Of a stretch of 64,000 bases of DNA, positions 1 to 64,000 are shown one piece after another. Under the pieces are notes generated by a model. It worked only from the letters and a program-made list of their open reading frames with translations. It did not search any database and was not told the origin of the DNA. Source of the DNA: Verrucomicrobiota bacterium. GTDB lineage: Bacteria; Verrucomicrobiota; Verrucomicrobiia; Opitutales; Opitutaceae. A program made the translations under genes and the position numbers. Position 1 is the stretch's first letter, and each line of letters begins with the position of its first letter. The stretch covers positions 62,001 through 126,000 of the forward strand of contig VHCJ01000002.1 of the NCBI GenBank assembly GCA_016871755.1. Direction: 5' to 3'.

Positions 1-359
1 GGCACCACGACGCCCGCCGCCATCGCGAGCGGGACGAGGACGAGGGACGTCTTGTCGCCGATGCCACCGGTCGCGAACTTGTCGATCTTCGGCTTCGCGA
101 TGGCGGAGAGATCGATCACCTCGCCGGACAGCATCATTTCCTCGGTGAGGTCGGCGGTCTCCTGGGCCGACATGCCTTGGAAGTAGATCGCCATCGCGAG
201 TGCGGCCAGCTGGTGCTGCGGCATCTCCCCATCGAGCGTGCTGTCAACGATGTAGCGGATCTCGTCCTTGCTGAACTCGCCACCGTCACGCTTCTTCTCG
301 ATCAGGAATTCGAAGGTCGGCTTGATGAACCTACGGGGAGGAATGTTGCGCTTCGTCAT
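1..359 (-). CDS. deoA: Thymidine/pyrimidine-nucleoside phosphorylase, N-terminal part (runs off the window)
   Basis: Phosphorolysis of (deoxy)pyrimidine nucleosides to base and sugar-1-phosphate in cytoplasmic nucleoside salvage. About 119 codons are visible. The N-terminal helical domain reads FLIEKKRDGGEFSKDEI...VDSTLDGEMPQHQLAALAMAIYFQGMS, followed by the family's phosphate-binding signature KFATGGIGDKTSLVL. The start is the ATG at 359, which gives the normal N-terminus of the family. The C-terminal two thirds lie outside the window. It is divergent from argS with about 185 bp between the starts. A pyrimidine-nucleoside phosphorylase (Pdp) cannot be separated from a strict thymidine phosphorylase on this fragment. 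Confidence 0.9.
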   Translation of the reverse strand, partial: MTKRNIPPRRFIKPTFEFLIEKKRDGGEFSKDEIRYIVDSTLDGEMPQHQLAALAMAIYFQGMSAQETADLTEEMMLSGEVIDLSAIAKPKIDKFATGGIGDKTSLVLVPLAMAAGVVV

Positions 360-543
360 GGTAACAGGAAAGGCTCCGGGTAGCAGTTCCGCCGAGTCGT
401 AAAAGAATACGAGTAAACCACGGGGACATGGAATGTCGAGCCGGAAATGCTTCCCATCCCGGTCGTTCCGATCCCCCACCCCTGAGACACGCATCGCGCA
501 AATCGCGCTTGCGGCGCGATCCCCCGCCGCGTCTCGTCGCAGG

Positions 544-2301
544 ATGCACGTCTCCTTCCAACCCGCGGTCGACCTCGCTGCTGCCGTGGCTGCCGCCGGC
601 CGACAACTCGGGTTCGCGGACTCTGAGTTTTCCTCCGAGGTGCGCACCGCAGATCCGCGGCACGGAGACTTTCAAGCCAATGGCGTTCTGGCGTACGCGA
701 AGCTGCACAAAGCCAATCCCCGCGCCTTGGCGGAGAAGGTGGTCGCCGCCCTCCCGTCCGAAATTCTATCCATTTGCGATGCGAGCCTGGCGGGCCCTGG
801 CTTCATCAACTTCCGCCTGCGCCCGACCGCGCTGCTGGCGTGGCTGCAACAGTACGGGAGCGCCCGACAGTTGGAGGAAGGCGCCGCGGGATTGCACCGT
901 GGGCAGCACTACGTCGTCGACTTCAGTTCCCCCAACACCGCCAAGCAACTCCACGTCGGGCACATCCGCGGCATGGTCATCGGCGAGGCGATCTGCCGGA
1001 TGCTGGCGTTTTGCGGCGCGACGGTGATCCGCGACAATCACATCGGCGACTGGGGCACCCAGTTCGGGAAGTTGATCTGGGGCTACAAGAATCTCCGGAA
1101 TGACGAGGCCCTCGCGCGCGATCCGCTCGAGGAGCTTGAGCGGCTCTACAAGGCGGCCGACGCAGCCACCAAGGAGCGGCCGGAGGTCCTCGAGGCCGCG
1201 CGGGCCGAACTCGTGAAGCTCCAGGCCGGCGACGCGGAAAACCTCGCACTCTGGAACCGGATCAATGCGATCAGTTCCGGCGCTTTCGAGGAGATCTACC
1301 GGAAACTCGACATCCGCTTCGACCATCAACTCGGCGAGAGCTTCTACAATGACAAGCTCACTCCCGTCTACGGCGAGCTCTCACGGCTGGGTCTCGCCAC
1401 CGAGTCGGAGGGCGCCCTCGTGGTGTTTCACCCCGAGCACCCCCGCTTCAACACCCAGCCCTTCATCATCCGGAAATCGGACGGCGCCGCAAACTACGCC
1501 TCGACCGACCTCGCCACCATGCTGTACCGGGTCGAGCACTTCGGCGCGGACGCGATCGTGATCCTGACCGACGCCCGCCAGACGGATCATTTCGAGCAAC
1601 TCTGGCTCACCACGCAAAAGTGGTTCGCCGCCACCGGCCGGCGCCTCCCCCGCTTCGAGCACGTCTCCTTCGGCTCGATCCTCGGTGAGGACGGCAAGGC
1701 GATCAAGACCCGGTCCGGCGACCCGATCCGGCTCAAGGCGCTGCTTTCCGAGGCCGAGGAGCGCGCGTTCGCCCTCGTTTCCACGAAATCGCCCGAGTTG
1801 CCCGAGACGGAGCGCCGCGAGATCGCCGCCGCCGTCGGGATCGGCGCGGTCCGCTACGCCGACCTCTCGCAGAACCGCAGCAGCGACTACGTCTTCACGT
1901 GGGACAAGATCCTTTCCCTCGAAGGCAACACTGCCCCCTACCTCCTGTATGCGGTGGCCCGCATCCACTCCATTTTCCGCCGTCATGGGGTTGACCCCGC
2001 GGACCCGGCCGCCGTCGCTGCCGCCGCGCCACCGGAGTCGGAGGCCGAGTTTGCCCTCGCCCGGAAGTTGGTCGCCCTGGCCAGCACGCTCGAACTCACC
2101 ACGTCGCAACTGCGTCCCCACTTCCTCTGCACGTACCTCTACGAGCTCGCGGGTGCCTACAGCGCCTTTTACGCCGCCGACAAGGTCTTGGTCGATGACC
2201 CGGCAGTCCGGGCGCGGCGCCTGCTGCTCTGTGCAAGGACCCTCTTGGTGCTTGAGTCAGGCTTGCGGCTGCTCGGGTTGCGCACATTGGGACGCATGTA
2301 A
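544..2301 (+). CDS. argS: Arginyl-tRNA synthetase
   Basis: Charges tRNA-Arg in the cytoplasm; class I synthetase of 585 aa, normal length. The N-terminal Add-1 domain (about 1-110) is followed by the Rossmann fold with the HIGH-equivalent HVGH at 137-140 (SSPNTAKQLHVGHIRG), which is typical of ArgRS. The KMSKS loop is the relaxed ArgRS form (EDGKAIKTRSGDPIRL). The C-terminal DALR anticodon-binding domain ends with an Arg/Leu-rich helix. The frame is open further upstream to 433, but that extension is low-complexity Arg/Ser sequence, so the ATG at 544 (MHVSFQPAVD) is preferred. It has no strong Shine-Dalgarno, only a short CAGG directly before the ATG. Confidence 0.95.
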   Translation: MHVSFQPAVDLAAAVAAAGRQLGFADSEFSSEVRTADPRHGDFQANGVLAYAKLHKANPRALAEKVVAALPSEILSICDASLAGPGFINFRLRPTALLAWLQQYGSARQLEEGAAGLHRGQHYVVDFSSPNTAKQLHVGHIRGMVIGEAICRMLAFCGATVIRDNHIGDWGTQFGKLIWGYKNLRNDEALARDPLEELERLYKAADAATKERPEVLEAARAELVKLQAGDAENLALWNRINAISSGAFEEIYRKLDIRFDHQLGESFYNDKLTPVYGELSRLGLATESEGALVVFHPEHPRFNTQPFIIRKSDGAANYASTDLATMLYRVEHFGADAIVILTDARQTDHFEQLWLTTQKWFAATGRRLPRFEHVSFGSILGEDGKAIKTRSGDPIRLKALLSEAEERAFALVSTKSPELPETERREIAAAVGIGAVRYADLSQNRSSDYVFTWDKILSLEGNTAPYLLYAVARIHSIFRRHGVDPADPAAVAAAAPPESEAEFALARKLVALASTLELTTSQLRPHFLCTYLYELAGAYSAFYAADKVLVDDPAVRARRLLLCARTLLVLESGLRLLGLRTLGRM

Positions 2302-2374
2302 CCGACAGAGCGTCGCAAAATTGGGGAAAATGCGCCTTGAACGGCGGGTTTTCACCTTTCATTCTCCTGACAAT

Positions 2375-3127
2375 ATGGCCACGCAGGAATTCTACATTCG
2401 AGCCTCCAATGAGACGGATGCGCGTGGCCCCTTCAATCTGGAGCAACTCAGCTCCCACGTGGACGCCGGCCAAGTCACGCCCGAGACGCTGTACTACGAC
2501 ACGCTCTCGGAGCAGTGGGTCCCCATTGATGCAGATCCCGAGGTCAAGGCTGCCCTCTTCCCGGAAAAGCGCCGTCTCAAGATCAGAGCCCGGGATGTTC
2601 GGCGCACCACCTCGGCGGGAGATCGCACGGCGGCACCAATCACGGTCGACGACATGCTTGCCGCCGCCGACAACCGGGTGGAGGGAGCGAACGCGAAGAC
2701 CAAGCTCCGTGGCCAGCTCCTCGTCGCCCGCATTGGACTTTGGTCAACCGTGATCATGCTCATCGGCAGCGCGGTCTCGCTGACGTTTTCACCTCCCGCC
2801 ATCCTGCACCTCGGGACGCTCGATCTAGCTAGACTGTTCTCGCACCCGTTTGCCATCCTCGGGGTGTGCGATCTCCTCCTCGCCCTGTTCCTTTGCCTGC
2901 AAATGGTCTCGGTGTACCCGCTCGTGCGCTTCCGCGCCTTGATGGGACTCGGCTTCTTCGGGGCGATCTTCTGGTCGTACGCAGACCCCGTTCCGATCGC
3001 CTGGGTTGCTCTCGCGTCGGTTGGCATGTACTTCTCGACGATCTTCGTGTCGCCTTTCCGCCTCGCTGGCGCCGTGCTCGTCGGGTTCTCCGGAGCCGCT
3101 GCCTTCGCACACACCATGCTCGGCTGA
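2375..3127 (+). CDS. GYF-2 (DUF4339)-like domain membrane protein
   Basis: 250 aa. Residues about 3-55 (FYIR..NETDARGPFNLEQLSSHVDAGQVTPETLYYDTLSEQWVPI) match the GYF_2/DUF4339 pattern, a small domain thought to bind proline-rich or other partner segments. After a charged linker come about four hydrophobic helices (residues about 118-245), so the GYF domain is probably cytoplasmic at the N-terminus of an inner-membrane protein. The gene sits 73 bp after argS and 18 bp before the YihY-like gene, so the latter pair is probably co-transcribed. The function is unknown. The domain call is pattern recognition, not a search. Confidence 0.7.
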   Translation: MATQEFYIRASNETDARGPFNLEQLSSHVDAGQVTPETLYYDTLSEQWVPIDADPEVKAALFPEKRRLKIRARDVRRTTSAGDRTAAPITVDDMLAAADNRVEGANAKTKLRGQLLVARIGLWSTVIMLIGSAVSLTFSPPAILHLGTLDLARLFSHPFAILGVCDLLLALFLCLQMVSVYPLVRFRALMGLGFFGAIFWSYADPVPIAWVALASVGMYFSTIFVSPFRLAGAVLVGFSGAAAFAHTMLG

Positions 3128-3145
3128 TCCCCGGGCCGGCGGACC

Positions 3146-4630
3146 ATGGATCGGTTCAAGGCCGCCCGCGAGCGACTCAGCCACCTGTTCGAGACGGAGA
3201 TCTGGCTGCCGCGGCATCTGCACGACCGCTCCCTGAAGGGACGTGGGTACGCTTGTCTGCGCGTCATCTCGATCGCCGTCGGAGCGCTGCTGGAGAGCAG
3301 CGCCGCCAGTCGGGCTGCCGCACTCAGCTTCAGCTCCCTCGTCGGGCTGGGTCCCCTCATTTCGCTCACCGTCCTGATCGCGGGTTTCACCCTCGATGAA
3401 CGGGGCCCTTCCCTCGCCGCCCACACGGTCCACGATCTGATCCGCTACGTCGCCCCGCCGCTGGCGCAGTACGAGAAGCTCGGTGCCGAGGAGGCAGCTC
3501 GGGCGGCCCCCGCCGGGCAGGACGCGCAGATCAACCCGGAACTCGTCCGCATCTTCGACGAGATGATCACGAGTTCCCGGAGCGGCGCGGTCGGCATCTT
3601 CGGGGCCCTCACCCTCATCGTCATCGTCCTGCAGCTCTTCACCTCGGTCGAAACCACCTTCAACGAAATCTGGGGCGTGCGACGGGGGCGCTCGTGGCTG
3701 ATGCGGATCGTCTTCTACTGGACCATCCTCACTCTGGGCGCGCTGTTTTTCTTCGCCGCCGCCACCGGGCTCTCCGCGACGGCGCTTCTTGCCACCTTCG
3801 CCGAAAAGCTGCCCTTCGGCCAGCACGTGCGCGAAACCCTCACGCTGCTCCTGCCCCTCGGCTCGACCGCGTTGATGATCTTCACCCTCACGATCTTCTA
3901 CCGCACCATTCCCAACACGCGCGTGCTCTGGCGGGCCGCCTTCATCGGAGCGGTCGTGGTCGGACTACTGATCCTGCTGAACAACTTCCTCGCCTTCCTC
4001 TACTTCAAGCGGGTCCTCCTCACCCGCAGCCTCTACGGATCCCTCGGCATCGGTCTCGTGCTGATGCTCGGTCTCTATGTGTTCTGGTTCTTTGTCCTCC
4101 TCGGCGGAACCGTCAGCTACGCCGCCCAGAACGTGCACTTCCGCAACAGCCAGGCCGCATGGAACAGCCTCTCCGAGGGTCTCCGCGAGCGGCTCACCCT
4201 CGTCGTCCTTCTCGTGATCGGCCGACGCTTCGAGAGTTGCCAGCCGCCATGGACCACGACCCAGCTGAGCGAGGTCCTCAAGGTCCCGTCCCAAATCGTC
4301 AACGAGTGCGTCAACCGACTCGTCCTGATGAACCTCATCACGCCGATCTCCAGCGCCGAGTCCCACGAGATCGCTCAGGTCCGCTACCAACCCTCCCGCC
4401 CGCTCAGCCGGGTCACCCTGCGCGACTTCAAGCGAACCGACGATGCGCTGGGAGACTCCTCGGCCGCGGTCTGCCTCGCCAACCTCGATCCCGTCCTCGA
4501 GGCCTACGACACCCGCATCGCCCGTTCCCTCGACGATCCGTTCTTCAACACTCCCCTCTCCGACCTGTTCGAAGAACTGCCGTTCCGCACACCCGTCCTT
4601 TCCACCGTCACCGACCAGGCCGAGCCCTGA
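3146..4630 (+). CDS. YihY/BrkB-family inner-membrane protein with C-terminal winged-helix-like region
   Basis: 494 aa, longer than the roughly 290-aa core family. The N-terminal part to about residue 320 contains six hydrophobic segments and the family landmarks RAAALSFSSLVGLGPLISL, FNEIWGVRRGRSWLMRI and FYRTIPNTRVLWRAAFIGA. The segment LYGSLGIGLVLMLGLYVFWFFVLLGG is the last membrane block. Residues about 335-494 are soluble. They contain QLSEVLKVPSQIVNECVNRLVLMNLI, which looks like a winged helix-turn-helix. The family was once called ribonuclease BN, but the activity was later assigned elsewhere and the real role is unknown. Start ATG 3146 is 18 bp after the upstream GYF-domain gene. Confidence 0.85.
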   Translation: MDRFKAARERLSHLFETEIWLPRHLHDRSLKGRGYACLRVISIAVGALLESSAASRAAALSFSSLVGLGPLISLTVLIAGFTLDERGPSLAAHTVHDLIRYVAPPLAQYEKLGAEEAARAAPAGQDAQINPELVRIFDEMITSSRSGAVGIFGALTLIVIVLQLFTSVETTFNEIWGVRRGRSWLMRIVFYWTILTLGALFFFAAATGLSATALLATFAEKLPFGQHVRETLTLLLPLGSTALMIFTLTIFYRTIPNTRVLWRAAFIGAVVVGLLILLNNFLAFLYFKRVLLTRSLYGSLGIGLVLMLGLYVFWFFVLLGGTVSYAAQNVHFRNSQAAWNSLSEGLRERLTLVVLLVIGRRFESCQPPWTTTQLSEVLKVPSQIVNECVNRLVLMNLITPISSAESHEIAQVRYQPSRPLSRVTLRDFKRTDDALGDSSAAVCLANLDPVLEAYDTRIARSLDDPFFNTPLSDLFEELPFRTPVLSTVTDQAEP

Positions 4631-4718
4631 ACGGCTCGACGTCTTCAATCCGACTGCAATACCGAGGTAAGTGCGGTTGACAGCGGACGGTGGGAACCTA
4701 GCCTCACGGTTTACCTCC

Positions 4719-6386
4719 ATGATTTCTTGGATCCAGAAAACATTCCAGCAGCACTTCCGAATCATCTTTCTCGGGTTGCTGGTGATGATCATCATCGCCT
4801 TCGTCTTCACCATCGGCGCCGCTCCCGGTCTGGGCGAGGCCGGCACGAAGGCCCTTGACCGGCCGTTCTACGGTCTGAATCTCGGCAACCAGGAGGACCA
4901 GCAGAACCTTTTCCGCGACGCCGGCGTCAGCGTGTTTCTCCAAGCGGGTTTCTCCGCGCTGGGTGGGGAGCAACTTCAAGCCTACGCGTTGCAGCGCCAC
5001 GCCGCACTGCACCTAGCCGATCAACTGCACGTTCCCGGCCCGACAGGTGCTGACCTCATCGACTACGTCAAGACCCTGCGCGCCTTCGCCGGCGAGAACG
5101 GGACCTTTGAACCGGCCCGCTACGCGCAGTTCCGGGACAACCTCAAGGTGGACGCCACGCTCACCGAGCGTGACGTTTCCCGAATCCTCTCCGACGACTA
5201 TCGCTACACGCAGGTCCAGAAGCTCCTCGCCGGCCCCGGTTACCTGCTGCCGGTCGACGTAAAGCAGCAACTCGCCCGCGCCGAGGCGCAATGGACCATC
5301 GCCGTCGCCAGTACAGACTATGCCGCCTTCAGTCCGGCGATCGATTCCAGCGAGCCAAACCTGACGAAGTTTTTCGAGGAGAATGCGTTCCGTTACGAGA
5401 TCCCCCCGCAGGTGAGCGTGCGCGCCGTGCGGTTCCCCGCAGCTGCGTACGTTTCCCAAGTGCCGACGGACGATGCCGCAGTCCGCGCCCTCTATGACTC
5501 GAATCCGGCGCGTTTCCCCAAGCCGACCGGCCCCGATGGGAAGCCTGCTGTAAGCGTGGCCGCACCCGGGGCGGCGGAGGCGGACTTTGCCGCCGTGCGG
5601 CCTCAGGTGGTGGCCGCGTTCAAGCTCGAGCGCGCCCGCAATCTCGCGGCCAAGGCGGCCAGTGACCTCACGCTCGCCTTGTTCGAGGGCAAGGTTGCCG
5701 CCGCGGCGACCGAGGCTTTTCTTGCCGCACGCAAGCTGCAGTCGAGTCCGGTTGCCCCGTTCTCCCGTACCTCCCCCCCGGCCGAGTTCGGCGGTTTTCC
5801 GGAGATCGCCAGCGAGGCCTTCCGTCTCGGAACCGCCCGCCAATTCTCGGATGCGCTCCCCACTCCCGATGGCAGCGTGGTGCTGCTCTGGCAGGAGTCC
5901 ATCCCCGCCCTCCAGCCTCTGTTCGCCGAGGTCCGCGCCAAGGTTGCCAGCGACTACGCGGAAGACCAGAAGCGCAAGCGCTTCGTCGAGGCCGGCCGTG
6001 CCGCCCGGGCTCAGATCGAATCCCTGGTCCGCTCCGGCAAGTCCCTCGAGCAAGCCGTCGCCGCCCCCGTCGGCGGCCTCGCCTTCACGGCTCAGGCCGT
6101 CCCGGCGTTTACGCTGCGCGAGCCTCCCGCCACGCTGGAACCTGCGGTCTTCGGCGCGCTGGAGTCCCTCGATCAAGGCGGCGTCTCCGAGATGATCACC
6201 ACCGGGCCGAAGGGCATCCTTGTCCACGTCGCCAGCAAGACTCTGCCGCCGACCGACGAGTTCAATCCCCGCTACGTTGAAACGCGTGCCCAGATCGCCG
6301 CGTTCGTCGGCTCGCGCAACGCCGGCGATTATCTCAACGAACTGGTGGAGAAGGAACTGGCCAAGACGGCACCCGCCACCCCCTGA
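4719..6386 (+). CDS. PpiD/SurA-N-like membrane-anchored periplasmic foldase
   Basis: 555 aa. A short cytoplasmic N-terminus (MISWIQKTFQQHFR) is followed by one membrane anchor (IIFLGLLVMIIIAFVFTIG), then a large periplasmic alpha-helical region. The topology and the SurA_N-like stretch (residues about 60-200) resemble PpiD, which assists outer-membrane protein folding. I do not see a convincing parvulin (PpiC) signature in the middle, where PpiD carries its usually inactive rotamase domain, so the isomerase function is doubtful. The start at 4719 is chosen because it places the anchor at the usual distance. The frame is open 16 codons further upstream. The gene lies 88 bp after the YihY-like gene. 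Confidence 0.7.
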   Translation: MISWIQKTFQQHFRIIFLGLLVMIIIAFVFTIGAAPGLGEAGTKALDRPFYGLNLGNQEDQQNLFRDAGVSVFLQAGFSALGGEQLQAYALQRHAALHLADQLHVPGPTGADLIDYVKTLRAFAGENGTFEPARYAQFRDNLKVDATLTERDVSRILSDDYRYTQVQKLLAGPGYLLPVDVKQQLARAEAQWTIAVASTDYAAFSPAIDSSEPNLTKFFEENAFRYEIPPQVSVRAVRFPAAAYVSQVPTDDAAVRALYDSNPARFPKPTGPDGKPAVSVAAPGAAEADFAAVRPQVVAAFKLERARNLAAKAASDLTLALFEGKVAAAATEAFLAARKLQSSPVAPFSRTSPPAEFGGFPEIASEAFRLGTARQFSDALPTPDGSVVLLWQESIPALQPLFAEVRAKVASDYAEDQKRKRFVEAGRAARAQIESLVRSGKSLEQAVAAPVGGLAFTAQAVPAFTLREPPATLEPAVFGALESLDQGGVSEMITTGPKGILVHVASKTLPPTDEFNPRYVETRAQIAAFVGSRNAGDYLNELVEKELAKTAPATP

Positions 6387-6718
6387 TCCGCGAACGCCCC
6401 GCGCTTCGCTGCCCTCCGTCCGATCCAGCCCCAGCACCGCCGCCGCCTTTCGACCCGCGAACGCCTCGGGCTGACCTCCGCACCCGTCGCGATGTTCCTT
6501 GCTCCCACGCCCTCCCGTCCAGGAGCGCCCGGTGCGGTTCCAACTGCTCAACGTTGCGGAAACGTCATCCATTTATCGGACCGGGCGTTGAAACCAGTGT
6601 TGTCCGAGGCGCGTCTTCCATCACTCTCCCTCAAGCTGAACCGTCCTCCCCTCACCGGGAGGGCGCCGCGCAACTTCCTCGCTCCACCTGTGTCTTTGCA
6701 GCGTCCTTCACCCGCCGC
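6387..6718. other. Intergenic region, 332 bp, no gene seen
   Basis: Lies between the PpiD-like gene and the TolC-like gene, both on the plus strand. It is C-rich in its first half. No conserved ORF, no hairpin plus T-tract and no convincing -35/-10 pair were found. It probably carries the TolC-like gene's promoter and leader. Confidence 0.4.
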
Positions 6719-8245
6719 ATGATATTCGCCTTCCGCTTCGTCGTCGCCGTCTCCGCCGCCTGCGGCCTGCCCGTATTGGCGGTCGCTCAGAGTCCGGCTG
6801 CGAGCCCGGCCCCCGCCAGCGCCGGAGCGTCCCCGACCACACTCTCTTTGGAGGAGTGCATCGCGCGCGCCCTCGACCGCAACTTCGACCTGCAGATCCA
6901 GCGGGTCACCACGGGCCAGGCCCGCGAGGCGGTGACCATTGCCGACGCTGCCTTCGATCCCACGCTGGAGGTCTCCGCGAGCACGAGCACCAGCCAGCAG
7001 CCCACCGTGGTCAGTTCGATCGACGGCGTCAGCGCCGCGGGTTTGCGCAATGAGAGCCGCGACGTCCGCGCCGGCGTTTCCCAAAAGCTCTCCACGGGGG
7101 GTACGGTCAGCGCCAGCGCCTCGCTGGACCGCGGGGAATCAAACTCGCGCAACCTCTTCCTAAACCCGGCCTACACCGGGGACTTCAACCTCTCCGTCCG
7201 CCAACCCCTGCTCCGCGGCGCCGGTTCAGAGTACGCCCGGGCCGCCGTGCGGCGCGCCGAACTGGGCGTCGATCGCGCGAACCTCGACCTCAAGGGCAGT
7301 GTGCTCGTCGTCGTGCGCAACGTGGAGGCCGCCTACTACAACCTCGTCTTCGCCCGCCAGCAACGCGATGTCCGCAGGCTGAGCCTCGAACTGGCCCAGC
7401 AACTCCTCGAGGAAAACCGCGCCCGCCGCCAGACCGGTGTGGCCACCGATCTTGACGTGCTCCAGGCCGAGGTCGGCGTGGCCAACGCCCGCCGCTCCCT
7501 GCTCCTCGCCGACCAATCCGTCCGCGACCGCGAGGACGCCCTGACTGCCCTGATCGGGCAGTTTGAATTCAACCAGTCCCTCGGCGAGGTGAGTTTCGAG
7601 AAGTCAGCCGTGCCCGACGTCTCGTTCGACCTCTCCTACAAGCTCGCCCGGGACAACCAGCCCGCCCTTGCCTCGAGCGCGCTCGCCATCCGCCAACTTG
7701 AGATCGACCGCGAAAACGCGAAGCGCAACCGGTTGCCCTCGTTCGATGTCGGCGCCGGCGTTGGTCTCAACAGCCGCGAGGCCTCCTTGGACGACGCCAC
7801 GACGCGGACCTTCAGCGGTGATGGCTATGCGTGGCAGGTGGACCTGACCCTCCGCGTGCCGTGGGCCCAGCGCGAGGACAACGCCCGCCTCCGCCTCGCG
7901 CAGTCCAGCATCGTGCGCGAGCAGACCCGTCTCCAGCAACTGGATCAGGACCTCGTGGTCGAGGTCCGCTCCGCCGTCCGCGCCGTCGAGACAAACCGCG
8001 AAAGCGTCGCCATCTCCGGTCTCGCGACGCAACTCAGCGAGCGGCAGTACGAGTTGGAACGCGCCCGGTTCAATGCCGGTCTTTCCACCAGCCGCCGCGT
8101 GCTTGAGGCGCAGGACGATCTCGAACTTGCCCGGGTGAACGAGCTGCAGTCACAGGTCAACCTGCGCATCGCGCTCGCCGATCTCCAGCGGCTCGAGGGT
8201 TCTTCCCTGACGCGTTTCCGCATCGTTCTCGACCAGGCCCGTTGA
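6719..8245 (+). CDS. TolC-family outer membrane efflux channel protein
   Basis: 508 aa. Signal peptide MIFAFRFVVAVSAACGLPVLAVAQ, then a Pro/Ala-rich linker and the TolC repeat start SLEECIARALDRNFDLQIQRV. Two OEP-type repeats are visible: LNPAYTGDFNLSVRQPLLRGAG in the first beta segment and VDLTLRVPWAQREDNARLR in the second. Each is flanked by long coiled-coil helices (VRNVEAAYYNLVFARQQ..., LRIALADLQRLEGSSL). The protein would trimerise as an outer-membrane exit duct for an RND or ABC exporter. No pump gene is adjacent; the RND pump at 42-46.5 kb lacks its own channel, so this could serve it. That link is an inference. Confidence 0.85.
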   Translation: MIFAFRFVVAVSAACGLPVLAVAQSPAASPAPASAGASPTTLSLEECIARALDRNFDLQIQRVTTGQAREAVTIADAAFDPTLEVSASTSTSQQPTVVSSIDGVSAAGLRNESRDVRAGVSQKLSTGGTVSASASLDRGESNSRNLFLNPAYTGDFNLSVRQPLLRGAGSEYARAAVRRAELGVDRANLDLKGSVLVVVRNVEAAYYNLVFARQQRDVRRLSLELAQQLLEENRARRQTGVATDLDVLQAEVGVANARRSLLLADQSVRDREDALTALIGQFEFNQSLGEVSFEKSAVPDVSFDLSYKLARDNQPALASSALAIRQLEIDRENAKRNRLPSFDVGAGVGLNSREASLDDATTRTFSGDGYAWQVDLTLRVPWAQREDNARLRLAQSSIVREQTRLQQLDQDLVVEVRSAVRAVETNRESVAISGLATQLSERQYELERARFNAGLSTSRRVLEAQDDLELARVNELQSQVNLRIALADLQRLEGSSLTRFRIVLDQAR

Positions 8246-8251
8246 GGATCC

Positions 8252-9193
8252 TCAAGGCCGACCGTCCCCTCCCGGGGCCGGCGCGAACAGGGTCTCCACC
8301 GTTGCCTCGGCGGCGGGAATCACGTGGTGCGGAGGCAACTGCGTGCGAAACCAGGTCCGCTGCTTCTTGACCAGCGCACGGGTGGCCGCCGCGATCTCCC
8401 GCGCCAGCTCCGCCTCCGGACGCTCCCCCCGCAGCACCGCGAGGCACTCCCGGTACCCGATCGCACCGCTCGCGCTCGGGTTGAGCTCAAGGCCCCGCGC
8501 ACGCAGCGCGGCCACCTCCGCGAGCAGGCCCGCGGCCAGCATCTGCCGGGTGCGCACATCGATCCGGGCGGCCAGCACGTCGGGGGCAGCCTCGAGCCGC
8601 GTGAGACGGATTTCCCAGTCCGCGAACGGCGATGGCCGCGCCGCAAACGTCTCCGCGAGCGCCGCCAGGGTGCGACCCGAGGCGAGACAGCGCTCAAGGG
8701 CCCGCACGACGCGGCGCGGGTTCGCGGGATCCAGCGCGCCGAGTCCGGCGGGATTCAGCTTCACCAAGCGCTCCACAAGGGCCGCCAACCCGTCCCGTTG
8801 CAGCGCCTGCTCCACCTCGTTCCGGAGGGAGGTCGGGATCTCAAGTTCGTCGGTGACGGGCGCGAGGAAACTCCGCAGATAGAAGCCACTCCCTCCCACG
8901 ACGAGGACGCGATGGCCCCGCGCCGCGATCGCATCCACCGCCTGCCGCGCGTGACGGGCGTAGGCGACGACCGTCATCCGCTCGGCGGGTTCGAGGATGT
9001 CGATGAGGTGATGCGGCACCCGCGCTCGCTCCGCCACCGTGGGCTTCGCCGTCCCGAGGTCCATGCCCCGGTAAAAGAGGAGCGAGTCACACGAAACAAT
9101 CTCCGCCCCGGAACGCTCCGCCCAGCGCAGCGCCCACTCCGTCTTGCCCACGGCGGTGGGACCAGTCAGGAGATGAAGGACGCGACGCATCAT
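8252..9193 (-). CDS. miaA: tRNA dimethylallyltransferase
   Basis: Transfers dimethylallyl to A37 of UNN-decoding tRNAs, the first step of i6A/ms2i6A synthesis. 313 aa, normal length. P-loop LTGPTAVGKT at the N-terminus, then SCDSLLFYRGMDLGTAKPT, PHHLIDILEP, GGSGFYLRSF and GAIGYRE in the expected order. The start is one of two consecutive ATGs (9193 or 9190). The longer open frame upstream has unrelated composition. It is convergent with the TolC-like gene (stops 6 bp apart) and divergent from the lipid kinase gene. Confidence 0.95.
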   Translation of the reverse strand: MMRRVLHLLTGPTAVGKTEWALRWAERSGAEIVSCDSLLFYRGMDLGTAKPTVAERARVPHHLIDILEPAERMTVVAYARHARQAVDAIAARGHRVLVVGGSGFYLRSFLAPVTDELEIPTSLRNEVEQALQRDGLAALVERLVKLNPAGLGALDPANPRRVVRALERCLASGRTLAALAETFAARPSPFADWEIRLTRLEAAPDVLAARIDVRTRQMLAAGLLAEVAALRARGLELNPSASGAIGYRECLAVLRGERPEAELAREIAAATRALVKKQRTWFRTQLPPHHVIPAAEATVETLFAPAPGGDGRP

Positions 9194-9292
9194 CCGCGAG
9201 TGAAGCGCGCGCCCCGCCGCATGGCAACCGCCGCCGGCAGGACGTTCTCCGCTCGCCCCGGCCGGGATTTCGTGTTTTCTCCCCGGCTTCGC

Positions 9293-10174
9293 ATGAAGTG
9301 CCGCTTCATCCTCAATCCTCGTTCGGGGCATAACGCGCGCAACCCGCACTTGCTCGAGGCGGCCCGGCAGTTCATTCGCGAGCGCCGGATCGACGGCACC
9401 GTGGTCGCAACGACGCACGCGCGCCACGCCACGGCGCTGGCCCGGCAGGCCGTGGACGAGGGTTGCACGCTCGTCGTCGCCATCGGTGGCGACGGAACCA
9501 TGAACGAGGTCGCCGCCGCCTTGGTCGATTCAACCGCGGTGCTGGGGCTGATTCCCTGCGGCTCGGGCAACGGACTCGGCCGCCACCTCGGCATCCGTCA
9601 CGGCAGCGCGCGTGCCTTCCATACGCTGCTCGACGGTCGCGTGCGGCGCATCGACACGGGCACCGCCAACGGACAGCCCTTCTTCAACGTCATGGGCATG
9701 GGCTTCGATGCCGACCTCAGCGCCCGCTTCAACCAACTGCACCGTCGCGGTCTCCGGGCGTACATTGCGACGACCCTCCAGTCGCTCCGCGCCTATCGAC
9801 CGCGGCACTACCGCATCCGCATTGGCGACGTCGCAATCGAGGAGGCCGCGTTCCTGGTCGCGGTCGCCAACTCCGACCAGTACGGGAACGACTGCTTCAT
9901 CGCCCCGCGCGCCCGCGTGGACGATGGCCAACTGGACCTCACCCTGATTCGTCCCGTGCGGCTCCGCGATGCGCTGCCCCTCGCGGTGCGGTTGTTCACC
10001 CGCTCGGTGGAGCGCAGCCCCCGCGCCGTGTGTCAGCGGGCGACAGCCTTCACCATCGAGTGCGGCGAGCCCGGGTACTTTCACACCGACGGGGAGGTCC
10101 ATGAAACTCCCGGCACGCTCCACGTGGCGATCAAGCCCGCCAGCCTCGCCGTGCAGGTGCCCCACGCCGGCTGA
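9293..10174 (+). CDS. YegS/BmrU-type diacylglycerol/lipid kinase family protein
   Basis: 293 aa. The N-terminus KCRFILNPRSG and the nucleotide-binding loop VVAIGGDGTMNEVAAAL...GLIPCGSGNGLGRHLGI are diagnostic of the DAGK catalytic domain. The C-terminal beta-sandwich domain includes NVMGMGFDADLSARF and the conserved ending GYFHTDGEV. It probably phosphorylates a membrane lipid or diacylglycerol at the inner face of the cytoplasmic membrane; the substrate is not predictable. Start ATG 9293 puts MKCRFILNP at the usual N-terminus. It is convergent with trpA, 21 bp between stops. Confidence 0.88.
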   Translation: MKCRFILNPRSGHNARNPHLLEAARQFIRERRIDGTVVATTHARHATALARQAVDEGCTLVVAIGGDGTMNEVAAALVDSTAVLGLIPCGSGNGLGRHLGIRHGSARAFHTLLDGRVRRIDTGTANGQPFFNVMGMGFDADLSARFNQLHRRGLRAYIATTLQSLRAYRPRHYRIRIGDVAIEEAAFLVAVANSDQYGNDCFIAPRARVDDGQLDLTLIRPVRLRDALPLAVRLFTRSVERSPRAVCQRATAFTIECGEPGYFHTDGEVHETPGTLHVAIKPASLAVQVPHAG

Positions 10175-10195
10175 CCGCCCCGGCGGCCCGCCGAA

Positions 10196-11002
10196 TCAGG
10201 ACCGGCCGAGGCCCGCCGACAGATCCGCGGCGACGGCGGCGAGACGCTGGACGGTCGCCTCCGGCCGCCCGAGGTGCTCCCGGATGCAGTTCACGAGCGC
10301 CGAACCCACCACCACGCCGTCCGCATCGGCCGCGACCGCGCGAACATGCTCCCGGCGCGAGATCCCAAAGCCCACCACGACGGGCAGCGACGTGGCCCGA
10401 CGGATGCGCGCCACCGCTTCCGGGATGTTCGCGGCCACGGCATCGCGCACCCCGGTCACGCCCTCGCGGGAAACATAGTAAATGAAACCCGTCGCGGCGG
10501 AGCAGATCCGCGGCAGACGCTCTTCCGGGGTCGTCGGGGCAACGATGAACACCGTGCGCAAGCCGTGCCGCGCGGCGATTTCCGAGAGTTCCGCGGCCTC
10601 CTCCGGTGGCAGATCCAGAGTCAGCATGGCATCGACGCCGGCCGCGGTCGCCGCCCGCACGTAGGCCTCGCTGCCATTCGAAAACACGAGGTTGTAGTAG
10701 GTGTAGAAGACGATCGGGAGCTCGGGGAATTCAGCGCGGAGCCGGCGAACGAGTTCGAACACCCGCTCGGCGGTCATCCCCGACTCCAGCGCCCGCTGGG
10801 CCGCGAGTTGATTCGTCAGGCCATCGGCGAGCGGATCGGAGAACGGCACGCCGATCTCGAGGATGTCCACGCCATTCGCGACCAGCGTGCGGCAGGCCGC
10901 GAGCGAGATGTCGAAATCGGGATCCCCGGCACAGAGGTAGGCAACAAAGGCCGCGCGATTCGCGGAGCGGGCGCGGGCGAAGGCGGTGTTGAGGCGGTCC
11001 AT
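10196..11002 (-). CDS. trpA: Tryptophan synthase alpha chain
   Basis: Cleaves indole-3-glycerol phosphate to indole and glyceraldehyde-3-phosphate, partner of TrpB. 268 aa, normal length. Visible landmarks are AYLCAGDPDFDISL, DILEIGVPFSDPLADG (catalytic Glu and the family signature), a middle Asp in MLTLDLPPEEA, YYVSREGVTGVR and VGFGISRREHV. No trpB lies upstream: the preceding gene is a gamma-carbonic-anhydrase-like gene, so trpA is separated from the rest of the trp genes here. Start ATG 11002 (MDRLNTAFARAR) is the usual N-terminus. Confidence 0.95.
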   Translation of the reverse strand: MDRLNTAFARARSANRAAFVAYLCAGDPDFDISLAACRTLVANGVDILEIGVPFSDPLADGLTNQLAAQRALESGMTAERVFELVRRLRAEFPELPIVFYTYYNLVFSNGSEAYVRAATAAGVDAMLTLDLPPEEAAELSEIAARHGLRTVFIVAPTTPEERLPRICSAATGFIYYVSREGVTGVRDAVAANIPEAVARIRRATSLPVVVGFGISRREHVRAVAADADGVVVGSALVNCIREHLGRPEATVQRLAAVAADLSAGLGRS

Positions 11003-11047
11003 GGCGCGAAACGACCACTCTGAAGGAAAACGGCCACCAAACCACAC

Positions 11048-11075
11048 AAAAAACGCCGCGTCCGGGCCCGCGCGG
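11048..11075 (-). terminator. Possible weak intrinsic terminator after the gamma-CA-like gene
   Basis: On the minus strand, CCGCG and CGCGG flank a 10-nt GC-rich loop and are followed by CG and six T residues. The stem is only 5 bp. It lies between the minus-strand gamma-CA-like gene and trpA, where a terminator or attenuator would be expected. Confidence 0.35.
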
Positions 11076-11151
11076 GGTCAGCGGCCACCCGCGCCCACCC
11101 AGTGGCCTACCCCGCCCCAGTCGACGCCCGCCGAGGCGGCAAAGCCACGCG

Positions 11152-11679
11152 CTAGCGACCGAGGCGCGCGTGCGCCGCGGAGACGGTCACGTACTTCATC
11201 GCCCACTCCCGCAAGCCAGCCTGCTCGGCCGCGCTGAGCGCGCGCACCACCTTCGCCGGCGTCCCCAGCACCATCGATCCAGGCGGAACGACGGTGCGCT
11301 GCGTCACGACCGCGCCCGCGCCCACGATGCTGCCGCGCCCGATGCGGGCCCCGTCGAGGATCGTGGCCCCCATCCCGATCAGGCACTCATCCTCGATCGT
11401 GCAGGCATGGACGATGGCGGAGTGACCGATGGTGCAACAGTTCCCGATCACTGCGTCCAGATTATCCGCGAGGTGCACCACCGCGTTGTCCTGAATATTC
11501 GTTCCCTCCCCCACCACGATGCGGGCGATGTCCCCCCGCAGGACCGCGCCGTAGAAGACGCTGCTCTGCGCACCCAGCGTGACGTCCCCGACGAGGGTGG
11601 CGCTGGCGGCGACCCAGTTGGCCCGGGAGGTGTCCGGGAGGCGGGAGAGGTGGCGGTCGAGCCGTTCCTGGAGCGTCAT
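11152..11679 (-). CDS. Gamma-carbonic-anhydrase-like hexapeptide-repeat protein (YrdA/CaiE type)
   Basis: 175 aa. Left-handed beta-helix hexapeptide repeats run through the whole central part (ASATLVGDVTLGAQSSVFYGAVLRGD, IGNCCTIGHSAIVHACTIEDECLIGMGATILDGARIGRGSIVGAGAVV). His residues in VVHLADN, TIGHSAIVHA match the metal-binding His pattern of the gamma-CA fold. The ending PPGSMVLGTPAKVVRALS is typical of YrdA/PaaY proteins. Catalytic carbonic anhydrase activity is not certain because many members are inactive. The start is ATG 11679 (MTLQERLDRHL). It is divergent from the nucleoside transporter with 97 bp between starts. Confidence 0.85.
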   Translation of the reverse strand: MTLQERLDRHLSRLPDTSRANWVAASATLVGDVTLGAQSSVFYGAVLRGDIARIVVGEGTNIQDNAVVHLADNLDAVIGNCCTIGHSAIVHACTIEDECLIGMGATILDGARIGRGSIVGAGAVVTQRTVVPPGSMVLGTPAKVVRALSAAEQAGLREWAMKYVTVSAAHARLGR

Positions 11680-11776
11680 GGCGGCGGTGGTTCGGGGAGG
11701 TCGCGAATTCACACTCGCCGCGGGCGGTCGGCGACGCAAGCCTCCTGCCGACGCGGCGGTCGCCCGTCGGTTTCCT

Positions 11777-13135
11777 ATGGATTCGCTCACCCACCTCGCC
11801 CGCGGCCTGCTCGGCCTCGTCGCCTTCCTTGGAATCGCGGTGCTCTTCTCGACCAATCGCCGCCGCATCCCGTGGCGCGTGGTCGGAGCCGGCATCCTGC
11901 TCCAACTCGTCCTCGGCTGGGCGGTGCTCAAGGTTCCCTTCATCCGCGCGGGCTTCGACGCGGTCGGGACGTTCTTCGTGCGGCTGCTCAGCTTCACCAA
12001 CGAAGGCAGCAGGCTCGTTTTCGGATGGCTGTTCTCCGTTCCCACCGGCGACGCCGGAGTCACCATCCGGGCCGATGCGGCCGGGGGCGCGGTGAGCACG
12101 TTCTCCACCGTCGCCCCCATCTTCATCGTCAGCATCCTGCCCACGATCGTGTTTTTCTCCGCGCTCACCACGCTGCTGTACCGGCTCGGACTGCTTCAGC
12201 GACTGGTCTACGGCTTCGCGTGGGTGATGTCACGGACCCTGCGGCTGTCCGGCGCCGAGACACTCTCGGCGTCGGCGAACATCTTCGTGGGGCAGACGGA
12301 GGCCCCGCTCCTCATCCGGCCCTTCCTGCCCACGATGACACGCTCGGAACTGCTCGCGATCATGGTCGGGGGCATGGCCACCATCGCCGGCGGCGTGATG
12401 GCGGTGTACGTCACGCTGCTCGGCGGCAACGATCCGGCCGAACAGGTCCGCTGGGCCACGCACCTGCTCACCGCCTCGGTGCTGTCCGCGCCCGCCGCAC
12501 TCATCGTCGCGAAGATCCTGCTGCCTGAGGAGGAAAAGGTGGACGCCTCGCTGCACCTGAGCACGGAGCGGCCGGGCGCCAACCTGCTCGACGCGGTGTG
12601 CCTCGGCACCACGGACGGCCTGAAGCTCGCGGTGAACGTCGGCGCCATGCTGCTGGTGTTCACCGCGCTGATCGCCCTCGGGAACTGGATTCTGACCGCG
12701 GGCATCGGGGAGTGGACGGGGGCGAATCGGTGGATCGCCGAAGCGAGCGGGGGACGCTACCCGGGCCTCTCGCTGCAGTTCCTCTTCGGCATGCTCGGTG
12801 CCCCGCTCGCCTGGCTGATGGGGGTCGAATCGGGCCATCTCCTCGTCGCGGGCCAGCTCATCGGCGAGAAGACCGTGTTGAACGAGTTCTACGCCTACTT
12901 CTCGATGAACCGCCTCCAAGCAGAGGGCGTCCTGACGGACGACCGCACGCGCCTCATCGTCACCTACGCGCTCTGCGGATTTTCCAACATCGCCTCCATC
13001 GGCATCCAGATCGGCGGCATCGGCGCCCTCGCCCCCGAGCGCCGGGCCGAACTGGCCCAGCTGGGTTGGCGGGCGCTGCTCGGCGGCAGCCTCGCCTGCT
13101 TCATCACGGCCTGCGTCGCGGCCATGCTCTCGTAG
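11777..13135 (+). CDS. Concentrative nucleoside transporter (NupC/CNT family)
   Basis: 452 aa inner-membrane symporter. The N-terminal CNT domain ([33 protein letters not shown]) is followed by the gate domain ([20 protein letters not shown]) and the core motif [29 protein letters not shown], which carries the QTEAP nucleoside-binding loop. The C-terminal part includes NEFYAYFSM and the substrate/ion segment [18 protein letters not shown]. Together with the deoA-like gene at the left edge it suggests nucleoside scavenging. Start ATG 11777. glpK follows 10 bp downstream, so the two may be co-transcribed. Confidence 0.9.
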
Positions 13136-13145
13136 CGACACCGCC

Positions 13146-14651
13146 ATGTCCTTGGTTCTCGCGATCGATCAAGGCACCACGTCCTCGCGCGCGATGGCCT
13201 TCGACCTCCGGGCCCGGCCGGTCGCCTCGGCCCAGGAGGAGTTCACCCAACACTTCCCGCAGCCCGGCTGGGTGGAACACTCCCCAGCCGACCTCTGGCA
13301 GACCGTCGCGCGGGTCGCCTCCCGCACCGCCCGGCAGGCCCGGCGCCATGGCCGCCTCCAAGCGATCGGCATCACCAACCAGCGCGAGACAACCCTGCTC
13401 TGGGACCGTCGCACCGGCGAGCCGCTCGCCCCCGCGATCGTGTGGCAGGATCGACGCACCGCCCCAGCCTGCCAGGCCCTTCGCCGCGCGGGCGCCGGCC
13501 GCCGCGTCCGCGCCCGCGCGGGACTGGAACTCGATCCCTACTTCAGCGCGACGAAGCTGGCGTGGCTGCTCGACCACCTTCCGGGAGCCCGCCGACGCGC
13601 CGCACGGGGGGAACTTGCCTTCGGCACCGTCGATACCTGGCTGCTCTGGAAGCTGACCGAAGGACGCGTGCACGCGACCGACGTGTCCAACGCATCCCGA
13701 ACCCTCTTGGTGAATCTCCGGACGGGTGACTGGGACGACGGGCTGCTTAACCTGTTCCGGATTCCCCGCGAGGTCCTCCCGGTGATCCGGCCGAGCAGCG
13801 GGCTCTTCGGTGAGGTCTCTGCGCTCCCTGCGCTCCGCGGCCTGCCGATCACGGGCGTGGCCGGGGACCAGCAGGCCGCGCTTTTCGGGCAGGCCTGCTT
13901 CACGCCCGGCATGGCCAAAGCCACCTACGGCACCGGTTGCTTCCTGCTCGTGCACACCGGCGCGGCGCCGGTGCGCTCGCGCCACCGCCTGCTCAGCACG
14001 ATCGCGTGGCGCCTCGGCGACGACGGGCCGCTGGAGTACGCCCTTGAGGGCAGCGTGTTTGTCGGCGGCGCAGTCGTCCAGTGGCTTCGCGACGGCCTCG
14101 GCTTGATTCGTCGGTCGCGGGACATCGAGGCGTTGGCGGCCCGCGTGCCGGACAGCGGCGGGGTCCGATTCGTGCCCGCGTTCACCGGTCTGGGTGCCCC
14201 CTATTGGGATCCCGATGCCCGCGGCACGATCGTGGGTCTGGAACGCGGCAGCACGGCGGCCCATGTGGCCCGCGCCGCCGTGGACAGCATCGCGTTCCAA
14301 GTGTCCGACCTGCTCACCGCGATGCAGGCGGACACCCGGCGCCGCCTCCGGGAGCTGCGGGTGGACGGCGGGGCCGCCCGCAACGACTCCCTGCTGAAGT
14401 TCCAGAGCGACCTCCTGCGCGTACCGGTGACACGGTCGCGGATCGCCGAGACCACCGCACTCGGTGCCGCCTTCCTCGCGGGACTGGCGGTCGGACTCTG
14501 GAAGGATCAGAAGGCGATCCGCCGCCTCTGGGCGTCGGACGCCCGGTTCACCGCGACGAGACCCGTGGGTGAAGTGCGCCGCGAACTCAGCGCCTGGGCG
14601 GACGCCGTCCGCCGGACCCGGATCCCGCGGCGAAGGTCCGCAGGTACTTGA
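13146..14651 (+). CDS. glpK: Glycerol kinase
   Basis: ATP-dependent phosphorylation of glycerol to glycerol-3-phosphate. 501 aa, normal length. FGGY fold with [16 protein letters not shown] at the N-terminus, [14 protein letters not shown] (contains the glycerol-contacting Arg/Glu), [12 protein letters not shown] and [10 protein letters not shown]. The FGGY signature [19 protein letters not shown] and [22 protein letters not shown] are also present. It starts 10 bp after the nucleoside transporter stop. No glpF or glpD is adjacent. Its 3' end overlaps the convergent pseudouridine synthase gene by 65 bp. Confidence 0.93.
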
Positions 14652-15414
14652 GCGCCACCTCGAACGCATGCGGCAGGGGTGCCGTCATGCGGTGCGGCGC
14701 CCGGGTCTCAGGGTGAATGACCTCGAGCTCGGACGCGTGCAGGGCCAGGCGCTCCAGCAACGGACGCTCATGGTCGCGTCCCTTGTAGCCACGCTTCAGG
14801 TCTGAGAGTCTCAGGTGAAGGTCCGGGACACCGTAGAAGCGGTCTCCCAGAATCGAGGCACCGGCGGCGGCGAGATGGACCCGCAACTGGTGGGTGCGAC
14901 CGGACAGCGGGCGGCATTCGACCCACGCGTACCGCCTCCCATCGGCCGCCGTGAAGCGCTCCAGCGTCCGGAACTCCGTCGTGCACGCCTTCCCACCCCG
15001 GCGCCGAAACACGCGCATGCGGCCCGGATTGGCTTCGTCGGGCCCCAAGGAAAGATCGACCGTGAACGTATCCGGCAACCGTCCTTCCTCGTCGCGGACC
15101 GGCGCGACGACCTTCATGGCCTCCTCGACGGGCAGGACGACCACGAGGGCGTGGTAGACCTTGCGCACCTGCTTGGATTGGAACTGGCCGCTGAGCGCGT
15201 CGAGGGCGGGCTTGGACTTGGCGCAAAGCAGCAGGCCGCTCGTGTCGGCATCCAGGCGGTGCACGTTCGCCACCGTCCGGCCCATCGCGGCGTGAACCTG
15301 CGCCATCAGGTTTTCCCGGGCCTTGTCCCAGCGATCCGGCGCAACGAGGAGCCCGCTGGGTTTGTCAAACGCCACCAACGTGGGGTCTTCGTAGAGGATC
15401 GGCGGCAACGGCAC
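14587..15414 (-). CDS. RluA/RluD-family RNA pseudouridine synthase
   Basis: 275 aa. The catalytic motif [16 protein letters not shown] holds the active-site Asp in the canonical HRLDxxTSG context. Other landmarks are [12 protein letters not shown] at the N-terminus and [32 protein letters not shown] near the C-terminus. No S4 domain is seen before the catalytic core, so the target (rRNA or tRNA) cannot be named. The start appears to be GTG 15414 ([11 protein letters not shown]), with GAGG a few bases upstream as a Shine-Dalgarno. The last 65 bp overlap the 3' end of glpK in antisense. Confidence 0.9.
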
Positions 15415-15530
15415 CCCCGACCTCTAGCGGCAGCCCGCCGCAGGGCAAGGCCCGCGCGAGGATCGGGCAGGCGGATCGCTCCGCCACGCGCAGCGCACTC
15501 CCACCTCCCGGTCCGGACCCTGGGCAGCGA

Positions 15531-15548
15531 TGTGACAGCCGGGTCACG
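15531..15548. promoter_or_regulatory. Short palindrome TGTGAC-N6-GTCACG, possible operator
   Basis: TGTGAC and GTCACG flank six bases about 70 bp upstream of the alpha/beta-hydrolase-like gene. The inverted repeat is 5 bp perfect (GTGAC/GTCAC). It resembles CRP/FNR-type half-sites, but the half-site spacing is two bases too wide for the classical consensus. The regulator is unknown. Confidence 0.3.
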
Positions 15549-15618
15549 GAGGTAAACTCTCCGCAACGGCGCCGGATTCCCTTTGCGCTGCGAATGCAGG
15601 CGGAGGGAAAGAAACAGC

Positions 15619-16722
15619 ATGACGACTCAACGCCTGTTTCACTCGCTGCAACACCTCGCCGCGCTTGGACAGGCCCCGGTCAAACCGTTCCGCACCCTTT
15701 GGCGGACGGCCGGACACCGTTTGCGTCCGCCGCGGGTGTCCGCCCACTCCCCGTCGGTCGAGCGCGCACAGAACCACGTGCGACAAACGCACGGACTCGG
15801 CCGCAATGCCGGTGCCACGATCCTCGTCGAGGAGCATCGCGGCGGGACGCCGACGATCGTTCTCGGCGGCTTCGTGCCGCACGTGCCCGAGCAGGTCTAC
15901 CTGCTGCGGGACCTGCTGGTGAAGCAAGGTTCCCTGTATTACTTCAATTATCCTCCGGATTCCTTCTCGGTCGAACTGATCTGCGCGCAGTTGGACGATC
16001 TCATCGAGGAACTGGCGGAGTCGGCAGACCGGATCCCAGTGATCTTCGCGGTCAGCTTCGGGGCCGGACTCGTTCTGGAATGGCTCAAACGCGCCCGCCG
16101 CCGGGGCGGGGCCTCCCGCATCCGCGGCCTCGTGATGGTCAGTCCGGTGACCTGCATCGAAGACCTTCTGCCACCGGGGACCTCCAAACCCACCACCCTC
16201 CTCGGACGGGCCATCAAGCCGTACGTCGATGAGAGCGATGCCGTCTCGGGAGTTCAGATCGAGCGCTCAAGGGCCGTGTTCTCCAAGATGTTTGAGGCCG
16301 GCGCCCAGAACGGAGCCGCCCTCCGTGGACTCCTGACGCCGAGGGAAGTGGCGACGCTGATCACGGCGGTGCGCTGCAGCATTCAATCGGTGACCGAGAC
16401 CGGAGCCGTGGCCCGCGTGCGCTCGCTGCGCGATTTCGAGCCCCCGAACGCCTATTTCAGTCAGGTTCTCCTGCCGCTCTGCCTCGCCCCGACGCTCATC
16501 CTCTATGCGGAGAAGGAGAGCGCCGTCCTCGCCGAGCACGCCCCCAGCGTCTTCGTTTTCCAAACCGCTCATCGAGCGTACTTTCCGCACAGCGTCTGCC
16601 AGACGGTCACCAACCCGGGCGGCGGACCGGTCCAGCACGCCTCGCTGCTGTTCCACAGCGCCAACTTCCTCCCGCCGATCAGCCGATTCTATCGTCAGTT
16701 AAAAAAACGTGAGACGACCTGA
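15619..16722 (+). CDS. Alpha/beta-hydrolase-fold protein of unknown substrate
   Basis: 367 aa. After a basic N-terminus of about 75 residues the sequence enters an alpha/beta-hydrolase-like core: PTIVLGGFVPHVPEQVYLLRDLL, then a nucleophile-elbow-like motif VIFAVSFGAGLVLEWL (G-x-S-x-G type, here SFGAG with Ser preceded by Val). A long middle part and a His-rich end (VFQTAHRAYFPHSVCQ...VQHASLLFHS) could supply the catalytic His. There is no signal peptide. A good Shine-Dalgarno (GGAGGG) lies 12 bp before the ATG at 15619. The GH3-type gene follows 76 bp downstream in the same direction, so the pair may act on related acyl substrates; that is speculative. Confidence 0.6.
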   Translation: MTTQRLFHSLQHLAALGQAPVKPFRTLWRTAGHRLRPPRVSAHSPSVERAQNHVRQTHGLGRNAGATILVEEHRGGTPTIVLGGFVPHVPEQVYLLRDLLVKQGSLYYFNYPPDSFSVELICAQLDDLIEELAESADRIPVIFAVSFGAGLVLEWLKRARRRGGASRIRGLVMVSPVTCIEDLLPPGTSKPTTLLGRAIKPYVDESDAVSGVQIERSRAVFSKMFEAGAQNGAALRGLLTPREVATLITAVRCSIQSVTETGAVARVRSLRDFEPPNAYFSQVLLPLCLAPTLILYAEKESAVLAEHAPSVFVFQTAHRAYFPHSVCQTVTNPGGGPVQHASLLFHSANFLPPISRFYRQLKKRETT

Positions 16723-16798
16723 TTCTGCTGAATCTACCCAGAACGGGGGCGTAGAGTACCTAGGACGAACGCCCTCCGGCGAACGCCCCCAGCGCTCC

Positions 16799-18388
16799 AT
16801 GCCCGCCCTTCCCCGATCGATCCTCCATCTCGGTGCCGGATTGTCCGTGGCCCTCACGAAGCGCCGGTTGAACCGGCCCGACCGCTCGTTGGACGCGCAG
16901 GAAAAGATCTACTACCGCCTCGTGCGAAAGCTAGCGGAAACGCAACAGGGACGCGACTACGTGATCAAGGCGCGCATGGGCTACGACCAGTTCCGCTCCG
17001 GCGTCCCGGTCAAGGTCTACGAAGATCTCCTGCCGCTGATCGAGAGTGCCAAGGCCGGCCACGAGGACGTGCTCTGGCCAGGTCGCACCGCGTTCTTCGC
17101 GCTGTCGTCCGGAACGTCTTCCGGTCGCACCAAGTACATCCCCGTCACGGAGGAAATGCTCTCGCACTTCCGGCGCGCGGGAGTCCAGTCGCTGCTGCAG
17201 TACGGCGCCCGCGCCGGACATGCCGGGGTGTTTCAGGGTCGGCATCTCTTTCTGGGGGGCTCGACCGCCCTCGAACCGATCGGGCCGGATCCGAAGCAGC
17301 CGGCGTTCGCGGGCGACCTCAGCGGCATCACCGCGCTCAATCTCCCGGCGTGGGCGGAGACCCATCTCTACGAACCCGGCGAGGCCATCGCGCAGATGGA
17401 CGACTGGCCGGCCAAGATCGACGCCATCGCCGAGCGTACGCTCGCCTGCGACATCACCCTCATCGCAGGCATCCCCAGTTGGCTGATCATCCTTGCCTAG
17501 GCGGTGCTGGCCAAGGCATCGCACGGCAAGATTCGGCCCGCCCACCTCAAGGCCGTGTGGCCGGATCTGGAGTGCGTCGTGCATGGGGGCGTTCCCCTCG
17601 CCCCGTTCGCTGATGAACTCAAGGCCCTCGCCGGACCCGGCGTCACCTTCCACGAGGTCTTTCCCGCGTCGGAGGGCTTCATCGCCGCCCAAGACGCGGA
17701 CGCCAGCGCCGGGCTGCGGCTGCTCGCGGACGCAGGCATCTTCTACGAGTTCATCCCGATGAAGGAGTTCTCCGAGGACCGCCTCGCGGGCATGGGCATG
17801 CGCGCCCTCCCGCTGGCGGAGGTGCGCACCGGCATCGACTACGCCGTCGTCATCACCACCCCCGCCGGTCTCTGCCGCTACGTCATCGGTGACGTCGTTC
17901 GCTTCACCTCGCTGGAGCCCTACCGCATCCTGTACGTTGGTCGCACCCGCCTCCAACTGAGTGCGTTCGGCGAGCACGTGATCGAGAAGGAACTGACCGA
18001 TGCGCTGCTCACGGTCTGCCAGCGCCACGGCTGGACCATCGCAAACTTCCACGTCGCTCCATGGTTCTCCGAATCCGGCGGCGAAGAACGCGGGCGCCAT
18101 GAGTGGTGGATCGAGCTCCGGACGCCGACCAAGACGACGCCGACCGGTCCAATCATCGCCACCGAACTTGACGCGGAGCTCCAGCGCCTGAACGCCGACT
18201 ACGCCGCCAAGCGGCAGGGCGAGGGCCTGCAAGCCCCGATCGTCCGGCTCGTCATGCCGGGCCTCTTCGAACAGTGGATGAAGGCCGCCGGAAAGTGGGG
18301 CGGTCAGGGCAAGATGCCGCGCTGCCGGAGCGACCGACACATCGCCGACGAACTCGCGAGCATCGCTCGTTTCTGCGACGAGCCCTGA
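16799..18388 (+). pseudogene. GH3-family acyl-acid-amido synthetase-like gene interrupted by an in-frame amber codon
   Basis: Two open segments in the same frame together make a full-length GH3-type protein (about 529 codons), with a single TAG at 17498-17500 between them. Upstream part: YYRLVRKLAETQQGRDY, FFALSSGTSSGRTKYIP (ATP-binding loop of the adenylating superfamily) and ITLIAGIPSWLIILA. Downstream part: HLKAVWPDLECVVHGGV, GLCRYVIGDVVRFTSLEPYRILYVGR and the C-terminal domain ending ARFCDEP. The TAG falls where relatives usually carry a charged residue, so GAG to TAG is the simplest explanation. No other frame damage is seen. A GTG at 17504 could restart a C-terminal fragment. Bacterial GH3 proteins adenylate acyl acids and join them to amino acids; their roles are mostly unknown. 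Confidence 0.8.
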
Positions 18389-18503
18389 TTTCCCCGCGCC
18401 CACCCCGAGTTGTGTCGGAGCGGGACAGCGCCCGGCCGGAAGAGAGGGTCGTGGGGCGGGTGGTCGCGCCGCTGGCAGGGATCGCTCCCGCCACCCACCG
18501 CGG

Positions 18504-19088
18504 TCAGCGCGCGCGTTCCGCAAGCAGCGCCCGGACCTGTCCCGCGTAGGCCTCCGCATCGCGCATCGCGCCCTCCTTGCGGTGGCGGACACGTCCTTCC
18601 CGGTCGATCAGGACCGTGGTGGGGAGAACTTGGACGTTGTAGGCCTCGGCAATCTCGGAATCCGTCACGATGACGGGGTAATTGACCCCGGCCTTCCGCA
18701 CGAAATCGCGCACGGCCTCGGTCGGCAGGGTATCGAGCGACATCCCCAGCACCACGAGACCATCAGCCCCATGCTTCGCCTGCAGGGCGATGTACTCGGG
18801 GATCTCCGCGCGACAGGGAGCGCACCACGTCGCCCAGAAATCGATCAGCACGACCTTGCCCCGCAGGTCGGCCAACGACTGCGGCCGCCCCTCCAGATCC
18901 TTCGCCGTCCAGCCCGGCGCCGGGGGGGCAGGCGACTCCTGCACCTGTGCAGCGCGCGGGGAGCAGCCGGCACCCAGAATGAGAGCACCCGGCACCAGAC
19001 CCCCGAGCGCCAGAGTCGCCAGCACCGCGAGTGCGCGCGACCCACGCCCGCGGCCGCGGCGGGCCAAGAAAATCCTGTCTCCGCTCAC
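18504..19088 (-). CDS. TlpA-like thiol-disulfide lipoprotein
   Basis: About 194 aa. A basic n-region (FLARRGRGRGSR) and a hydrophobic stretch lead to a lipobox LILGAGC, so the protein is probably a lipoprotein facing the periplasm. The AhpC/TSA-Redoxin (TlpA) domain has VVLIDFWATWCAPCRAEIPEY with the redox pair WCAPC. A cis-Pro region LPTTVLIDREGRVRH follows. It probably reduces or maintains thiols in cytochrome c maturation or general periplasmic disulfide chemistry. The GTG at 19088 has a GGGAGG Shine-Dalgarno about 10 bp upstream and avoids overlap with the LysR gene. An ATG at 19169 would add 27 unlikely residues. Confidence 0.85.
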   Translation of the reverse strand: MSGDRIFLARRGRGRGSRALAVLATLALGGLVPGALILGAGCSPRAAQVQESPAPPAPGWTAKDLEGRPQSLADLRGKVVLIDFWATWCAPCRAEIPEYIALQAKHGADGLVVLGMSLDTLPTEAVRDFVRKAGVNYPVIVTDSEIAEAYNVQVLPTTVLIDREGRVRHRKEGAMRDAEAYAGQVRALLAERAR

Positions 19089-19158
19089 CGGCCCCTTCCC
19101 TCCCCCGAGAGACTGGACGGACCAGAAGCGCGGATGGGCAACTGGGGAAAGCCCAGGC

Positions 19159-20061
19159 TCACGGCTCACGGGCCTCCGGCAGGTCCATCCCCAGCGTCTC
19201 CACGAACTTCTTCATGGCCGGCGTCAGCACCCGCCCCTTGCGGTACAGGATTGCGAGGGGGCGTGTGAACTCGCGTCCCTTGAAGCGCAGCGTCGCCAGG
19301 GTGCCCTGCTTCGCCTCCTGCAGGACCGTGGCCTGCGGCACGATCGCGATCCCATGGTCGATCTCGACCGCCCGCTTTACAGTCTCGATGTTGTCGAACT
19401 CCATCACCGGCTCAATCTCCAGCCGGTTATCCCGGAAGATCTGATCCACCGCCTTGCGCGTCGGGATATCTGGATCGAACCCGATGAACCGCTGCGCCGC
19501 CAGATCCTTCAACTCCACCTCCCCACCCTGACGCGCGAGCGCGTGGTTCGGGTGCGTGATCAGCACCAGCTTGTCGTTCCGGAACGGCAACGCCTCAATC
19601 TGCCGGTGCTTCACCGGGAAAGCCACCAGACCGAAATCCACCGAGTTGTGCAGGATGTCCTCGTAGACGAGGTTGGAGCGACGGTACTCGACCCGGACGT
19701 TGACGGACGGAAAGTCATTCAGGAACCGCTTGATGTAGGGAGGCAGCTCATGCAGGCCGATCGAGTAGATCGTCGAGATCCGGATCATCCCGCTGATCAC
19801 CTTCTTCATCTCCTGCAACTCGGAGAGCAGCTTCTCGTAGGTATGCAGGATCTCCTTCGAAGACTCGTAGACCCGCTGGCCCTCCCGGGTCAGCTGGAAC
19901 TGCTTCTGGCTCCGATCAATCAGCAACGTCTTGAAATGACGCTCCATCGCGCGCGCCTGCTGGCTGACCGCGGACTGGGTGATGCCGTTGATCTTCGCTG
20001 ATTTTGAAAAACTCTTCGTCTCGACGAGGTCGGCGAAGATCTTGAAATTGTCGATCTGCAT
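19159..20061 (-). CDS. LysR-family transcriptional regulator
   Basis: 300 aa, normal length. N-terminal winged HTH (FKIFADLVETKSFSKSAKINGITQSAVSQQARAMERHF, residues about 5-45) is followed by the linker helix and a LysR substrate domain (IRISTIYSIGLHELPPYIKRFLNDFPSVNVRVEYRRS ... GIAIVPQATVLQEA). The effector is not predictable. Start ATG 20061 (MQIDNFKIF) matches the family N-terminus. It is divergent from yggS with 68 bp between starts, the usual arrangement for autoregulation or control of the neighbour. The TlpA-like gene follows downstream. Confidence 0.9.
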   Translation of the reverse strand: MQIDNFKIFADLVETKSFSKSAKINGITQSAVSQQARAMERHFKTLLIDRSQKQFQLTREGQRVYESSKEILHTYEKLLSELQEMKKVISGMIRISTIYSIGLHELPPYIKRFLNDFPSVNVRVEYRRSNLVYEDILHNSVDFGLVAFPVKHRQIEALPFRNDKLVLITHPNHALARQGGEVELKDLAAQRFIGFDPDIPTRKAVDQIFRDNRLEIEPVMEFDNIETVKRAVEIDHGIAIVPQATVLQEAKQGTLATLRFKGREFTRPLAILYRKGRVLTPAMKKFVETLGMDLPEAREP

Positions 20062-20129
20062 GGGGAACCTAAGAGTAAACTTCAGTATAAACGTTCCTAA
20101 TTCCACGCAATCTCATTCCCACCGCGCCG

Positions 20130-20828
20130 ATGTCCCTGACTTTTTCCGCGTTTAGCGAGCACGTTGCCGAAGTCCGCGCCCGGATCGCGGAGGCCTGCGC
20201 CCGGGCGGGCCGGAATTCGGCCGAGGTGCAACTGCTCCCGGTCACGAAGACCCAGCCCGCCGAGGTGGTGCACTTTGTGGTGCAGCATGGCGGCTTCACG
20301 GCGGTGGGGGAGAACCGGGTGCAGGAGGCGGAGGAGAAGCGGCCGCTCGTCGGGGGAGCCCTCCGGTGGGAACTGATCGGTCATCTGCAGTCCAACAAGG
20401 CACGGCAGGCCGCGGCGCTGTTCGAACGCATCCAGAGCGTGGACCGGGCGAAGGTCCTGGTCGCCCTTGACCGGGCCGCGGGCGAGCAGGGCCGGCGGCT
20501 GGCCGTGCTCCTGCAGATCAACGCGGGTCAGGATCCCGCCAAGTTCGGGGCCGAGCCGGAGGACGCCCCGGCCCTGCTGGAGCAGGCGCTGCAGTTGCCG
20601 CACCTCGTGGTGGAGGGGCTGATGACGATCGCCCCGCTGAGCGATGACCCGGCGGTCGCCCAGCGCACGTTTGCACGATTGCGGGAACTCCGCGACGCCC
20701 TCGAACGCCGGTGCGGCCACTCGTTGCCCGAGTTGTCGATGGGCATGAGCGGCGATCTCGATGCCGCCATCGCGGAGGGCAGCACCCTCGTTCGGGTCGG
20801 CAGCGCGCTCTTCGGTGCCCGCGGCTAG
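20130..20828 (+). CDS. YggS/PROSC-family pyridoxal-phosphate homeostasis protein
   Basis: 232 aa, normal length. TIM-barrel PLP-binding fold with the PLP lysine in LLPVTKTQPAEVV. Further landmarks are GENRVQEAEEK, WELIGHLQSNKARQAA, LLQINAGQDPAKFG, VEGLMTIAP and the phosphate-binding end SMGMSGDLDAAIAEGSTLVRVGSALFG. It buffers free PLP and has no known catalytic reaction. Start ATG 20130. It heads a plus-strand run yggS, SirB1-like, aroE, prepilin peptidase with short gaps. Confidence 0.92.
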   Translation: MSLTFSAFSEHVAEVRARIAEACARAGRNSAEVQLLPVTKTQPAEVVHFVVQHGGFTAVGENRVQEAEEKRPLVGGALRWELIGHLQSNKARQAAALFERIQSVDRAKVLVALDRAAGEQGRRLAVLLQINAGQDPAKFGAEPEDAPALLEQALQLPHLVVEGLMTIAPLSDDPAVAQRTFARLRELRDALERRCGHSLPELSMGMSGDLDAAIAEGSTLVRVGSALFGARG

Positions 20829-20876
20829 GTCCGCGCGGCAGCAACGGTTCGGCATTGCCGGGGCGGCGAAGGTCGG

Positions 20877-21752
20877 TTGGCTCGGGGCGTGACGCCTGCG
20901 GCCCCCCTTTCGCGCGATGCAGCCCTCGCCCGGCTTCTCGACGATCCCTCGCTGGCGGTCCGGCGCGCCCTTCTGGCGCACTTCTCCGCCCAACCCCGCG
21001 ACGCCGTGCGCCTGCTGTCCGCGCTGGCCCGGGACGCGCGGAACCCGCTCGCCACCGTCGCGCAGGGCTACCTGGACGAGCTCCGCCTGAGCGACCCCGC
21101 GGAGGACTTCCGCACCCTGATCCGCACCCGCTCCTATGAGTTGGAGACCGGGGCGCTGTTCCTCGCCCGCGTGGTCGAGCCGGACCTCACCCACGCACGG
21201 ATCAACGATCCCCTCGACCGTTGGGCCGAGCGGTGCTCCGAACTCATCACTGAGCCCAGCAGCGCGCGCGAGAAGTGCCGGGTGATCAACCGCGTGCTCT
21301 TCCACGAGGAGCAGCTTCGCGGCAACCACGAGGCGTACATGGACCCGGACAACAGCTTCCTGCACCGGGTGCTTGAACGCCGGACCGGCATCCCGATCTC
21401 CCTCAGCACCGTCTACCTCCTCGTCGCCCAGCGCCTCGGCTTGGACCTCGAACCCGTGGCTCTGCCAGGCCACTTCGTCGTCGGCTGCTCCCTTGATGAT
21501 GCGCCCTTCTTCATCGACGCGTTCGAGGGCGGGATGCTGCGTTCGGGCGACGAAGTCATTGCCCGCCTGCGCCGCGAACGGGTGAACGTCTCCCCGGCGG
21601 ACCTCGTGCCCGCCACGACGGCCGAGGTGCTCTGTCGGATGTGCCGGAACCTGGTCGTCCATTTCGCCCACGCCGGGGACCGCGAGCGTTCGGTGCTCTT
21701 CGCCGGCTTCGTTGCGGCCTTCGAGCAGGCGGCGCAGGATGACCCCGTCTAG
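20877..21752 (+). CDS. SirB1-type transglutaminase-like protein
   Basis: About 290 aa. The C-terminal two thirds match the SirB1/Tglut_core2 family (LFHEEQLRGNHEAYMDPDNSF, RRTGIPISLSTVYLLVAQRLGL, ALPGHFVVGC, FIDAFEGGMLRSGDEV). The N-terminal third is a short HEAT-like alpha region. The family has a transglutaminase-like fold of unknown activity. The start is uncertain. TTG 20877 has GAAGG just upstream; GTG 20889 would shorten the protein by four residues. It sits 48 bp after yggS. Confidence 0.75.
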   Translation: MARGVTPAAPLSRDAALARLLDDPSLAVRRALLAHFSAQPRDAVRLLSALARDARNPLATVAQGYLDELRLSDPAEDFRTLIRTRSYELETGALFLARVVEPDLTHARINDPLDRWAERCSELITEPSSAREKCRVINRVLFHEEQLRGNHEAYMDPDNSFLHRVLERRTGIPISLSTVYLLVAQRLGLDLEPVALPGHFVVGCSLDDAPFFIDAFEGGMLRSGDEVIARLRRERVNVSPADLVPATTAEVLCRMCRNLVVHFAHAGDRERSVLFAGFVAAFEQAAQDDPV

Positions 21753-21803
21753 GTGCGCGGCCGGGGTTTGACAGCCCGGAGCTCTCGCCCCGGACTCACG
21801 GAG

Positions 21804-22706
21804 ATGGACTCCGTTCTGACCCTCCACGATCTGGGCGGCCGGCCGCCCTCGGGGACGGCGCTGGCCGTGCTGGGGCACCCGATCAAGCACTCGATCAGTC
21901 CGGCGATGCACACAGCCGCACTCGACGAGATGGCTCGGACCGAGCCGCGCTTCGCTGATTGGACCTACCGCCGATTCGATGTGCCGCCGGAAGATCTGCC
22001 GGTCGCCCTCAGCCGGTTCCACGCCCTGGGCTTCCGCGGTCTCAACCTCACCGTCCCGCACAAGGTCATTGCGTTCGACTGCGTGCGGTCCGTCGATCCC
22101 GCCGCCCGCCCCATCGGCGCGGTCAATACGCTCCTCTGGACCCCCGAAGGCTGGCACGGCCACAACACGGATGGCTACGGCCTTGCCGCTGCGGTCCGCG
22201 AAAAACTCGGGCGGCCGCTGGCGGGCGCGCCCGTCCTGCTCCTCGGGGCCGGCGGCGCGGCGCGTGGCGCCGCCGTCGAGTGCCTGCAGCAACGCTGCGC
22301 CGGACTCTGGATCGCGAATCGCTCCGCCGACAATCTGCGACGCCTCCTTGATCTCCTCGCCCCGCTGGCCGGCGACGTCCCGTTGCGCGGCTTCGATCCC
22401 CTGCACCCGCCGGCCGATCTCCCGGAGGGCTTGCTGGTCATCAACGCCACGAGCGCCGGATTACGCGCTGACGATGCGCCGCCCCTCGACCTCGCGCACA
22501 CCCCGCGCCCCGTCGGCGTCTACGACATGATCTACAATCCCCCCCAGACACCGCTGCTCGCGGCGGCGGCCGCCCGGGGAATCCCCCATGCCAACGGCCT
22601 CTCGATGCTCGTGCACCAGGGTGCCCGCGCCCTCGAAATCTGGAGCGGTGCCACCGTTCCGGTTCACGCCATGCGCTCGGCCGCCCGTCGGGCGCTCAGG
22701 CTTTGA
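21804..22706 (+). CDS. aroE: Shikimate dehydrogenase
   Basis: NADPH-dependent reduction of 3-dehydroshikimate in chorismate synthesis. 300 aa, slightly longer than the usual 270-290. Substrate domain landmarks are LGHPIKHSISPAMHTAAL, GFRGLNLTVPHKV (catalytic Lys) and WHGHNTDGYGL (catalytic Asp). The NADP-binding loop is LLLGAGGAARGAA. The ending LSMLVHQGARALEIWSG is characteristic. The preferred start is ATG 21804 (MDSVLTLHDLGG). A GTG directly after the previous stop (21753) is possible but gives an Arg-rich extension. Confidence 0.92.
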   Translation: MDSVLTLHDLGGRPPSGTALAVLGHPIKHSISPAMHTAALDEMARTEPRFADWTYRRFDVPPEDLPVALSRFHALGFRGLNLTVPHKVIAFDCVRSVDPAARPIGAVNTLLWTPEGWHGHNTDGYGLAAAVREKLGRPLAGAPVLLLGAGGAARGAAVECLQQRCAGLWIANRSADNLRRLLDLLAPLAGDVPLRGFDPLHPPADLPEGLLVINATSAGLRADDAPPLDLAHTPRPVGVYDMIYNPPQTPLLAAAAARGIPHANGLSMLVHQGARALEIWSGATVPVHAMRSAARRALRL

Positions 22707-22769
22707 GGCCCGGTGATCGACAAGCCTGGCGACCCCTGATCAACTCCGACCCACCCCACCCGGCTGACG

Positions 22770-23672
22770 ATGGATGACTCCCTTTCCGCGATGTTCGCGA
22801 CCTATCCCTGGCTTGCTCCGGCCGCGGCGGGCGTCTTCGGCGCGATTCTGGGCAGCTTCCTCAATGTCGTGATTCTCCGCGTCCCCGCGGGACGCTCCAT
22901 CGTGACCCCGGGCTCGCAGTGCGGGTGCGGTGCGCCGATTGCGTGGTACGACAACATCCCGATCCTGAGTTGGTTCATCCTCCGCGGGAAGGCCCGCTGC
23001 TGCGGGCGCGCCTACTCCATCCGCTACGCGGCGATCGAGACCGTGACCGCAGCGCTCTTCGCCACATGCTGGCTGGTGCTCCCACCGGCGCAGGCGATCG
23101 CGGGCTGCGTGATGATCGGCGGCCTGATCTGCGCGACGTTCATCGATCTCGATCACCTGATCATTCCGGACGGACTCACCATCGGCGGTGCGCTGCTGGG
23201 GCTGGCGCTCTCGGTCGCCCTGCCGGCGATGCACGGTTTCAGCAGCGAGTTCTGGATCGCCGACGCCCTCCGCGCCGCCGTGGCCTCGCTGAAGGGCGTG
23301 TTCATCGGCTCGGCTGCGGTGCTCTGGATCGCCATTCTCGCTGAGGCGGTGTTGAAGAAGGACGCCATGGGCTTCGGCGATGTGAAGCTGGTGGGAGCGA
23401 TCGGAGCCTTCTGCGGCTGGCAGGGCGCCCTCTTCAGCATCTTCGGAGGCGCAGTGGTCGGATCCCTCTGGGTTGCCGCCGCGTGGCTGTGGCGTCGTGG
23501 AGGCGGCCGGCGGATCGTCCCGGCCCAGACTGCGGAGGGCGAAGAAACCGAACTCGCCCTTGGTGTGCACGTACCCTTCGGACCCATGCTGGCCGCCGGC
23601 GCAGTGATTTACGCTCTGCTCGCGCGTCCGTGGGTGACCGCCTACTTCGACGGCATCGCCTCCCTGTTCTGA
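22770..23672 (+). CDS. Type IV prepilin peptidase / N-methyltransferase (A24)
   Basis: 300 aa polytopic inner-membrane protease that cleaves and methylates prepilin-like leaders. N-terminal methylase region LGSFLNVVILRVPAG and a Cys cluster QCGCGAPIAWYDNIPILSWFILRGKARCC, an altered version of the usual four-Cys zinc motif (C-x-C and adjacent CC rather than two C-x-x-C). The two catalytic Asp motifs are FIDLDHLIIPD and GFGDVKLVGAIG. The probable substrate class is seen in this window: a prepilin-type protein at 62865. Start ATG 22770, 63 bp after aroE. Confidence 0.92.
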   Translation: MDDSLSAMFATYPWLAPAAAGVFGAILGSFLNVVILRVPAGRSIVTPGSQCGCGAPIAWYDNIPILSWFILRGKARCCGRAYSIRYAAIETVTAALFATCWLVLPPAQAIAGCVMIGGLICATFIDLDHLIIPDGLTIGGALLGLALSVALPAMHGFSSEFWIADALRAAVASLKGVFIGSAAVLWIAILAEAVLKKDAMGFGDVKLVGAIGAFCGWQGALFSIFGGAVVGSLWVAAAWLWRRGGGRRIVPAQTAEGEETELALGVHVPFGPMLAAGAVIYALLARPWVTAYFDGIASLF

Positions 23673-23858
23673 GCGCCCCGAGGACGGTCGTCTCCCGGGT
23701 GCACGCCGCGTCTTGGGTCGACGGCAACGCCTCCGGGTTCGGCGCGCCGCGAGTTCGTACGGCAGCGGGTCGCGACCACCGTCCCCTTTCGAAGGTCTCG
23801 CCTCCGCGTTCTCATCTCCGCCGGTGGCCCCCGGGTGGGGTGACCCCGACTCGCCGAA

Positions 23859-24842
23859 CTACTTGGCCGGGTTCGCCGCCGAATGCGGGCTCCGGCGCGG
23901 CGCCGCCTCGCCGCAGGATTCCGCGACCGCGGGGAAAAGCGCGAAATCGGACTCGTCCCCCGCCGGCGGCCGCGGCGGCAGGCCGCGACGCGAGCGGAAC
24001 ACGCTCCGGGCCCGGAGCGCAGCGATGCCCGGGCGCTCCACCCCGCGTTCGGTGAACCGTACCAGGCCGCAACGGATCGCGAGGCTGACCAACTGTCCCT
24101 TGTGCTGCAGCCGGAGTTTCTGATGGATGCGCTTCCGGTAGGCGTGGACCGATTGCAGCGACAGACCGAGGAAGTCGGCCCCCGTCTGGTCGTCCGAACC
24201 GTCGCCCAGCACCGCAAAGACATAGAGCTCCGCCGGACTCAGCACACGCTGCACGTGCCCGTTGGGCCCCTCCCCGCGCAGGATCTCGAGGAACGATTGG
24301 CTCCAGTAGGCTCCGCCACAACCGATCCGCCGGATCGCATCGGCGAGCCCGACCGCGCCATCGGAACGCGAATCCACCGCCCCGTGCGCCCCCAGACTCC
24401 GGATCGCGAAGATCACCTGCGGCTCACGCCGCTGCGTCAGCACCAGCAGGCGGTCGCACTGCCGCCGGGCCCGCGCCTCCGCCAGCACATCCAACGCGTC
24501 GCCATCCGTCAGCGTTTCGGACGCGATCAGGAAATCCGCCGCCCGCGCGGAAAGCGACCCGCGCAAGCCCACCCGGTCGCGCGCCTGTTCCACCTCGGCG
24601 TGCGGCAGGAACCGCGCCAACAGCCGCAGGACCGAGTCTGCGACGAGGCAATCATCGACCGCCATCAGCACCCGGCGCAGGTGCCCCAGCGTCACCACAT
24701 CGCAGGGCTGCAACTCGCGCGGCAGCGGCGCGAGCAACTCGGGCGCCGGGGACTCCGCGGCGGCAGGATTCGAACGCGAAACGGACGGAACCGACGAGGA
24801 AGGAGAGGCGAAACGCGGCGAGGCGGAGGATCGTGAAGGCAT
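23859..24842 (-). CDS. NarL/LuxR-type regulator with degenerate receiver domain
   Basis: 327 aa. After a Ser/Pro-rich N-terminus of about 55 residues comes a receiver-like region starting VLMAVDDCLVADSVLRLLARF. The acidic pair is kept, but the phospho-acceptor position is replaced (ADFLIASETLTDGDAL has Ser where Asp is expected), so it is probably not phosphorylated. The LuxR HTH follows (LSPAELYVFAVLGDGSDDQTGADFLGLSLQSVHAYRKRIHQKLRL, residues about 200-245). An Arg/Pro-rich tail of about 65 residues ends the protein. It lies directly downstream of three minus-strand small-peptide genes, 130 bp from the last, so it may control them or read the same signal. Start ATG 24842. Confidence 0.75.
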   Translation of the reverse strand: MPSRSSASPRFASPSSSVPSVSRSNPAAAESPAPELLAPLPRELQPCDVVTLGHLRRVLMAVDDCLVADSVLRLLARFLPHAEVEQARDRVGLRGSLSARAADFLIASETLTDGDALDVLAEARARRQCDRLLVLTQRREPQVIFAIRSLGAHGAVDSRSDGAVGLADAIRRIGCGGAYWSQSFLEILRGEGPNGHVQRVLSPAELYVFAVLGDGSDDQTGADFLGLSLQSVHAYRKRIHQKLRLQHKGQLVSLAIRCGLVRFTERGVERPGIAALRARSVFRSRRGLPPRPPAGDESDFALFPAVAESCGEAAPRRSPHSAANPAK

Positions 24843-24972
24843 GGTTGGCAGGGGATTGCACTCTCGCTAGTAAATTGCATCGCGTGCACAAGCCCCAACC
24901 CGCCTGCTTTCGCTTCTTCCCGGGTCGGTCGGGAATTTGCGCCAGCCGCGTTCCCGAATTCCCGAAATCGCC

Positions 24973-25137
24973 TCAAAATGCCTGTCGAATGAAGTCCTTC
25001 AGGGCGGTCCAGTTCGCGATCGCGACGTGGCTGACGATCACGCCGATCACGAATCCGGCGAGCGCGGCGACAAGGGAGGAGCGGCGGGAACCGCGTTGGG
25101 AGGAGTTACGGTGATCTTCGTTCATCGGGTTGTTCAT
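24973..25137 (-). CDS. Small single-helix membrane peptide, relative of the neighbouring double-glycine peptide (peptide C)
   Basis: 54 aa. Charged N-terminus (MNNPMNEDHRNSSQRGSRR), then a hydrophobic helix with LAGFVIGVIV (residues 26-35) and a tail ANWTALKDFIRQAF. The pattern LAGF-[LV]-[LI]-G-[IV]-[LI] followed by W-x-x-[FL]-K-D also occurs in the peptide encoded at 25409-25582, so I infer common ancestry. Unlike that peptide it has no double-glycine leader and would stay as a membrane protein. It could be an immunity or accessory partner; this is speculative. No clear Shine-Dalgarno is seen. A second ATG at 25125 is possible. No database relative is known to me. Confidence 0.6.
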   Translation of the reverse strand: MNNPMNEDHRNSSQRGSRRSSLVAALAGFVIGVIVSHVAIANWTALKDFIRQAF

Positions 25138-25209
25138 TGGGGAAATCGGGATCGGGGGGCGGAGCTGCGGCAGGGCCGCCGGTGGACGACCCTGCCGCGT
25201 TTCAGGGCC

Positions 25210-25392
25210 CTACTCCTCCAGCGCGTACGCGAGCGCCTCGAAGAAGGCGGCCGTACCGGTCAGCGTCAGGAAGATGGGAGCCCGGCGGAGCACGGAGCGC
25301 GAATACGCCCCGAGGAACTGCCCGAGATCGGTACGGAAAGGTTCCAAACCGCCCCGGCAGGACACGAGTTGGTCAAGCGTGAGTGCGTGCAT
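25210..25392 (-). CDS. Small peptide with double-glycine leader (peptide B)
   Basis: 60 aa. The N-terminus MHALTLDQLVSCRGG has the hydrophobic spacing and Gly-Gly of leaders cleaved by C39-peptidase exporters. The predicted mature part of 45 residues starts LEPFRTDLGQFLGAY, is basic in the middle (SRSVLRR) and ends in a hydrophobic amphipathic-looking helix (APIFLTLTGTAAFFEALAYAL). A very strong Shine-Dalgarno, GGGGAGGA, sits 8 bp before the ATG and overlaps the stop codon region of peptide A upstream, which suggests translational coupling. I do not recognise the mature sequence. The function is unknown; a bacteriocin-like or signalling peptide is the obvious hypothesis. Confidence 0.75.
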   Translation of the reverse strand: MHALTLDQLVSCRGGLEPFRTDLGQFLGAYSRSVLRRAPIFLTLTGTAAFFEALAYALEE

Positions 25393-25408
25393 GGCGTGGT
25401 TCCTCCCC

Positions 25409-25582
25409 TCACACGTTGTTCCAACCATCCGCCACGGCGTCCTTGAACTCACCCCAGTGACCATAGATGTCCTTCGCGGCATGCGTCGCCGTCGCGGCGA
25501 GGATGCCGAGGAGGAATCCGGCCAGCGACAGGGGGCTGCCGCCCATTGCGGCGATCGCCTCGGTTTCCGTCAGGGTCTTCAT
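25409..25582 (-). CDS. Small peptide with double-glycine leader (peptide A)
   Basis: 57 aa. Leader MKTLTETEAIAAMGG ends in Gly-Gly at residues 14-15, exactly as in peptide B. The predicted mature peptide (42 aa) begins SPLSLAGFLLGILAATA, a hydrophobic Gly/Ala-rich helix, and continues HAAKDIYGHWGEFKDAVADGW, which is amphipathic and aromatic. The layout resembles class II bacteriocins or other GG-leader peptides. AAGGAA lies about 10 bp before the ATG as a Shine-Dalgarno. Its TGA stop runs into the ribosome-binding site of peptide B. It is the first gene of the probable minus-strand operon and lies about 300 bp from a divergent POT peptide transporter gene. No C39-type exporter is present in this window. 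Confidence 0.78.
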   Translation of the reverse strand: MKTLTETEAIAAMGGSPLSLAGFLLGILAATATHAAKDIYGHWGEFKDAVADGWNNV

Positions 25583-25883
25583 GGTTCTTCGTTCCTTTCG
25601 TCTCTCAGTGCAGGCATGGCCCCAGGGCAACACCCTCGGTCCGACGTGAACCCAAGGCTGCCGGGACCGGATGACCCCGCCAGCCCACCGATCGCCCTTT
25701 TCAGGGCGATGCGACGGGAGGGAGGCCACCGTGCACCGAGGAGGCGCGGAGACGGGTGCAGCGCCCAGCGCCGAATTGCCCCTAGTCGCGGGCGTCCGCG
25801 CCCCAGCGCGGTCCCCCGATGTGGTTGCGCGGTCGCGGATTGGGATTTGCCGCGCCCGGGCCCGCCACCCAAGCTCCGGCATC
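25583..25883. other. Divergent intergenic region, 301 bp
   Basis: Separates the peptide A-B-C block (minus) from the POT transporter (plus). It must hold both promoters. No long palindrome, terminator or further GG-leader ORF could be found in any frame. A weak minus-strand TTGCCC about 40-45 bp upstream of peptide A has no matching -10. Confidence 0.4.
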
Positions 25884-27389
25884 ATGGGCGTTCAGTCATC
25901 GGTCCCCGCCGTCTCTTCCTCCGCCGATGCCCAGGGCATGTTCGGTCACCCCAAGGGTCTCGGCACGCTCTTCCTCGCGGAGATGTGGGAGCGTTTCAGC
26001 TACTACGGCATGCGGGCGCTGCTCATGCTGTTCATGGTGACGTCGGCCGCAGAGGGCGGACTGGGCTACGACACGAAGGAGGCGGCCGCCGTCTACGGCA
26101 CGTACACCATGAGCGTGTACCTGCTGTCGATTCTCGGGGGGTTCATCGCGGACAATTTCATCGGCTCCCGCCGCGCGGTCCTCGTGGGCGGGATCATCAT
26201 CGCGGCGGGTCACTTCTCGATGGCGTTCAACTCGCTCTCCAGCTTCTACGCCGGGCTGGTGCTCATCGCCCTCGGCACGGGCCTGCTCAAGCCGAACATC
26301 TCCACGATCGTCGGCAGCCTCTACGCACCGGACGACGAGCGTCGCGACGCCGGCTTCTCCATCTTTTACATGGGCATCAACCTCGGTGCCTTCCTCGCCC
26401 CATTGGTCACCGGCTACCTCGCCCAAAGCCCGTCCTGGAAAGCGCAACTCGTGGCGATGGGCTTCAACCCGCTGCACAGCTGGCACTGGGGCTTCGCCGC
26501 GGCGGGGGTCGGGATGACGCTGGGGTTGCTGGTGTACGTGCTGCAGGGAGCCCGGCTCGCCCACGTCGGCAACCCGCCGCCGAAGATCGCCGGGGCCCGG
26601 CGTCCGTGGGCCCGCCTGCTCGGCGTGGCGGCCGGCTCCGCCGCTCTCATCGCCGCGATGAAGGCGAGCGATGACTACCCGGCGCTCGTCTACGGGCTTT
26701 TCGGGCTGCAAGTCGTGGCCGTGCTCGTCTTCGCGTTCCGGAGCGACGCCGACAGCAAGCGGATCGCCGCCATTCTGGTGTTCTTCATCGCCGCGGAAAT
26801 CTTCTGGGCGCTGTTCGAGCAAACCGGCTCCACCCTGGCCTTGTTCGCTGACCGCCTCACGCGCAACGAGGTCCTCGGCGCCCCGTTCCCGTCGGCGTGG
26901 TGGCAATCGGTCAACTCGATCTGGGTGATCCTGCTCGCGCCGGTCTTCGCGTACGTCTGGATCCGTCTCGGCCACCGTCAGCCTTCGAGCCCGATGAAGT
27001 TCGTGCTGGGCCTGCTCTGCGTCGGGTTGTCGTTTCTGTGGATGGTTCCCGCCGCCAAGCTCACCGCAGAGGGCAAGGTGGGGCCGGGTTGGCTGGTCGG
27101 GTTGTTCTTTCTCCAGACCGTCGGCGAAATGCTCCTGAGTCCAGTCGGTCTCTCCACCATGACCAAGCTGGCGCCGGCCCGGCTGGTGGGCCTCGTGATG
27201 GGCATCTGGTTTCTCGCCGCCGCACTGGGCAACAAGCTCGCCGGCGTGCTGGCCAGCGGCTTCTCCTCTGAGAATCCCAGTGACCTCGCGGACTTCTTCC
27301 TCCGCCAGGCGCTCTGGGTCGGCGTCGCCACCCTGGCCCTGTGGGCGCTGGTGCCCTGGGTGCGACGGCTGATGGGTGGCGTTCGCTGA
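25884..27389 (+). CDS. POT/PTR-family proton-dependent oligopeptide transporter
   Basis: 501 aa MFS-type inner-membrane protein. The diagnostic PTR2 N-terminal motif LFLAEMWERFSYYGMRALLMLFM (ExxERFxYY) is present. FIADNFIGSRRAVLVGG, LGTGLLKPNISTIVGSLY and FSIFYMGINLGAFLAPLV follow in the expected order. The C-terminal half has FWALFEQTGSTLALFADR, the conserved FEQ-like segment. It imports di- and tripeptides with protons. Start ATG 25884 (MGVQSSVPAVSSS). It is divergent from the small-peptide block. A role in taking up processed peptide is possible but not shown. Confidence 0.92.
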   Translation: MGVQSSVPAVSSSADAQGMFGHPKGLGTLFLAEMWERFSYYGMRALLMLFMVTSAAEGGLGYDTKEAAAVYGTYTMSVYLLSILGGFIADNFIGSRRAVLVGGIIIAAGHFSMAFNSLSSFYAGLVLIALGTGLLKPNISTIVGSLYAPDDERRDAGFSIFYMGINLGAFLAPLVTGYLAQSPSWKAQLVAMGFNPLHSWHWGFAAAGVGMTLGLLVYVLQGARLAHVGNPPPKIAGARRPWARLLGVAAGSAALIAAMKASDDYPALVYGLFGLQVVAVLVFAFRSDADSKRIAAILVFFIAAEIFWALFEQTGSTLALFADRLTRNEVLGAPFPSAWWQSVNSIWVILLAPVFAYVWIRLGHRQPSSPMKFVLGLLCVGLSFLWMVPAAKLTAEGKVGPGWLVGLFFLQTVGEMLLSPVGLSTMTKLAPARLVGLVMGIWFLAAALGNKLAGVLASGFSSENPSDLADFFLRQALWVGVATLALWALVPWVRRLMGGVR

Positions 27390-27492
27390 GTCGCACCCTG
27401 CTTCACCCACCCGTCGGCCCGCTTCTTTCCGATCCTCCCTCGTCCCGCCTTCCCTCTTGCCGCTGGTCGTACTGCGGCCGCCGAGTTCCTCC

Positions 27493-28110
27493 ATGCCTGT
27501 CCGCGCCTGCTTCACCACCTACATCTACGACGAACCGCTCCTGCCGTCCGGGGCGGGGCGCTTCAACGCCGACCTGCACGACGAGTGCCTGCGCCTGCGT
27601 GACTTCGACGCCGCCGGCCGACTCTGGTCCGCGAGCAACTACCCGGGCGGCTACACCAGCTATGCCTCGATGAACCGCCTGCACGGGTTCTCCAGCACGT
27701 TCGCCCTGCTCGAACGTCGGCTCACGCGCCACGTCCGCGCCTACGCCAAGTCGCTCGACATGGATCTGCGCGGACGGTCCATCGCCATGACCGACTGCTG
27801 GGTGAACATCATGCCCGCCACCGCCGCGCATTCGATGCACCTGCATCCGCTCTCGTTCATCAGCGGGACCTACTACGTGGCGACTCCGGAGGGCTGCCCG
27901 GGCCTCAAGTTCGAGGATCCTCGTCTCGCCAGCTTGATGGCGGCCCCGCCGAAGCTGCCCCAGGCGCGACCGGAAAACCGCACCCACGTGACCTGCCCGG
28001 CACGCGCCGGCCATGTCTTGCTGTTCGAGAGCTGGCTCCGCCACGAGGTCGCCCAGAACCGGGTCGACGCCGAGCGCATCAGCATCAGCTTCAACTACGC
28101 TTGGTCCTAG
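27493..28110 (+). CDS. Putative 2OG-Fe(II) oxygenase (TIGR02466/PF13759-like)
   Basis: 205 aa. The conserved centre is CWVNIMPATAAHSMHLHPLSFISGTYYVATPEGCPGLKFEDPR, which carries the HxH-type metal ligands and the SGxYY signature of this family. The distal His and Arg are in LLFESWLRHEVAQNRVDAERISISFNYAW. The N-terminal part (FNADLHDECLRLRDFDAAGRLWSASNYPGGYTSYASMNRLH) also matches the family layout. The substrate is unknown. Start ATG 27493 has no strong Shine-Dalgarno. It lies about 100 bp after the POT gene and is convergent with the AEC carrier gene. Confidence 0.78.
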   Translation: MPVRACFTTYIYDEPLLPSGAGRFNADLHDECLRLRDFDAAGRLWSASNYPGGYTSYASMNRLHGFSSTFALLERRLTRHVRAYAKSLDMDLRGRSIAMTDCWVNIMPATAAHSMHLHPLSFISGTYYVATPEGCPGLKFEDPRLASLMAAPPKLPQARPENRTHVTCPARAGHVLLFESWLRHEVAQNRVDAERISISFNYAWS

Positions 28111-28194
28111 AGCCCGGACGCTCCGCCGCAGACCCAGCCCCGGATCGCCGTGTCGCGCCGCGATCCACACGCAGCCGCGGACGGCCGCGCCCAA

Positions 28195-29115
28195 CTAGGC
28201 CCACGCCAGGATCACCGCGAGCGACACCGCGGACAGGCCGGTGCTGATCACGATGGAGGCCGCCGCGACGGCTTGGTCACCGCCCAGTTCCCGCACCATG
28301 GTGTAGGAGATGCCGGCCGTCGGACACGCGAGGAGGAGGAGCACGATCCGGGTCGCTCCCGGATCAAGCTGGGCCAGCCGCGCCAGCCCGAGGCCGATCA
28401 ACGGGGAAACCACCGATTTGAAGCACGCCGCCAGGACGGCCGAGCGCAGGTTCCCGCGCAGCGGGGTCGCCACCAGCGTCGAGCCGATGGACAGCAGCGC
28501 CAAGGGCACCGCCATCCGACCGACCTGCCCGAGCGTCCGCTCCAGCGGACCCCAGAGGCTCACGTCAAGCAGGTACAGCGAACCACCGAGGACGCTCGCG
28601 AGGATGATGGGGTTGCGCGCGAGTTCGCGCAGCGCGAGACGCCACGCGGGCTGATCGGATCGCTCCCAGCTCGCCAGCAGCAGCAACACCGAAAGTCCGT
28701 TGTAAGCCACCAGCAGCGGCCCGAGCGCGAGAATCGCCGCCGTACGCGGGACATCCGGGAGCGTGAGCAGGAGCGGCAACCCAACGAAGGTCAGATTGCC
28801 GCGGAACGCTGCCTGCACCCACGTGCCCACCGAAGATCCTTCCACCCCAATCCCCCGCGCGATCAGCCACGCCAACGCCACCCCGGCGAACGTGGCTCCG
28901 ATCAGGACGATCAACAGACCCCGCACGTCCGTCTCCGCGTGCTCCGCCGTCGCCAGGCTGTGCAGCACCACCATCGGCAAACCCACCCAGTAGGTGAGGC
29001 GGTTGGCTCCCGCGATGAAGCCCGGACCAAAGAAGCGACGCCGCTCCAGGAACGCACCCAGCGCAATCACCAGCAGGAAAGGAAGCAGGACCGACAACAG
29101 GGCCATCTCGTCCAT
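28195..29115 (-). CDS. AEC-family (auxin efflux carrier-like) transporter
   Basis: 306 aa, about ten hydrophobic helices in the 5+5 repeat pattern of the family. Visible motifs are NRLTYWVGLPMVVLHSLA in the first repeat, AAFRGNLTFVGLPLLLTL in the middle and LLLACPTAGISYTMVRELGGDQAVAAASIVISTGLSAVSL at the C-terminus. Bacterial members export or import small organic acids such as malate or malonate; the substrate cannot be predicted. It follows the glycosyltransferase and purE genes on the minus strand with a 48-bp gap. Confidence 0.88.
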   Translation of the reverse strand: MDEMALLSVLLPFLLVIALGAFLERRRFFGPGFIAGANRLTYWVGLPMVVLHSLATAEHAETDVRGLLIVLIGATFAGVALAWLIARGIGVEGSSVGTWVQAAFRGNLTFVGLPLLLTLPDVPRTAAILALGPLLVAYNGLSVLLLLASWERSDQPAWRLALRELARNPIILASVLGGSLYLLDVSLWGPLERTLGQVGRMAVPLALLSIGSTLVATPLRGNLRSAVLAACFKSVVSPLIGLGLARLAQLDPGATRIVLLLLACPTAGISYTMVRELGGDQAVAAASIVISTGLSAVSLAVILAWA

Positions 29116-29163
29116 GCTGGCTCGGCGAGGCCCGGCACGTCGATGCGCAATCCATCCGCCGGA

Positions 29164-30024
29164 TCAGGCCCGCCAGTCGCCCTCGCGATAGAACAGGTGG
29201 CCGCCAAGACGGCGTCGCCACAGGACGTACGGCAGCCAAGCGAGTCCGTACACGCGCTCGTCCTTCCGGCCCGGCACGAGTCGTCCCCACCTGTTCCCCG
29301 ATTCATCGCGCCAGAAACGCAACTGCTGCTCCCACCAGTTGCGGCCGCAGTACCCGAGGTGCCGCAGTTGCAGGCGCCGGATCTCGGCAAACACCTTCGC
29401 GCGGGCGCGTGTCGACTTGGTCTCCGGATGCTCCCGCGACTCCGCCAGCGGCGTCTCGAGGTGCAGGAAGCCCGCCCCGCCCAGCGCGAGCCGGAGCCAG
29501 AATTCGTAGTCGAACGTGGTGTCGAACTCCGGGTCGAACCAGCCCCAGCGTTCGTGCACCCGACGCCGCCAGAAGGTCGCCGGCTGGCACAGAAAGCAAT
29601 GATCGACGAGGTGAGGCACCGACCACGGGAGCGTCGGGTACGGCCGCGTCCGCCGCCCCGCGGCGTCAATGAACCACGCCGGCCCATAGATCACGTCGAC
29701 GTCCGGGTGCCGCGCGAACGCCTCCGCCACCGCCGCCAACGCGCCCGGTACAAGTACGTCGTCGCTGTTCAGGTAGCCGCAGATGTCCCCCCCGAGCGCC
29801 TTCAGGCCGGCGTTGATCGCGCGTACTTGGCCGCCATCCGGTCCACTGGTCCAGCGGACCCGGTCGCCGTAGTCGCGGAGCACCGCGACCGACTCGTCCG
29901 TCGAGCCACCATCGGCCACCGCGTAGTCCAGATCCACTCCAGTCTGCGCCAGCACGCTGTCCACGCAGGCCCGCAGGTAGGGACCCTGATTGAACGACGG
30001 AGAAACGAGAGCAAAACGGGTCAT
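29164..30024 (-). CDS. Family 2 glycosyltransferase
   Basis: 286 aa, cytoplasmic, no membrane helix. GT-A fold motifs: FALVSPSFNQGPYLRACVDSVLAQ at the N-terminus, YAVADGGSTDES (nucleotide-sugar binding) and ICGYLNSDDVLVPGAL (the DxD-like metal site). FCQPATFWRRRVHERWGWFD is the acceptor-side WGxFD segment. The sugar donor and acceptor are unknown. No polysaccharide cluster surrounds it. Start ATG 30024 is preferred to a TTG two codons upstream. Confidence 0.88.
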   Translation of the reverse strand: MTRFALVSPSFNQGPYLRACVDSVLAQTGVDLDYAVADGGSTDESVAVLRDYGDRVRWTSGPDGGQVRAINAGLKALGGDICGYLNSDDVLVPGALAAVAEAFARHPDVDVIYGPAWFIDAAGRRTRPYPTLPWSVPHLVDHCFLCQPATFWRRRVHERWGWFDPEFDTTFDYEFWLRLALGGAGFLHLETPLAESREHPETKSTRARAKVFAEIRRLQLRHLGYCGRNWWEQQLRFWRDESGNRWGRLVPGRKDERVYGLAWLPYVLWRRRLGGHLFYREGDWRA

Positions 30025-30084
30025 GACCAATCCAGCCGCCGGGAGCAGGCGCCGGCCTCGCCCGGGTTCGGGCGGGGCGTCGGT

Positions 30085-30576
30085 CTACGGCAACTGCGCC
30101 GAGAGCACCTTATTCGTCTGTTCCTGCCGGAAGGTGCGCAGGCGGTCCGCCAGCGCGGGATCCGTGCCGGCGAGGATCGAGACGGCGAACAAGGCCGCGT
30201 TGATCGCCCCCGGCTTGCCGATCGCGAAGGTCGCCACGGGCACCCCGCCCGGCATCTGCACGATCGAGTAAAGCGAATCCACGCCCTTCAGCGTCGCACT
30301 CTCCACCGGCACGCCGAGTACGGGGAGGGTCGTCAGGGAGGCCGTCATTCCCGGCAGGTGGGCGGCACCGCCGGCTCCGGCGATGATCACGCGCAGGCCG
30401 CGGGTCTCCGCCGTGCGCGCATACTCGAACATCGACTCCGGCGTGCGGTGGGCGCTCACCACCCGACACTCATGCGGGACGCCCAGTTCCTGCAGCTTCG
30501 CCGCCGCATGCTCCAGCGTCGACCAATCGGACGTGCTGCCCATGATGACACCGACGAGTGGCTTGGCGGGATCCAT
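30085..30576 (-). CDS. purE: N5-carboxyaminoimidazole ribonucleotide mutase
   Basis: Purine biosynthesis step N5-CAIR to CAIR. 163 aa, normal length. Class I PurE motifs: [35 protein letters not shown] (with the catalytic His), [31 protein letters not shown] and [26 protein letters not shown]. Start ATG 30576 ([12 protein letters not shown]). No purK is adjacent. It is 71 bp downstream of the bactofilin-RDD gene on the same strand. Confidence 0.94.
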
Positions 30577-30647
30577 CCCGAGGACGCTGGCAACCCGGGT
30601 GTCGGTTGCCAACGTCGAAGTGCACCACCCGCCGCCGGACACCGCGC

Positions 30648-32495
30648 TCAGACGAGCGACACGCCGCGGGGAACACGGACCACCACCGTGCCGGCAATCT
30701 TGTCGTGCCAGGCCTGACGCTCCGGGTCCCAGATGATCCACAGGAAGCCCAGCCCCGCCGCGAAGAGCGACAGGAACGACGCGAGCGCCCGGACGGTCGC
30801 CGTCGGCCAGTCCACCGGGCGGTCATCCAGACGGACCACCTTGATCCCGAAGACGATCCCGCCGATCGTGGTGCCACGGAACCGCCACATCACCGCTCCA
30901 TAGCCGGCCAGCAGGACGAGCGAGAGCTCGGGCTGCGCATAGAAGGCGGAGGAGACCACCAGCACAATCAGGGCGTCGATCGCGAGCGCCAGCATCCGCA
31001 GCCAGAATCCAGCGCGCGGAAGGGCCGACGGCACGGCCAGCACCAGCGCCGCCGCGCCGCTGGGAGGCACGACCGGCGGTCCCGCGGTCGCCGAACCGTC
31101 GGGGCTCAGTCCCCCGGACGGCGACGGGGCCGCCGCGTCAGAAACGGCAGCCGCCGACGGAGCGGGAGCCGCGAAACCAGCCGACCCACCCGCGGAGGGA
31201 GCCGATGCAGCCGTCGCACCATTCGATGAACGCAGGGCGCGAAGCGCCGTGTAGGAAGCCAAGCCGAAGCCAAGCCCCAGGGAGAGATGCCACAGGAACG
31301 CCCCGAGGAACGGAACGGTGTAAAGCAGGGCCACGATCCCACCGCCCAGCGCGACCGCCGCGACCGTCCGCGACGACGTTCCCAGCGTGATCCCGCCCAG
31401 CGTCCGGCGTCCCACCCACGCCAGCAGCGCCGTCTTGCCCACCAGCAACGCCAGCAGCATTGCACCCATGAACACGACCGGGCCGACGACCGTGATCGAC
31501 AGGAGGACCATCAGCACCGGGCTGAGCAAACCCGCCAGCAAGGCGGCGAGCAGCGTGCCACCGGGACGCTGCTCCAGGGTCTCGACGCATGCCGAAACCG
31601 GCCGGGGAAAGAGCAGCGCGATCAGGATGTACAGGCCCAACACCACCATCGCGATCATCCACGCCCAGACCAAGTCCGGGTGAAACGCCAGTGGTCGGCC
31701 GAGGAAGAAGGCATGGCGCACCCATGCCCGCAGGCCACTGTAGTCCGGCATCGCGTCGGCGAACGCCACCTCCGCCACGCTCCCCGAAACGCGGGCGTTC
31801 TCGTCCTTCTCAATCGGACCGCCGATCGCAACCACCTCCCGCACGTCGGCCTTGGGCCCCAGCTCCACCCCGCCTCCCACCGCCATGGCCTGCACGGCCG
31901 TTGCGTCGAGCGTGACATTGCCCAGGATCGCGACCACTGCGTCGCCCACCGGGCCACGGGCGATCACGTCGCCGCCAATCGCCACCACGGCTTCATCCAC
32001 CTTCCCTTCCACCGTCGCGGAACCTCCAATGACCACGACGGCGGCGCGATGATCGTCGGCTCGGAGCGTAATGTCGCGGTTGAACGCCACGAGCGGCGGC
32101 TTCTCCGGCTGACGCTTCGTCCGTCGCGAGGTCGACGCGGTCGAGGACGTCTCCCGCTGCGGCGCGGCGGCGTCAGCCGACGGCTCGGATGGGACGGCCG
32201 GCACGGGGGGAGGTTCTGCCTTTGCCGTGGACGCGGGTTCAGCCGGATCGACCTTCGGCGCTTCGGGAACCGAGGGCGCGACCGGGTCGGGGGATGCCGA
32301 GGTCGCGGCGGCGGGCGGAGCGCTCGGCTCCGCAGGTTCCGGCGGCGCCGCCGGAACCTGCGCCCGCGCATCGGGGCTGCCAATCTCCACCACCGTCACG
32401 GTGGTGGTCGAGGTCGAGGCGGGCGTGTCAGCCCGCAACGCGCTGGTGGACCACGCCACCAGCATGGCCAGCAAGAGGGACATTCGTGTATTCAT
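30648..32495 (-). CDS. Secreted/membrane protein with polymer-forming repeat region and C-terminal RDD domain
   Basis: 615 aa, composite. Signal peptide [23 protein letters not shown] is followed by a 90-residue Pro/Ala/Ser-rich region and a bactofilin-like beta-repeat block ([74 protein letters not shown]). Several membrane helices follow, then a second low-complexity Ala/Pro linker. An RDD domain ends it ([21 protein letters not shown] ... [19 protein letters not shown] ... [18 protein letters not shown]). It is probably anchored in the inner membrane with the repeats outside. It is the third gene after an ECF sigma factor and a probable anti-sigma factor, so it is likely part of that regulon. 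Confidence 0.75.
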
Positions 32496-32554
32496 GGTAA
32501 AGGGAGAGAAAGAGAGATTAGAAACGGATGCGGCGGGAGAACGTCCGACTCGGG

Positions 32555-33037
32555 TCACCGGGTGGATCCGGCCTCCTGCCACCAGCGCCACGCGGCGGCT
32601 CCGGCCGCCAGGGTCGCCACATAGAACGCGCCAAACGCCAGCAGGGCTAGTTGTCCCCACACGCGCACCCACTCGGGCATGGCACCGCTGAGCAGGTGGC
32701 CGAGCGTCTCGACCGCATCGCCCAACGCCGTGATCCGGGCTCCGGCCCGGGCCAGCGCATCGCTCAACGCCGTCCAGACTTCGCCAAATGGCACCGGCAG
32801 GAGCAACCAGACCGAGGCCACCGCGAAGCCGAGGGCCGCTCCGAGAAACGCGACGCGCATCACGGGAGACCACGACTCGAAGCCGCGGACGCGGCGTGCC
32901 CCCCGCTGCGCCGCGACCGCGGCCAGCACCCGGGCTTCGAGGGAAGCGGGCGCGGAGCGGAGCGGAAGCGATCGGGCCAGGCGATGGACATCCGCCTCCA
33001 ACTTGACGTGGCGATGATCAGGATCGGCAGGATTCAT
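32555..33037 (-). CDS. Probable anti-sigma factor, single-pass membrane protein
   Basis: 160 aa. The N-terminal 70 residues are charged and cytoplasmic (HVKLEADVHRLARSLPLRSAPASLEARVLAAV). A membrane helix follows (VMRVAFLGAALGFAVASVWLLLPV), then a region of about 50 residues and a second hydrophobic helix near the end (LALLAFGAFYVATLAAGAAAWRWW). I see no ZAS motif (HxxxCxxC), so the assignment rests on context. Its ATG overlaps the stop codon of the ECF sigma gene (ATGA, 33034-33037), which implies translational coupling and fixed stoichiometry. Confidence 0.65.
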   Translation of the reverse strand: MNPADPDHRHVKLEADVHRLARSLPLRSAPASLEARVLAAVAAQRGARRVRGFESWSPVMRVAFLGAALGFAVASVWLLLPVPFGEVWTALSDALARAGARITALGDAVETLGHLLSGAMPEWVRVWGQLALLAFGAFYVATLAAGAAAWRWWQEAGSTR

Positions 33038-33639
33038 GGGAAAAGGGCGTCTTCCGGTTGCGACTCTTGACTGAGCAGACGGGCAAGCGCGGCGCGGCCG
33101 CGGAGGATGTCGGTCTTTACCTTGGCCAGCGACACCCCGAGCCGCCGCGCGATCTCGTCGTACGGGATCTCCTCGAAGTGGAAGAGCACCAGCGGCACGC
33201 GCTGATGCGCCGGCAGTTGCTCGAGCGCCTGATCCACCCGCGCGCGGCGTTCCTCCGCCGCCGAGCTCAGGAGGGGATCCTGCCATTCGTCAGCAAATTC
33301 CACCGGGCGGTCCTCCGCCTCGCCGTCACGCGAGCGTCCCAGTTCCGAGAAGAAGCTCCACCGCTTCCGATAACGCTGCACGTGATTGATCGAGAGATTC
33401 ATCGCCACCGTCTTCAGCCAGCCGCCCGCCGTGGGACTCCGCCCCAGATCCTCGAACCGGGAGTGGGCGCGAATGAACACCTCCTGGGAGATGTCCTCAG
33501 CCTGCGCCGCGTTACCAACCACCCGCACGGCCGTGGAATATACCATGTCCTGGTAGCATCTCATGAACGTGGTGAAGTCTGGAGCGGTCAGCTCCGTGGA
33601 GTCAGGTCGCACGGGGGAAACATCGTGGTTCATCGTCAT
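33034..33639 (-). CDS. ECF-type RNA polymerase sigma factor
   Basis: 201 aa. Region 2: FTTFMRCYQDMVYSTAVRVVGNAAQAEDISQEVFIRAHSRF, containing the DISQEVF -10-recognition helix. Linker, then region 4: LEQLPAHQRVPLVLFHFEEIPYDEIARRLGVSLAKVKTDILRGRAALARLL. It redirects RNA polymerase in response to a membrane or envelope signal via the downstream anti-sigma factor. Start ATG 33639 (MTMNHDVSP); ATG 33633 is also possible. Its stop overlaps the start of the anti-sigma gene. Confidence 0.92.
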   Translation of the reverse strand: MTMNHDVSPVRPDSTELTAPDFTTFMRCYQDMVYSTAVRVVGNAAQAEDISQEVFIRAHSRFEDLGRSPTAGGWLKTVAMNLSINHVQRYRKRWSFFSELGRSRDGEAEDRPVEFADEWQDPLLSSAAEERRARVDQALEQLPAHQRVPLVLFHFEEIPYDEIARRLGVSLAKVKTDILRGRAALARLLSQESQPEDALFP

Positions 33640-33762
33640 CAACCCCCAAGGACCACCGAAAGTTGCACCCCTTCTGTCCCTCAGTCGCCGCCAACCCAAA
33701 GTCCCCGAGCGGATTGAGGAGCCGAAACGTGTAAGTCCTCCGTCCATGGTTCGCCGGCGGCG

Positions 33763-35886
33763 TCAGCCACCTGCCCCCTGACCCGGACGGAAGGCGAGTC
33801 GCAGGCTGTTCGACACGACAAAGAGGGAACTGAGCGACATCGCCACCCCCGCGTACACCGGGGTGAGCATCCAGCCAAACGTCGCATGGAAGAGACCCGC
33901 CGCCAACGGCACCCCGGCAAGGTTGTAAGCGAAGGCCCAGAAGAGATTCTGCCGGATGATCCGCAGCGTGCGCCGCGCGAGGCCCACCGCCTCCGCCACA
34001 CTCCGCAGGTCGCCGCTCAGCACCATGACGTCCGCCGCCTCGGCCGCCACTTCGGTGCCGCTGCGCAGCGCGAAGCCCACATCTGCACGGACCAGCGCCG
34101 GGGCATCATTGATCCCGTCTCCCACCATCGCGACGATCCTCCCCGCCCGCCGCCGCTCCTCGATGCGGGCAAGCTTCCCGTCGGGCAACTCCTCCGCGTG
34201 CACCGAGGCGATCCCGACCTCGGTCGCCAGCGCCCGCGCCACCGTTCGCCGATCACCCGTCAGCAGCGCGACCTCCACGCCGAGCCGTTGCAGCGCCGCC
34301 ACGGCGGACTTCGCCTCCGCCCGCAGCTCATCCGCGACGCCCAGAATCCCCACGACCCGACCGTCGGACGCCAGCACCAGCGGCGTGCAGCCCGACTCCA
34401 CCAGCGCTTCGACGGTCGCCTCGGCGGAATCCGTCGCCACGCCTTCAGAGCCCAGCCACGCTGCCGTGCCGATCCGGACCGATTTTCCGTCCACCGATGC
34501 TCGAAGTCCGCGACCGGGAACCGCCTGAAAGTCACCCGCCGGCGACCACGACAGTCCACGCCGCCGCGCGCCCTCGACCACCGCGCGAGCCAGCGGATGC
34601 TCCGAAAGACTCTCGACCGCCGCTGCCACGCGCAGGACGTCGTCGGCGGCGTCGCCGCCTCCGACGACCTCCACCCGGCGCAGCACCGGCTGGCCCCGCG
34701 TCAGGGTTCCCGTCTTGTCAAAGACCACCGTATCCAGCGCCGCCGTCCGCTCCAGCACCGCCCCACCCTTGAAGAGAATGCCGCGCCGCGCCGCATGCCC
34801 CGTCGCCGCAATAATCGCCGTCGGCGTCGCCAGCCCAAGCGCACAGGGACACGCAATGATCAGCACCGAGACGGCCGCCATCCCACCCGTGATCCATCCG
34901 GAGTCGCCCCCAAGAAATCCCCAGGTGACCAGGGTCACGACCGCCACCGCGAGGATCACCGGCACAAACCATGCGCTCACCCGGTCCGCCAGCCGCGCCA
35001 ACGGAGCGTCGTCCTCCTGCACCTGCTCCACCAGACGCACGATCTGGCTCAACATCGTGTCCTCCCCCACCCGCTCCGCCCGCAGCCGGAAGGCCCCGAG
35101 CAGGTTCATCGTGCCGCCGATCACGGCATCGCCCGGCTTCTTGTCGACCGGCATGGACTCGCCGGTGATGATCGATTCGTCGACCGCCGACGTGCCGTCC
35201 GTCATCCGGCCATCGACGGGGACCCGCTCGCCCGGACGCACCGCGAGAAGATCGCCAACGGCAACCTCCGACCAGGGGATCATCTCCTCACCCGCGTCCG
35301 TCACGCGCCGCGCCTGCGGCGGCGAAAGATCCAACAGCGCCCGGACCGCGGCCCCGGTCTTTTCGTAGTTGCGCCGCTCCACCACTTGCCCCGCGAGGAC
35401 GATCGTCGTGATCACCGCCGCCGCTTCGAAATAGTACGGCGCGTGCGCGCCGGCGCGCATCGCGAGGGGAATCAGGTCCGGCCAAAGCAGGGCGAGGACA
35501 CTGAATCCGAACGCCGCCCCCGTGCCGGTGACGGTGAGAGTGAACATGTTCGTGTCGCGCTCCACGATCGAAACCGCCCAGCGCCGGATGAAGGGGGCGC
35601 CCGACCACAGAAAGACCGGGGCGGTAAGAAGGCACTGCAGCCACCCGTTCAGGCCGTGTGGCACCCACGTCTCCGGCCGGAGCGCCGCGGGCAGCCAGCC
35701 TCCCATCGAGAGATAGACGACGCCAAGGGTCAGTGGCGCCGCCACCCACAGCCGACGCGGCAGATTCTCGGAACGGCGGATGCCCATGTAGCGCGCATCG
35801 TCCGACGACCGGGACGCACCCCTCGCCGCTCTGACGGGAGCGACGGGGGAAGAAGCGGAGCAAGGACCGGGGGCGTCGGGGGCCAT
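33763..35886 (-). CDS. P1B-type heavy-metal (copper-like) translocating ATPase without N-terminal HMA domain
   Basis: 707 aa. Membrane pump with ITGESMPVD (actuator TGES), the CPC metal site IIACPCALGLATPTAI, the phosphorylation motif FDKTGTLTRGQ, the SEHPLARAV His-Pro motif and VGDGINDAPAL. The last membrane helices contain MSLSSLFVVSNSLRL, the MSxS pattern of Cu+-type (P1B-1) pumps. The first 60 residues are Ala/Ser/Arg-rich with no CxxC metal-binding domain, which most CopA proteins have. It exports copper or silver from the cytoplasm. Start ATG 35886 is chosen; further upstream the frame is low-quality. It is divergent from ssuE. Confidence 0.88.
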   Translation of the reverse strand: MAPDAPGPCSASSPVAPVRAARGASRSSDDARYMGIRRSENLPRRLWVAAPLTLGVVYLSMGGWLPAALRPETWVPHGLNGWLQCLLTAPVFLWSGAPFIRRWAVSIVERDTNMFTLTVTGTGAAFGFSVLALLWPDLIPLAMRAGAHAPYYFEAAAVITTIVLAGQVVERRNYEKTGAAVRALLDLSPPQARRVTDAGEEMIPWSEVAVGDLLAVRPGERVPVDGRMTDGTSAVDESIITGESMPVDKKPGDAVIGGTMNLLGAFRLRAERVGEDTMLSQIVRLVEQVQEDDAPLARLADRVSAWFVPVILAVAVVTLVTWGFLGGDSGWITGGMAAVSVLIIACPCALGLATPTAIIAATGHAARRGILFKGGAVLERTAALDTVVFDKTGTLTRGQPVLRRVEVVGGGDAADDVLRVAAAVESLSEHPLARAVVEGARRRGLSWSPAGDFQAVPGRGLRASVDGKSVRIGTAAWLGSEGVATDSAEATVEALVESGCTPLVLASDGRVVGILGVADELRAEAKSAVAALQRLGVEVALLTGDRRTVARALATEVGIASVHAEELPDGKLARIEERRRAGRIVAMVGDGINDAPALVRADVGFALRSGTEVAAEAADVMVLSGDLRSVAEAVGLARRTLRIIRQNLFWAFAYNLAGVPLAAGLFHATFGWMLTPVYAGVAMSLSSLFVVSNSLRLAFRPGQGAGG

Positions 35887-36014
35887 CGAGGGGGGAAAAT
35901 CTCCGTCGTAAGCCTGATTCAGGCCGCACCGGACCGCAATCGGCAACCGTTGCTCCGGCCCTCCGGACCTCGACATGGGCAGCGGGCCTGCTTGAATGGG
36001 AAACCACCGCCGCC

Positions 36015-36566
36015 ATGCCCGACGTCCTCCTCCTCTCCGGCAGCCCATCCGCCACCTCCCGCTCCGTCGCCATCCTTCGCGCCACCGCCGAGTCGCTCGA
36101 ACGCGCCGGACTATCCACCGAGATCGTCAGCGTGCGCGACTTTCCCGCCGAGGATCTCATCTTCGGCCGCTGGGACAGCCCCGCGTTCACTGCGGCCAAG
36201 CAATCACTCGCCGCCGCGGCCGGCGTGGTCGTCAGCACGCCCATCTACAAGGCGTCCTACACCGCGGCTCTGAAGGGCTTCCTCGACATCCTGCCACAGC
36301 ATGCCCTGCGGGGGAAGGTGGTGCTGCCACTCGCGACCGGCGGCACGCTGGCCCACCTCCTCGCCATCGACTACGCCCTCAAGCCCGTCCTCTCCGTCCT
36401 CGGCGCCACCGAAATCCACCAAGGCGTCTATTCCACCGATGAACAGGTGCGGGTCACAACCGAGGGTCTGCTAACCCTTCACGACGAACTGCGGGCGCGC
36501 CATGACGCAGCCGTCGATCAGTTTGCCGCCGCCGTCCAGGCTCGCCTCGCATCTCGTCCGGAGTGA
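36015..36566 (+). CDS. ssuE: NADPH-dependent FMN reductase, SsuE type
   Basis: 183 aa, normal length. Flavodoxin-like fold with LLLSGSPSATSRSVAIL (FMN phosphate loop), VVVSTPIYKASYTAALKGFLDILPQHALRGKVVLPLATGGTLAHLLAIDYALKPVLSVLGA. This centre closely follows SsuE, which supplies FMNH2 to alkanesulfonate monooxygenase. No ssuD or ssuABC gene is near, so the partner is not known. Start ATG 36015. It is convergent with hrpB, 6 bp between stops. Confidence 0.85.
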   Translation: MPDVLLLSGSPSATSRSVAILRATAESLERAGLSTEIVSVRDFPAEDLIFGRWDSPAFTAAKQSLAAAAGVVVSTPIYKASYTAALKGFLDILPQHALRGKVVLPLATGGTLAHLLAIDYALKPVLSVLGATEIHQGVYSTDEQVRVTTEGLLTLHDELRARHDAAVDQFAAAVQARLASRPE

Positions 36567-36572
36567 CGGGCC

Positions 36573-39134
36573 CTAGCGCCACTCGTGCCGCGGATAGCGT
36601 CGCGAGAGCTCGGCGCGCACTTTCGGGTACATCTCGCTCCAGAAGCGCGTGAGGTCCTCGGTCACTTGGATCGGCCGATGGTTCGGCGCGAGCACCTCAA
36701 TCGTCACGGGCACCCGGCCGTGTCCGAGGGTAAAGCGGCCTTCGACGCCGTAGAGTTCCTGGATCCGGGCGCTGAGAATCGGCGGCCCTTCCGCGGCGTA
36801 CCGGATCCGCGAGCGCCGACCGTTCGCCATCGTCACCTTCTCCGGCAGGTACTCGTCGAGGACCGCCAGTTGCTCCGCCGTCAGCCAGTCGCGCAGGGTG
36901 GGCATGACTTCCTTCTCCTTCACCGCGCGGGCGCCGAGTTCGCCGTAGCAGATCTGCTCGATCAGCGTCGCCCGGTCCGCGTCCGTCAGCGGGTTCACCT
37001 CCAGTTCCGGGAACCACTCCGCCAGGCGGTTCACGCGCACGATCCACTGCTCCACGGATTCATCCCAGGCGTCGATCTTGACGCGCCCCGCCAGCACCTC
37101 CCGCGTCAGCAGGGCGGCCGCGTCGCTCAGCGGCGCCTCGTCCGAGGAAGCGCGGGCCTCGAGCACGAGGTCGCGGAAGCGCCGCTCGCGGCGCGAGACG
37201 ACCCGCTTGGCCTGTTCGTCATAAACGACTCCGCGGGTCTCGCGGTAATCCGCCGGAAACAGCTCCTTCAGCCAGGATTCCTCCACCGCGGTCGCGAGCG
37301 AGAGCAACACGTTCACCTCGCCTCCGCGTCCCTCGACCTCGCTGATCTCGGCGGCGACGAGCAACGGGCTGCGCTGGATCGCGCTCTCGCGGGCCAGGAG
37401 TCCGCGCCGCTGGTGAACCAACTCGCAGCGCAGCATCCCGGCATCGAGGCGGCGCGCGACCTGGTCGGAGAACCCCGCCAGCACGCAGCGGCGCACGGCG
37501 GCGCCATCGACCCGGCGCTCGCTCACGTCCAGTCCCTCCTTGCCGGCAATGTCGAGGAACTGCTCGAAGAGCGGCCCGACCTGACGCGCGCCCTGCGCGT
37601 GGATGCCGAGGCGGCGGCACGCTTCGACGGAGTAGCGCGCCGCGTCGGCGTAGCGCCACGCCCGCATGAGGAGGAAAAAGTCGCTTTCGGTCTCCGTTCC
37701 GAGCACCTCCTCGCGCGCATCCTCCACGTCGCGCGTCACGCCGCGCAGAAGAAAGTTCCGCCCCTGGGTCAGCGCCGCCATCAGCGCGACGGATCGGACG
37801 CAGCCGCGGGCGTCCGCCTCCAGCAGCATGCGGGCGTAGCGCGGATGGACCGGGAACCGCAGCATCTTGCGCCCGAGATCCGTGATTTCCCCGCCGCCGG
37901 AGGTCGCGTCGGTCGATGTCACGGCACCGAGGTCGACGAGCAGCGCCTCGGCCCGGGCCAGCGCCTTGGGGTCGGGCGACTCCAGCCACGGAAAGCCGGC
38001 AACGTCCGTGATCCCGCTCGCCTTGAGGGTCAGCACCACCTCCGCGAGGTCGAGGCGCCGCACCTCGGGAATTTCCTGGGGCGCGCGCTGCGCGTGCTCG
38101 CGCTCCGTCCAGAGGCGCACGCACACGCCGGGGGCGGTGCGCCCGGCGCGGCCCGCCCGTTGGTCCGCACTCGCCGCCGAAATCTTCTCTACCAACAGCG
38201 TGTTGATGCCGCGATGAGGGTCAAAGCGCGCCATCCGGGCGAGGCCGCTGTCGATCACCGAAGTCACCCCGTCGATCGTCAGCGAGGTTTCCGCGACATT
38301 GGTCGAGACGATGATCTTGCGCGTCTCCGTGCGCGCGACCGCCCGGTCCTGCGCCTCGGTCGGCAACTCGCCGTGCAGCGGGAGCACCACGCAGTCGCGG
38401 AGCCCCCGGAGCCCCTGGATCGCCTGCACCGTGCGGCTGATCTCATAGGCACCGGGCATGAAGACCAGCAGGTCACCCGCCGTCTGCGCCGCCAAGCGCT
38501 CACATTCGTGCGCGGCCGCGTCCCAGACCGCCTCGCCGGACGTATCGATGGAGCGCGGGAGGTATTCCACGCGCACCGGATGCGTACGCCCCTCCGAGAC
38601 GAACACCTCGCACGGCGCGAGGTACCCGCGCAACGCGCCCGCGTCGAGAGTCGCTGACATCACGATAATGCGCAGATCCGGCCGGAGGGAGCGCTGAATC
38701 TGCAGCGCCCGCGCCAGCGAGATGTCCCCGTACAGGTGCCGCTCGTGAAACTCGTCGAACACCAACGCGCTCACCCCGCGCAACCGCGGGTCAGCGCTCA
38801 TCTGCCGCAGGAGCACCCCCTCCGTGACGAAGCGGATGCGCGTCGCCGGTCCCACCCGCGATTCCAGCCGGATCTGATAGCCCACGACGCCCCCGAGCGG
38901 AGAGTCCAGTTCCTCGGCCACCCGACGGGCGAGGAGCCGCGTGGCCAGTCGCCGCGGCTGGAGCACGACGACCTCGCCACGCTCTCCCAGCACCCCTCCG
39001 GCGAGCAGCATCTTGGGCAACTGGGTCGATTTTCCCGAGCCGGTCGGCGCCTGCACGATCAACCGCCCCTCGCGCCGGACAGCGTCGAGGATGCGGGTCT
39101 CCAACTCGTAAATCGGGAGCGCACGTGGATCCAT
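36573..39134 (-). CDS. hrpB: ATP-dependent RNA helicase HrpB
   Basis: 853 aa DEAH/RHA helicase. Motif I VQAPTGSGKSTQLPKML, motif II VFDEFHERHLYGD (DEFH, typical of HrpB), motif III MSATLDAGAL, motif VI ADQRAGRAGRTAPGVCVRLW. The HA2 winged helix and the HrpB C-terminal domain follow (ILSARIQELYGVEGRFTLGHGRVPVTIEVLAPNHRPIQVTEDL...FW..MYPKVRAELSRRYPRHEW), a strong family signature. The precise substrate is unknown. The start is ATG 39134; a GTG at 39146 would add four residues. Its upstream region is shared with the DnaA-box-like cluster at 39.2 kb. Confidence 0.94.
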   Translation of the reverse strand: MDPRALPIYELETRILDAVRREGRLIVQAPTGSGKSTQLPKMLLAGGVLGERGEVVVLQPRRLATRLLARRVAEELDSPLGGVVGYQIRLESRVGPATRIRFVTEGVLLRQMSADPRLRGVSALVFDEFHERHLYGDISLARALQIQRSLRPDLRIIVMSATLDAGALRGYLAPCEVFVSEGRTHPVRVEYLPRSIDTSGEAVWDAAAHECERLAAQTAGDLLVFMPGAYEISRTVQAIQGLRGLRDCVVLPLHGELPTEAQDRAVARTETRKIIVSTNVAETSLTIDGVTSVIDSGLARMARFDPHRGINTLLVEKISAASADQRAGRAGRTAPGVCVRLWTEREHAQRAPQEIPEVRRLDLAEVVLTLKASGITDVAGFPWLESPDPKALARAEALLVDLGAVTSTDATSGGGEITDLGRKMLRFPVHPRYARMLLEADARGCVRSVALMAALTQGRNFLLRGVTRDVEDAREEVLGTETESDFFLLMRAWRYADAARYSVEACRRLGIHAQGARQVGPLFEQFLDIAGKEGLDVSERRVDGAAVRRCVLAGFSDQVARRLDAGMLRCELVHQRRGLLARESAIQRSPLLVAAEISEVEGRGGEVNVLLSLATAVEESWLKELFPADYRETRGVVYDEQAKRVVSRRERRFRDLVLEARASSDEAPLSDAAALLTREVLAGRVKIDAWDESVEQWIVRVNRLAEWFPELEVNPLTDADRATLIEQICYGELGARAVKEKEVMPTLRDWLTAEQLAVLDEYLPEKVTMANGRRSRIRYAAEGPPILSARIQELYGVEGRFTLGHGRVPVTIEVLAPNHRPIQVTEDLTRFWSEMYPKVRAELSRRYPRHEWR

Positions 39135-39209
39135 GCCAACGGCCACACAATCGCCTCCCCTATCTCGCTGGCAAGTCGCGCTTTCCAGAGTGCGGGGACC
39201 GTTCGCCCG

Positions 39210-39273
39210 CCGGTGAATAACCGGTGAACAACGTTATTCACAAGATACGCACAAGTGCTTTCTTAGTGAACAA
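39210..39273. repeat. Cluster of DnaA-box-like 9-mers with 11-bp spacing
   Basis: An 11-bp tandem repeat, CCGGTGAATAA then CCGGTGAACAA, occupies 39210-39231. On the minus strand these contain TTATTCACC and TTGTTCACC. TTATTCACA at 39234-39242 on the plus strand matches the DnaA-box consensus TTATNCACA exactly. A weaker ATACGCACA begins at 39245, so four 9-mers start at 39212, 39223, 39234 and 39245, one helical turn apart. A further minus-strand TTGTTCACT lies at 39265-39273. A T-rich tract (39281-39302) follows, as at DNA-unwinding elements. No dnaA gene is in the window. Confidence 0.5.
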
Positions 39274-39382
39274 CTTACGTCATTTTTTTCTTTCCATTTT
39301 TTGGGGTCCGGACATGGATTGCCTTGTTCCTTGATAGAACAGTCGAGACCACGGCGGCATGAAAAACCCGCCGCAGGGCGAC

Positions 39383-39391
39383 TGGGATAAT
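39383..39391 (+). promoter_or_regulatory. Possible extended -10 element for the structured RNA
   Basis: TGGGATAAT reads as TGn plus a TATAAT-like hexamer (GATAAT). It would place transcription start near 39398, just before the first strong helix of the candidate RNA. No -35 element is visible at the normal distance, which an extended -10 promoter can tolerate. Confidence 0.35.
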
Positions 39392-39397
39392 CCCGGG

Positions 39398-40192
39398 TGA
39401 CCGGGGAACGGAGGGAGGCAGCTGGTGCCTTCTTCCCCTCGGGGGTGCGCAAGCGCCTCCACAGGCACATATCACCAGCTCCTCTGGACGGTGTCGTGAC
39501 CGTGCCAGTTGCCACGAATCAGGAGCTGTGCGGCCAGGAGCGAAGCAGAAACCGCCCCCGCGCCGAGTCAGGTTCACGGACCGTTTCGATCCGTGAGCCG
39601 ACGCAGTTACCCAGAGGGTTACGGCTGCTACTGCGCAGACCAGCACGCATGTGCGTTGTCCGGCGGGATCCCCCCGCCAGAAGGCCTCCTCCTCACAGAG
39701 CGAGGCGCGCAAGGACGACGTGGATGCGGGGAGCGAGCGGGCCCGGCAAAGCCCGCGAAACCTCCTTCGTTTGGGGCGGCGTCGCCAACCGGCGTCACCC
39801 AACTGCAAGTCCGAAAGCAGCCTGAGAGTTAAGAGGCTAGACCCGTAGCACGGGGCCAACGCCCGGCCAAAAGCCGGGGCCGTCCCCGCGAGCACGGTGC
39901 CGACGCGAAACAACCAAGTTGCAGGCGTGTCAGCACCTCGTCCGGCGAGCCGTTCCCGGCAGGGAACGTACGATCTGGGCGCAGAGGCCTCACTCAAAAT
40001 CCCACCCCGCAAGGGACGGGACGGTCCCGCCATGAGACCGACAGCCGTGCGCTGCCGCACGGAGTGGCGTCGGGAAGCACACCGCCCGCGAAAGCGAGAG
40101 CGCCCAAGGTGTGCGACGGGGAAGAGCGCGTGGCGAACGCCCACTCCCAAGTTTGGCCCCGGGACCGCAAGGTCCCGGGGCCTTCTCTTTTT
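39398..40192 (+). ncRNA. Candidate large structured non-coding RNA, unassigned family
   Basis: About 790 bp with no plausible protein gene but many perfect hairpins on the plus strand. Examples: AGCTGGTG 39420-39427 with CACCAGCT 39473-39480; GGTGC-GCAA-GCGCC 39444-39457; CTGGACGGT with ACCGT(g)CCAG 39484-39508; GGTTCACGGA 39571-39580 with TCCGTGAGCC 39590-39599; GGCGGG/CCCGCC 39662-39678; GCGGGC/GCCCGC 39737-39756; CCCGGC/GCCGGG 39862-39878; CGTTCCC-GGCA-GGGAACG 39951-39968. Also CCGAC...GTCGG 40038-40073, enclosing CCGTGCG-CTGC-CGCACGG, and GCACACC/GGTGTGC 40077-40114. It ends at an intrinsic terminator. The hallmark sequences of RNase P RNA, tmRNA, SRP RNA and 16S/23S rRNA are not present. 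The 5' end is a guess from a -10-like element. It could be more than one transcript. Confidence 0.65.
40155..40192 (+). terminator. Strong intrinsic terminator
   Basis: GGCCCCGGGACC, loop GCAA, GGTCCCGGGGCC: a perfect 12-bp stem with a GNRA tetraloop, followed by TTCTCTTTTT. The T-tract is on the plus strand only, which fixes the direction of the upstream RNA. No plus-strand protein gene lies between it and hrpB, so it must terminate a non-coding transcript. Confidence 0.9.
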
Positions 40193-40391
40193 CAGCCCCG
40201 GACACGGTGCGGGCGCGGATCGCGGACGCCACCGGCACGGTGCAGACCTTGCAAGCACCTTGCGGTGAATTCGGCCGGGGCTGGGATTTCGCGACCGGAA
40301 TGGCACGCTCCGGCCCCGCCTTCCGCCTTGCCAATCCCCCGGGCGGGCCGCACGGTCTTCGGTTTTTCGAGTCGCCGCTCCGCGCCGTCCC

Positions 40392-42209
40392 ATGAACCAG
40401 AACATCCGCAACATCGCCATCATCGCCCACGTCGACCACGGGAAGACCACCCTCGTCGACAAACTGCTCAAGGAAGGCGGGGTCTACCGGGCCAACCAGC
40501 AGGTCGAGGAGCGCGTCATGGACTCGATGGACCTCGAGAAGGAGAAGGGCATCACGATCAAGGCGAAGAACACGTCCGTCCACTGGCGCGACAAGACGAT
40601 CAACATCGTCGACACCCCCGGCCACGCCGACTTCGGCGGTGAGGTCGAACGCGCCCTCCGCATGGTCGATGGCGTGCTCCTCGTCGTCGATGCCTACGAC
40701 GGGCCCCAGGCCCAGACGCGCTTCGTGCTGCGCAAGGCCCTCGCCCACGGGCTCAAGGTCGTGCTGGTCATCAACAAGATCGACCGCGACAACGCCGACC
40801 CGAAGAAGATGTACGACAAGGTGCTGGAGCTCCTCCTCGAGCTCAACGCCTCCGAGGAGCAGTTCGATGCCCCGGTCGTGTACGGCTCCGGCCGCGACGG
40901 CTACATGATGTACCACCTCGGTGACGAGCGGAAGGACATGACGCCGCTGTTCGAGACCATCCTCGACCACGTCCCGCCGCCGTTCGCGAAGCCGTCGGAG
41001 CCGTTCCACATGCTCGTGTCGAACATCGACTGGAGCGACTACGTCGGCCGTATCGCCGTGGGCAAGATCCTCGGGGGCCAGGTGAAGGTCGGCGACCCGG
41101 TCTTCGTCATCCGCCACGCGACCGGGCAGCGGGTCCGGGCCAAGATTTCCAAGGTCTTCGAATTCACCGGTCTCGGCACCCGCGAGAGCGACAACGCCGT
41201 CGCCGGCAACATCGTCGGCCTCGCCGGCTTCGAGGATGTCGACATCGGCGACACCCTGACCATCGAGGAGGCGGGACACGCGCTGCCCTTCGCGCAGATC
41301 GATCCGCCGACGCTGGAAATGCAGTTCTGCGTGAACGATGGCCCGCTCGTCGGCAAGGAGGGCAAGCTCGTCACGTCCCGCCAACTGCGCGAGCGTCTGT
41401 TCCGCGAGCTCAAGACCAACGTCTCGATCCACGTCGAGGACAGCGAAAAGGCCGGCGTCAACAACGTGAAGGCCCGCGGCGCCATGCAGATCGCCGTCCT
41501 CGTCGAGACGATGCGCCGCGAGGGCTTCGAGCTCCTCGTCTCCCGCCCAACCGTCATCGAGCGCGTCGAGAACGGTCAGCGTCTCGAGCCCTACGAGACC
41601 GTCTGGATCGAAGTCCCCGATGAATGCGTGGGTTCCATCATGCAGAACCTCGCCAACCGGCGCGGTCTGATGACCAACATGGAGAAGCTCCCCCACTCCA
41701 CCATGATCGAGGCCACGATCACCACCCGCGGACTCATCGGCCTGGAAATCGATGTGGTCAACGCCACCAGCGGCCGCGGGGTGATGAGTCACCTCTTCAA
41801 GGAGTACGGTCCGTACGCGGGCGAGGTCCTGACCCGCCTGTCGGGCACGATCATCGCCACCGACCCGGGCCTGACCACGGCCTACGCGCTCGAGATGGTG
41901 CAGGAACGCGGCAAACTCTTCGTCGGTCCCGGCGAGGAGGTCTACGAGGGCATGATCGTGGGCGAGAATCCGCGCAACGAGGACATCCAGGTCAACGCCG
42001 TCCGCGCCAAGCAGCTCACCAACTTCCGTTCGCAGGGCGAAGGCAAGGGCATCCAGCTGACGCCTCCGACGAAGCTGTCCTTGGAGCGCGCCATTGAGTA
42101 CATCGCCGCCGACGAATTCGTCGAGGTGACGCCCAAGAACCTCCGGCTGCGCAAGCGGATCCTGGCCTCGACCGAGCGCCGCAAGGCGGAGCGCGCCGGG
42201 AAGACCTAG
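40392..42209 (+). CDS. typA: Ribosome-associated GTPase TypA/BipA
   Basis: 605 aa, normal length. Translational GTPase: G1 [16 protein letters not shown], switch [19 protein letters not shown]4 [13 protein letters not shown]-like domains II, III and V follow ([28 protein letters not shown]...), then the BipA-specific C-terminal domain ([50 protein letters not shown]). It acts in ribosome assembly and stress adaptation. Start ATG 40392 lies 199 bp after the strong terminator at 40155-40192; this gap is C/G-rich and no clear promoter was found in it. Confidence 0.97.
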
Positions 42210-42239
42210 GCCGGCGCCGCGCGGCTCCCGCGCCCGGGC

Positions 42240-45200
42240 TCAGCGCGCCGGTTCCGCTTGGCCTTCTTCGCGGGCGGTCTCGCGCTCGATCTCCTGCGCC
42301 TTCCGCAGGCCGTGCGCGCTGCCGTGCCCGGTCACCCACACGACCGCACGGTCGATGAGGATGTACACCGCTGGCACCACGAAGAGGGAGATCACCGTCG
42401 CCAGCGACAGCCCGCCCACAATCACGAGGCCCATCGGGTTGCGGGTCTCCGCCCCGGCCCCGGTCGCGAACGCGATCGGCACGGCGCCCAGGACCGTCGC
42501 GATGGAGGTCATGAGGATGGGGCGAAAGCGGAGGGTCGCCGCCTCGTAAGCCGCGTCCGCCGCGCTGCGCCCGGCCAGTTGGAGTTCATTGGCGAACTCG
42601 ACGATGAGGATGCCGTTCTTCGCCACGAGGCCGATCAGCATGATCAGCCCGAAGCGGGAGAAGAGGTTATCCGTCATCGCCGGTCCCCAGTAGCGGGTGC
42701 TGTAAAGAACGATGAGCCCGCCTGAGATCGCGAGGATGATGCCGCTGAAAATCGTGATGGGATGCACCCACGACTCGAACTGCGCCGCGAGGATCAGGAA
42801 GGTGAAGACGAGCGCGAGGCCGAAGAGCATGAAGGTGTCGCTCGTGCTCTCCACGAAGTCCCGCGTCTCCCCATCCCACGTGTACCGGTAGCCCGGCGGA
42901 AGGATCGCGCCCGCCTTCGCCTCCATGAAGGCGATGCCGTCACCCATCGTCCGACCCGGGGCCAATTGGCCGGAGACCGTCACCGAGCGCATCCGGTTCA
43001 AATGCGGGTAACTCTCCGGCACCACCGCCTCATCGTAGGTCACCAGATTCACCAGTTGCACCAACTGCCCGTCGCGCGAGCGGACGTACAGCCTGCCGAG
43101 GTCGGCCGGCGTCACCCGCTTCTCGTCCTCGACCCGGATGACGACGTCGTACTGCTGGTTGCCACGCTGGAACTGGGTGACGCGCTTGCCACCCATGAGG
43201 GTCTCAAGCGTGTTCGCGATCTCGCTCACCGGGACCTTGAGGTCGGCCGCCTTGGCGCGATCGATCCGGACCTCAATCTGCGGCTTGGTCGGCTGTGGAT
43301 CGACGCGCGGTTGCACGAACACCCCACTGGTCCGCATTTCCTCGAGAAACGCGGCCCCCGCCTTCTGCAGGGTCGGGAAATCCGCGCCCTGCAGGACCAT
43401 CTGCAGTCCGGGGAGGTCTCGACGGTTTCCGAGCGGGCGGATCGGCGTCGGAAAGGCCTGCCCACCCGTGATCTTCGCGGCGAAGGCCCGCCGGACTTCC
43501 TCGATGACTTCCTGAGTCTTGCGCGAGCGCTCCTCCCACGGCTTCAGGGTGGCGAAAATGAAGGCCCGGCCTTCACCGGCGCGGTGGAAGGTGCGCTCGA
43601 CCTCCGGGATGCCGAGGATGATCTGCTCCATCTCCCACGAGTAGGTGATCGAGTAGAACGGGGTCGCCCCCACCGGCGGGACGAACTGCGCGGTGAAGAT
43701 GCCGCGGTCCTCCAGCGGAATCAGTTCGCGCTGCAGCTTCGTGTAGAGCCAGGGACCGAGGGCCGCGAACAGGAGCGCGAAGAGCAGCACCGGAGCCTTG
43801 GCACGCAGCGATCCGCGCAGCGACGCGGCGTAGACTGCGTTCAGCCACGCAAAGGCGGGTTCCGTCTTCCGATAGAGCCAGCCATGCCGCACCGCACCGC
43901 GCTCATCGCGCTTCGCCGCCAGCATGCGCGAACACAGCATCGGCGTCAGCGTCAGGGCCACGAACGCCGACACCAGCACCGCGATCGCCAGCGTGAATCC
44001 GAATTCGTAGAACAGGCGACCGGTCTGACCCGACTGGAACGCCACCGGCACGAACACCGCCGCCAAGGTGAGCGTCGTCGCAATCACCGCGAACGCCACC
44101 TGCCGGGCGCCGTGCACCGCCGCCGCGATCGGTCGCTCCCCCAACTCGATCCGGCGGTAGATGTTCTCGAGCATGACAATGGCGTCGTCGACCACGAGCC
44201 CGACCGCCAGCACCAGCGCCAGCAGGGTCAGGACGTTGAGCGAAAAGCCCAGCCAGCTCATCACCGCGAAGGCTCCGACCAGCGAAACGGGGATCGCCAG
44301 CAGCGGAATGAGGGTTGCGCGCCAGTCGCGCAGGAACACGAAGAGAACGAGGATGACGAGCACCGTCGCCTCAATCAGGGTGCGGTACACTTCCTGCACC
44401 GATCGTTCCACGAAGATGCTGGTGTCGTAAGAAAGCGTCAGGGTCACACCCTCCGGCAGCTCCGCCCGGATCAGCGGGATCATCGCCTTGATCGCCCGCG
44501 AGACGTCGAGAAGGTTCGCCTGGGACTGACGCAACACCTGCACGCCCACCGCCGGCTGGCCCTTGAAGAAGGACTCGCTGCGCGCGTCGTTGATCCCGGC
44601 TCCGAGTTCGACCCGACCAACGTCGCGGAACTTCACCTGATAGCCGCCCTTCACCGCGAGCACCAGGTTCTCGAAGTCCGCGACCTCCGCCATGTTGCCC
44701 TGCACGCGGACGGTGAACTCCCGCGCCACCGACTCGATCCGCCCGCCGGGGATCTCGACGTTCTGCTGCCGAAGGGCCGACTCAATGTCCGCCACGGTCA
44801 GGGCGTAGGAGGCGAGCCGGTCCGAATCCACCCAGAGCCGCATCGTGTAGCGTGGCCCGCGGATGAGCACCGATCCCGCACCGGGCACGGTCTGCAACCG
44901 CTGCACCGCCAGGCGGTCCGCGAAGTCGTAGAGTTCCAACCGGGAGTACTTCTCCGAGGTGAAGGACATCGACAGGATCGGGTTCGAGTCGGCCTCGACC
45001 TTCGAGACCTGCGACTCGCGCGCCTCCTGCGGAAGATTGCCGCGCGCCCGGCTGACGCGGTCGCGGACGTCGTTCGCCGCTTCGTCCAGATTGCGGCCGA
45101 GCAGGAACTCGAGGGTGATGCGCGACTGCGCCTCAGTCGAACTCGAGCGCATCAGCCGGATGCCATCGATCGCCGAGAGCTCCTTCTCGAGGGGTTCCGT

Positions 45201-45389
45201 GATCTTTGACTCGACCACCTCCGCCGAGGCACCGGGATAGAAGGTCTCCACCGAGATAACCGGGATGTCGGTCATCGGATACTCGCGGACCGGGAGATTC
45301 CGGAACGAGAGTCCGCCGACGAGGAGGATCAGGATCGAAGCGACAAGACAGATGACCGGACGCTTGATCGAGAGATCGGACAGGATCAT
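42240..45389 (-). CDS. RND efflux pump inner-membrane permease (HAE-1/AcrB-like)
   Basis: 1049 aa, normal length for an RND transporter. N-terminus LSDLSIKRPVICLVASILILLVGGLSFRNLPVREYPMTDIPVISVETFYPGASAEVVE. The proton-relay helix has the double Asp in LALVLAVGLVVDDAIVMLENIYRRIELGE, preceded by the porter domain. The last transmembrane block includes LMIGLVAKNGILIVEFANEL and RFRPILMTSIATVLGAVPIAFATGAGAETRNPMGLVIVGGL. It drives export of drugs or other amphiphiles by proton exchange, with the adaptor encoded 19 bp upstream. No TolC channel is adjacent. Confidence 0.94.
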   Translation of the reverse strand: MILSDLSIKRPVICLVASILILLVGGLSFRNLPVREYPMTDIPVISVETFYPGASAEVVESKITEPLEKELSAIDGIRLMRSSSTEAQSRITLEFLLGRNLDEAANDVRDRVSRARGNLPQEARESQVSKVEADSNPILSMSFTSEKYSRLELYDFADRLAVQRLQTVPGAGSVLIRGPRYTMRLWVDSDRLASYALTVADIESALRQQNVEIPGGRIESVAREFTVRVQGNMAEVADFENLVLAVKGGYQVKFRDVGRVELGAGINDARSESFFKGQPAVGVQVLRQSQANLLDVSRAIKAMIPLIRAELPEGVTLTLSYDTSIFVERSVQEVYRTLIEATVLVILVLFVFLRDWRATLIPLLAIPVSLVGAFAVMSWLGFSLNVLTLLALVLAVGLVVDDAIVMLENIYRRIELGERPIAAAVHGARQVAFAVIATTLTLAAVFVPVAFQSGQTGRLFYEFGFTLAIAVLVSAFVALTLTPMLCSRMLAAKRDERGAVRHGWLYRKTEPAFAWLNAVYAASLRGSLRAKAPVLLFALLFAALGPWLYTKLQRELIPLEDRGIFTAQFVPPVGATPFYSITYSWEMEQIILGIPEVERTFHRAGEGRAFIFATLKPWEERSRKTQEVIEEVRRAFAAKITGGQAFPTPIRPLGNRRDLPGLQMVLQGADFPTLQKAGAAFLEEMRTSGVFVQPRVDPQPTKPQIEVRIDRAKAADLKVPVSEIANTLETLMGGKRVTQFQRGNQQYDVVIRVEDEKRVTPADLGRLYVRSRDGQLVQLVNLVTYDEAVVPESYPHLNRMRSVTVSGQLAPGRTMGDGIAFMEAKAGAILPPGYRYTWDGETRDFVESTSDTFMLFGLALVFTFLILAAQFESWVHPITIFSGIILAISGGLIVLYSTRYWGPAMTDNLFSRFGLIMLIGLVAKNGILIVEFANELQLAGRSAADAAYEAATLRFRPILMTSIATVLGAVPIAFATGAGAETRNPMGLVIVGGLSLATVISLFVVPAVYILIDRAVVWVTGHGSAHGLRKAQEIERETAREEGQAEPAR

Positions 45390-45408
45390 GGGCGGGGGGG
45401 CGCGGGGA

Positions 45409-46536
45409 TCACTCCCCGACGCGGAACTCCGCCTTGAGCGGGCGGGGCAGCAGCTTCGCTCCGGGAAAGAGGATCAGCCCTCCCACCCCTGAGGCAACGA
45501 CCTCGCTTTTCTCGTCAAGCGCGGCACCCGTGGGGGTGACCTCCACAAGACCCCGGGAGCGCAGGCCGAGGTTCACGCGCACGAACTCCGCGGTCCGCTC
45601 GGGCCCGGTACCGCGGGCGACGATGACGCTCGAGCCGACCGCGGTGGTGAGAATGGCTCCCTCCGGCACCGTCAGCACGCCGGAGCGGACCTCCAGCACC
45701 ACCTCGATATTGGCGAACATTCCGGGCTTGAGGCTCGGCGGTGGGTTGCTGAGCAGGCCCTTGACCGTGCTCGACCGCGTCGCGCGGTCGATGACGGAAC
45801 TGACGAAGTAGACTTCGCCCTGCACGACCTGATCCGTGCCGAGCGAGCGGGAGGAGACGGCGATCCGCGTGCCGGGCTGGACCTTGAAGAGGTAACGCTC
45901 CGGCATCTGGAACTCGATTTTGAGACGCGAGAGGTCGTCGATGGTGGTGATCGGAGTCTGATTGGTGACGTAGTCACCGGGCGACAGCGATCGCGCCCCC
46001 ACCACGCCGTCGAAGGGCGCCTTGACCTCGGTCTTCTCCAAGCGCAGCCGCAGGACGGAGAGGTCGGCCTTGGAAGAGGCAAACTCCGTCCGCGCGCGGT
46101 CGTAGTCCGCCTGCGTGGTCGACTGCGTCTTGCGGAGGTTCTCCGAGCGCTCGAGGTTCAGGGTCGCCAACTGGAAGCGGGCCTCGGCTTGCGCCAGTTG
46201 TGCGCGCAGCTCGGCGTCGTCGATCTTCACGAGCACATCGCCGCGCCGGATCGTCTGCCCCTCCTCAAAGTAGATGCCCCGCACGAGGCCCGCGATCTCG
46301 GCGCGCATGTCCGCCGACTCATTGGGAGCCACCGAGCCGACCACGGTGAGCGATTCGACGAGATCGCGCCGCACCACGGTGGTCACCTCGACGGGCTGGA
46401 CGCGGCCCGTCGCCCCTCCCGGCCTCTTGGCGGCGGGGGCGGCGTCCGGTTTCCGGCAGCCGGCCGCGGCGAGCAGGAGCGAGAGCGCAACGCTGGACCA
46501 GAACCGGGTGCGGGTTATCGGGGCGGCGGGAAACAT
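45409..46536 (-). CDS. RND efflux periplasmic adaptor (membrane fusion) lipoprotein
   Basis: 375 aa. Signal peptide with lipobox LLAAAGC, so it is anchored by lipid in the inner membrane. The biotinyl-lipoyl-like half VAPNESADMRAEIAGLVRGIYFEEGQTIRRGDVLVKIDDAELRAQLAQAEARF leads into a coiled-coil hairpin. The other half is TEVKAPFDGVVGARSLSPGDYVTNQTPITTIDDLSRLKIEFQMPE. A beta-barrel and a membrane-proximal domain follow. It bridges the RND permease encoded next to it and an outer-membrane channel. Start ATG 46536; it lies 18 bp after gcvH. Confidence 0.93.
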   Translation of the reverse strand: MFPAAPITRTRFWSSVALSLLLAAAGCRKPDAAPAAKRPGGATGRVQPVEVTTVVRRDLVESLTVVGSVAPNESADMRAEIAGLVRGIYFEEGQTIRRGDVLVKIDDAELRAQLAQAEARFQLATLNLERSENLRKTQSTTQADYDRARTEFASSKADLSVLRLRLEKTEVKAPFDGVVGARSLSPGDYVTNQTPITTIDDLSRLKIEFQMPERYLFKVQPGTRIAVSSRSLGTDQVVQGEVYFVSSVIDRATRSSTVKGLLSNPPPSLKPGMFANIEVVLEVRSGVLTVPEGAILTTAVGSSVIVARGTGPERTAEFVRVNLGLRSRGLVEVTPTGAALDEKSEVVASGVGGLILFPGAKLLPRPLKAEFRVGE

Positions 46537-46554
46537 CGGGGGCGGCCGGGGTGA

Positions 46555-46935
46555 TCAGGCGAGCGTGGCTCCGTAGGTGGCAGCGTCCATGAGCCCGGAG
46601 GCACCGGCGCCGGTGGGGCGCAGCCGAAGCATCCAACCGCGGGCATAGGGGTCTTGATTGACCGTTTCCGGCGCGGACTCGAGCGTGGCGTTCACCTCAA
46701 CAACGGTGCCACCCGCCGGCGCGTAGAGATCGGAGGCGGCCTTGACGCTTTCCACCACCCCGAACACGGCCCCGGCGGCGAGCGTCGCTCCCGCCTTCGG
46801 CAGTTGCACGTAGGTGATGTCGCCGAGCGCGGCTTGGGCATAGTCGGTGATGCCGACGAGCAACGTGCCATCGGGCTCGGGCTTGGCCCATTCGTGAGAC
46901 TTGGCGTAGTGGCGGTCCTGAGGGATCGAACTCAT
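46555..46935 (-). CDS. gcvH: Glycine cleavage system H protein
   Basis: 126 aa, normal length. Lipoyl carrier with the modified Lys in VVESVKAASDLYAPAGGTVVEVN and N-terminus YAKSHEWAKPEPDGTLLVGITDYAQAALGDITYVQLP. NQDPYARGWMLRLRP is the usual C-terminal motif. It shuttles the aminomethyl group between GcvP and GcvT. Start ATG 46935 (MSSIPQDRHYAKSHEW) is the family N-terminus. gcvT is 67 bp upstream on the same strand; gcvP is not in the window. Confidence 0.96.
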   Translation of the reverse strand: MSSIPQDRHYAKSHEWAKPEPDGTLLVGITDYAQAALGDITYVQLPKAGATLAAGAVFGVVESVKAASDLYAPAGGTVVEVNATLESAPETVNQDPYARGWMLRLRPTGAGASGLMDAATYGATLA

Positions 46936-47002
46936 GATGCGAAGAGGGGTAAGGGGAAGGCGGGAAGGAAGCGGCCGGTCGGCTGCGGAAAAACGGCCGA
47001 GC

Positions 47003-48109
47003 CTACGGACTGGCCCGCGCCACCAGCGGCGGCCGGACAACCCGCAGCGGCAGTCGGGTGCCGCGGATGTCGACGAACAGCGGCGCGCTCGCGAAGGCCG
47101 TCGAGACGAGGGCCGAACCGATCGCCCCGTTGAGGATCGGAGACAGCGTACCGGACAACACCCGCCCCACGGACGCGCCATCCTCCGTGCACACGACGGT
47201 GTCGGGCCGCACGATGCGACGGTCACCCGTCCGGAAGTGCACCACCCGGCGGGGCGAACCGGCGGCCTTCTCGGCCGTCAACGCGGTGCGGCCGACAAAG
47301 TCCGAGGCTTTGCCCAGCTTGACGGTCCAGCCAATCCCGGCCGCCAACGGCGAGATTTCCGACGAAAGTTCGTGCCCGTAGAGGGGATAACCGGCCTCGA
47401 GCCGCAGGGAATCCCGGGCTCCCAGGCCGCACAGTTCAAGCCCCTGCGGAGCGCCCGCGGCCAACAGGGCCTCGGCCAGCGCGACGGAATCCGACGGGGC
47501 GTGATAGAGTTCGAAGCCGTCCTCTCCGGTGTACCCGGTCCGGCTCGCGAGGCAGAGGACGCCGGCGATCGTCGCCTCGGCGAAGTGGAACGGACGGATC
47601 AATCCCAGCTTCGCCCCGGTCAACGGTTGGAGCAGGCGCTCCGCCAGCGGACCCTGCAGGGCGAGAAGCGCCCAAGCCTCCGAGACGTCGACGATCTCGA
47701 CCGCCGCGGACGTCGCAGCCGCCTGATCCCGGATCCAGGCCACGTCCTTGGCGAGGTTGCTTGCGTTGACACAGAGAAGGTAGTCCTCCGCCCCGCGCTG
47801 GTACGCCAGCAGATCGTCGACGACCCCGCCGGACGGTTCGCACAGCGGCGAGTACAAGGCCCCCCCGGGGGCGAGCCGCCCGACGTCGTTAGTCAGCAAG
47901 TAATCGAGGAAGGCGCGAGCGCCCGGTCCGCAGACCTCCACCTCGCCCATGTGGGATACGTCGAACAGCCCGGCCGCGCGCCGGACGGCGCGGTGCTCCT
48001 CGAGGATGCTGCGGTACTGCACCGGCATCTCCCACCCCGCGAAGTCCACCATCCGCCCTCCGCGGGCCACGTGGAAGTCATAGAGCGGCGTGCGTCTCAA
48101 GGCGGCCAT
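47003..48109 (-). CDS. gcvT: Aminomethyltransferase, glycine cleavage system T protein
   Basis: 368 aa, normal length. Transfers the aminomethyl carbon to tetrahydrofolate. Landmarks are [96 protein letters not shown] and [18 protein letters not shown]. The start is ATG 48109 ([13 protein letters not shown]). The roughly 150-bp upstream region is shared with divergent lgt. I looked there for a glycine riboswitch and did not find its conserved core. Confidence 0.96.
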
Positions 48110-48261
48110 GGACGCTTCATTCCGCCCGACGCCCGCGGGCGGTGCAAGGCTGTTTCCGCGGCGCGCCGCCGCGTTTTTTGTCGCGTCGGTTCCCCCGGCC
48201 TGAGAAGCCATCGGGCGGCCCGGGTAAACGCTGAAGCGGCGCTCCGGGACCGCTGCCGACG

Positions 48262-49080
48262 ATGCACTCCCCGAACTGGATCCACGACCTCAGCCCGTTC
48301 CTGATCCGCTTCTCCGATACGTTCGGCATCCGCTACTACGGACTCGCCTACGTGCTCGGGTTCGTGGGGGCATGGTTCCTGATGCGTCGTGCCGCACTGA
48401 CGGGGCGCACCCGCCTGCCCGCGGCCTTGATGGGCGACTTCATCGTCGCGCTGGTCCTCGGGGTGCTGCTTGGCGGACGCATCGGCTACTTCCTGCTCTA
48501 CCAGTTCCCCGCCGTGCGCGCGGATCCCTCGATCCTTCTCCGGGTCTGGGAAGGCGGAATGTCGTTCCACGGCGGCCTCGTCGGAGTGCTCGCGGCGCTG
48601 GCCTTCTACGCCTGGCGCCACCAGCAGTCCTTTCTGCACCTCGGCGACCTCGTAGCCTCGGTCGCCCCGCTTGGCCTCCTCTTCGGCCGGATCGCGAATT
48701 TCATCAACGGTGAACTCTGGGGCAAGGAGACCACCGTGCCCTGGGCCGTGATCTTTCCCCAAAGCGATCACTCCGGCCTGCCCGCGCACCTGATCGCCCC
48801 CCGACACCCGTCGCAACTCTACGAGGCGTTCCTGGAAGGGCTGGTCCTCCTTGTCCTCCTGCAGTGGCGCTTTTGGCGCACGGACCTGCTCACGCGGCAG
48901 CCCGGCCGGATTGCCGGGGAATACCTCTGCGGCTACGCCTTCGCGCGCGTGGTGTGCGAAGTCTTCCGCGAGCCCGACGCGTCACTCGTGCTCGGCCTGA
49001 GCCGCGGCACCCTGTACTCGCTCGCCATGTTCGCCGCCGGCCTCTGGCTCGTCTTCCGCAGCCCCACCCGCCGGGCCTGA
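48262..49080 (+). CDS. lgt: Prolipoprotein diacylglyceryl transferase
   Basis: 272 aa inner-membrane enzyme that adds diacylglycerol to the lipobox Cys. Seven hydrophobic segments. Family motifs: FGIRYYGLAYVLGF (catalytic Tyr/His region is shifted, as in many Lgt proteins), LLGGRIGYFLLYQ, EGGMSFHGGLVGVL, LLFGRIANFINGELWGKET (Lgt signature with Arg, Asn and Glu) and RHPSQLYEAFLEGLVL. It is needed for the several lipoproteins predicted in this window. It ends 34 bp before the convergent TonB receptor stop. Confidence 0.95.
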   Translation: MHSPNWIHDLSPFLIRFSDTFGIRYYGLAYVLGFVGAWFLMRRAALTGRTRLPAALMGDFIVALVLGVLLGGRIGYFLLYQFPAVRADPSILLRVWEGGMSFHGGLVGVLAALAFYAWRHQQSFLHLGDLVASVAPLGLLFGRIANFINGELWGKETTVPWAVIFPQSDHSGLPAHLIAPRHPSQLYEAFLEGLVLLVLLQWRFWRTDLLTRQPGRIAGEYLCGYAFARVVCEVFREPDASLVLGLSRGTLYSLAMFAAGLWLVFRSPTRRA

Positions 49081-49114
49081 GGCCCGGCAGTCAGGGCAAC
49101 CCACCGCCCGCACC

Positions 49115-52100
49115 TCAGAGGCGCCAGCGGATGCCCACGTTCCCCGCCCAGTCGCGGTACTCCGCGTAATCCGGACGCAGGTTGCGGTCACCGTCGTAGG
49201 CTCGCTCCGGCTGGTTTGTCAGGTTCGTCGCCTCCAGGAACACGGTGACGTGCGACCGGAACCGGTAGCTCAAGGTGAAGTCGAGTTGCTGGTAGGCGTC
49301 GAGGTAGCGGTCCAGCTTCGGATTGATGTCCACACCGTTGAACAGGAGATAACCCGACCGCCACGAGTAGGCGATGCGACCGTTGATCCCGAACCGGGAG
49401 TAGGACAGGCCGGCGTTCAGGGAGTCGTCGACCTGCGCGAAGAGCGGCGTCTTCTGCGTGCGCTTGATGAACGTGTTGGGGTTCGCCGGATCACGCGCGA
49501 GGAGACCCTCGACCTCCGACTCGGTGTTCGTGTAGTTCGCGAACACGCTGAAGCCGTCGAGCGCCGCGTCCCCGAAGCGGAGTTGGTGCTCGTAGCTGAG
49601 TTCGAAACCGTAAACCGTCGCTCCGTCGGCGTTGCGGAAGCGGCGTCGCTCGACGAGGGTCCCGTCGGCCAGCGAGGTGGTATCCCGCTGCCGATACACA
49701 TTGTTGGACATATCCTTGTAGAAGAGCCCGGCCGAGACGAGTCCGACCGAACCGAGGTAGTACTCGGCCGTGAGGTCCACATTGCGCGAACGGGTGGGCT
49801 TCAGCTTGCTGTCGCCCTCGGTCAGCGTGGGGAGAAGCGCGTCGTCCGGGCTCCGGACGAGCAGCGAGGTGGGATTGAGCTGGCGGTAGCTGGGCCGGGC
49901 GATCGGGGTCGTGACTGCGGCGCGGATGACCCACTTCTTGCTCGCATCGTAACGCAAATGGAGGCCGGGCATCACGTCCCAGTAGTCGTTCGTGCCCCGC
50001 ACCGGGCGGGCGTTGACGTAGTTGCCGCCAACGCTGTCGGCCGCCGTGGTCGCGAACGAGGCGTCGGTGAACTCCGCCCGCACGCCGGCGAGCACGGTCC
50101 AGCGGTCCCGCTGCAACTGCGCCTGCCCGTAAACCGCGTACACATCCTCATCCGCGTCGTAGGATCCGACCTGAGAGCGCGCGACCGAATCGGTCGTGCG
50201 GTTGATGAGTCCCCGCGAGATCAGCACCTCCGTCGCCTCGCGCACCTTGATCGGGTCGATGAAGAAACCGTAGTCGTAGCGACCGTCGATCACGCTCTTG
50301 GACCGGTAGTCAGCCACGACCGAGCCGTAGATACGCTCGTTGGTCGGGCTTCGAAGTTCCGCGAGGTTCCAGTACGTACCCGAAACGAGGCTCCCGTAGA
50401 AGCGGTCCGTCGTGCGAGCCTCGCGCGAACGCAGCTTGGCCTTGGCCCCGACCTTCACGAGGCCGGCCATGCCACCGAGGTCGCGGTCCCACGAGAGGTC
50501 GCCCCCCAGCGCGATTTCCTCGTCAGCATACGAGAGCGAGGAGCGGTCCACCGAGGAGAAAACATACTCGGACGGGGCGGTTCGGCTGCGGCTGGTGGTG
50601 AAGTCGGGGAAATTGGCGTCCCGACCCAGAATGCTGTAGCTGTTGCGGGAGGAACGAAACTCCCCGAGATTGTCACCCCAGCGAAAGGTCGCGATCGTGT
50701 CCTTGGGCTCCCCCTTAAATCGGCCGTCGTTGAACCCGAGGTAGACACGGGCCAGGAGATCACCGACGCGGCGCTCCCCGTCCAGCGAGAGATTGAAGAG
50801 ACGCTGCCTCTCGCCGAAGTCACGCACCTGGCGCTCGAGACGCGACGAATTCGTGCTGACGAACTGGGTGAAGGTGTCACCGCTGGTGCGGATCGGCACC
50901 ACCGCGGTGGGAGTGTTGTCGATCCGGCTGGTGCCAAACCGATAGTCGACGAGCTGACGCTGGCGGCCCCGATCGACGGTTCGGTCGCTGAACGAGGTAT
51001 TCAGTCGCACCTTGGTCCCGCCGTCCGGACGCCAGTCGAGCGCGAGCGTGGCTCCGGTGTTCTCCACCCGCTCGAAGTACTCCTGCAGGATCAGCCCTCG
51101 CGGGATGAAGTAGAACTGACCGTCCGCCGGGTTGGCGACCCGATCGAGCGAGAAGTCACGGTCCCACCAACCCGAAGTGCCGATCGACTGGGTGGCGAAC
51201 GGCCGGTCCCGGTAGTTCGCCGAGACCGCGATGCCCAGAGTCCGCGCGGCATTGGCGAAGTCAGCGTAGCGGACGCTCCCCTGCCGGTAACTCGGGCGGT
51301 ACGGGTAGTTCACGTAGTTGTCGAGCAACTCGCTGAAGCCATAGGAAAACTCCGCCGACGCCGCCCGACCGTCGGAGTCGAACGCGTTCCGCGTCCGGAT
51401 GTTGATCGCCCCGCCAATGCCGTCACCGTCCTGGTCCGGCCGGATCGCCTTGGTCACCTCGATCGCCTCTGCGCTCTTGGAGGACACCACGTCGAGCGGG
51501 ACCGAGCGACTAGTCCCCGAGTCGTTCGAGATCGTGACGCGCTGGCCGTCGATCGAGACGGCGTTGAAGTCGGCGTTCATCCCGCGGATCGTGACGTAAC
51601 GGCTTTCCGGCTGCCCCGCCTCCCGCTCGACCGAGATGCCGGGCAGGCGCCGGACCGCGTCGGCGATGTTGGCATCAGGGAACTGGCCGAAGGCATCCGA
51701 GGAAACGATGTTGCCGATGTTCTGGGCCGCCTTCTGTTGATTCAGCGCCCGCGCCTGACCCGTGGCGCTGCCCTCGACAGTGAAAGCATCGAGGCGCACC
51801 ACGCTTTCGCCCAGCGCGACATTGACAGTGATCGTCTGGCCGGCGGTGACGGTGACCGGGACGGTCTGGGATGCCGCGCCGATGTAGGTGACCTCAAGGG
51901 TCTGCGCGCCCGCCGGGACGCCCCGCACTTCGTAGGATCCGTCGCGGGCGGTGACCGTGCGCTGGCCGCCCACCGCCACCTCGGCGGCGTTCAGGCTGGC
52001 CCGACTGGCCGCGTCGAACACGCGGCCGGCGATGGTGCCGGTGGTCTGGGCCGCAAGCGGCGCGAGTGCGAAACAGAGCGCGCAAGCCGCGCGCCGGAGG

Positions 52101-52129
52101 AACTGCAAGGAGACAAGACGGAGGTGCAT
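49115..52129 (-). CDS. TonB-dependent receptor with carboxypeptidase-regulatory-like N-terminal domain
   Basis: 1004 aa outer-membrane receptor. Signal peptide MHLRLVSLQFLRRAACALCFALAPLAAQ, then a CarboxypepD_reg-like domain (GTIAGRVFDAASRASLNAAEVAVGGQRTVTARDGSYEVRGVPAGAQTLEVTYIG, residues about 30-85). The plug contains AQNIGNIVSSDAFGQFPDANIADAVRRLPGISVEREAGQPESRYVTIRGM. The 22-strand barrel ends in GNVGIRWRL. This layout is typical for receptors taking up oligosaccharides or peptides. It is divergent from a LuxR-type regulator, and a palindrome (52192-52207) lies 62 bp upstream of the start. The ligand is unknown; the neighbouring genes point to peptides. Confidence 0.92.
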   Translation of the reverse strand: MHLRLVSLQFLRRAACALCFALAPLAAQTTGTIAGRVFDAASRASLNAAEVAVGGQRTVTARDGSYEVRGVPAGAQTLEVTYIGAASQTVPVTVTAGQTITVNVALGESVVRLDAFTVEGSATGQARALNQQKAAQNIGNIVSSDAFGQFPDANIADAVRRLPGISVEREAGQPESRYVTIRGMNADFNAVSIDGQRVTISNDSGTSRSVPLDVVSSKSAEAIEVTKAIRPDQDGDGIGGAINIRTRNAFDSDGRAASAEFSYGFSELLDNYVNYPYRPSYRQGSVRYADFANAARTLGIAVSANYRDRPFATQSIGTSGWWDRDFSLDRVANPADGQFYFIPRGLILQEYFERVENTGATLALDWRPDGGTKVRLNTSFSDRTVDRGRQRQLVDYRFGTSRIDNTPTAVVPIRTSGDTFTQFVSTNSSRLERQVRDFGERQRLFNLSLDGERRVGDLLARVYLGFNDGRFKGEPKDTIATFRWGDNLGEFRSSRNSYSILGRDANFPDFTTSRSRTAPSEYVFSSVDRSSLSYADEEIALGGDLSWDRDLGGMAGLVKVGAKAKLRSREARTTDRFYGSLVSGTYWNLAELRSPTNERIYGSVVADYRSKSVIDGRYDYGFFIDPIKVREATEVLISRGLINRTTDSVARSQVGSYDADEDVYAVYGQAQLQRDRWTVLAGVRAEFTDASFATTAADSVGGNYVNARPVRGTNDYWDVMPGLHLRYDASKKWVIRAAVTTPIARPSYRQLNPTSLLVRSPDDALLPTLTEGDSKLKPTRSRNVDLTAEYYLGSVGLVSAGLFYKDMSNNVYRQRDTTSLADGTLVERRRFRNADGATVYGFELSYEHQLRFGDAALDGFSVFANYTNTESEVEGLLARDPANPNTFIKRTQKTPLFAQVDDSLNAGLSYSRFGINGRIAYSWRSGYLLFNGVDINPKLDRYLDAYQQLDFTLSYRFRSHVTVFLEATNLTNQPERAYDGDRNLRPDYAEYRDWAGNVGIRWRL

Positions 52130-52190
52130 GGTGGGTCGGCTGGGCCAACAGGCCCGGGTCTCAGCGTAACAGGCGCGACAACGCGCGTCT

Positions 52191-52211
52191 CTACAACCAA
52201 GGTTGTAATTC
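52191..52211. promoter_or_regulatory. Palindromic operator candidate, copy 1
   Basis: TACAACC-AA-GGTTGTA (52192-52207) is a perfect 7+2+7 inverted repeat in the 109-bp divergent region between the TonB receptor and the LuxR-type gene. A near copy occurs at 55113-55133, in the only other divergent promoter region of this locus. The outer flanks are also partly conserved (leading C, trailing A-T/C-C). Confidence 0.65.
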
Positions 52212-52238
52212 ACGGGCCCCCGCCCTTTCCTGCCGGGC

Positions 52239-53411
52239 ATGCCCCGCCGCAACGCCCTGCTGCCCCGCCCGCCACCCGAGGCGGCCGTGCTGGCCCGGTT
52301 GCACGCGCCGCTCCTCGCCCTGCATGCCGCCGTGGAGGTGGACTCGCTGTGGGCCGCCGTGAAGGACGTGATCCGGGCCGCGGTCCCGGCCCATCGCGTG
52401 ACCCTGTTCCTCGGCCATCTCGGCATGGGCGAGGCGCGGGTGGTCTTCACCGATCCAGCCATTCCCCACCGCGACCGCTGGTACGCCGAGCGGGGGCGCG
52501 ACAACCCCTTCATCCCATTCATCAACGCGCACCGGGGAATCCAGCGCTACCGCTTCGAGGACGTGCTACCGCCGCCGAAGGAATTCCGCGGCACGGATTT
52601 CTACCGCCGCGTGGCGGAGCCCGAGGGATGGGACAAGGGGGTGTCGATGCTCTTCTGGGGCCGGGAGGAAGTCCGCGCCATGTTCAGTGTCTACCGGGCT
52701 CCGAGCGAAGGCTCGTTCCGCGACCCGGAAATCGCCGTCCTCGATTACCTTTATCCCTTCATCGGCACCGCCATCGAGCGGGTGCAGTTGGTGCACTCCG
52801 AGCGACTGGCCCGCCGGGGGTTGGAGGAGTTCAACAAGCGACTTCCGATCGGCCTGATCTCGCTCGACTGGGAGCTCCGCGTGGTGTTCGCGAACCCGGA
52901 GGGCGTGAAAGCCTGCGTCCAATGGAACCTCGGCCCCGAAGCCGCACGCATCTACAACAACCGCGACTGCTTTGCGTTGCCCCCCGCCGTCCTAGCGGCC
53001 GCGCGGGGCCTGCGGGCCGCGATCGAGCGTCGGAACCCCAAGGAACTGCAGGGCCAACTCGGCGACGTCGTCCAAGTCGCCGAACCCGCGCAGGTCGGCT
53101 ACGTCGCCACGGTGTCGGTTTCGAATGCGCCCGCGAACACCCTCGCGAAGCCCCGCTTCCTCATCGTGATCGACGCGGGCCGCGCCGTCGGTCCGGCGGC
53201 ACCGGCCCTGCGGCGGGACGCCGCCCTGCGCGAACTCACCCCCCGGGAACGCGAGATCGCGGTTCTCGTCGGTGAGGGACTCTCGAACCGGGAAATCGCC
53301 GGACAGCTCTCCAAGAGCATCCTCACGATCAAGACCCAGCTCAACGCGGTGTTCCGCAAGCTCGACCTGCGGCGCCGCGCCCAACTCATCACGCTGCTCC
53401 ACGAGCGCTGA
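52239..53411 (+). CDS. LuxR-family transcriptional regulator (LuxR-solo-like)
   Basis: 390 aa. C-terminal HTH: ELTPREREIAVLVGEGLSNREIAGQLSKSILTIKTQLNAVFRKLDLRRRAQLITLL. The N-terminal 300 residues form one or two sensor-like regions (AAVEVDSLWAAVKDVIRAAVPAHRVTLFLGHLGMGEAR ... GVSMLFWGREEVRAMFSVYRAPSEGSFRDPEIAVLDYLYPFIGTAIERVQLVHSERLARRGLEEF), GAF-like in pattern, then a PAS-like linker. The effector is not predicted. Start ATG 52239, 28 bp after the palindrome, so autoregulation is plausible. It is the natural candidate for binding both palindrome copies. Confidence 0.85.
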   Translation: MPRRNALLPRPPPEAAVLARLHAPLLALHAAVEVDSLWAAVKDVIRAAVPAHRVTLFLGHLGMGEARVVFTDPAIPHRDRWYAERGRDNPFIPFINAHRGIQRYRFEDVLPPPKEFRGTDFYRRVAEPEGWDKGVSMLFWGREEVRAMFSVYRAPSEGSFRDPEIAVLDYLYPFIGTAIERVQLVHSERLARRGLEEFNKRLPIGLISLDWELRVVFANPEGVKACVQWNLGPEAARIYNNRDCFALPPAVLAAARGLRAAIERRNPKELQGQLGDVVQVAEPAQVGYVATVSVSNAPANTLAKPRFLIVIDAGRAVGPAAPALRRDAALRELTPREREIAVLVGEGLSNREIAGQLSKSILTIKTQLNAVFRKLDLRRRAQLITLLHER

Positions 53412-53443
53412 GGCCGCACCGGCACTTGGGGGAAACGACCCGG

Positions 53444-55063
53444 TCACTCCAGCCAGAGCTCCTTCAGCCGCCGATCCGCAAAGGGCTGGGGCCGCCAGCC
53501 CTTGACCGCGGGATGCACCAGGATGACCTGCGTGCTGAAGAACAGGGGAATGGCGGGGACCTCCTCGAGAAAGATCCGCTCGGCCTCCGCGAACGCGGTA
53601 CGGCGCGCCGACGCGTCGGCGGTCCACGTTTGCTCGATCCACCCATCGAAACGCGCATCGCTCCACCGGGACTCATTGTACAGCGCCCCGGTCGTCCAAG
53701 CACCGAGGAAGTAGAACGGATCCTGGTAGGTGGTCGCATTCCACGACCCGCGGACCATCTGGAAGTCCATGCTGCGTTTGCTCGCATTGAGCACCTGCGT
53801 CTCCTCGCCGCGCAGCGTGATCGTCACCCCTAGGTGCGTCCGCCACATCGCCTGCACCGCCTCCGCCACGAGGCGGTGGTGGTCGCGGGCATCCACCAGC
53901 AGTTCCAGCGGCGGAAAGCCCCTCCCTTCCGGATAGCCCGCGGCGGCGAGCAACCGACGGCCCTCCGCCGGATCGAAGCTCAGCCGGGACGGTGGCACGT
54001 AATCCGAGATCCCCGGCGGGGTGAAGTGACTGGCCGCCCGCTTCCCACCCTTGATCACCCGGGAGACCAAGGCGTTCCGGTCGACGGTCAACGCCAGGGC
54101 CCGGCGCACGCGGACATCATCGAGGGGCGCCCGCGCGACGTTCAGGCTGTAGAAGTAAATGCCGCGGTCGTCCACCGTCTTCAGCACCTGCGAGGGGTCG
54201 CGGGCATAGGCCTCGATCTTCTGCAGCGGCACCGAACTGGTGAGATGGAGCTGGCCCCCGCGAAAGGCATTCTCCTCCACGCTGGGGTTTTCGATCGGCT
54301 GGAAGCGAACCTCCCGGAGCCGCACCCTGCCCGCATCCCAGTAGCGGGGATTGCGGGCCAGCACCACCTCCTGGTTCGCCCGCCAGTCCCGGAGCACGAA
54401 GGGTCCGTTGCCCACCAGATTGCCGGGCCGCGTCCAGTCGCTGCGACGTTCGTCCATCGGCACGAACCGCTCCACCACATGGCGCGGCACCGGGAAGAAG
54501 AGGCAGAGGGCGGACGGAAAGAACGGCGTCGGACGATCCAGTTCGAACACCACCGTCCGTAGATCCGGCGCCCGGACTCCCACGCTCGAGAAATCCGGTA
54601 CCCGCCCGGCCTGATGGGCCCGCGCTCCCGCGACGAAAAACAGGTTGTTCTCGGCGTGGGAGGCACCCAGCCGGGGCGACAGAAGGCGCCGTGCGCCGTA
54701 GACGAAGTCCTCCGCCGTCAGGGGCACCCCATCACTCCACGTCAACCCGTCACGCAGGCTGAAGGTGTAGGTCTTCCCATCCGCAGACACAATCCAACGC
54801 TCCGCCGCTGCCGGCACCGGCGCAAGGGTGTCGGGGTCCGCCGCCACCAGACCCTCAAAGAGCGAACCAACGATCGTCCATTCCACCGCGCCACGGACGA
54901 GGTGCGGGTCGAGCGACTCCGGTTCGCTGCTGTTGCCGCGCAAAAGCACGCCTTCACGGACCCCCCGCTCAACGGGAGTCTCCCGACGACCGCAGGCGGT
55001 CAGCATCGCGGCCACCAGCAACAAGCCGATCCAGCCGACGGGCTTCAAGACAGGGAACCTCAT
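53444..55063 (-). CDS. Oligopeptide ABC transporter substrate-binding lipoprotein (OppA/SBP_bac_5)
   Basis: 539 aa, normal length. Signal peptide with lipobox MLTACGRRE. SBP_bac_5 landmarks: GNSSEPESLDPHLVRGAVEWTIVGSLFEGLVAADPDTLAPVPAAAERWIVSADGKTYTFSLRDGLTWSDGVPLTAEDFVYGARRLLSP, then WTRPGNLVGNGPFVL and VRRALALTVDRNALV. It captures oligopeptides in the periplasm for an Opp/Dpp importer. No opp permease or ATPase gene is adjacent. It is divergent from the cyanophycinase-family gene, and palindrome copy 2 lies 50 bp upstream of its start. It is convergent with the LuxR-type gene. Confidence 0.92.
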   Translation of the reverse strand: MRFPVLKPVGWIGLLLVAAMLTACGRRETPVERGVREGVLLRGNSSEPESLDPHLVRGAVEWTIVGSLFEGLVAADPDTLAPVPAAAERWIVSADGKTYTFSLRDGLTWSDGVPLTAEDFVYGARRLLSPRLGASHAENNLFFVAGARAHQAGRVPDFSSVGVRAPDLRTVVFELDRPTPFFPSALCLFFPVPRHVVERFVPMDERRSDWTRPGNLVGNGPFVLRDWRANQEVVLARNPRYWDAGRVRLREVRFQPIENPSVEENAFRGGQLHLTSSVPLQKIEAYARDPSQVLKTVDDRGIYFYSLNVARAPLDDVRVRRALALTVDRNALVSRVIKGGKRAASHFTPPGISDYVPPSRLSFDPAEGRRLLAAAGYPEGRGFPPLELLVDARDHHRLVAEAVQAMWRTHLGVTITLRGEETQVLNASKRSMDFQMVRGSWNATTYQDPFYFLGAWTTGALYNESRWSDARFDGWIEQTWTADASARRTAFAEAERIFLEEVPAIPLFFSTQVILVHPAVKGWRPQPFADRRLKELWLE

Positions 55064-55112
55064 GGGGCAGCAGCACCTTGGGGATCCGGCGAACGGGCGC
55101 ACTCCAAAACGG

Positions 55113-55133
55113 CTACAACCAAGGTGGTAATCC
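55113..55133. promoter_or_regulatory. Palindromic operator candidate, copy 2
   Basis: CTACAACCAAGGTGGTAAT differs from copy 1 by a single base within these 19 positions (G for T in the right arm). It lies between the divergent oppA-like gene (start 55063) and the cyanophycinase-family gene (start 55194). The position relative to the minus-strand gene is similar in both copies (62 and 50 bp upstream). Confidence 0.65.
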
Positions 55134-55193
55134 TGCGACGCACCCACCTTTGCCGTGGCCACGGCCGCGACCCAGAGCCATCCTCCTTGGTCC

Positions 55194-56168
55194 ATGCCCC
55201 GACTGGTCCTCCCGCTCTGCGCCCTCCTGCTGCTGGCGGGTGGCCACGCCCGCGCCGGGTTCGACAGGTACCTGACCGGTCGCGCAGCGGATGCCGAGGC
55301 CGGCACGACCTCCGGGGCACTCCTGCTCGCCGGCGGGGGGGGCGACGTGGACGACGCGTTCCGCTGGTTTGCCCGCCGGGCCGGGGGCGGTGACATCGTC
55401 GTGCTGCGCGCCTCGGGCGCCGACGGCTACAATGACTATCTCCACCGCGAGATCGGCGGGGTCGACTCGGTCGAGACCATCGTGTTCCACGACCGCGAGT
55501 CCGCCAGCGCGCCTCCAGTGCTGGAGATCATCTCCCGCGCCGAGGGCATCTTCATCGCCGGCGGGGACCAGTCCCGTTATGTTCGGTTCTGGGCGGGCAC
55601 GCCTCTCGCCGCCTTGCTTGAGGAACACGTCCGCCGCGGGAGGCCGCTTGGCGGCACCAGCGCGGGACTCGCCGTGCTTGGCCAATTCGCCTTCTCCGCG
55701 CGCGAGCCGGGAGACCTCACTTCTCCCCTTGCCCTCCGGGATCCGTTCGACCCACGAATCACGCTCGAACACGACTTCCTGAGCATCGATCTCCTGAGGG
55801 GCGTGATCACCGACACGCACTTCATGGCCCGCAAACGCCTGGGACGCGCGCTGGCCTTCCTCGCGCGCCTGCAGGAGGCGGGCCCACCCCGGCTGCTGGC
55901 TCTCGGCATCGACGAAGGCACCGCCCTCTGCCTCGAGGCCGATGGCACCGGACGGGTCCTGTCCCGCAGCCAGGAGGGCGCTGTCTGGCTGCTTGTGCCG
56001 ACTCGGCCGGCCGAGTTGGCGCGCGGGACCGCGCTGACCTTCCGCGACGTCCGCGTGGTCGCGATCGGACCGGAGTCCGACTTCAACCTCCAACGCCTCG
56101 AAGTCAGCCGCCCCCGGGCCTCGTCGCTCGTGTCGTGCATCGACGGCAGGCTCTCCCAAACGCCATGA
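55194..56168 (+). CDS. Secreted cyanophycinase-family (S51) peptidase
   Basis: 324 aa. Signal peptide PRLVLPLCALLLLAGGHARAG, so it is exported. S51 core: LLLAGGGGDVDDAFRWFARRAGGGDIVVLRASGADGYNDYL, GIFIAGGDQSRYVRFWAGTPL, then the nucleophile elbow RPLGGTSAGLAVLGQ with the catalytic Ser. TDTHFMARKRLGRALAFLARL and LLALGIDEGTAL carry the probable His and acidic partners. Cyanophycinases cut cyanophycin to beta-Asp-Arg dipeptides; secreted forms allow use of external cyanophycin. Other S51 peptidases cut Asp-X dipeptides, so the substrate is not certain. Its stop overlaps the start of the M20 peptidase gene (ATGA, 56165-56168). Confidence 0.85.
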   Translation: MPRLVLPLCALLLLAGGHARAGFDRYLTGRAADAEAGTTSGALLLAGGGGDVDDAFRWFARRAGGGDIVVLRASGADGYNDYLHREIGGVDSVETIVFHDRESASAPPVLEIISRAEGIFIAGGDQSRYVRFWAGTPLAALLEEHVRRGRPLGGTSAGLAVLGQFAFSAREPGDLTSPLALRDPFDPRITLEHDFLSIDLLRGVITDTHFMARKRLGRALAFLARLQEAGPPRLLALGIDEGTALCLEADGTGRVLSRSQEGAVWLLVPTRPAELARGTALTFRDVRVVAIGPESDFNLQRLEVSRPRASSLVSCIDGRLSQTP

Positions 56169-57373
56169 TCCTCCCCGCCTCGATCACCGCCCTCGCGGGT
56201 CGCACCGACGCGCTGGCCTCCCTGCTCGTGCGCTGGTGCGAGATCAACTCAGGCTCCGGCCACGCCGCCGGGCTGGCACGCATGCGCGCGGAACTCCGCG
56301 ACACGTTCGTCCGCAGTTTCCCGCACGCCCGCATGGAGGAGCCGACAACCGATGCGCCGGGATTCAACCCCCCGGGCACCCGCGCCCTCAGTGTCCGCGT
56401 CAGGCCCGAGGCCCCCAGACAGATCTTGTTCAGCGGACACTACGACACCGTCTATGAGAAGGACGATCCGTTCCAGCAGTGCCGCTGGCTCGACGCCGAC
56501 ACCCTCAACGGGCCCGGCGCGGCGGACATGAAGGGCGGGATCGTCACGCTGCTGGCCGCCCTGGAGGCCTTCGAAGCAACCCCTCACGCGGCGAACCTCG
56601 GCTGGGAGGCGCTGCTGACGCCGGACGAGGAAACTGGATCGCACGGCAGCGCGCCGCTGTTCTTAGCAGCGGCGCAGCGCCACCCGTTCGCCGTGGTCTT
56701 TGAGCCCGCCCGGATGAACGGCGACGCCGTGCAGTCCCGCAAGGGCACCGGGAGCCTGACCGTGGTCTGCCAGGGCCGGGCCGCGCACGCCGCCAAGGTT
56801 CCGAACGACGGACGGAACGCCATTGTGGCCCTCGCCGAGTTCCTGCTCGGAGCGGCGCGCATCCCGGAGGAGATGCCAGGGGTGCTGGTCAACGTCGGCA
56901 ACATCCGCGGGGGCGGTCCCGCCACGAATGTCGTCCCGGACCACGCGACCAGCGAACTCGACCTGCGCGTGATCCGCGCCGCGGACCGCGAGCCGCTCCT
57001 CGCCCGGCTCCACGCGCTCGCCGAGCCCATCAACGCCCGCGAAGGGCTGCGACTCGAGTTCACCGGCAGCTTCAATCGCCCGCCCAAGGAGTGCCTCCCG
57101 GACGAGGCGCGGCTCTTCCCAGAGTGGCAGCGGGCGGCAGCCGACCTCGGACTCCCCCCCTTCGGTTGGGTCCATGCCGGCGGCGGCTCAGACGGCAACC
57201 TCATGTCCGCCGCAGGACTGCCGAACCTCGACGGCGTCGGGCCGATCGGCGATCATCTGCACAGCGACCGCGAGTACTGCCTCGTCCGGACCATCGCCGA
57301 GCGGGCTCAGATCGCAGCCCTGTTCCTGCACCGGGTCGCGGCCGGCGAACTCCAACTGCCCGTCCGCGCCTGA
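56165..57373 (+). CDS. M20-family zinc metallopeptidase
   Basis: 402 aa. Metal ligands in the order of the family: ILFSGHYDTVYEKDDPF (His and catalytic Asp), DTLNGPGAADMKGGIVTLLAAL (bridging Asp), LLTPDEETGSHGSAP (general-base Glu-Glu), a Glu in FAVVFEPARMNGD and the last His in GPIGDHLHSDREYCL. The dimerisation domain starts GTGSLTVVCQGRAAHAAKVP. No signal peptide, so it is cytoplasmic. Translational coupling to the cyanophycinase-family gene suggests it hydrolyses the dipeptides released upstream, once imported. Start ATG 56165 overlaps the previous stop. Confidence 0.88.
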   Translation: MILPASITALAGRTDALASLLVRWCEINSGSGHAAGLARMRAELRDTFVRSFPHARMEEPTTDAPGFNPPGTRALSVRVRPEAPRQILFSGHYDTVYEKDDPFQQCRWLDADTLNGPGAADMKGGIVTLLAALEAFEATPHAANLGWEALLTPDEETGSHGSAPLFLAAAQRHPFAVVFEPARMNGDAVQSRKGTGSLTVVCQGRAAHAAKVPNDGRNAIVALAEFLLGAARIPEEMPGVLVNVGNIRGGGPATNVVPDHATSELDLRVIRAADREPLLARLHALAEPINAREGLRLEFTGSFNRPPKECLPDEARLFPEWQRAAADLGLPPFGWVHAGGGSDGNLMSAAGLPNLDGVGPIGDHLHSDREYCLVRTIAERAQIAALFLHRVAAGELQLPVRA

Positions 57374-57483
57374 GCGGACTCGGGCGGGCTTGAGTTTGGC
57401 ATCCGCCGCCCCACGCGCCGTCGAGGCCCCCCCCCGCGACCGGGAAAGGGTGGCCCGACGGAGGCGGCGGTTCCTCGAAACGA

Positions 57484-60024
57484 TCAGGTCGCCACGCCGG
57501 TGTCGGCCGGGGCGCTGGGTTCGCGCTGCTTGAACTCGAGCTTATCCCCGTTGCGCACCACCGAGACGGCGTCGCCGTCCTTGATGTCGCCACGCAGAAT
57601 CGCTTCCGCGAGCGGATCCTCGAGGTAGTGCTCGACCGCCCGGCGCAACGGACGCGCGCCGTACTTTTCGTCGTAGCCCTTCTCGATAAGCAGTGTCTTC
57701 GCCTCGGCGCTGAACTCGAGCGTCACCTTCCGCTCAGTGAGACGCGACGCGAACTTGGTCAGCTCGATCTCGACGATCTTCTCGAGATCCGCCTTGTCGA
57801 GCGGCCGGAAGAAGATGATGTCGGAGATGCGGTTCAGGAACTCCGGCTTGAAGATGCGCTTGGCCTCCTCGAGCACCTTTTCCCGCATCAGCTCGTGGTC
57901 CGAGAAGCTGCCGGACGCGGCCGCAAAGCCCATCGAGGTCTGCCGCTGCAGGAGCGCGGCCCCGACGTTCGAGGTCATGATGATGATCGTGTTCCGGAAA
58001 TCGACCACGCGACCGAGCGAATCGGTCAGGCGTCCGTCCTCCAGGATCTGCAGCAGCAGCTGGAGCACATCCGGGTGCGCCTTCTCGACCTCGTCGAACA
58101 GAATGACCGAGTACGGACGGCGGCGGACGGACTCCGTGAGTTGGCCGCCCTCCTCGTAGCCGACGTAGCCCGGGGGCGAGCCGATCATGCGCGAGACGGC
58201 GAACTTCTCCATGTACTCGCTCATGTCGATCTGGATGAGCGCGTCCTGGTTGCCGAACATCTGCGCGGCGAGCTGCTTGGCGGTCTCGGTCTTGCCGACG
58301 CCGGTCGGGCCGACGAACATGAACGAGCCGATCGGGCGGCGCGGGTCCTTGAGGTCGGCCCGCGAGCGGCGCAGGGCCCGAGCGATCGCCACCGCCGCGG
58401 TGTCCTGGCCGACCACGGCCTTGCGAATCTCGGCCTCGAGCCCGAGCAGCTTCTCGCTCTCCTTCTTCTCCATGCGCGAGAGCGGAATGCCGGTCCAGTC
58501 GGCGACGACCTGCATCATGAGGTCCTCGTCAATGGCCACCCGCTTCTCCTCGCGGGCCTTCTTCCACTCCTCGGTGAGCTGCTCCTGGCGCTGCCGCAGC
58601 TGCTTCTCCTGGTCGCGGTACTTGGCGGCCTCCTCAAAGTGCTGCGCGGCGATCGCCTGCTCCTTCTGCGCGCAGACCTGCTCGATCTGCGCCGTCAGGT
58701 CCTCGACATCGGGCGGGCGGCTCAGCGACGCGATGCGGGCGCGCGCGCCCGCCTCGTCCATGACGTCGATCGCCTTGTCCGGCAGGAAACGGCCGGTGAT
58801 GTAGCGGTCGGACAGCTTGGTCGCGGCCTCGAGCGACTTGTCGGAGAACGTCGCCTTGTGGTGCTCCTCGTACTTGCCGCGGATGCCCTTGAGGATGGTG
58901 ATCGTGTCCTCGACCGAAGGCGGCTCGACCTTGACCGACTGGAAGCGGCGGTCGAGGGCGGAGTCCTTCTCGATGTACTTGCGGTACTCGTTGAGGGTGG
59001 TCGCACCGATGCACTGCAGCTCGCCGCGGGAGAGGGCGGGCTTGAAGATGTTGGAGGCGTCCATCGCCCCCTCGGCGGCGCCGGCGCCGACGATCGTGTG
59101 CATCTCGTCGATGAACAGGATGACGTTCTTGGCGCGACGGATTTCATCCATCACGGCCTTAATGCGCTCCTCGAACTGGCCGCGGTACTTGGTGCCGGCG
59201 ACCATGAGGGCGAGGTCGAGGGTGATGACGCGCTTGTCGGCGAGGATTTCGGGGACCAGGCCGCTGGAGATTTCCTGGGCGAGGCCCTCGACGATGGCGG
59301 TCTTGCCGACGCCGGCCTCGCCGATCAGCACCGGGTTGTTCTTGGTGCGGCGGCAGAGGATCTGGATGACGCGGCGGATCTCGTTCTTGCGACCGACGAC
59401 CGGATCGAGTTCGCCCTTGCGGGCCAGCTCCGTGAGGTCACGGCCAAACGCCTTGAGGGCGGGAGTCTTGACGTCCTTCTTGCCCTCCTCGCTGCCCCCG
59501 CCGCGGGGAGACGGGGCGGCGGCTTCCTCGCCCCCGCCGTTGCCGCCGTTCCCGCCGCCTTCGGCGCCGGCGGAGAACTGCGGATCGAGTTCGCGGAGGA
59601 TCTCGTTGCGCGTACGCTCAATGTCGACATCGAGCGACTTCAAGACGCGCGCGGCGACCCCCTCGCCCTCACGGAGCAGCCCGAGCAGGATGTGCTCGGT
59701 GCCCACGTAGGAGTGGCTAAGCGCCTTGGCCTCCTTGCCCGCGAGGGCGAGGACCTTCTTGACGCGCGGCGTGTAGGGAATGCTGCCCTGAGTCTTGGTC
59801 TCGGTGCCGGTCCCCACCTGCTTCTCGACCGCGTTGCGCACGGTTTCGAGATCGAGGCCCATCTTCTGGAGGACGGAGACGGCGACGCCCTGCCCGAGCT
59901 TGATCAGGCCGAGCAGGATGTGCTCGGTGCCCACGTAGTTATGATGAAAGCGGTCGGCTTCCTTGCGGGCGAGCGCGAGCACCTGCTGGGCCCGCGGCGT
60001 GAAGTTGTTCATCGGTTCGGACAT
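57484..60024 (-). CDS. clpC: ATP-dependent Clp protease ATP-binding subunit ClpC
   Basis: 846 aa, normal length. Two Clp_N repeats ([34 protein letters not shown] and [39 protein letters not shown]), then a Gly-rich linker with [24 protein letters not shown] domain 1 has [16 protein letters not shown], and a coiled-coil M-domain with UVR-like composition follows. AAA domain 2 has [18 protein letters not shown]. It unfolds substrates for ClpP. It is the last gene of mcsA-mcsB-clpC on the minus strand, 21 bp after mcsB, so arginine-phosphorylated proteins are the likely substrates. Confidence 0.95.
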
Positions 60025-60045
60025 GGGAAAGGAAGGGTTGGAGGG

Positions 60046-61143
60046 TTAGTCTGGCTTCGGACCAGACGGCGGGGGCGTGGACGGAACGGGAAAACGGGCA
60101 AACTCCTCGCGCAGACGGGCCGCTCGCGTGGCGTCGCGCTCCACGGCCCCGAGATCGTCCTGCGCCGCGTGCTGCACATGGCCGGGCTGCGCCTCGATCA
60201 GGAATCGGTCGATCAGCGGGCGGCTGTCCTCGGGGAAGATCCGGAGGTCGACGCCCAACCGCAGGAGCGAGAGCAGATTCATCGCCTCCGCGGAGCTGAG
60301 CACGTGGCTGTGCTGGAGAATGCCGTAGGCGCGCCCGATCTTGTCGAAGAGCTTGCGAGGATCGGCTTCGAGCAGCTTCTGCCGCGCGTTGAGTTCGTGC
60401 TCGACGATCGACTGCAGGACGCTTTGGAGGCGCTTGATGATTTCCTCCTCGGGCTCGCCGAGCGTCGTCTGGTTGGAAATCTGAAAGATGCTCCCGGAGG
60501 CATCGGAGCCCTCGCCGAAGAGACCGCGCACCACCATGCCGAGTTGGTTCACCGCCCGGACGATCTTCTCCATCTGACCGGAGATGACGAGGGCCGGGAG
60601 GTGCATCATCGCGGAGGCACGCATGCCGGTGCCGAGATTCGTCGGGCAGGCCGTCAGGTAGCCCCACTGCGGTGAGAAGGCATAGTCGAGCTTCTCCTCC
60701 AACGCGGAGTCGAGGTCGTTGATCGCGTTCCACGCCTTCTTGAGTTGGAAGCCGGCGCGGAGCACCTGGATCCGCAGGTGGTCCTCCTCGTTGATCATCA
60801 CCGAGAAGGTCTGGTCGCGGTTGATCACGAGACCGGAGCCCGACTTCGACCCGCTGAGTTCGCGGGAAATCAGGTGACGTTCGACGAGGATGAGCTTCTG
60901 CAGTTCATTCAGGTCGGAGACCGCGACGTTGACGCTCCGCTTCATCGACGAGAGACCGCCAACCGCCTCCCGGCAGGTGGCGAGGATCTCGGAGCGCTGG
61001 TCCGCGTCGGCCCAGCCCGGGAACGACCGGCCCGCCACGTTGCGCGCCAGACGGATGCGCGTCATCAGCACGACCGCGCACTTGCTCGTCGCAGCCGAAC
61101 TCGTGAGTTCCGAGGGCGTTTCGATGAGTGAGGTGATCGTCAT
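60046..61143 (-). CDS. mcsB: Protein arginine kinase McsB
   Basis: 365 aa. Phosphagen-kinase fold with CAVVLMTRIRLARNVAG, SGLVINRDQTFSVMINEEDHLRIQVL (the EEDHLR substrate loop) and YLTACPTNLGTGMRASAMMHLPAL (CPTNLGTG nucleotide site). These are the defining motifs of McsB. It phosphorylates arginines to mark proteins for ClpC-ClpP. The C-terminal 30 residues are Arg/Pro-rich and unlike the Bacillus protein. Start ATG 61143, 4 bp after the mcsA stop with GGGAG upstream. Confidence 0.94.
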   Translation of the reverse strand: MTITSLIETPSELTSSAATSKCAVVLMTRIRLARNVAGRSFPGWADADQRSEILATCREAVGGLSSMKRSVNVAVSDLNELQKLILVERHLISRELSGSKSGSGLVINRDQTFSVMINEEDHLRIQVLRAGFQLKKAWNAINDLDSALEEKLDYAFSPQWGYLTACPTNLGTGMRASAMMHLPALVISGQMEKIVRAVNQLGMVVRGLFGEGSDASGSIFQISNQTTLGEPEEEIIKRLQSVLQSIVEHELNARQKLLEADPRKLFDKIGRAYGILQHSHVLSSAEAMNLLSLLRLGVDLRIFPEDSRPLIDRFLIEAQPGHVQHAAQDDLGAVERDATRAARLREEFARFPVPSTPPPSGPKPD

Positions 61144-61147
61144 GGGA

Positions 61148-61663
61148 CTACCGGCTCCCTTCGATCTTCGGGACGAAGGCCTGCTTGACCTGCAGGATCT
61201 CGTCGCGGAAACGCGCCGCATCCTCGTAGCGCTCGGACTTGATCGCATTGTCGAGTTCCCCCTCGAGCGCGGTGAGGCGGTCGTGGAGGTTCTTGCGGCT
61301 CGCCGCCCGCGCCGGGACCTTCCCCGTGTGCGTGGTGCCCTTGTGCATCGAACCCAGCATCGGCTCAACGATGGCGGCGAACGTCTCGTAGCAATGCGGG
61401 CAGCCGAAGCGACCGTGCTTCTTGAACTCGGCCTGGGTAAAGCCGCAATGGTCGCAGCGCATCGCCGTGGGCGTCGGTGACTCGTTCGTCAGGGAGGCCT
61501 TCATCAGCAGGTCCGCCAGCGAGAACCCATTCGGATCGGTCACCCCCTTCGCCTGGGCGCACGCTTCGCACAGGTCCACCTTGTGCACCTTGTTATTGAC
61601 GATTTGCGTCAGGTGCACCGTGGCCGGCTTGCTGCAGAGATCGCACTTCAGAGAACTGCCCAT
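61148..61663 (-). CDS. mcsA: McsA-like zinc-finger activator of McsB
   Basis: 171 aa. Two pairs of Cys motifs in the N-terminal half (CDLCSKPA ... CEACAQAKG and CDHCGFTQAEFKKHGRFGCPHCYETF) bind zinc. The C-terminal UVR domain is NLHDRLTALEGELDNAIKSERYEDAARFRDEILQVKQAF. This is the usual McsA layout; it activates McsB in Bacillus. No ctsR gene precedes it, unlike in Firmicutes, so the operon has another form of control. About 226 bp of upstream sequence separates it from ilvE. Confidence 0.9.
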   Translation of the reverse strand: MGSSLKCDLCSKPATVHLTQIVNNKVHKVDLCEACAQAKGVTDPNGFSLADLLMKASLTNESPTPTAMRCDHCGFTQAEFKKHGRFGCPHCYETFAAIVEPMLGSMHKGTTHTGKVPARAASRKNLHDRLTALEGELDNAIKSERYEDAARFRDEILQVKQAFVPKIEGSR

Positions 61664-61889
61664 GGAGGAAGCATATCACACGCGGGCGAATTTTCGACCG
61701 TCGGGAGACAAAAAGGTGAGAAGGAGGGACGCATCCGGCACGAACGCCTGCAAGCATCGTGCCAGCGTGGGAGGTCAACGCAAGCGCGGGGAAACCCCAG
61801 CCATGGCATCAACCGCGCCAGGAAGAGATGCGACGGGGTGGCACACGACTGCGCCACGACGCCCGTCGGGGGAAGGGAGGCGCCGCCGC

Positions 61890-62756
61890 TCAGATCCGCG
61901 TTCCCTCGGTCAGCACGCGACGGCGGAACGCCTCAAGCACCCGGCCGAAGATCGGACCCGGCTGGCCCGAACCGATCGTGCGACCGTCGAGCTTGACCAC
62001 GGGAATCACCTCGGCCCCGGTGCCGGTGAGGAACACTTCATCGGCATTCCACACGTCGTAGCGGGTCAGCGAGTGCTCCTCAATCGGAACCCCGATCTCC
62101 CGGGCGATGCCAAAGATTTCGTCGCGGGTGATGCCCTTCAGCGCGCCCTGCTGCGCGGAGGGCGTCAGGATCCGGCCCTTGTGCACGATGAAGATGTTGT
62201 CACCCGTGCACTCCGCCACGAAGCCCTGGTCATTCAGCATGATGGCCTCGAGCGCGCCGGCCTGACGCGCCTCGATCTTGGCGAGGATGTTGTTCAGGTA
62301 GTTGAGCGACTTGATCGCCGGGCTGAGGGCGGCGGGATTCATGCGCCGCGTGGCCACGGTCACGATTTCCAAGCCCTCCGTGTAGTACTTCGCGGGGTAG
62401 AGGGCAATCTTGTCAGCGATGATGAAGATCGAGGGCTGCTTGCAGAGCCAGGGCGAGAGCCCGAGATCACCCACCCCGCGCGTCACCACCAACCGGATGT
62501 AGCCATCCTGCAGGCCATTCGCCCGGCAGGTCTCGCACACCGCATCGCTGATCTGCTTCCGCGTCCACGGCAGCGTCAGGAGGATCGCCTTCGCGGAGTA
62601 CTCCAGGCGCTCCAGGTGCTCGTCCAAACGGAACACATTCCCGCCATAGAGCCGGATCCCCTCGAAAATGCCGTCCCCGTAGAGCAGGCCATGATCGAAG
62701 ACCGAGATCTTCGCATCCGCTGAGTCGACGAGCACGCCATCGAGGTAAATCTTCAT
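61890..62756 (-). CDS. ilvE: Branched-chain amino acid aminotransferase (class IV PLP)
   Basis: 288 aa. KIYLDGVLVDSADAKISVFDHGLLYGDGIFEGIRLY at the N-terminus, PAIKSLNYLNNILAKIEARQAGALEAIMLNDQGFVAECTGDNIFIV with the PLP Lys, and EVFLTGTGAEVIPVVKLDGRTIGSGQPGP for cofactor phosphate binding. This matches BCAT-type class IV enzymes; a D-amino acid transaminase cannot be fully excluded. Final step of Val, Leu and Ile synthesis. Start ATG 62756; a GTG one codon upstream is possible. Confidence 0.9.
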   Translation of the reverse strand: MKIYLDGVLVDSADAKISVFDHGLLYGDGIFEGIRLYGGNVFRLDEHLERLEYSAKAILLTLPWTRKQISDAVCETCRANGLQDGYIRLVVTRGVGDLGLSPWLCKQPSIFIIADKIALYPAKYYTEGLEIVTVATRRMNPAALSPAIKSLNYLNNILAKIEARQAGALEAIMLNDQGFVAECTGDNIFIVHKGRILTPSAQQGALKGITRDEIFGIAREIGVPIEEHSLTRYDVWNADEVFLTGTGAEVIPVVKLDGRTIGSGQPGPIFGRVLEAFRRRVLTEGTRI

Positions 62757-62864
62757 CACCGCTCACCGTAGAAACCTGCGCGAAGGTTTGTCCAGCCCCA
62801 CACACATTTCGGGCGGTTCTTTGCCCTTTACGCCACCGCATCCAAGCGATGCAGTCGATCTGCA

Positions 62865-63617
62865 ATGCAAATCAATTACTTAAATATCCGATCAGCCTTC
62901 ACCCTGATCGAACTCCTGACGGTTATCGCCATCATTGGAATTCTCGCCGGCATCCTCATTCCCACGGTGGGTCGTGTCCGTGAGGTGGCGCAACGGTCAG
63001 CTGACGCCAGCAATCTGCGGGAAATCGGGAAGGCAGCGCTACTCTACGCGGCCGAAAACCAAGACCGCCTTCCGGATCCGTTGGCCAGCAGCGCCGCCGG
63101 GAGCACGGCACCGTCGCGCTACTTCACGCTGCTCTCTCAACTCGCCCAAGGCGGGGGGCTGGATGAAGCCAGCCTCTACTTCTCCCGGCTCGATCCCCAG
63201 AACGACGGGGCCGCGCCGCCGCGAGTCCTCGACCCGGCGGACACGACGCGGACCACGCTCAATCCGGCACTCACCAGCCGCATTCCCAGCGTGAACGTCG
63301 TCGGCGGTCTCCGGGTGACGGATGGCGGCTCCACCCCCCTCGCCTTCACCCGCGGACTCACGGCGGCGGGCACGTGGAACGCCTCCGCCACCGACGCCAA
63401 CCAGGGGGTGTACACGGACGGCGGAGGGCATGTTCTCTTCCTCGGCGGCCACGTACAGTTCTTCCGAAAAGTGAGCGACCCGCTGACCACGTCGCGGGGG
63501 CAGCCGACGTCAGACCTGCGCCAGGCCATCCGCAGCGGGAGCAACCGGCGGATTTACGGGCTCGACGCCGGCAACGGCATCGCGAGCCCGGAGGGCGTCC
63601 CGGCCGCAGGGCCGTGA
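62865..63617 (+). CDS. Prepilin-type N-terminal cleavage/methylation protein
   Basis: 250 aa. The leader [11 protein letters not shown] precedes [20 protein letters not shown], the class III (type IV pilin-like) signature with Glu at +5. The residue before the cleavage site is Ala rather than Gly, as is often seen in Verrucomicrobiota. The rest is a soluble extracytoplasmic domain ending with a [17 protein letters not shown] motif close to the H-x9-DG pattern of planctomycete/verrucomicrobial pseudopilins, here without the Asp. It is a likely substrate of the prepilin peptidase at 22770. Start ATG 62865. Its function is unknown. Confidence 0.85.
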
Positions 63618-63776
63618 GGCGGGTGACCGCGGACGGGACTGCGCTCGGCAACGGGAGCCAAGCGCAGGCCGACGCTGGCCGCCCAGCGCGCCGTGAACCC
63701 ACAGACGGGCATTCCCTTGCGGGCCGAGGTGTGCTAACCTCCTCCCTTCCCTCCGCCACGCCCTGCGTCCCCGACG

Positions 63777-64000
63777 ATGAGCCCTGCCGCCCCTTCCGCC
63801 ACCAAACCCGTGACCTACGTCGTCGGTCACCGTAATCCCGACGCCGATGCGATCTGCTCCGCCCTCGCCTACGCTGCGTTCAAGGAGGCCCGCGGGCAGT
63901 CCGGCTTCGTCGCCGCGCGCTGCGGGAACTCCAACGCCCGGATCGACGCCATTCTCCAGCGATTCAACCAACCACTGCCGCTGTACCTGAGCGACGTCAC
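63777..64000 (+). CDS. Mn-dependent inorganic pyrophosphatase (DHH family), N-terminal part
   Basis: 74 codons visible; the gene runs off the window. PVTYVVGHRNPDADAICSALAYAAFKEARG matches the first metal motif of family II pyrophosphatases (GHxxPDxDx). In this family His and two Asp residues bind Mn2+. The continuation RIDAILQRFNQPLPLYLSDV resembles the start of the CBS-containing form rather than the short form, but this is uncertain. Start ATG 63777 (MSPAAPSATKPVTYVV). Confidence 0.8.
   Translation, partial: MSPAAPSATKPVTYVVGHRNPDADAICSALAYAAFKEARGQSGFVAARCGNSNARIDAILQRFNQPLPLYLSDV

Follow-up and report, generated by a model that had tools for sequence, protein, structure and literature searches.

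Two-peptide bacteriocins are usually cationic, although this is not strictly a defining property. In those of class IIb both mature peptides contain a GxxxG or GxxxG-like motif, according to the available text of PMC8538875, which also notes that small immunity proteins with one helix exist; CbnZ, the 42-aa immunity protein of carnobacteriocin XY, likewise has one helix (PMC6957408, available text). The available portions of both papers call the immunity mechanism of two-peptide bacteriocins unknown or a mystery. The parts of the class II microcin systems of Enterobacterales, as given in the available portion of PMC9746304, are a double-glycine (Gly-Gly) precursor, a PCAT, a membrane fusion protein and a nearby small membrane protein. 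The gonococcal Nap system comprises Gly-Gly peptides, a C39 peptidase, a putative regulator and a LagC-like immunity gene, and its peptides, in the available text of PMC11798529, are described as bacteriocin-like, lacking detectable antimicrobial activity and promoting autolysis.

We have analysed a group of small genes within a stretch of 64,000 nucleotides (the window) from a member of the Opitutaceae. Two adjacent genes, for peptides A and B, are followed by a gene for protein C and a response regulator gene, and relatives of the strain carry an exporter locus with a further peptide, D. The resemblance to class IIb bacteriocins (TIGR03949; lactococcin G/enterocin 1071, NF038035) lies in the adjacent Gly-Gly precursors with unlike mature parts, the GxxxG-type motifs, the C39 ABC exporter of the relatives and the adjacent small membrane candidate immunity gene. 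The present system departs from class IIb in the acidity of its mature peptides, in the HlyD adaptor that most relatives have, in a protein C that resembles mature A and in the additional Gly-Gly peptide D, and its peptide and exporter genes are unlinked in this genus. The class II microcins, as far as the available portion of PMC9746304 describes them, have parts of the kinds seen in the A-B-C group and at the exporter loci of relatives; they have one precursor, whereas two or three are present here, and the assembly to which the window belongs is without a PCAT or a clear HlyD ortholog. The Nap island of the Gram-negative Neisseria gonorrhoeae, likened here by description and not by sequence, also combines several Gly-Gly peptides with a C39 peptidase, a putative regulator and an immunity-like gene, but, in the available account, its peptides are cationic and it has a FapF-like channel. 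CbnZ, again likened by description from partial text, is like C in being tiny and hydrophobic, with one transmembrane helix, and in adjoining a two-peptide pair; that text mentions no likeness of CbnZ to its bacteriocin. Among the titles listed by searches of part of the literature, none was on a double-glycine or bacteriocin system in Verrucomicrobiota or Opitutaceae, and the latter family would gain a Gly-Gly peptide export system through this locus.

The preliminary description of this DNA had reported three consecutive small ORFs of 57, 60 and 54 codons on the minus strand, and the coordinates and lengths were confirmed (Table 1), as was the position of Gly-Gly at residues 14–15 in two of the three, A and B. 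Its statement that all three carry a hydrophobic helix is a fair one for the window, where the top 19-residue hydropathy is 1.63 for A and 1.57 for B (both after the leader) and 2.49 for C; among orthologs of B the best such value is as low as 0.83. The translation of ORF A starts MKTLTETEAIAAMGG, and mature A has a hydrophobic helix, a W-x-x-F-K tail and a net charge of −2. ORF B starts MHALTLDQLVSCRGG, and its mature part joins the GxxxG motif GQFLG to a hydrophobic stretch, with a net charge of −1. Protein C has a basic N-terminus, a single hydrophobic helix, a W-x-x-L-K tail and a net charge of +3. The gaps calculated from the coordinates (16 bases between A and B, 72 between B and C and 130 between C and the regulator) are short enough to make a single transcript of A, B, C and the regulator plausible. 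A prepilin peptidase (A24) gene on the opposite strand, at 22770–23672 of the window, adjoins the regulator.

Table 1. Coordinates of the A-B-C locus and its surroundings in the window
Feature	Position	Strand	Description
Peptide A precursor	25409-25582	-	57 aa; leader residues 1-15 with Gly-Gly end; mature part 42 aa
Peptide B precursor	25210-25392	-	60 aa; leader residues 1-15 with Gly-Gly end; mature part 45 aa
Protein C	24973-25137	-	54 aa, leaderless; proposed immunity protein
Response regulator, NarL/FixJ type (receiver + GerE HTH)	23859-24842	-	Proposed regulator of the A-B-C locus
Inverted repeat TTCCCG-N7-CGGGAA	24917-24935	strandless	Between C and regulator; candidate operator or stem
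A-B junction	25393-25410	-	Purine-rich RBS-like stretch ahead of B, overlapping the last bases of A (read from the sequence)
POT transporter	25671-27389	+	Other flank of A-B-C

By itself the Gly-Gly pair is weak evidence: the window has 243 ATG ORFs of 40–80 aa, and 11 of them, counting A and B, show it in the leader region. It is conservation that gives real evidence for setting A and B apart from chance. Clear matches to A were found in nine of the ten genomes of the genus, the window's own included (E 2e-11 or better), and to B in the same nine (E 7e-8 or better). In the tenth, G009, the searches with A and B gave just E 0.12 and 0.47; its contig ends inside the regulator gene, the C-terminal part of which is present, and the peptide genes would be expected next. 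With that fragment at the very contig end, the peptide locus of G009 is probably unassembled. C follows B in the same nine genomes and the order A-B-C-regulator is kept, so that the synteny for which the preliminary description had proposed looking in relatives is indeed conserved. Orthologs are 44–75% (A) and 41–75% (B) identical to the window copies, and Gly-Gly is retained in all 10 copies of A and all 9 of B in the genus, the leader having textbook ends such as VTGG and VSGG in some relatives. A and B look like precursors of the C39-exporter kind, as the earlier reading had it. In G003 the A gene is present on two contigs (L033 = G003:C219 and L034 = G003:C394) with slightly different sequences, representing either a duplication or a strain mixture. 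Related loci in a public collection numbered eight, in seven metagenome assemblies with titles naming Opitutaceae, Verrucomicrobiota or Verrucomicrobia.

Selection on A and B is purifying. In a Nei-Gojobori analysis by script of seven genome pairs, the ratios of which are noisy for such small genes, dN/dS was 0.04–0.40 for A, 0.06–0.24 for B (one pair saturated), 0.09–0.31 for D and 0.04–0.76 for C, where the two pairs that include the window's own C gave the high values (0.56–0.76). For A, the four pairs among G004, G006, G007 and G008 gave 0.04–0.10, compared with 0.18–0.40 among the window's own genome, G005 and G003. Alignment of A with B by hhalign showed that the leaders are related (probability 91.5, residues 1–18) and the mature parts are not (probability 1.1). 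Mature peptides are acidic or neutral throughout, with charges of 0 to −3 in 16/16 A and 0 to −5 in 13/13 B sequences. Of the 13 mature B sequences, 12 have a strict GxxxG motif; among the 16 of mature A it is present in nine (GFLLG in the window's own A), two of these nine having it in the tail, outside the helix; under a loose test that accepts GxxxG-like motifs, all 16 A and all 13 B qualify.

The absence of any C39-type exporter from the genome had been named in the preliminary description as an observation that would refute its reading. Literally, this is what the window's own assembly gives, with zero matches to the Pfam C39 family (PF03412); yet each of the nine other genomes of the genus has one C39 exporter, and the window's own genome has a gap exactly at that place. 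The exporter is an ABC transporter, the C39 triad of Cys, His and Asp being identical in 12 of 12 aligned sequences (from the nine congeners and three sister-genus genomes); the frame in G002 is short (445 aa). Peptide D, a further Gly-Gly peptide with the motif GGFAPL, GGFEPL or GGFLP, was found by eye directly before the exporter in all ten genus genomes, the window's own among them. The idea that D is a helix peptide found no support, its best hydropathy being 0.28–0.80 in the ten genomes. A clear HlyD-type ortholog is present in seven of the ten (in G001 split in two pieces), and HlyD searches of the window's own genome, G003 and G005 gave weak matches only. At the exporter locus of these three (L067, L069 and L076) there is no HlyD, and lysA is found upstream of D instead.

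In the window's own genome D is intact (C7:102845–103045, on contig C7, L076). Behind it about 20 exporter codons remain, and the next gene adjoins these without a break (L076:9046–9165; G000:C7 approximately 103,045–103,165). When this region is aligned with that of G005, the left flank matches over 8.7 kb and the right flank over 3.4 kb, both at 86%; what is absent is a stretch of 2.3 kb that corresponds almost exactly to the exporter, and there is no N around the junction. The convergent neighbour at the junction has lost its stop codon and reads five extra residues. Two origins are possible for the gap, a genuine deletion of recent date and a mis-join in an assembly of 144 contigs; since the exporter is missing from the assembly and the peptide genes are intact, secretion would have been recently lost or be hidden by an assembly fault. 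If real, the gap is a natural experiment on the action of the peptides when they are not secreted.

A C39 domain was found in 72 of 252 genomes of the family. Outside the genus, 24 exporter loci were taken from among the matches listed, with 1.5 kb upstream of each; 15 were of the QRD type, and six of these 15 have A-like and C-like genes no more than 1.5 kb upstream of the exporter. The six represent three sister genera (G024, G131, G132 and G135 from one, with G203 and G091). A profile of B, which already contained G091, G024 and G135, recovers B in five of them (G024, G131, G132, G135 and G091), the B-like gene of G203 having been read by eye; the same profile gives a weaker match in G099 (E 4e-5), where a piece of C39 lies downstream on that contig, in the same orientation. 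In G024, G131, G132 and G135 the A gene comes after one for a D-like Gly-Gly peptide; in G203 this holds more loosely, and no D-like peptide was seen in G091. The G135 locus has an HlyD gene at its start. Since A-, B- and C-like genes stand just upstream of the exporter in six loci, A and B are very probably its substrates, and we have high confidence that the peptides of the group would be exported by a C39 system. The arrangement also suggests an older order (HlyD)-D-A-B-C-C39. In this genus the exporter is unlinked to the peptide genes A-B-C, which now adjoin a regulator that we propose to be independent of phosphorylation.

The preliminary description had found the mature sequences to be unlike any family that it recognised. 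This stands for the window's own A and B, which have no Pfam or NCBIfam match at library cut-offs, but does not extend to the relatives: with TIGR03949 (lactobin A/cerein 7B, class IIb; cut-off 21.5) the A of G091 passes at 22.9 bits and that of G001 just misses at 21.3, while the A of G024 scores 17.6 and that of G135 has no match (four A-like sequences scored). With NF038035 (lactococcin G-alpha; cut-off 37), three B-like peptides were scored, giving only 21.1 bits for G091, 21.3 bits for G024 and no match for G135. The TIGR03949 matches span the leader and, within the mature part, its start alone, and because family matches lean on the leader in this way they support the class only loosely. 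PF10439 matches the B of G091 at E 0.0026, below its cut-off, and the Pfam model for MccV matched three of nine B members (best E 0.015). A relative of A among solved structures was sought and rejected, the search giving three weak matches, the best to an antenna subunit (E 0.089) and the next to CtA (E 0.53), which we take to be a PCAT substrate.

The preliminary description had counted C as one of three membrane-active peptides. C is not another secreted peptide, and appears instead as a leaderless relative of mature A. Comparison of the profiles of mature A and C paired the two helices and aligned W-x-x-F-K with W-x-x-I-K (E 6e-4). When two further C sequences were added the score was 21.7, a value reached in 0/200 column and 0/200 block shuffles (maxima 17.2 and 19.5). 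With hhalign and 15 genomes the comparison gave E 2e-6, none of 100 column shuffles being as good, and with the six non-genus genomes E 3e-6 (0/100 shuffles). For the nine genus genomes alone the likeness is weak (probability 3.1), because 3 of 100 shuffles reach it. Profiles of B and C show no resemblance. Some of the non-genus C genes had first been recognised partly by the W-x-x-x-K motif, and C was therefore re-chosen by position alone, as the small ORF with an ATG start that is located, on their strand, between B and the exporter; this returned the same C in six of six loci, with starts in G203 and G132 earlier than those used in the 15-genome comparison. The motif is present in six of seven position-chosen ORFs, against 47 of 2347 small ORFs and 37 of 173 hydrophobic ones in the fetched loci, background counts that include A and C themselves, some repeatedly.

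The tails of A and C are also alike within a genome, being WPDFKK in both peptides of G203, WDSFKA and WDAIKA in G135, and WEDFKT and WESIKT in G091. For one genome per genus (the window's own, G135, G091 and G203) 10 tail residues matched, where the mean was 5.0, and of the 24 pairings this was the best. When such representatives were chosen in ten different ways, the true pairing ranked first of 24 in seven and second or tied in three. Eight representatives gave 13 matches against 7.9 (fraction 0.023), and for tail positions W+1 and K+1, picked after seeing the data, the fraction was 0.002. Inside the genus, however, shuffling gave more tail matches (mean 8.6) than there are within genomes (5), and this, together with the weak within-genus likeness of C to A, argues against the idea that C mimics A. 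C is basic in all 15 sequences (+2 to +4) and has three weak Pfam matches (best E 0.02), all below cut-off. As a small, hydrophobic protein adjoining A-B, C is a candidate cognate immunity protein, and its likeness to mature A without a leader leads us to propose it as a candidate A-mimicking immunity protein that would not be exported. The more specific idea that C is a decoy, a copy of mature A that has no leader, is not exported and, in the membrane of the producer, pairs with B or else caps A, we put forward tentatively, as possible though rather doubtful; were it true, immunity would have arisen by one half of a two-peptide toxin losing its export leader, a simple means of self-protection. 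A candidate immunity protein that resembles one peptide of the pair makes such a mechanism directly testable.

The regulator contains a LuxR-type GerE domain and groups, by sequence and predicted fold (mean pLDDT 75.7), with NarL/FixJ response regulators such as EvgA, DevR, VraR and RcsB, with which it shares the receiver and GerE HTH. It differs from EvgA and DevR, which keep the phospho-acceptor Asp: at the aligned residue, at the end of receiver strand 3, eight of nine orthologs have Ser and one has Gly. This comparison takes as given which residue of EvgA and DevR is the phospho-acceptor. It is in the missing Asp that the regulator is degenerate, as the preliminary description had called it, and because the residue is replaced in 9/9 orthologs phosphorylation switching there is improbable; the regulator is probably not switched by phosphorylation at the usual site. 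At E 1e-15, with up to eight candidates scored per genome, no fewer than 80 of the 252 family genomes have related regulators, and the regulator family as such is therefore not peptide-specific. TTCCCG-N7-CGGGAA is the sole match to the strict pattern in the window. Under a relaxed pattern a repeat is present at or just past the end of C in six of nine genus genomes, the window's own included; it lies inside the regulator gene in G007 and is absent from G001 and G002.

Our current working hypothesis is that the A and B precursors are cut after Gly-Gly and exported by the C39-peptidase ABC transporter, with the help of the HlyD adaptor in most relatives, and that mature A and B would then enter a membrane as a two-peptide pair, each with one hydrophobic helix, that of B with a conserved GxxxG. 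C, because it has no leader, would stay in the inner membrane of the producer and protect it, either by replacing A in the pairing with B or by blocking A-B assembly, and the adjacent response regulator would control the A-B-C set. The cleavage and export steps have comparative support; the later ones, namely pairing, target, immunity and regulation, we infer. That A and B form a class IIb-like, membrane-active two-peptide pair with C as protector we regard as somewhat probable. Against a bacteriocin stand the missing exporter of the window's own assembly, the acidic mature peptides and the absence of the window's A and B from any family; moreover, the acidity and the strong constraint leave the system open to roles in signalling or self-directed lysis, and the constraint on A would be more like that of a signal or a self-directed part than of an arms-race weapon. 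Strong purifying selection on A is thus one of the points in favour of A, B and/or D being exported pheromones to which the adjacent regulator responds, with C modulating; the regulator adjoins the peptides in nine of ten genus genomes and is a contig-edge fragment in the tenth, one exporter would serve three Gly-Gly peptides, and an ORF resembling a response regulator and having the usual Asp was seen by eye in G091, about 6 kb upstream of A. We nonetheless think signalling unlikely, given an adjacent regulator with Ser or Gly for the phospho-acceptor Asp, sister-genus loci in which no such regulator was seen by eye between peptides and exporter, and hydrophobic mature peptides of 42–45 aa with a matching membrane protein, which would fit pore formation better. 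Self-directed lysis or an effect on the cell's own envelope, for which the gonococcal peptides provide a precedent (autolysis without detectable antimicrobial activity, in the available text of PMC11798529) and in which C would act as a brake, with A strongly constrained, is rather improbable; the Nap peptides, as described there, are cationic and accompanied by a FapF-type channel, whereas the peptides here are acidic and most relatives have an ABC exporter with HlyD.

Two further explanations concern whether the genes function at all. The window's strain could harbour a decaying remnant that lost HlyD and then the exporter, the peptides being kept but unsecreted. Consistent with this are the clear HlyD in seven of ten genus genomes with only weak matches in G003, G005 and the window's own genome, the sharp gap at the site where the exporter would be, the higher dN/dS of A in those three genomes and the diverged C of the window; but the frames of A, B, C and D are intact in all three, the gap may be a fault of the assembly and the ratios of such small genes are noisy, and we consider decay improbable. 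That A, B and C are chance ORFs without function could appeal to the frequency of Gly-Gly among small ORFs of the window, and is very improbable in view of the identities of the A and B orthologs, dN/dS well below 1 and the linkage to the exporter in three sister genera; for A and B chance was ruled out by conservation and dN/dS, the case of C being less certain in the window itself.

Beyond the genus, the A profile matched G095 (8e-7), G024 (5e-6), G091 (1.5e-5), G154 (0.006) and G135 (0.01), with weaker matches in others, to give 21 of the 252 family genomes in all at E 0.1; used alone it missed G131, G132 and G203. A phylum search at E 0.01, in which up to 16 candidates per genome were scored, matched at least 7 of 387 genomes, four of them in the family (G091 being already in the profile). 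Wider spread in the phylum was rejected, the three non-family matches (E 0.001–0.007) being partial and inside longer frames, and a plasmid origin likewise, tblastn of the G004 A ortholog against a plasmid collection giving no match. G095 has a leaderless membrane frame of 103 aa with a C-terminus that is nearly the A tail (DIVAHWPDFKRAVVAGWNSV; L100:7056–7364 = G095:C2:199055–199363), of which no clear second copy was found in the 252 family genomes. The exporter region on G091:C11 (L102:72–11712) contains a second Gly-Gly peptide, a C39 fragment ORF and a response-regulator-like ORF, as well as three large ORFs of similar kind, two with weak TPR matches. Nine of the 15 QRD-type loci lack the A-/C-like pair and several carry other Gly-Gly peptides, which suggests a varied repertoire of putative Gly-Gly precursors in Opitutaceae; indeed, quite different Gly-Gly peptides precede the QRD-type exporters of L113, L115, L117, L118, L120, L123 and L124.
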